A stretch of 21,002 nucleotides of DNA from a virus: the IMG/VR virus record IMGVR_UViG_3300027847_000713, positions 1 to 21,002 of that record. One strand, given 5' to 3'. This document shows, one piece after another, positions 1 through 21,002 of the stretch. Numbering within the stretch: position 1 is the first letter of the stretch; each line of letters begins with the position of its first letter. Position numbers and translations under genes: made by a program. Below the pieces are notes generated by a model. It had not been told where the DNA came from and searched no databases. It saw only the letters and a program-made list of their open reading frames with translations.

Positions 1-1247
1 ACAATACAGAAGCTAAGATTAGTAATACTGCATTAATATCTAATGGACCAAATTTAGAAACATATGAAATACTAAATGGCTTTGCACCTGATGAAACTAA
101 AATTACTATTAGTGGTAACGGAGAAGGTTATAAAACTTCTATAGTTGCTAACAAAAGAACATTTGTTGCTAATGTAAAAACATTAAATAATGATGGAGAG
201 TTAGTTCAAATGAGAGATAGGATTATGTATAGTCCTGTAAATAAGTTTGATACATTTCCAAGAAGTTATTTTGTAGATGTAGTTCAAGGTGATTCAGAAG
301 AATATGTTAAGTTAGAAGAATTTTCTGATAGATTGTTAGCGTTTAAACAAAAAAGATTATACATATTAAATATATCTGGTGCATCATCTTCTTGGTTCTT
401 AGAAGATATAAAAGATTTTTGTGGAATATCACACCCAAGTGCATCTGTTAAAACAGAATTTGGAGTTGTGTGGGCTAATGAATATGGAGTATTTTTATAT
501 GATGGTCGTAATGTAACTAATTTAATTAGAAATAAAATAAAAGAATCTGAATGGGAATCATTTTTTAGTAAAGCTACATCATTAGGTTATAATCCTAAAA
601 AATATTATGTAGTTATTTTAAATGATTCATTTGCAAATACTAATAGTGGTACAGTTTATATATATGATTTTAGAACACAATCATTTGTTAAAGGGACAGA
701 TGCATTTGATAATAGTGTAAACAGGTCTAACATGGTTACTGATTGGAATGGTAATATGTTAGTTGCATATTCTAATAAACTTAGAACTGAACCTTCAATA
801 GATAAAGTTCCTTCTACATGGGAAAGTTTAGAAACTAGAGTATGGGAATCTTCTAGTGATAATATAGTGGTAAAGGAATGGTCTGATAATCCAAGAGCTG
901 TAGGTAATGGTAAATTTATTATAGCTACAAAAGATTTTGATCTTGGTGTTCCTGCAAAAGCAAAAAAATTATATGCAGTTACTATTACTTATAAAAGTGA
1001 TACTGTACAAACAAATCCAATATTTTATGCAATAGATGGTTCAGATACATTTGTTGCAATGAGTGGTGATATGGAAATATCTTCTACTTGGAAAAAACTT
1101 AGAGCAATAGTATCTTCTCCTATAGAGTTTCAAAGTATTAAAATTAAGATAGAAAATACTACAACCACTAGTACTACTACAGGAATAGAAATTAATGACA
1201 TATCAATAGAGTATAGAGCTTTATTTAAGAGAGTAACAAGTGGATAG
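1..1247 (+). CDS. Tail nozzle/stabilisation-type beta-rich structural protein (5' end missing)
   Basis: The frame is open from the left edge (first full codon at 3) to TAG at 1245-1247, so this is the C-terminal ~414 residues of a longer gene; the ATG at 210 is internal. The protein is beta-strand rich, with aromatic/Gly blade-like segments such as FGVVWANEYGVFLYDG and a C-terminal beta domain ending in INDISIEYRALFKR. This pattern is known from tail-tube/nozzle or packaged-DNA stabilisation proteins of podoviruses (T7 gp12, P22 gp10 type), which close the portal channel and tail. A Thr-rich stretch (NTTTTSTTTG, about 1156-1185) probably is a surface loop. It heads the late gene run and overlaps the next gene by 8 nt. 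Family assignment rests on sequence style and position, so the exact tail role is inferred. Confidence 0.6.
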   Translation, partial: NTEAKISNTALISNGPNLETYEILNGFAPDETKITISGNGEGYKTSIVANKRTFVANVKTLNNDGELVQMRDRIMYSPVNKFDTFPRSYFVDVVQGDSEEYVKLEEFSDRLLAFKQKRLYILNISGASSSWFLEDIKDFCGISHPSASVKTEFGVVWANEYGVFLYDGRNVTNLIRNKIKESEWESFFSKATSLGYNPKKYYVVILNDSFANTNSGTVYIYDFRTQSFVKGTDAFDNSVNRSNMVTDWNGNMLVAYSNKLRTEPSIDKVPSTWESLETRVWESSSDNIVVKEWSDNPRAVGNGKFIIATKDFDLGVPAKAKKLYAVTITYKSDTVQTNPIFYAIDGSDTFVAMSGDMEISSTWKKLRAIVSSPIEFQSIKIKIENTTTTSTTTGIEINDISIEYRALFKRVTSG

Positions 1248-1461
1248 ATTAGAAAGAAGATTAAGAAATTTAGGTCAACGTAAAGTTGCGTTTTTAAATA
1301 CGCCACCTTCACCTGACCAATTGAATGATGAGGAACAAGTATATGTTTTATCCCCTAATCAAAATTTACGATTATATATAAAAAAGGGAACAAAGCTATA
1401 CTATAATGAATTTATATCTATAGATGAAGCTAAAACTAATAATTGGGAGGATTTAACATAA
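1240..1461 (+). CDS. Small unknown protein, 73 aa, in tail gene cluster
   Basis: It starts at GTG 1240, inside the end of the preceding tail gene (8-nt overlap), and stops at TAA 1459-1461, which overlaps the next ATG by one base. This suggests translational coupling on both sides. The N-terminus is very basic (MDRLERRLRNLGQRK), followed by a short beta-like region with QVYVLSPNQNLRLYIKKG, then an acidic end. I see no signal peptide or membrane segment. I do not recognise the family. Its position between the tail nozzle gene and the internal virion proteins suggests a small virion or assembly protein, but that is inference only. Confidence 0.6.
   Translation: MDRLERRLRNLGQRKVAFLNTPPSPDQLNDEEQVYVLSPNQNLRLYIKKGTKLYYNEFISIDEAKTNNWEDLT
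1445..1450 (+). promoter_or_regulatory. Shine-Dalgarno that sets the start of the 290-aa gene
   Basis: GGGAGG lies 10 nt before ATG 1461. It overlaps the in-frame TTG at 1443, so the ATG is the start rather than the longer open frame. Confidence 0.75.
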
Positions 1462-2333
1462 TGGCAACAGCAGCTAACCTAAAATTTAGAGTAGACTTAG
1501 ATGAAACAGTAAGTAAATATACTGCTACTCAACTTAAGACTCAAAAAAATTTACAAAAAGTTAATAAAAGAAAAGGTTATGGTAGAGCAGGAGCAGCAGC
1601 AGCAACGTTCTTATTAAATGCAGCAAGTGGTGGAACTTATACACCTATTCAGTTAGCCTTAGGAATGGGTGTTACCTCTGGTCTTTTTCAATTTTTAGGA
1701 GCTAAAAGTGTAAAGCAAGACCCAATGGTAGAAAGTAAATTATTAAATAAACAATTTAAAGAAGCCTATCAAGAAGGTGAAGATGCAAGAGAAACATTAA
1801 TAGGAGCTATTCCACAATCTGCATCAAGTGATGCATTTAGTACATATGTATTATCTGGTACTAAATTTTTTGAAGATGTTACAAAACAAACAAGTAATTT
1901 TTTAGATAGAGCTAATCAAGTAGCTCCAACACCAAGTCAATTGTTTCCTAATCCTATGGAAAGTTATTATAAAACAAGAGGAACTCAACCAATATCAATG
2001 ACTGGTGGTTTAGAACCAGGTCAATTGTTTCCTAAATCTTATGTTGATTACGCCCCTAAAGGTCGTAATATGCCACCTGTTAATAATAATTTTAATTTAG
2101 GTGGTATTCAAAATACAAGCGGAAGTGTATTAGCAAACCCCTATGCACTCTCTGAAAATATGGATTTTACGGGAGATATGGTTAGGGATTATTATGATCC
2201 ATCTAAATTTACACAATTTGGAAGAAGACCTAGTAATGCTTTAAATCAAGCTATGAATCCATCATTGTCTAATTCTTTTTATACACAAACAATACCTATG
2301 CCTGATTTATCAACTTATGCACAACTAAGATAG
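1461..2333 (+). CDS. Putative internal virion/ejection protein, 290 aa
   Basis: ATG 1461 is chosen over the in-frame TTG at 1443 because GGGAGG (1445-1450) precedes it and the start overlaps the previous stop (TAATG). The N-terminal 30 residues are polar. They are followed by an Ala/Gly-rich hydrophobic stretch (about residues 40-80, with GRAGAAAATFLLNAASGG and GMGVTSGLFQFLGAK) that could form a helical hairpin inserting into membrane. The rest is Asn/Pro/Tyr-rich and probably poorly ordered, with a repeated SQLFPNP / GQLFPKS element. Gene order after the tail nozzle gene and the hydrophobic hairpin recall T7 gp14-like ejection proteins, which form a channel in the cell envelope. I see no catalytic motif. 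Function is inferred from context. Confidence 0.6.
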   Translation: MATAANLKFRVDLDETVSKYTATQLKTQKNLQKVNKRKGYGRAGAAAATFLLNAASGGTYTPIQLALGMGVTSGLFQFLGAKSVKQDPMVESKLLNKQFKEAYQEGEDARETLIGAIPQSASSDAFSTYVLSGTKFFEDVTKQTSNFLDRANQVAPTPSQLFPNPMESYYKTRGTQPISMTGGLEPGQLFPKSYVDYAPKGRNMPPVNNNFNLGGIQNTSGSVLANPYALSENMDFTGDMVRDYYDPSKFTQFGRRPSNALNQAMNPSLSNSFYTQTIPMPDLSTYAQLR

Positions 2334-2342
2334 GAATATATT

Positions 2343-3344
2343 ATGCCTACAAATCAAACTCCTTTATTAACAGCTCAAACAAATGAAAGCTATATGACAG
2401 ACTTATCTGCAGATGCAAATGCAGGTGGATATAAGACTGCTTTTGACACAACTGCACCTAGCTTTGAGTATGCAGATATTTTAGATGGTTATGATACTCG
2501 TGGATTAATGAATGAATTTGGAGAATATTTTGATCCCTATGATTTATCAAAAGAAGCATTTGCACAAAGAAATTTAGGGTTACAAGAAGATGATGTTAAT
2601 GCTAGAGTACAGCAACAACAACGTAATTTTGGTATGCAACAAGATCAAGGAAGATCGAATTTAACTAACCTATATGAAACACAGCAGGAAGGTCAAGGTG
2701 GTGGATTTGCTGGTAGTGGCAGAAGAGATAGGCAAGTACAAAGAGCTATTGATGCACAATCAGGTAATTTTGAAAATCAATTGTTTAATTTAAGAGGTAT
2801 GGAGCAAACTGCACAAAGAGATTTAGATAGAGCTGGATTAGGTTTTGAACAAGATGTATTTAGTATGAGAGACAAATTTGGTAGTGATACAAGAGATACT
2901 TTATTAGATTTATTAAAAACAGGTGCAGATTTAAAACCTTTTGAAGAAGGAACTGCAGAATATAAGGCAAGAGTGGGTAATCAAACCAACCTAGGTAGTA
3001 TCATCCCTGAAGATTTTGATGCAGATGCAGCATTTGATACTACAATGAATAACATGGATGATGCATTTGGAGAAGGAAATCTAGGATTACCTCCTTGGCA
3101 AAGTGCTGATGCTACAGTAGCACCAGCAGTACCTTGGAATTTAGGTGGTGGAGCTGAAGGTGATTATGATGCTCTAAATCCTAATCAGACTCCTTTAAGT
3201 ACAGCTGAAGGTGATTATGATGCTCTAAATCCTATACAACCTCGTTTAAGTGCAAATGCACAAGAATACTTAAAAAATAGAGGCATGGGATGGGAAAACA
3301 CTGCATCTGGTCAAAATTTTAGAAAAAACTACCCTGGAGGATAA
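2343..3344 (+). CDS. Putative internal virion protein, Gln-rich, 333 aa
   Basis: The ATG at 2343 follows AGGAA (2332-2336), which overlaps the previous stop. Residues about 75-195 are rich in Gln, Arg, Asp and Glu with helix-like periodicity (for example VQQQQRNFGMQQDQGRSNL), suggesting a long coiled helix, and include a Gly-rich break GQGGGFAGSGRRDR. The C-terminus is acidic and low in complexity and contains a 17-residue tandem duplication starting AEGDYDALNP. The features fit a soluble internal or ejection protein of the gp15 type, but there is no family signature I can name. It lies 3 nt upstream of the next gene in the same late operon. Confidence 0.6.
   Translation: MPTNQTPLLTAQTNESYMTDLSADANAGGYKTAFDTTAPSFEYADILDGYDTRGLMNEFGEYFDPYDLSKEAFAQRNLGLQEDDVNARVQQQQRNFGMQQDQGRSNLTNLYETQQEGQGGGFAGSGRRDRQVQRAIDAQSGNFENQLFNLRGMEQTAQRDLDRAGLGFEQDVFSMRDKFGSDTRDTLLDLLKTGADLKPFEEGTAEYKARVGNQTNLGSIIPEDFDADAAFDTTMNNMDDAFGEGNLGLPPWQSADATVAPAVPWNLGGGAEGDYDALNPNQTPLSTAEGDYDALNPIQPRLSANAQEYLKNRGMGWENTASGQNFRKNYPGG
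3153..3254 (+). repeat. In-frame 51-nt tandem duplication (two copies)
   Basis: Copy 1 spans 3153-3203 and copy 2 spans 3204-3254. The first 30 nt of each copy are identical (encoding AEGDYDALNP) and the last 21 nt have diverged. The period is a multiple of three, so the host gene stays in frame with two 17-residue protein repeats. Confidence 0.9.
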
Positions 3345-3347
3345 GAA

Positions 3348-4559
3348 ATGGCTATACAAATAACACAAGACCCAATTAATAATTTTTTTGATAATTTACC
3401 TAGGTATGCTTTAGATTTAAAACAGCAAGATGATACTGCTAGGTTTAGAGATAAACAATTAGGTGAAAATATTAGACAGTTTAATGAAGCACAATTACAA
3501 CAACAGGGTCAGTTTTCTGATACTCTAGAACAAAGACAAGATGAGTTTGGAAAAACTATGATACAAAGAAAAGATGAGTTTGGACAAACTATGAAACTAG
3601 ACCGAGATAAGTTTGGACTAGACAAAGATGAGTTTGGTTTTACTAAACTAGAATCTACAAGAGATTATAACGCACGAGAAGTTGTTAGAAAATTCGATGA
3701 GGATCTTCGTACAAAAACAGAGAAAAGACAGCAATCCCTATTTGATTATAATTTTCAACTTATAAATGAAGAAGAGGCTTTAAAGACTGTCAAAGATGAA
3801 ATATACACTAATGTAAATAATCTTAAAAAAGAGATTATAAATCTTCAACAGCCTCATATTCAATTAAAAGATGATTATCCATCTATTATGATTGCTTTAG
3901 AAAGAATGAGAGATGACCGAGAAGCAGGTACGCCAATTAGAGCAGCAAATTGGTTAGCAGGTGCTAGACAAGAAGAAAGTGATTCAGAAAGAATTGATTA
4001 TCTTGTAGGTGAAAAAAGAAAAGCAGATGAATATATAAAAATAATGCAAAATCGTACTGGTCAATCTAGGGAAGAAATTTTAGAAGGTTTTAAATCAGGT
4101 GTTTGGAATAAAAATATTTTTGATATACCAGAAGAATCTTTTGAAGATATTATGAATACAGATATGGAGGAATTTAGAACAGACTATGGGAAGACATTAA
4201 AAGATTATCAAAGTGTTTCAGATATAAATTATCCTGATTTAGAAGCAGTTGATCAGCCTAATTTTAGAAATACAGAAGGTTCTTCTAAAACAATTAGTGG
4301 ATATTATGATATAATGAAGAAAACTATAAATGATAAAATTGATGAGACTTATATAGGTTTAGGTGGAAGTGGTACTAAATATGATATAGATGGTAGAGAA
4401 ATTATTGATATTACTGGAAATACTAGTCAAAAAAACACATCTAATAATGCAATTGGACCTGAAGAAGAACAAGCCTATAAATTCTATAATTCAATAAAGG
4501 ATCAAATGAATAGAAATACTGACCCTATAAATAATTTCATAATGAACTGGGGAAAATAA
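3348..4559 (+). CDS. Putative internal virion protein with hendecad coiled coil, 403 aa
   Basis: The ATG at 3348 is preceded by TGGAGG (3335-3340), which lies at the end of the upstream gene. The N-terminus carries DPINNFFDNLPRYALDL, typical of a short anchoring helix. It is followed by an extended charged helix in which an 11-residue unit recurs (residues 56-100: copies around EFGKTMIQRKD and EFGQTMKLDRD, then KFG and EFG). Eleven-residue periodicity is a known mark of straight or right-handed coiled coils. The remainder is mostly charged helices (for example residues 205-240), and the element DPINNF returns near the C-terminus. No enzyme motif is seen. Position and architecture suggest a core or ejection protein that works with the hydrophobic neighbours. 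Confidence 0.6.
   Translation: MAIQITQDPINNFFDNLPRYALDLKQQDDTARFRDKQLGENIRQFNEAQLQQQGQFSDTLEQRQDEFGKTMIQRKDEFGQTMKLDRDKFGLDKDEFGFTKLESTRDYNAREVVRKFDEDLRTKTEKRQQSLFDYNFQLINEEEALKTVKDEIYTNVNNLKKEIINLQQPHIQLKDDYPSIMIALERMRDDREAGTPIRAANWLAGARQEESDSERIDYLVGEKRKADEYIKIMQNRTGQSREEILEGFKSGVWNKNIFDIPEESFEDIMNTDMEEFRTDYGKTLKDYQSVSDINYPDLEAVDQPNFRNTEGSSKTISGYYDIMKKTINDKIDETYIGLGGSGTKYDIDGREIIDITGNTSQKNTSNNAIGPEEEQAYKFYNSIKDQMNRNTDPINNFIMNWGK
3513..3647 (+). repeat. Coding repeat of 11-residue (33-nt) units
   Basis: Successive units of about 33 nt encode QFSDTLEQRQD, EFGKTMIQRKD and EFGQTMKLDRD, then a degenerate KFGLDKD/EFGFTK. The DNA core GATGAGTTTGG recurs, showing recent unit duplication. Confidence 0.75.
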
Positions 4560-4588
4560 ACAACAATTAATTCCAGGAGGAAAATAAA

Positions 4589-5557
4589 ATGGCTTTTCAA
4601 GTAGATTCTAATACAAAAATAAGACAAGCTAGAGCTTTAGTATCTAGATATAATTCAGACCCTAATCAATTTACAGATGTACAAGCAGAAAAAATTGCAT
4701 TTATAGCATATAAATTAAGTATGCCATTTAGACCTGAAAGCAAAGTTTTACAAAAATTTGCTTTTGAATTAGCTGATAGTTTAACATTTGGAATATTAGA
4801 TGATTCAAAAAAACCTACATCAAGAGGTGAAACAGTATTTGGTGAAACAGCTTCTGATAAGTTATCTGGAACTGTAGGAAGTTTGTTAGGATTAGTTGCA
4901 CCAGGTGTTGCTGGTTATAAGCTTGGTGGGGCAGCAGGTGCTGCATTAGCGAAAAGTAAAACTAAAATACCTTTTCTTGGTGCAACTACACAAATGAGAG
5001 GTAGTACATTAGAACTATCTAAATTGGGTAGTGCAATACAAGGTGCTGCACAAGGTGCTGCAACAGGAGGATTAATGGATATTTTAGAAGACCCATTAGG
5101 AGCACCTAGTAGAGCTATAACAGGTGGTGTTTTAGGTGGTGCTTTAGGAGCATTTTGGGGTGCACCTCCAATTAAACCACGATATACTCCTATGAATAGA
5201 ACTTTAAGTTCAGGTCCACAGTTAAGTCAAACAGCAGGTGGAACAGGTAGGGGAGGTATACCTTCAGCATCAGAAGTTCGTGTTGTGGCTGGTAGTCGAG
5301 TAACAAATATGTCATCTCAAAAAGCAAATGATTTAGCTAACATGGGTATATTAAGAGAAGTTCCTAGAAGACCTGCTACAGTAGGTGATGCTTATAAAGG
5401 TAGAATATTTGAATATATTGACCCAAGAGCAGCAGGTGATCAAATTGATCTTGGTACAGGGGCATCATCATTATTACAATTAACTCAAAATGCAGGAAGA
5501 TCGAATACAGGAATAGCAGGTTTATTTCAAAGAAACTTTAACATACAAGGATTATAA
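4589..5557 (+). CDS. Glycine-zipper virion protein, paralogous to the N-terminus of the giant protein, 322 aa
   Basis: A strong AGGAGGA (4575-4581) lies 7 nt before ATG 4589. Residues 15-50 form a short charged helical module (RALVSRYNSDPNQFTD), followed by an amphipathic region (LADSLTFGILDD). Two Gly/Ala-rich hydrophobic stretches follow at about 94-120 and 146-191 (for example ITGGVLGGALGAFWGAP) that look like glycine-zipper membrane helices. The same order of elements occurs in residues 47-270 of the downstream 3034-aa protein, so the two are probably paralogues. The C-terminal third is Gly/Ser/Arg-rich with no recognisable domain. A role in forming the DNA or protein ejection channel is plausible. 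The paralogy is read by eye and has not been computed. Confidence 0.6.
   Translation: MAFQVDSNTKIRQARALVSRYNSDPNQFTDVQAEKIAFIAYKLSMPFRPESKVLQKFAFELADSLTFGILDDSKKPTSRGETVFGETASDKLSGTVGSLLGLVAPGVAGYKLGGAAGAALAKSKTKIPFLGATTQMRGSTLELSKLGSAIQGAAQGAATGGLMDILEDPLGAPSRAITGGVLGGALGAFWGAPPIKPRYTPMNRTLSSGPQLSQTAGGTGRGGIPSASEVRVVAGSRVTNMSSQKANDLANMGILREVPRRPATVGDAYKGRIFEYIDPRAAGDQIDLGTGASSLLQLTQNAGRSNTGIAGLFQRNFNIQGL
4631..5161 (+). other. Hydrophobic module shared with the giant protein (copy A)
   Basis: Residues 15-191 of the 322-aa protein. ALVSRYNSDPNQF corresponds to SLINEYRAQPNLF in the giant protein, and SLLGLVAPGVAG to HLAGFAPSIL. Both modules end in a Gly-zipper helix after a short acidic stretch with DPLGAPSRAI or GPDEYLNSFI. 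Confidence 0.5.
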
Positions 5558-5593
5558 ATTAATTAATCTATCTAGAATTAAGGTGCAAAAATA

Positions 5594-8500
5594 ATGGCTA
5601 ATGAACTTGAAAAGTTTAGAGAAGGTATTTCTCAAACTATTAATCCAGAGAGTGGAAGAACCTTATATGAAAGAACAAGATTATTTCCCTCTCAAACAGG
5701 ACCAAAGCCTTATAGCGAAGCAAATTACATACAAAGCCTTATAAACGAATACAGAGCACAACCAAATCTTTTTGATGATGACCAGCTTGATGTATTGCAA
5801 CAAAAGGCAAATAAACATAATATATCTTTTAAACCTGTAAGAAATACTACAACCCTATCTTCTGTAGTACAAAATTTTTCTTCAGGTTTTGTAAGAGGTT
5901 TATTTCCTATATTACCTCCTGATAATAAACCAAGAACTACATATGAAGCTATAGCACAAAGTTTAGGTCATCTAGCAGGTTTTGCACCAAGTATTTTAAG
6001 TATGCCTTTACGTGGTGCAACTACAGGATTAAGAGCTGTGGCAACTGCTGCAGGTATGGTTAAAACAGCAAAAAAATTATCAGACATAAAAGGAGCAGCA
6101 GGTACTGGCTTTATAGGAATGAAAACAGTTGCATTTTTAGATAAAGCATCTTTTCCTATGATGGCATCAAGATTTGCTAAAAGAGGATTAAATAAAAGTT
6201 TTAGTAAACTTGAAGGAGATGCCTTAGAATTCTTTAGACCTGGTACTGCAGCTAGAGCTATAACAGAAGAAGCTATTGGTTTAGGTGCAGCAAGTACAAT
6301 ATCTAATGTATGGGCTGGACCTGATGAATATTTAAATTCATTTATAGGAGGTGCAATAGCAGGTGGTGCTTTTGGTGGTATAGGTAATTATGTATCTATA
6401 GCAAACAGATTAAAGGTAGGCACACTAGCACAAAGAAAGGGTGCAGAAAGAGCATTAAGAGCTTCTTTAGGTGCATCGGTTACTGGTCTTCCATCTACAA
6501 TGAGAGATGATCCTGTAGAGATGCAGTTATATGAATATTTACTAGGTGGTTTTTTTGGTTACAATTCTAGACCTGCATATGAAGCTGTAGGTGGTGCACA
6601 CTTTGCTGGAATGAATTCTTTTAATAAAAGCTTATCGTTAAGACCAGAAAAAAGCGAAGGGTTTACAGATTTAGCTCCTAAAGCACAAGAATATGTTTTA
6701 CAAAAATCTACTGAACAAGCCAAAACATGGTTAAATAGACATGATTATTTGTATGAAGGTGTAGATGTAGAAAGTATAATAGGTAGAAGATTAAGCCAAG
6801 AACATTTTAATCCTACACAAAAACAAATAGATAAAGAATATAGAGATTTTGCTTATGAAGAATATAATAAAATTGTTGACAAAATGCCTGAGATGGAGCT
6901 TAAAACAAAATTGGATGATAATGCTCATCCTGATAATAGGACCGATTCGGTTGATGATTATAATCCTTTCTCAGTTAGCTTTGATGTTATTTCTAGGGGT
7001 ATGCTTAGAGATATTAAATCACATTCAGGCAAATATAACAATGACTTTACAGGCGTTAAAACAGAATTAAATGATTATCTATCAAGAAATATATTTGAGG
7101 TAGACCCTAATACAAACATAGTTGATCCCTCTACAAAAAGAAGTGCTCCTGATGTAGAAACTTTTGTTAACTCATTAAAAAATCATGAGAGTTATAGTAG
7201 GTTGTTTCAGCCTGAATATAAAAAACAAAATAAAGTTAATACAGATTATGAAACAGAATTACGTAGATTGTTTTTTCAAGCAGCACAATTACCTAATAAA
7301 ACACAAACTTTTGATGGTAAAAATGTAGAAACACAAATGCCAGAACGTATTGACTTTGAACAATTAGGTGTTAATCATTTTAACTCTCCTGTATTAGATA
7401 CTTTTGGTGCAGGTAGAGGATTTGAGTTTTTACATTATTTTAAAAAAGATGTACCAACTGGTAAATGGGTATACAAAAAAGGAAAGCATGGGCAAAAAGG
7501 AAAATTAGTAATTAATAAAAATACTCAATATAAAGATTTAGTTGATATTTTTACAAAAGTAAATAATGAATATGTAGATAAAAATCAAATTAATAATTTA
7601 TTTACATCTTTATCAAAACAAAATAAATATGTATATGCAGGTAGTAAAGATAAAGGGCATGTTATTACAGCAAGTTTTAATGATAGAAATGGTACAATAA
7701 AATTAGAATCAATCTTAAATAAAACAAATTTTAAAGATAAAGAAATAGAACAATACAGAAAAGATTATAAAGAATCTGTAATTGAATTTAAAGAATTGTA
7801 TACTGGTAAAGACCCTGAAATTTTACATGATAGAATATTTGTTTCAAACTTAAGACATGAATTAATAAATCATAATTATCCAACAGATTCACAAGGTAAC
7901 TTTTTTAGAAATGATATACGAAAAGTAGTTGGAACAAAAGAATATAAAAAAGATGGTAAAGATTCTTATTTTCAAAATGCTGTAGATTATAATAAAAGAA
8001 TGCAAGGTTTTATAGAAGCCTCTGGTGTTCCTATGAACAAAACTTCTTTCTTAAATTCTCTACCAGATGGTAAAATAAAATATTTAGTTGTAAAAGATAT
8101 AGATTTTGACCCATACCCAGAACCTTTAAAACCTGGTCAAAAAGAACCTGACCCTTCATCAGCAACTGATGGTGGTAGATTTTTTAGACAAAAAGTTTTT
8201 GCAGATATAATTAGAGCATTAGGATTTCCTAAATCTTTTGATAATATAAAACCTGTTAGTTTTGGATTACCAGATACAGGTAGCCATGGTTTATTTTTTC
8301 ATAAAACTAGTGGTAAACGTGCAACAGGTGCAATTGAAGATTTAATTAATAGAGCAGGTGTAGATTATATAGTATTTGAATCAGGTAGTAAAATACGTGG
8401 TACAGAAAATTTAACAAGAGTTGATTATGACCCTATAAACAATAAATATAATTTTAAAAAAACAGAATATGAAACAATGGAAAATGGGGTTCTTGTTAAA

Positions 8501-11500
8501 AAACAAAGAGATATTATAAATACACATAGTGCAGGTATAGAAACATTAAGAATGAATCCATCTACATACGAAGATGCAGGTAAAGGGTTTAGAGGTATAC
8601 GTATACCTATACAATTTTTTAAAACATTAACTAAAGAAGATACACCCCAAGCATATAAAAATTTTATAAAACATTATTATAAAATTCCAAGATTTGAACA
8701 AGAGTTAGTAAATGAGTTTAATAAAACTAAAGATTTTACTAAGATAGAAAATCATTTAAATAAAGATTATTCTAATATAGATAGGTTTCCTTTAGACTTT
8801 GTTATAGAACAATTATCTAATACAGCTAAACAAGGACAAGCATTTAGAAAAGCATTACAAAAAATAGCAAAAGATGATGCACCTTTTACAAGTAGTTTTG
8901 TAAATAAAGGAGATGAAAGATTTGATTTTTACCATGAAAAAAATAATAATTGGAACTATCTAAATCAAGGGCAATTTACAGGTAATGCAATAGCAGCACA
9001 AGCAAGAAATTCATATTTAAATTCAGTTTCTAAATATTTTAAACAAAGAGCAACTTCACCATTTTGGGAATATGGTGGTAAAGGTTGGCTTAATCCTGTT
9101 ACAAAAGATATAGCATTAACATCTGATATGATAACCAATAAACAACTTGCTCAAGGTGAGGTTTTATTAGATGTAGATTACAAACCTATGAAAACAGTTA
9201 TAAATGATTTAAAATCTGACCATCAAAAAAGATTAAATTTTATTATTAAAAGTTTAAAGGATGTTAAAAATAAAAAAGAAATTAATAAAGATAATGAATC
9301 AAACTTAGGTACATTGTGGGAAACATATAAATATTTGAAGAAAACTAATTCTAGCCCTGACCTAGCTAAAATATTAGAAAATGCATTTGATCTTTTGGTT
9401 ATACGTGTACCTGCTGATGCAGTTAGTGGAACAAGAGTTTTAAAGTTTAAAGGATTTACTAAGCAAAAAGGCACAGGTATTAATACACATAAAACAGATG
9501 ATAAATATCTAGGAGGGGCTGATAAAGATGCTGATTCTGCATTCATTATTCAAGGTGGGGAAAGAAATCACATAAAAGAATTAAATAAAGACTCGGTTAA
9601 GTTTGAGAGGAAAAACAAGTGGAATTTAACTGATGATAAAGATTATGATAAGTTAAATAAACAGCTTGGTGCTGAATTACCTAACATTGGTTCTTTTAGT
9701 AAATTTAGTCCTTCATTTAGAATGAAAGCATTTGAGGTAGGAAAAGAAGGTGCTAATGTAAGAGGTGGTTTTATTGCTATGAGAGATGCAATGTATGACT
9801 TGTATTTAAATGTACAAGGTGGTAAAAACTTATATATATTTGATAAAGATACTGGTAAAAAAACAGGCATTTATAAAGACCAAGATGGAAATTATGTACC
9901 AAATAAAAGAGGATTAGGTAGACAACAATATAATGAGGAAATATTTGAATTAAAAATTAAACCAGAAAGTATTACAGAATTTAGAAAAAAAGTTTTTGGT
10001 TTAATAAATATTGCAAATGATAGTACAAAATACACAAAGATACCAGATATATATAAAGCTAAAGCAGATTTATTAAATACTTTATTTATAGCAAAAGATT
10101 TAAAAGGTAAAAGAATTGATTTTAAAGATTTAATAAAATATGACAAAGAATATACAAATTTTAAAGATGTATTAAATACAGCAGATATTGCAAAAATTGC
10201 AAAAGATAGAAGTGATAAAAAAGATGTAATAAAAATAAAACATAATGATAAAGATATTACTTTACCAACTAAAAAATTTATAGGTGAAACAATAAGATTT
10301 GATAAAATCTTAACAAACATACTTCTTAAAAAAGAATTATTAGTTAAAGGACCTTTTGGTTTAGAAATAAATAAACAAAAAGTTTTAAAATATAAAGATA
10401 TAGAAAATTTTCATAAAACTTTTAAAAAAGATAAAGTAGCTCAAGATAAAAAAAGCATTGATTATTTACGAGATTTAAAAATGAATTTTGATTATTCTGG
10501 TAATTATCAAAGTCCTACTGGACAACAATTTAAAAATGCTTTTAAAAATGACCCAGTTTTATATAAAATTGAAAATGCTGAAAAAGCAAAATTATTTCAA
10601 GATAATTTAAGAACTGATGTTGAAAGATTTAGCAAATCTAATAATGATAAAAAGTTTTTAGAAAAATTAATTGATGTTACTAAAGACCCTATTTTAAAGT
10701 TCCAAGATACAACCACTGGAAGAAAGGATTCTCTTTTATATTTTGATAATTTAAAACCTGCTAAAATTAGAAGCATTAGTAAGAATACTAAAAATAATTT
10801 TTTCTCTGATTTAGATGTAAATATGAAAAAAATATCTGGATATGAATTGTTAACCGAAAGATCGTTAGAAGTTTTTGAAAGCTTTAGTCCTTCAAAGCAA
10901 AAAAATTATGACAAAATTTCTGAACAATTACAAAACATTTATAAAAGAGCAAATAAAATTAAAAAGACTCATAATGATAGAAGTAACCCTGATAGAGATC
11001 AACGCTTTGATACAAAAGATAGTCTTGAAAAACATGAAACAGGTAATAGATTTGAAATTACAGATGGACAAATAAGAGATTATAAAAAAGTTATATTAGA
11101 GTTTGCTAAAAATAATAATGTAGATGCAATTCCATTAATTAAATTTTTTGATACTGCTTTATTAATACCATACAAAGTAGGTCAAAAAAATAAATATTAT
11201 GATTTTCCTCCACAAAGTGAAATGGTAGATGGAAAAAAGAAATATACAGAAAAAAAAGAAATGGTAGATTTTTATAGACCTAATGACCATTTTTTTTCTT
11301 CTTATGAAGTAGGTGCTGTAGCTAAAAAAAATATGCTAGATAGAATGCATTTACTATTTGAAAAGTCTGATGCAAATTTAAAACCAGGAGTTGTACAAAA
11401 GACAATACAGTTTCCTGTTTTTGAACCTATTAAACAATATTTTAAACCTTTAGCTGAAAAATATACAGAGATAGTATCTAATCCTGATAAAGCCAAATCA

Positions 11501-14500
11501 ATTGCAGATGATATTTTAACTAATACTAAAAAGAATGTTACACAATATGAAAAAGATAATTTAGACATATTAGCATTTAACAATAAAGATTTTCAAACAA
11601 TAAAAGAATTTAGAGAAAATATAAAAAAATATTCTGCTATAGATTCTATAAACGATTATTTTATGGAGTATTCATACAGGCAACAAGGTGTTGCAAAAGA
11701 TATATCTAAAATGTCTATTAGTGATATTAAAAGTATGAATGAAAATTTTAAATGGATAGAACGTGGACAAAAAGATAAATTTAAATGGTTGACATGGTTA
11801 AGAGACCCAAGAGATATTTCTGAAAGAGATTTAGCTCCATCTATGGTAAAAGTTTATGATAACTTTTTATCACCTGTTAGAACAGCTAAAGGTATAGAAC
11901 AAAAAAAACTAGCACGTTTTATTAGTCCTTTAGGTGAAATGAGAGAAGCTTTTAAAAATGTAAGACTTTTACAAGACAAAGTTTTAAATATTGAGAATGA
12001 TATACTATCAAAAGAATTTGAATTTACATCATTAATGAATGCAAATGATAAAGTTACATTAACAGAATTAATTTCTAATAAAAGAAATGTAGAAGAACCT
12101 AGATTAAGAAGTGAAAAATATACAGAATTTTTAAATAAAGATTTTTATTTTGACATACCTATTAAAAATAAATTTGGTATAGGTAAAACAAAATGGAATG
12201 GTCAAGAGTTATTAGATAAGTATGATAAAGTTACAACAGAGTTTTATGAAAGAATGGGTAAAGAATATACTTATACATATGATAAAGATGGTAAAAGAAT
12301 AATTTTTAATGACATTATTGATATTAAGAATCCAACATTTGGTAAACTAAATAATAATATAGAATATGATAAAAATGGTAGATTTAATTTAGAACATTTT
12401 TATAAAAAATTATTAACAATAAAAAATAATAAATTACCTGAAGGTATTTCTTTAGAGCAATTATTAAGGTATCAATATGAATACTCAATGGAAAAAGATT
12501 TATTAATTAAAAATAAAAATGCTAAACCTACTTTACAACAACGTATAGACTACAGGTTAAAAAATAATTTTACAAAACAAATGGGTATTGGTCGTATTGA
12601 ACCTAGTGAGTATTGGTCAAGATTAAATTATGGTCATAATACAGAATCAAGAAAGCTTATGCAAGAAAGCGTTGAAAAATATGCTAAGCAAGAAGCATTA
12701 TCAAGGGGTGGTTCTAAAGAAAAAATTGAAAAGGAATATCAAAAAATTGTAGAACAATTATTACAAGCTAGAGAAAAAAGTTTAAATAACTCAGCAAGAT
12801 TTGAAGATGCATTTTTAGATAAGCAATATGAAAATGTAGGTTTTGGTTCAAGACCTCCTAACCTTTTACAAAGAGGTGAAATATTTATTGATGGTTATGA
12901 TAAAACACCTAATACTTTTTCTTCTTATAATCAAAGAACTATAAGAAGTTTATTTTCTAATATATCTGCAATATATGGAAATAGGCAAATAGATTTATTT
13001 AGAAAAAACAAAGCTATGGATAAGCATTTTGAAATATCTAATGATATTAAAAGACATAATTCATCAGTAGAAAATGAAGCTGAATCTTTATATAGAAAAA
13101 TTATTATTGATGGTGTAAAAGAAGGTAGTAAAAATGAAAAATTAGCTAAAAGAAAAAGAGCTGAATATATTAATAGAAACGAATATAAAAACAATACAGA
13201 TATGTGGGCTGATTTTCTTTATATTTATTTAAAAAATAGTTTAGGACATCCTTCTTTACTTACTAATAGAATACAAAAATCTATGGATGGTGCTGATCCT
13301 TTAAAATTAAAGTATAATCCATATTATTTTACATCTGATTACGCAGTTACTAAAGCATTAGAAAGATTATATAAAACTGATAAATTTAATAAAATGCCTT
13401 TTTTACGTAATGCACCTGAAGGTAAAGACGCTAGAAGAGATTATTTTGTTAGAAGATTACACGACCTAGGTTCTATGGAAGCTCGTTTTAATTTAATGAC
13501 AATACTAGCTAATACTGGTACTATGTCTACTAATTTATATGGTGGTGCTTCCATGAATATAGCTAGTGCTGGTTTAAAAAACTTTATTGATTCTAAAAAA
13601 GAAAAAGTAGTTGTTGATAAATTACTAAAAGATATTAATGGTGATTTTATTATTAAGTTACAAAATGGTACAAAAGTTAAAACAAGAAAAGATTTAATTA
13701 AATATTTACAAGAAGAAGGTATTATAGACAATTATTTAGCACAAGTAGATTTAGAATATAATGTAGGTTTAAAACAAGGAATTAGCAAACTAGGTGCTAA
13801 CTCTAAAAACTTTATAAAAGATATTAAAAATACAATGAAATCTAATAACAATGAAAATGCAATAGATGTTGTACAGAGATATGGTGTATCAAATACAATG
13901 ACTAAATATGGTGGTCTATTTATGCAATTTTCTGAAAGAATAAATAGAACTGATGCTTTTTTATCACATGCATTACAAGCTAAGGAAAATCTTGGTAGAC
14001 ATGGTATACATGTAAATATGAAAGATCCTTATATTTTTGAGGCAGGTTTAAAAGGTATTGAAACAACACAATTCTTATATCATAATTCTTTTAGACCAGC
14101 ATTTATGACAACTGCATTAGGTAAAGTATTAACACGTTTTAAATTATTTGCATTTCAATCTGTTAGAGTTAGACAAGAATTTCATAGAAAATCAAAATCC
14201 TATGGTTTTAAAGAAGGAACACCAGAATACAAAAAATATAAAGATTTATTTTTAATAGATATATTTACCATGGCTATGGCAGGTGCATATATGTATTCTA
14301 TATTTGATACAGCATTACCACCACCATATGATTGGTATCAAGATACAGCAGATTTATTATTTGGAGATAAAACAGAAAGAGATAGAGCTTTTTATGGTAC
14401 TTTACCAAGACCTATAGCACCATTACAAGCTGTTCTGCCTCCTATAAGTAGAGTACCTGGTTCTATAATTGAATTAATATCTGGTGATTGGCAAAAGTTT

Positions 14501-14698
14501 TCTGATTATACTATACATACAATGTATCCTTTTGGTAGATTAGTTTATACAGGTAAAAAACAAATAGAACACCCTGAAAGATTTTTTGAAAACTTTTTTA
14601 GGATACCTGTAAATAAAGTTAAATACAGAATAAACAAAGTAGATATGTTAAATAAGCGTAAAAATGATGATAATGAATTTTTTGAAGATGAAGAATAA
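5594..14698 (+). CDS. Giant virion protein with crAss/YonO-type RNA polymerase motifs, 3034 aa
   Basis: ATG 5594 follows TAAGGTG (5578-5584); the frame is open for 9.1 kb to TAA 14696-14698. Domains seen: residues 47-270 are hydrophobic and Gly-rich, paralogous to the upstream 322-aa protein. Residues 858-936 hold TDGG (D859), KTSGK (K904) and DYIVFESGSKIRG (K933). RGIRIPIQFFK lies around Q1007. RVP (R1271) is followed by GGADKDADSAFI, giving DxDxD at D1310/D1312/D1314. INIANDSTK lies at about 1472-1479. This order matches my recollection of phage RNA polymerases with two double-psi beta-barrels (crAss-like gp66, YonO), where the aspartates bind catalytic Mg. The C-terminus has FRPAFMTTALGKVLTRFK (from 2833) and a membrane-like helix (2885-2904). 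Its position as last late gene resembles T7 gp16. Inferred role: polymerase carried in the virion and ejected with the DNA. The large Lys/Asn-rich middle is unassigned. Confidence 0.62.
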   Translation: MANELEKFREGISQTINPESGRTLYERTRLFPSQTGPKPYSEANYIQSLINEYRAQPNLFDDDQLDVLQQKANKHNISFKPVRNTTTLSSVVQNFSSGFVRGLFPILPPDNKPRTTYEAIAQSLGHLAGFAPSILSMPLRGATTGLRAVATAAGMVKTAKKLSDIKGAAGTGFIGMKTVAFLDKASFPMMASRFAKRGLNKSFSKLEGDALEFFRPGTAARAITEEAIGLGAASTISNVWAGPDEYLNSFIGGAIAGGAFGGIGNYVSIANRLKVGTLAQRKGAERALRASLGASVTGLPSTMRDDPVEMQLYEYLLGGFFGYNSRPAYEAVGGAHFAGMNSFNKSLSLRPEKSEGFTDLAPKAQEYVLQKSTEQAKTWLNRHDYLYEGVDVESIIGRRLSQEHFNPTQKQIDKEYRDFAYEEYNKIVDKMPEMELKTKLDDNAHPDNRTDSVDDYNPFSVSFDVISRGMLRDIKSHSGKYNNDFTGVKTELNDYLSRNIFEVDPNTNIVDPSTKRSAPDVETFVNSLKNHESYSRLFQPEYKKQNKVNTDYETELRRLFFQAAQLPNKTQTFDGKNVETQMPERIDFEQLGVNHFNSPVLDTFGAGRGFEFLHYFKKDVPTGKWVYKKGKHGQKGKLVINKNTQYKDLVDIFTKVNNEYVDKNQINNLFTSLSKQNKYVYAGSKDKGHVITASFNDRNGTIKLESILNKTNFKDKEIEQYRKDYKESVIEFKELYTGKDPEILHDRIFVSNLRHELINHNYPTDSQGNFFRNDIRKVVGTKEYKKDGKDSYFQNAVDYNKRMQGFIEASGVPMNKTSFLNSLPDGKIKYLVVKDIDFDPYPEPLKPGQKEPDPSSATDGGRFFRQKVFADIIRALGFPKSFDNIKPVSFGLPDTGSHGLFFHKTSGKRATGAIEDLINRAGVDYIVFESGSKIRGTENLTRVDYDPINNKYNFKKTEYETMENGVLVKKQRDIINTHSAGIETLRMNPSTYEDAGKGFRGIRIPIQFFKTLTKEDTPQAYKNFIKHYYKIPRFEQELVNEFNKTKDFTKIENHLNKDYSNIDRFPLDFVIEQLSNTAKQGQAFRKALQKIAKDDAPFTSSFVNKGDERFDFYHEKNNNWNYLNQGQFTGNAIAAQARNSYLNSVSKYFKQRATSPFWEYGGKGWLNPVTKDIALTSDMITNKQLAQGEVLLDVDYKPMKTVINDLKSDHQKRLNFIIKSLKDVKNKKEINKDNESNLGTLWETYKYLKKTNSSPDLAKILENAFDLLVIRVPADAVSGTRVLKFKGFTKQKGTGINTHKTDDKYLGGADKDADSAFIIQGGERNHIKELNKDSVKFERKNKWNLTDDKDYDKLNKQLGAELPNIGSFSKFSPSFRMKAFEVGKEGANVRGGFIAMRDAMYDLYLNVQGGKNLYIFDKDTGKKTGIYKDQDGNYVPNKRGLGRQQYNEEIFELKIKPESITEFRKKVFGLINIANDSTKYTKIPDIYKAKADLLNTLFIAKDLKGKRIDFKDLIKYDKEYTNFKDVLNTADIAKIAKDRSDKKDVIKIKHNDKDITLPTKKFIGETIRFDKILTNILLKKELLVKGPFGLEINKQKVLKYKDIENFHKTFKKDKVAQDKKSIDYLRDLKMNFDYSGNYQSPTGQQFKNAFKNDPVLYKIENAEKAKLFQDNLRTDVERFSKSNNDKKFLEKLIDVTKDPILKFQDTTTGRKDSLLYFDNLKPAKIRSISKNTKNNFFSDLDVNMKKISGYELLTERSLEVFESFSPSKQKNYDKISEQLQNIYKRANKIKKTHNDRSNPDRDQRFDTKDSLEKHETGNRFEITDGQIRDYKKVILEFAKNNNVDAIPLIKFFDTALLIPYKVGQKNKYYDFPPQSEMVDGKKKYTEKKEMVDFYRPNDHFFSSYEVGAVAKKNMLDRMHLLFEKSDANLKPGVVQKTIQFPVFEPIKQYFKPLAEKYTEIVSNPDKAKSIADDILTNTKKNVTQYEKDNLDILAFNNKDFQTIKEFRENIKKYSAIDSINDYFMEYSYRQQGVAKDISKMSISDIKSMNENFKWIERGQKDKFKWLTWLRDPRDISERDLAPSMVKVYDNFLSPVRTAKGIEQKKLARFISPLGEMREAFKNVRLLQDKVLNIENDILSKEFEFTSLMNANDKVTLTELISNKRNVEEPRLRSEKYTEFLNKDFYFDIPIKNKFGIGKTKWNGQELLDKYDKVTTEFYERMGKEYTYTYDKDGKRIIFNDIIDIKNPTFGKLNNNIEYDKNGRFNLEHFYKKLLTIKNNKLPEGISLEQLLRYQYEYSMEKDLLIKNKNAKPTLQQRIDYRLKNNFTKQMGIGRIEPSEYWSRLNYGHNTESRKLMQESVEKYAKQEALSRGGSKEKIEKEYQKIVEQLLQAREKSLNNSARFEDAFLDKQYENVGFGSRPPNLLQRGEIFIDGYDKTPNTFSSYNQRTIRSLFSNISAIYGNRQIDLFRKNKAMDKHFEISNDIKRHNSSVENEAESLYRKIIIDGVKEGSKNEKLAKRKRAEYINRNEYKNNTDMWADFLYIYLKNSLGHPSLLTNRIQKSMDGADPLKLKYNPYYFTSDYAVTKALERLYKTDKFNKMPFLRNAPEGKDARRDYFVRRLHDLGSMEARFNLMTILANTGTMSTNLYGGASMNIASAGLKNFIDSKKEKVVVDKLLKDINGDFIIKLQNGTKVKTRKDLIKYLQEEGIIDNYLAQVDLEYNVGLKQGISKLGANSKNFIKDIKNTMKSNNNENAIDVVQRYGVSNTMTKYGGLFMQFSERINRTDAFLSHALQAKENLGRHGIHVNMKDPYIFEAGLKGIETTQFLYHNSFRPAFMTTALGKVLTRFKLFAFQSVRVRQEFHRKSKSYGFKEGTPEYKKYKDLFLIDIFTMAMAGAYMYSIFDTALPPPYDWYQDTADLLFGDKTERDRAFYGTLPRPIAPLQAVLPPISRVPGSIIELISGDWQKFSDYTIHTMYPFGRLVYTGKKQIEHPERFFENFFRIPVNKVKYRINKVDMLNKRKNDDNEFFEDEE
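5732..6403 (+). other. Hydrophobic ejection-type module of the giant protein (copy B)
   Basis: Residues 47-270. A short charged helical unit is followed by GFVRGLFPILPPDNKPRT, an Ala/Gly/Leu stretch with LGHLAGFAPSIL, and a glycine-zipper helix (FIGGAIAGGAFGGIGNYV). The elements occur in the same order as in the preceding gene. Probably membrane-interacting. Confidence 0.5.
8168..8404 (+). other. Candidate first double-psi beta-barrel (DPBB1) motifs
   Basis: D859-G-G starts the segment, followed by NIKPVSFG. FFHKTSGK contains K904, and VDYIVFESGSKIRG contains K933. In crAss-like phage polymerases the corresponding lysines would match the two conserved lysines of the beta-subunit barrel. The match is by recalled family pattern and is not an alignment. 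Confidence 0.5.
9401..9535 (+). other. Candidate second double-psi beta-barrel (DPBB2) with DxDxD metal site
   Basis: IRVPADAVSGTRVLKFKGF (from residue 1270) leads about 35 residues later into GGADKDADSAFI. D1310, D1312 and D1314 align with the DFDGD motif of cellular beta-prime and the DFDID motif of crAss-like polymerases. Phe/Leu at the second position is Lys here, and Gly/Ile at the fourth is Ala. Confidence 0.58.
14090..14305 (+). other. C-terminal membrane/ejection-type segment of the giant protein
   Basis: FRPAFMTTALGKVLTRFK (from F2833), an amphipathic basic helix, is followed by a hydrophobic stretch LFLIDIFTMAMAGAYMYSIF (2885-2904) and a Pro-rich turn. Similar C-termini are familiar from large phage internal proteins; a role in membrane contact during ejection is inferred. 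Confidence 0.4.
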
Positions 14699-14731
14699 AA
14701 AAACCCCTAATTAAAGGGGCTTCTTATTTTT
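14697..14731. terminator. Bidirectional rho-independent terminator between convergent operons
   Basis: The stem CCCCT (14704-14708) pairs with AGGGG (14715-14719) around an AATTAA loop. Seven As (14697-14703) on the left become a T7 tract for leftward transcripts, and CTTCTTATTTTT follows on the right for rightward transcripts. It overlaps the stop codon of the giant gene and lies 25 nt past the last minus-strand stop. Confidence 0.8.
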
Positions 14732-14743
14732 GCGAGGTAGGTT

Positions 14744-14884
14744 TTAGTTTTTATATTTCTTTATTATTTCCAATGCATTTCCTATAGCTTCTTCATACCT
14801 ATGTCTAATTACAGGGTCTATAATAAATATATGAATCTGACCTTTTAGATTTTGTAATATGTCTATTAATACTTTTTTATCCAT
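14744..14884 (-). CDS. Small unknown protein, 46 aa, last gene of the leftward operon
   Basis: Reading leftward, ATG at 14884-14882 opens a 46-codon frame ending in TAA at 14746-14744. A strong GGAGG (14894-14898) lies 9 nt upstream, and the start overlaps the end of the preceding gene by 8 nt. The protein begins MDKKVLIDILQNLKGQIHIF and ends in a predicted helix with EEAIGNALEIIKKYKN. It is mostly helical and amphipathic with no motif I recognise. The overlap, the ribosome site and the terminator just beyond it support a real gene. Function unknown. Confidence 0.6.
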   Translation of the reverse strand: MDKKVLIDILQNLKGQIHIFIIDPVIRHRYEEAIGNALEIIKKYKN

Positions 14885-15134
14885 AGAATAAGTCCTCCAA
14901 ATTACCACTATAATTTTCTACAGCATCTCTTTCTGTATATCTATCTAATGTATCTACTAGAAAAGAGGGGTACAAAGTATATACTTTTTGTTTTGTATTT
15001 TCTTTTAAATAACCCTCTGAAAGACCTTCATCAACTGGACCATATTGATTTCCTTCTGGATCACAAGATATATCTAATATTGCATCTTGCTCTGGTATTC
15101 TTTGTAACATTTCTATAACTTCTTTAACTTTCAT
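14877..15134 (-). CDS. Unknown small phage protein, 85 aa
   Basis: The open frame begins at ATG 15152, but ATG 15134 is preferred because AAAGGA (15144-15149) lies 9 nt before it and the protein then begins MKVKEVIEMLQRIPEQDAIL. That N-terminus, a short helix ending in a (V/I)xELL..(F/L)P.DA turn, is frequent in small phage proteins of unknown function. The rest is acidic, ending LEDLFYG. There is no enzyme motif. With this start it overlaps the upstream nuclease gene by 11 nt, consistent with coupling in the leftward operon. Function unknown. Confidence 0.6.
   Translation of the reverse strand: MKVKEVIEMLQRIPEQDAILDISCDPEGNQYGPVDEGLSEGYLKENTKQKVYTLYPSFLVDTLDRYTERDAVENYSGNLEDLFYG
14894..14898 (-). 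promoter_or_regulatory. Shine-Dalgarno for the 46-aa gene
   Basis: GGAGG on the minus strand, 9 nt before ATG 14884, inside the coding end of the preceding gene. It is the main support for this very short gene. Confidence 0.7.
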
Positions 15135-15504
15135 GGTATTCTGTCCTTTCATATGCTAGATCTGTTTGTAATTTCATTATTAATTTTATCATGTCTTGGG
15201 TTTCTTTATAGTTTTTTACTAAAACTTTTAAAGGTAGTACTGCTAGATGTGGTTTATTATTAGCCTTAACTACTTGAAGGTCTACTATATCTATATTAGG
15301 TATTACATATTCAGCTATTTGCTTACGTGCTTTGACTTGTATCTTTAAATCTAAATCATTTACATAAACATCTACTTCTTCATGATGTCCTAATGACCTA
15401 CCATTAGAACCCCATGCTCTTGTAGCCTTTATACCTTCTTCTTTAAATATATCTACTACTTCACGTTCAACTCTACTACCTTTTATTTTACTAGGATGGC
15501 TCAT
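15124..15504 (-). CDS. PDDEXK nuclease, Holliday-junction-resolvase-like, 126 aa
   Basis: The N-terminus KIKGSRVEREVVDIFKEEGI, then RAWGSNGRS, EEVDVYV and KIQVKARK follow the order of the archaeal Hjc/phage resolvase fold: an N-terminal Glu (E13 or E15), Arg and Gly-Ser, Asp (D45), then the lysine strand. Resolvases of this family cut four-way junctions during phage recombination and before packaging. The usual ExK on the third strand is QVK here (Q56, K58); a Q variant is known in some PDDEXK nucleases, but activity is not assured. The start ATG overlaps the preceding stop (ATGA), so it is co-translated with the gene before it. The length fits a single-domain resolvase. Other DNA-nuclease roles are possible. 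Confidence 0.6.
   Translation of the reverse strand: MSHPSKIKGSRVEREVVDIFKEEGIKATRAWGSNGRSLGHHEEVDVYVNDLDLKIQVKARKQIAEYVIPNIDIVDLQVVKANNKPHLAVLPLKVLVKNYKETQDMIKLIMKLQTDLAYERTEYHES
15144..15149 (-). promoter_or_regulatory. Shine-Dalgarno choosing ATG 15134
   Basis: AAAGGA on the minus strand, 9 nt upstream of ATG 15134. The alternative in-frame ATG at 15152 overlaps this site and has no comparable upstream motif. Confidence 0.55.
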
Positions 15505-15695
15505 AATATACTTTCTACATAAGGATAAACTTCTGTTGTTAACCTTTTTATATTATTTTCTTTGCAACTAGTAACCATCTTACTAATTTTTAAAGCAATC
15601 TTTTGATCAATTAGATTTAAAACGTCTGTACTTAATTGTACTTTTTCTCTATTAAACATTTTCTTAACCTTAGTAACTCTTACTGTATAACTCAT
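15501..15695 (-). CDS. Histone-fold-like small protein, 64 aa (candidate)
   Basis: GGAGG lies 4 nt before ATG 15695, and the stop overlaps the next start. The predicted layout is short helix VTKVKKMF, loop with VQLS, long helix of about 25 residues (TDVLNLIDQKIALKISKMV and on), a strand/loop NNIKRLTTE, and a final short helix. This order, with an S-T/D cap before the long helix and a basic R-L-T loop before the last helix, resembles the histone fold and in particular the minimal bacterial histones (Bdellovibrio type). Those are dimeric DNA-binding proteins. If correct it would bind or compact phage DNA. The similarity is judged by eye over a very short protein, so a generic small helical protein remains possible. 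Confidence 0.5.
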   Translation of the reverse strand: MSYTVRVTKVKKMFNREKVQLSTDVLNLIDQKIALKISKMVTSCKENNIKRLTTEVYPYVESIL

Positions 15696-15696
15696 A

Positions 15697-15894
15697 TTAC
15701 CTCCAGAGGCTTGTACCTATGATTATATCAAACTTGTATATACCAAAAGCGAACATTAAGTGATCACCCTTAGCTTCACCTAATGTAGCTGTAAAGTTTA
15801 ATAATTTCATAAGTTTTATTTTAAATCCTGTAATCTCATCTTCATTAATAACAATGTATTTAAAAATAGAAAATCCTAATAATTTTATATTCAT
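15697..15894 (-). CDS. Unknown small protein, 65 aa
   Basis: ATG 15894 starts 2 nt past the TAG of the preceding gene; the upstream GAG is a weak ribosome site, so coupling is likely. The protein is rich in Ile, Phe and Leu with alternating hydrophobic residues (for example FSIFKYIVI and YKFDIIIGTSLW), suggesting a small beta-sheet protein. There is no clear membrane helix. The GGAGG of the next gene lies within its last codons. I do not recognise the family. Confidence 0.5.
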   Translation of the reverse strand: MNIKLLGFSIFKYIVINEDEITGFKIKLMKLLNFTATLGEAKGDHLMFAFGIYKFDIIIGTSLWR

Positions 15895-15896
15895 TA

Positions 15897-16094
15897 CTAT
15901 TTCTCACTCTTTGATGTATTAACAAGTAGTGTACCATTTAATAGTATATCTAATATTTCTTTATCAAGCTTTACATGTTTATCAAATTTACTATCTTTGT
16001 ATTTACTAACCATGCTTATAACTATATCATTATTACCATATTTGTTTGGTAGTAGTTTAGCAATTTTTATTTTATATGTTTCTATTTCTGTCAT
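15897..16094 (-). CDS. Unknown small protein, 65 aa
   Basis: ATG 16094 follows GGAAGA on the minus strand by 3 nt and abuts the stop of the DUF3310 gene (16095), giving immediate coupling. The protein is lysine-rich and charged (MTEIETYKIKIAKLLPNKYG at the start), predicted helix then short strands, with KLDKEILDILLNG in the second half. No motif is recognisable. Function unknown. Confidence 0.55.
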   Translation of the reverse strand: MTEIETYKIKIAKLLPNKYGNNDIVISMVSKYKDSKFDKHVKLDKEILDILLNGTLLVNTSKSEK

Positions 16095-16358
16095 TTATCT
16101 TCCTGTGTTTACTTTTTTAATAACATCAGCAATTAAAAGCCTGAGATATTTTTGAGCTTTTAACAAATCTTCTAAGCCATTTTTTTGTTTATATCTAGTT
16201 AGGTATTTAATTATGTTACCTTCACAAAATCCTAACTTATGGCTTAATACATATTTAGTAGTTTCAATACCTTCAGTATAGTAATCAGGGTTTATTTTAT
16301 CTCCTGTTTTTACCTCTGTTATATTATTAAACTCATCTATTATCTCAAACTTTCTCAT
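16095..16358 (-). CDS. DUF3310 (SaV-like) protein, 87 aa
   Basis: ATG 16358 has GGAG 5 nt upstream. Residues 22-76 hold the DUF3310 pattern: INPDYYTEGIET, then FCEGNIIKYLTRYKQKNG and LEDLLKAQKYLRLLI. The family is very common in phages, usually near nucleotide-metabolism or replication genes. It has been suggested to act in nucleotide metabolism, but its biochemical role is not settled. It lies 12 nt downstream of the primase-helicase gene, consistent with an early replication role here. Recognition is strong and function weak. Confidence 0.8.
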   Translation of the reverse strand: MRKFEIIDEFNNITEVKTGDKINPDYYTEGIETTKYVLSHKLGFCEGNIIKYLTRYKQKNGLEDLLKAQKYLRLLIADVIKKVNTGR

Positions 16359-16370
16359 ATTTACTCCAAT

Positions 16371-18143
16371 CTATATTGCTTGTTTAAATCTAAATGTTTC
16401 ATGATTAAAATAACATCTTAATTTAAAACTAGATTCATCTCTTGCAACAATACTTTCTATAACTCTAGCCTTACCATTAGGGTCAGGTGCATATATGCCT
16501 AGTAGTTTATCTGATTTTTGTTCTATAGATGAATCACCTTTAGCACTATGTCTAGTTAGATTACCTTCAAACGCTGCACTTTTACTAATATGACTTACAA
16601 CAAATATCATTACCTCATATTTTTGAGCAATTTCTTTTAGCTTACTTACTATTCGCTGCATTTTTACAAGTGAATCATTTGCATAATCAACACGTATCTC
16701 ATCAATAGTATCTATTACAATTATCTTAGGTTGTAAATTAGATATTACATCTATAATATTATTTATTTCTGGAGATACAGTCATTAGTTTTATGTGTCCA
16801 AGCTTTTCATTTGCTTGTTTAAAGAACTCTTTATCATTGCTTTTATATTTATCAATAACATCTTGTTTACTGATATTGAATGCAATTTGATTGAATCTTC
16901 TCCACATAAGCAATTGGTTTACCTCTAATGATAGATACAAACATTTAAATTGATTAGCCCTTACTATAAGGTTTTGTATAAAAGCTGTTTTACCAAGCTT
17001 AGTATCACCAATCATTGTAATAAGATCGCCTATTGTAAACTTATAACTACCACCAATATCATAGAAATCATTTAAGTCAAAACTATTACTATCATCTTCA
17101 GCCTCTACAAATTCTTGGAATTGTTGTGTCATAGTATCTGCATTAAATATTTCTACACCATAGTCTTTATGTTTGTAGAATTTACATTTAGTATCACAAA
17201 ATAAATCCATTATAGAATCTTGACAGCCATACCCATCATGTTCCCATTTATATATTGTATCTAGCATTGATTTAGTTTCTGCTATATCAAATGATGGAGA
17301 CCATTTATGAATAAGACTTTCAGTGCCCTCTCTTGGAATACCACTACGTTTCCATGCAGATGCCATACGTAATACTGTTTGATGACGTTTACCTTGTACT
17401 GGTCCTTGTGCAAACATTTTTTGTACACAAGTTACATGTGCAGTTAGGTCTGACTTAGTATTATTTTTAGGTTTACTTACAGGTACTTGATGAGACTTAC
17501 CCATTACAATATATTTTTCCCACAAAGGTTCAAAAGATGCTCTAGGCATTATTAATCTTTGGGGATCATGTTGACCTTCATATATGGTTGTGTTTTGTGC
17601 ATGTTCTACAAATTCATTGTATGTAAATTCATTAAGCATATCTATTGATACAGGTATTTTGTATGTATTATTTTTAATATTGTATGAATATTTAGTTCTA
17701 ATTAATCTAGCCCTATCATAAATATTATCTATTCCAAATTTACCTACAGCTTTATCTATGCTTAGTCTCATTATATTAGGCAAGTCTACATGGTTACCTA
17801 TATGAAATAAGTCTGGTAAATGCATATGAAAGCCTGTACCTGAGAACCATATTTCAAAATTATCATCTAATTCTTTTACTAAGAAATCAACAATATTTTT
17901 TACTGGTTCTAAAGATAGGTCTCCTATCTTACAATCTACATCAAGAACTATTTCATCTATATTGTATGTACCACTGTATTCTTTTATCTTTCCATTAAAT
18001 GTATTATCATACAAAAATAATGAGCGATAAAATTCTGTGCCTTTTTTACCAGCAACGTGGTTAGGTAGTTCATTATAAGGAATGACGTTACCTCTGTTGG
18101 CAACGCCTCCTATAGCTATTTCTACATACGATTTATCATCCAT
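16371..18143 (-). CDS. Primase-helicase: AEP primase fused to DnaB-like ATPase, 590 aa
   Basis: The N-terminal half carries archaeo-eukaryotic primase motifs: VLDVD (D68, D70) for metal binding, FSGTGFHMH (S101, H106) and VSIDM (D168). The middle contains four cysteines (C239, C307, C316, C320) that could bind zinc or an Fe-S cluster, in a primase C-terminal-like helical region (GKRHQTVLRMASAW). The C-terminal half is a RecA/DnaB-type ATPase: Walker A GDTKLGKT (379-386), Walker B IIVIDTIDE (D478) and FVVSHISK (H518). The protein would synthesise primers and unwind DNA at the fork, as T7 gp4 does with a different (TOPRIM) primase. ATG 18143 follows AGGGAA and overlaps the upstream gene by 22 nt. 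I see no separate zinc-binding domain at the N-terminus. Confidence 0.82.
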   Translation of the reverse strand: MDDKSYVEIAIGGVANRGNVIPYNELPNHVAGKKGTEFYRSLFLYDNTFNGKIKEYSGTYNIDEIVLDVDCKIGDLSLEPVKNIVDFLVKELDDNFEIWFSGTGFHMHLPDLFHIGNHVDLPNIMRLSIDKAVGKFGIDNIYDRARLIRTKYSYNIKNNTYKIPVSIDMLNEFTYNEFVEHAQNTTIYEGQHDPQRLIMPRASFEPLWEKYIVMGKSHQVPVSKPKNNTKSDLTAHVTCVQKMFAQGPVQGKRHQTVLRMASAWKRSGIPREGTESLIHKWSPSFDIAETKSMLDTIYKWEHDGYGCQDSIMDLFCDTKCKFYKHKDYGVEIFNADTMTQQFQEFVEAEDDSNSFDLNDFYDIGGSYKFTIGDLITMIGDTKLGKTAFIQNLIVRANQFKCLYLSLEVNQLLMWRRFNQIAFNISKQDVIDKYKSNDKEFFKQANEKLGHIKLMTVSPEINNIIDVISNLQPKIIVIDTIDEIRVDYANDSLVKMQRIVSKLKEIAQKYEVMIFVVSHISKSAAFEGNLTRHSAKGDSSIEQKSDKLLGIYAPDPNGKARVIESIVARDESSFKLRCYFNHETFRFKQAI

Positions 18144-18421
18144 CTGTGTTCCCTGCTATTTGGTTTATTATCTAGTTTAACATGTATATTTAAGTATGGT
18201 TCATCATCATGTATTTTTATAGTACCTTTTATATTTATATCATGTTTTTCTCTAAGCTTTCTCCAAGCTCTTCCAAACGTAGAACCATTATGAGTATCTC
18301 CATAATTATTCTCTACCCAAATTGGAATTGATTTTTCTATTTGACTACTAGTAATATAATTTTCTCCACAGCGTGTTAGCTTTTCAAGATACATTATTAA
18401 CTTTTTTTCAACTGTAACCAT
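18122..18421 (-). CDS. Unknown protein, possible winged-helix, 99 aa
   Basis: ATG 18421 is chosen over the GTG at 18427 because AGGAGG (18428-18433) sits 6 nt upstream and the ATG overlaps the preceding stop (TAATG). The protein starts MVTVEKKLIMYLEKLTRCG. Residues 20-60 look like a helix-turn-helix followed by a charged helix (ITSSQIEKSIPIWV and FGRAWRKLREK), then two strands with EPYLNIHVKL. This suggests a small winged-helix DNA-binding fold. It lies between the ssDNA-binding candidate and the primase-helicase, so a replication accessory or helicase loader is possible but not shown. Confidence 0.55.
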   Translation of the reverse strand: MVTVEKKLIMYLEKLTRCGENYITSSQIEKSIPIWVENNYGDTHNGSTFGRAWRKLREKHDINIKGTIKIHDDEPYLNIHVKLDNKPNSREHRWMINRM

Positions 18422-18984
18422 TACCACCCTCCTGGAATATTGCTATCACTAGCTTTATTATCCATAAGTTCAGGCTTATAGTTCTTTAACCAACCATTGT
18501 TAACGTGTTTCTTGAAGGTCTCTATTAATGTAATAGTTGGGGTACTTGCAGATACGATTTCTTGGAAATCACTATATCTAACTTTGCCATCTTGCTTTGT
18601 ACCAGATACATAGGACAATCTATTAAACTTTGTTCCTATGCAATCAGCTAAAGCATCTTCTTCTATTTTATGTTCATCATTTAGTTTAGCATCAACATCT
18701 ATAGCATCAAAGAATGTAGAAACTCTACGTACAGTTCCAAGGTTTTTTACCTCACCAAACTCATCACGTTTAAGTCTTCCACCTATATAAAATACAGGTT
18801 GAAATGATTTACCTATATCTAATGTAACGTCAAGACCTACATCATCTTTATACTTTTCGTTTTGCCATTCTTTACCACCATATACAGTATCTACTGATAC
18901 GATAGTACATTCATTTACAAATACTCCAGACATAAATTGTTCAGAGTTTGTAGTTTGTGATTTAAAACCTGTGCTTAAGCCCAT
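18421..18984 (-). CDS. Possible OB-fold ssDNA-binding protein, 187 aa
   Basis: ATG 18984 overlaps the stop of the annealing-protein gene by one base (TAATG). The region of residues 20-80 is beta-rich with the order expected for an OB fold: GVFVNECTIVSVD, GLDVTLDIG and PVFYIGGRLKRDEFG. A second beta/aromatic region (FNRLSYVSG and KVRYSDFQEIV) lies around 118-145. The C-terminus, ending NIPGGW, is not the acidic tip of bacterial SSB. Its place between the annealing protein and the primase-helicase supports an ssDNA-binding role. I cannot name a family, so this is a context-led inference. Confidence 0.5.
   Translation of the reverse strand: MGLSTGFKSQTTNSEQFMSGVFVNECTIVSVDTVYGGKEWQNEKYKDDVGLDVTLDIGKSFQPVFYIGGRLKRDEFGEVKNLGTVRRVSTFFDAIDVDAKLNDEHKIEEDALADCIGTKFNRLSYVSGTKQDGKVRYSDFQEIVSASTPTITLIETFKKHVNNGWLKNYKPELMDNKASDSNIPGGW
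18428..18433 (-). promoter_or_regulatory. Shine-Dalgarno choosing ATG 18421
   Basis: A consensus AGGAGG on the minus strand, 6 nt before ATG 18421, inside the last codons of the upstream gene. It overlaps too closely to serve the GTG at 18427. Confidence 0.75.
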
Positions 18985-19631
18985 TACTTACCTTTCTTCT
19001 TTAGTTTATTAATATCAATAGTAGATTGAATAGCAGCTATTTTCTTTTCAACATCAACCTCAGTTAAATCAAATTTATTTTTAAGTTGTTTAACTCTTTC
19101 TTGTTCAGGTTCAGTTAAGAAATTATTTCTACTCATTCTATCTAGTTTTACAGACTGGCTAATTGTCATATTACCTTTAACTGGTGTATTACCATTTATA
19201 TTTTCTGGCATATAGTCTAAGTCTTTTAAGTCTTCGTTGATCCATAGTTCAATACCAAATCCAAAGCACATACTTATTGCTTTTGCTACACAACGTCTAA
19301 ATGTATTTTCTACTTGTGCAGCATCTGGACTTGCTAATGCCTCATTACGAAAACCTCTTACAGCTAAGTATTCATTATGATATAGTCTATAATAATCAGG
19401 ATTATCATTTATATCAACATTGTTATAACTAAGTTCAACGTGAACTATTTTACTTTGTCCACAATCTATTATTTTAACTAACTCATATTTAACTGTTGGG
19501 TCTACCTGCTTAGCTTTATCTAAACATATAGCCCAAGACAAGTAATCAAACTTGCCTTTCTTTTCTATTGCTTTTTTGTATTCAGCATTTCTTAGTTTAT
19601 GCCACGGATGTACTGGTGTATCATCTATCAT
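18984..19631 (-). CDS. DUF1071-type single-strand annealing protein, 215 aa
   Basis: The hallmark segments are FDYLSWAICLDKAKQVDP (28-45) and ENTFRRCVAKAISMCFGFG (108-126) followed by IELWINEDL. These match the DUF1071 family of phage recombinases, grouped with the Rad52/Sak-like single-strand annealing proteins. Such proteins coat ssDNA and anneal complementary strands during phage recombination and replication. The C-terminal 45 residues form two predicted charged helices (LTEPEQERVKQLKNKFDLT), a common tail in annealing proteins that may bind the SSB partner. ATG 19631 overlaps the previous stop (ATGA) and follows a run of G (GGGGG). Family assignment is by remembered motif. Confidence 0.72.
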   Translation of the reverse strand: MIDDTPVHPWHKLRNAEYKKAIEKKGKFDYLSWAICLDKAKQVDPTVKYELVKIIDCGQSKIVHVELSYNNVDINDNPDYYRLYHNEYLAVRGFRNEALASPDAAQVENTFRRCVAKAISMCFGFGIELWINEDLKDLDYMPENINGNTPVKGNMTISQSVKLDRMSRNNFLTEPEQERVKQLKNKFDLTEVDVEKKIAAIQSTIDINKLKKKGK

Positions 19632-20557
19632 GCAATGCCCCCTTTAAAGTTGTTTATTATTGAATGCACTTGTTGTCCATCTATTGCTTTACCTCTGCCA
19701 CAATCTATGATGTCTTCTGTAAATGCATCATGTACTTTCTTATGTTGTGTCATCATATTCATAGGTGTATTCTTTTTAAGACCCTCAGTAATACAATTAT
19801 ATAAAACCCAAAGAGTTTTATCTATTTTATTACCAAGTACATTATTACAATGTTGCATAAATTGTTGATGATAATACAAATTATTCCAACAATTACTTGC
19901 AGTTAGTAACTGACCACCATTAATTAAACGATTGCCAAACAAATTTCCAAGCAAATAATTGCCGACTTTATGTGGAATATTTATATTCTTTAATCGTTCT
20001 TTAAGTAGTTGTACTGTATTATATTCTTGAACTTGGTTTCTAATGGCTGCATCCATTTGATTTATGATGTCATCTATAGAATTTTTAGTATGCTTTCTCA
20101 TATATGTTATGTCTCCAACAAACATAAGATTAGAACATACTATTACTCTACCACCTATAGCTATACCACTTGACATTGTTTTGTCATAACTTGAACGTAT
20201 ACCTATAGTTAATTCAGTAATATCAGGTGCACCATAAATACTTTCTATTTCTGGATCTTCTATATATTCTTTTAAACCATATGTTAATGTGCCAAAGAAT
20301 TGTTTATGATTTTTTGAAATCAAATAATTTTCTTTAACATCATTTACATCTACTGTTTTTTTGATAGCATCAAAGCTACTATCATAACCTAACCCAAGGT
20401 TAGTTTCATTAGCAGATACTTTAACTATTTCTATTAATTCATGAAACCCTATTGGTTGATACGTTTCTGTTTCTGCAGGTATATGTTCTAAGGTAGCTTG
20501 TTCTAATTGATAAGAATTATCATACCTATTACCTATACCCATTACTCCACTTTCCAT
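19628..20557 (-). CDS. DUF932 phage/plasmid protein, 309 aa
   Basis: ATG 20557 is preferred over ATG 20572: GGGAGG (20565-20570) lies 7 nt upstream and the ATG overlaps the preceding stop (TAATG). Residues 118-155 contain the DUF932 core: GIRSSYDKTMSSGIAIGG followed by RVIVCSNLMFVG and RKHT. The N-terminal 100 residues carry the usual HELIEIVK and FGTLTYG elements of the family. DUF932 proteins are frequent in phages and plasmids, often beside recombination genes; the biochemical role is unknown. The stop overlaps the next start (ATGA), tying it to the annealing protein. Confidence 0.75.
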   Translation of the reverse strand: MESGVMGIGNRYDNSYQLEQATLEHIPAETETYQPIGFHELIEIVKVSANETNLGLGYDSSFDAIKKTVDVNDVKENYLISKNHKQFFGTLTYGLKEYIEDPEIESIYGAPDITELTIGIRSSYDKTMSSGIAIGGRVIVCSNLMFVGDITYMRKHTKNSIDDIINQMDAAIRNQVQEYNTVQLLKERLKNINIPHKVGNYLLGNLFGNRLINGGQLLTASNCWNNLYYHQQFMQHCNNVLGNKIDKTLWVLYNCITEGLKKNTPMNMMTQHKKVHDAFTEDIIDCGRGKAIDGQQVHSIINNFKGGIA

Positions 20558-20739
20558 TATGCTACCTCCCATTCTTCAGCAACAAGATCTTTTAGTTTTA
20601 TTTTATATATATTAGCTACTTTTTTAAGCAAAGCCATAGTATAATATTTTTTATCAGAAGTCATTTCTTCTACAAATCCTTCTTCCCATAAATATTCTAT
20701 AGCATTCATACAGTCTTTTTTACATACATCATTTAACAT
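20557..20739 (-). CDS. Unknown small protein, 60 aa
   Basis: ATG 20739 follows GAGGAA (20745-20750) by about 5 nt. The protein is highly helical and acidic, starting MLNDVCKKDCMNAIEYLWEE and ending AEEWEVA. It has two cysteines (C6, C10) and a central KYYTMALLKKVANIYKIKL segment that could be a helix-turn-helix or a small interaction helix. No family is recognised. It is the second gene seen in the leftward operon, coupled to the DUF932 gene. Confidence 0.6.
   Translation of the reverse strand: MLNDVCKKDCMNAIEYLWEEGFVEEMTSDKKYYTMALLKKVANIYKIKLKDLVAEEWEVA
20565..20570 (-). promoter_or_regulatory. Shine-Dalgarno choosing ATG 20557
   Basis: GGGAGG on the minus strand, 7 nt before ATG 20557, inside the last codons of the 60-aa gene. 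It overlaps the alternative upstream ATG at 20572, which therefore cannot use it. Confidence 0.7.
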
Positions 20740-20741
20740 TA

Positions 20742-20945
20742 TTATTCCTCACAATCTGTGGCACATTGTATGCCGTTACGTGTTGTAGATTCTCTTTCTG
20801 CATCAGCATTCCATTCATCACCATGCATGTGACTTTTGCATACCAAGCAATCTTCAGAACCACGATTACTGATATACGAACTATCATCGTTTATTGCTTT
20901 ACGAAAATCTGTTACATCATCCATAGATATACCTTTACATTCCAT
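20742..20945 (-). CDS. Cys-rich small protein, 67 aa or longer (may run off the window)
   Basis: The frame ends in TAA at 20744-20742 and contains CLVCKSHMHG and a terminal CATDC, a spacing that could hold zinc. ATG 20945 has no clear ribosome site; the internal ATG 20924 has AAAGG 7 nt upstream (a 60-aa product). Upstream of 20945 the frame stays open to the right edge (codons for EDSLHTWLSIKYKLSHIQY), so the gene may instead be partial and start outside the window. All three readings share the C-terminus. Function unknown; a zinc-binding knuckle is the only visible feature. Confidence 0.5.
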   Translation of the reverse strand: MECKGISMDDVTDFRKAINDDSSYISNRGSEDCLVCKSHMHGDEWNADAERESTTRNGIQCATDCEE

Positions 20946-21002
20946 ATATTGTATATGTGATAGTTTGTATTTAATACTTAACCAAGTATGTAAACTATCC
21001 TC

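Follow-up and report, generated by a model that had tools for sequence, protein, structure and literature searches.

A giant phage protein of 3034 amino acids, encoded at positions 5594 to 14698 on the plus strand, carries between residues ~660 and 1520 (7571 to 10153, plus strand) what, by sequence and structural modelling, is an RNA polymerase with the two-barrel fold that human RNA polymerases also have. The window, meaning the whole stretch of DNA that was analysed, is a source record of 21,002 bases that represents a viral fragment of a small uncultured phage. We consider it quite likely that this polymerase is a single-chain two-barrel enzyme residing in a virion-type protein, and that it is packed, ejected and used to transcribe the first phage genes at entry.

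Domain layout of the giant protein

The protein is organized as an N-terminal domain, the two-barrel polymerase, a helical region and a C-terminal domain, all encoded on the plus strand. A conservation profile defines the conserved N-terminal region (residues ~1-350; 5594 to 6643) and, in the middle of the protein, places the near-invariant sites mostly at residues ~800-1500. The polymerase module is delimited by AlphaFold, Foldseek and VIA results. It is followed by residues ~1521-2580 (10154 to 13333), a largely helical region without a known fold according to its predicted model and PDB comparison; a model of residues 1501-2629 (pLDDT 66.6) yielded no PDB match. The conserved C-terminal domain comprises residues ~2581-3005 (13334 to 14608), of which ~2770-2860 match PLxRFG/DarB-like giant phage proteins. 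Hydropathy analysis detects a single membrane-like segment at residues 2885-2903, and a membrane-spanning N-terminus is thus unsupported in the window protein.

When used alone, the window protein retrieved nothing useful from Pfam, PHROGs, PDB sequences or INPHARED (tblastn). A match to RhoGAP was rejected because its 15.8 bits fall below the RhoGAP cut-off.

A family of giant proteins with conserved catalytic motifs

Single-sequence scans of IMG/VR viral contigs recovered two close relatives that are about 88% identical, and no others were found in that way. The family was opened by scanning IMG/VR with a degenerate DNA pattern for GADKDAD and then with the broader YLGG[AS]DxDxD. Together, these two motif scans produced about 85 loci coding for giant proteins with the common motif, whose long ORFs conform to R.P......G.R......GF....G......(Y)LGGADxDxD and, where complete, reach up to 3225 amino acids. 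Conservation was assessed on 41 non-redundant members sharing less than 80% identity, with a median pairwise identity of 24%. A short contig assigned by binning to Flavobacteriaceae bacterium UBA5079 carries one of the relatives, which gives weak evidence regarding the host.

A sequence-only reading of this DNA had assigned an ordered series of polymerase motifs to the interval from 8168 to 9535, which correctly corresponds to D859 through D1314. The residue positions it gave are exact: TDGG at 858 (D859), KTSGK at 904, ESGSKIRG at 929 (K933), RGIRIPIQ at 1000 (Q1007), RVP at 1271, GGADKDAD at 1307 (D1310, D1312 and D1314) and INIANDSTK at 1471. Family conservation marks most of the named residues as catalytic signatures, but K908, the second lysine of KTSGK, is present in only six of the 41 members and is thus not conserved. 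An invariant lysine, K886, had been overlooked in that reading.

The first, beta-like barrel would bear D859 within TDGG (8165 to 8176), K886 (8249 to 8251), K904 (8303 to 8305) and K933 (8390 to 8392), all on the plus strand. The second, beta-prime-like barrel would include R1271-x-P1273 (9404 to 9412) and DKDAD (9521 to 9535), a predicted catalytic DxDxD in which D1310, D1312 and D1314 form the putative Mg-binding triad. Beyond the second barrel, a long helix at residues ~1373-1408 (9710 to 9817) that contains R1376 and G1386 is a candidate bridge helix, and it is followed by INIANDSTK (10004 to 10030), an apparent N..xDxxK motif whose counterpart is N..ADASKDP in other members and VDVAKDP in crAss-like RNA polymerases. 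These elements are likewise on the plus strand. Twelve residues are identical in all 41 members, namely D859, K886, K904, K933, R1271, P1273, R1281, G1287, G1293, D1310, D1312 and D1314, and Q1007, N1472 and D1476 are retained in 35, 38 and 39 of the 41, respectively. Because GGAD and the spacing of the three aspartates were built into the search patterns, their invariance arises by construction; the remaining conserved residues are independent of the patterns.

Could such a string arise by coincidence in a long protein rich in lysine and aspartate? When this protein is shuffled 2000 times, the ordered motif recurs in six cases, so that the string alone is only moderately rare; the pattern tested had also been picked after the string was seen. 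However, its invariance in 41 divergent members, together with the profile homology and fold match described below, excludes coincidence in practice. At the level of sequence, family conservation settles that the string is beyond chance.

The sequence-only reading had also treated the lysine and alanine at the second and fourth positions of DxDxD as marks of a divergent branch. The branch is indeed divergent, but neither residue is a constant peculiarity of the active site, since the positions vary among K, N and H and among A, S, I and G, respectively; the segment occurs as DKDAD, DKDSD, DKDID, DNDGD, DKDGD and DHDID. Such unusual residues, in a protein whose activity is predicted, might be taken to indicate that a two-barrel polymerase has lost catalysis or become structural, and has been retained for ejection or DNA binding. 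Loss of the first-barrel lysines and of the RxP motif would be expected in a dead enzyme, yet these are invariant despite ~24% identity, and we regard this explanation as very improbable.

Homology to crAss-like RNA polymerases

The family was compared with a profile made from 10 crAss-like RNA polymerase sequences gathered around the phi14:2 enzyme, which we take to be AGO48955 of the GenBank record. HHalign gave E 2.6e-7, a probability of 93%, short of 95%, and a score of 73, whereas 30 column shuffles gave a maximum of 17.8 and reversed controls about 20. The alignment pairs TDGG with TDAQ and matches K886, K904 and K933 to lysines of the crAss-like proteins, with K904 and K933 falling on the first and second conserved ones. 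Without realignment (Viterbi), the match extends in register from before TDGG to DxDxD. The RxP and DxDxD segment aligned alone is weak (E 0.75 in the same run), and it gives E 8.7e-4 with a trimmed region. The family's RxP matches the one that precedes DxDxD in crAss-like RNA polymerases and in gp96 and gp64 of P23-45. By eye, RNPVMGHGG of P23-45 gp96 and RIPNQGQSS of phi14:2 resemble RNPNSGNGG of the family, and the crAss-like enzymes have counterparts of the bridge helix and of the K.G.G and N...DxxKDP motifs that lie downstream.

As single sequences, P23-45 gp96 and gp64 gave no significant profile match to the family, and their kinship to it therefore rests on fold. A profile search of PDB sequences returned no polymerase.

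Predicted structure of the polymerase module

An AlphaFold2 model of residues 600-1520, built with 34 family sequences, has a pLDDT of 73 and a pTM of 0.74, with some regions below a pLDDT of 50. The sequence-only reading had proposed an HHpred or Foldseek comparison of residues 800-1500; by Foldseek, the best match of the model in the PDB is the virion RNA polymerase of phi14:2 (6vr4, E 3.1e-10), followed by QDE-1, RDR2 and the large subunits of cellular RNA polymerases. With the profile homology, these fold matches uphold its central claim that a DPBB RNA polymerase of the crAss-like kind lies within a giant protein of the virion block. VIA alignments gave Z 17.5 for QDE-1 (498 residues, rmsd 5.3), 15.8 for plant RDR2, 12.0 for 6vr4 over 622 residues, 10.9 for P74-26 gp62 and 8.9 for P23-45 gp96. 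In the model, the Foldseek and VIA matches cover residues 54-912 and thus appear to span both motif regions. TM-scores are low, at about 0.3, because whole-chain arrangements differ. Among predicted viral structures, an unnamed protein ranks first (E 2.3e-23), and giant proteins carrying crAss-like RNA polymerases rank lower. Neither PolD nor YonO is among the structure matches listed.

The prominence of QDE-1, which has the highest VIA Z, raises the idea that the two-barrel enzyme catalyses another reaction, either RNA-templated RNA synthesis in the manner of QDE-1 and RDR2 or DNA synthesis in the manner of archaeal PolD. Of the few replication genes that were scanned, none was named as a DNA polymerase, which would favour this idea. 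However, by both Foldseek and profile comparison, the nearest phage relative is the DNA-dependent crAss-like enzyme, and a different reaction seems highly unlikely.

Genomic context and phage type

The giant gene is the last of a block of structural genes. An ORF at 3 to 1247 (plus strand) is similar to the internal virion protein family phrog_511 and the virion structural family phrog_3287. Immediately upstream of the giant gene, a 322-amino-acid ORF (4589 to 5557, plus strand) has a domain in common with residues ~43-134 of the giant protein (hhalign E 2.9e-7) and is a candidate second ejection-type protein; several relatives have an ORF at the same gene position. Replication genes, including one for a primase/DnaB-like helicase (16371 to 18143, minus strand), lie on the opposite strand and run toward the giant gene. 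In relatives, the order usually begins with terminase, portal, a ~300-amino-acid protein and head protein, continues with tail and virion proteins, often followed by a protein of 200-320 amino acids, and then reaches the giant gene; the replication genes generally lie on the opposite strand.

Hallmark genes were examined in the relatives, as the window itself carries no genes for TerL, portal or major head protein. The relatives have a P22-type portal (phrog_156), TerL of phrog_38 and a head protein of phrog_1328, and the phi14:2 counterparts belong to phrog_6547, phrog_6681 and phrog_11589, respectively. Profile comparison of the three families with those of phi14:2 gave no match. By the sequences of their hallmark genes, these phages fall outside Crassvirales.

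The T7-like polymerase domain PF00940 was not found in four relatives, one of which (G010) is near-complete at ~45 kb, its ends overlapping by 547 bases at 94.7%. As positive controls, T7 and N4 both match PF00940, the N4 match being a gene other than gp50. With a P22-type portal, TerL of phrog_38 and no PF00940 polymerase in the relatives, the description of this phage as a T7-style podovirus is unsupported. The absence of a T7-like RNA polymerase from the searched relatives was counted toward the packaging reading.

A repeated TCTCTTTTTTTTGT before the early genes of a 36-kb relative was considered as a promoter and rejected. Most TCTCTTTTTTTTGT copies in that genome are the 3ˊ arm with the T tract of hairpins resembling terminators, and the sequence is not enriched in the window.

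Proposed function in genome entry

The giant protein is probably packaged in the virion and injected with the DNA, as suggested by sequence and by analogy. This proposal draws on its position as the last gene of the structural block, the N-terminal domain common to the preceding gene, the PLxRFG/DarB-like C-terminus and the layout of N4 gp50. Compared with a single sequence, a PLxRFG-type giant protein from Klebsiella phage ZX1, the C-terminal profile gives E 4.3e-6. Packaging and injection have been proposed for phage-type polyvalent proteins (PMC5512222). Comparison of the flanking domains with N4 gp50, for which single N4 sequences were used, detected no relationship, with a best hhalign E of 0.014.

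Presumably, the giant protein would be packed in the capsid and would traverse the short tail before or together with the DNA. It might then remain at the DNA entry channel and transcribe the first phage genes while the genome enters. N4 gp50, with an unrelated catalytic domain, and crAss-like gp66, with a related one, would be parallels. Most likely, the giant protein is catalytically active and transcribes early genes.

An active two-barrel polymerase could instead be made after infection and transcribe middle or late genes without entering the virion, as do YonO and P23-45 gp64. Two-barrel polymerases in such middle or late roles exist (PMC5467207, PMC10770324), and the VIA matches to the non-virion gp62 and gp64 (Z 10.9 and 10.3) are at least as good as that to the virion protein gp96. 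However, the non-virion enzymes are compact single proteins, whereas the present polymerase forms an internal part of a ~3000-amino-acid chain of the structural block that shares a domain with the neighbouring ORF and ends in a PLxRFG-type C-terminus. We therefore view a purely intracellular role as unlikely and favour packaging and ejection.

Two-barrel virion RNA polymerases fused to large virion proteins are already known. Among open-licence papers, including PMC10770324 apart from its survey tables, we found no description of a non-crAss family in phages of ~36-50 kb that combines D[KNH]D[ASIG]D with a layout like that of N4. The chances seem evenly balanced that a whole lineage of non-crAss phages of ~36-50 kb, equipped with P22-type portals, independently built the plan of N4 gp50, in which an ejected chain of ~3000 residues joins an N-terminal entry domain, a polymerase and a C-terminal domain, but with a cellular-type two-barrel catalyst replacing the T7-like one. 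If so, transcription-coupled DNA entry would have two or more origins that arrived at one plan with unrelated polymerases. Small phages outside the crAss-like and P23-45 groups, with a layout like that of N4 gp50, would represent a third setting for a virion two-barrel polymerase. The family, with about 85 loci that include 41 sequences free of redundancy, also offers a deep alignment that links phage virion polymerases with those of eukaryotic RNAi and helps to place the origin of two-barrel enzymes. Its genomes are compact, one of them being near-complete at ~45 kb, and would be suited to testing how an injected polymerase couples transcription to entry.

Comparison with known systems

The closest counterparts are the crAss-like RNA polymerases, which are likewise single chains, with TDxx, three lysines, RxP, DxDxD, the bridge helix and DxxKDP in alignment, and which in many crAss-like phages are also embedded in very large proteins. 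In contrast, the family has D[KNH]D[ASIG]D where crAss-like enzymes have DFDID or DFDVD, its records are ~36-50 kb rather than ~90-100 kb, its flanking domains are different, and its TerL, portal and major head proteins belong to other families.

P23-45 gp96 is also a two-barrel virion RNA polymerase fused to a giant virion protein, and is proposed to transcribe pre-early genes during DNA entry (PMC10770324). Its RNPxxGxGG preceding DxDxD resembles that of some family members. Unlike the family proteins, it forms the N-terminal part of a 5002-amino-acid tape measure in a long-tailed phage (PMC10770324), and it is a weaker structural match.

The overall plan most resembles that of N4 gp50 of the Schitoviridae, a protein of ~3000-3500 amino acids with an N-terminal domain, central polymerase and C-terminal domain, whose gene is located at the end of the structural block and convergent with replication genes. 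The N4 virion polymerase, with these three domains, is ejected with other proteins and forms a DNA entry channel (PMC12633501). Its polymerase is T7-like and single-subunit, whereas that of the family is two-barrel.

QDE-1 and RDR2 give the best VIA alignments to the polymerase module, yet they are cellular eukaryotic RNAi enzymes with ~10% identity. YonO of SPbeta, which we compared by description, is similarly a single-chain two-barrel RNA polymerase with a catalytic aspartate triad (PMC5467207), but it is a stand-alone late-gene enzyme of ~100 kDa, unlike the embedded polymerase of the family. Finally, the giant protein shares with PLxRFG/DarB-like polyvalent proteins a C-terminal domain of ~90 residues.

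Helical region and C-terminal domain

Downstream of the polymerase module, the giant protein encoded in the window continues with approximately 1100 residues (1501-2629; nucleotides 10094-13480) that are predicted to be mostly helical, and no known fold was found for this region. Within this model, residues ~2100-2400 are in part well predicted. In L029, a sequence from the IMG/VR scans, the C-terminus (residues 2963-3085) matches phrog_11358 (E 2.9e-8) near the C-terminal end of this profile, which has 3431 positions and is of unknown function. By this match, phrog_11358 appears to represent a further giant phage protein family whose C-terminal domain resembles that of L029.

Additional features of related phages

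Inspection by eye of two relatives, G010 (loci L177 and L179) and G012 (L181), revealed ORFs with ThiF/E1-type-like starts (VIGAGGIGSWLG and ILGCGAIGSAAA). Together with a JAB-like gene that adjoins this ORF in G012, these ORFs suggest that these phages carry a ubiquitin-like conjugation gene pair. In the 36-kb relative L007, several terminator-like hairpins with T runs (L007:12200-14930) are located immediately ahead of small early genes.

Another large protein, distinct from the giant family, is encoded by a 1425-aa ORF (L013) on a 65,976-base contig and reads RHPFIGAHSMQ...MGADKDADIIMAV. This protein is possibly a member of a further two-barrel polymerase family that shares DKDAD.

Insertions upstream of the TDGG region

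A close relative (L002/L009) carries ~100 additional residues directly ahead of TDGG where the window has only a short linker (residues ~842 to ~855), which suggests that this location is an insertion hot spot. The L052 giant protein (translated from L052:2940-11927) includes an inserted DprA-like domain (phrog_768, residues ~790-970) upstream of the TDGG region. Counterparts of this domain with ~40% identity are present in a Klebsiella phage Pylas protein annotated as a virion RNA polymerase and in the crAss-like phage protein cr113_1. Judging from these similarities, the DprA-like domain appears to be one accessory domain that adjoins virion polymerases of differing kinds.
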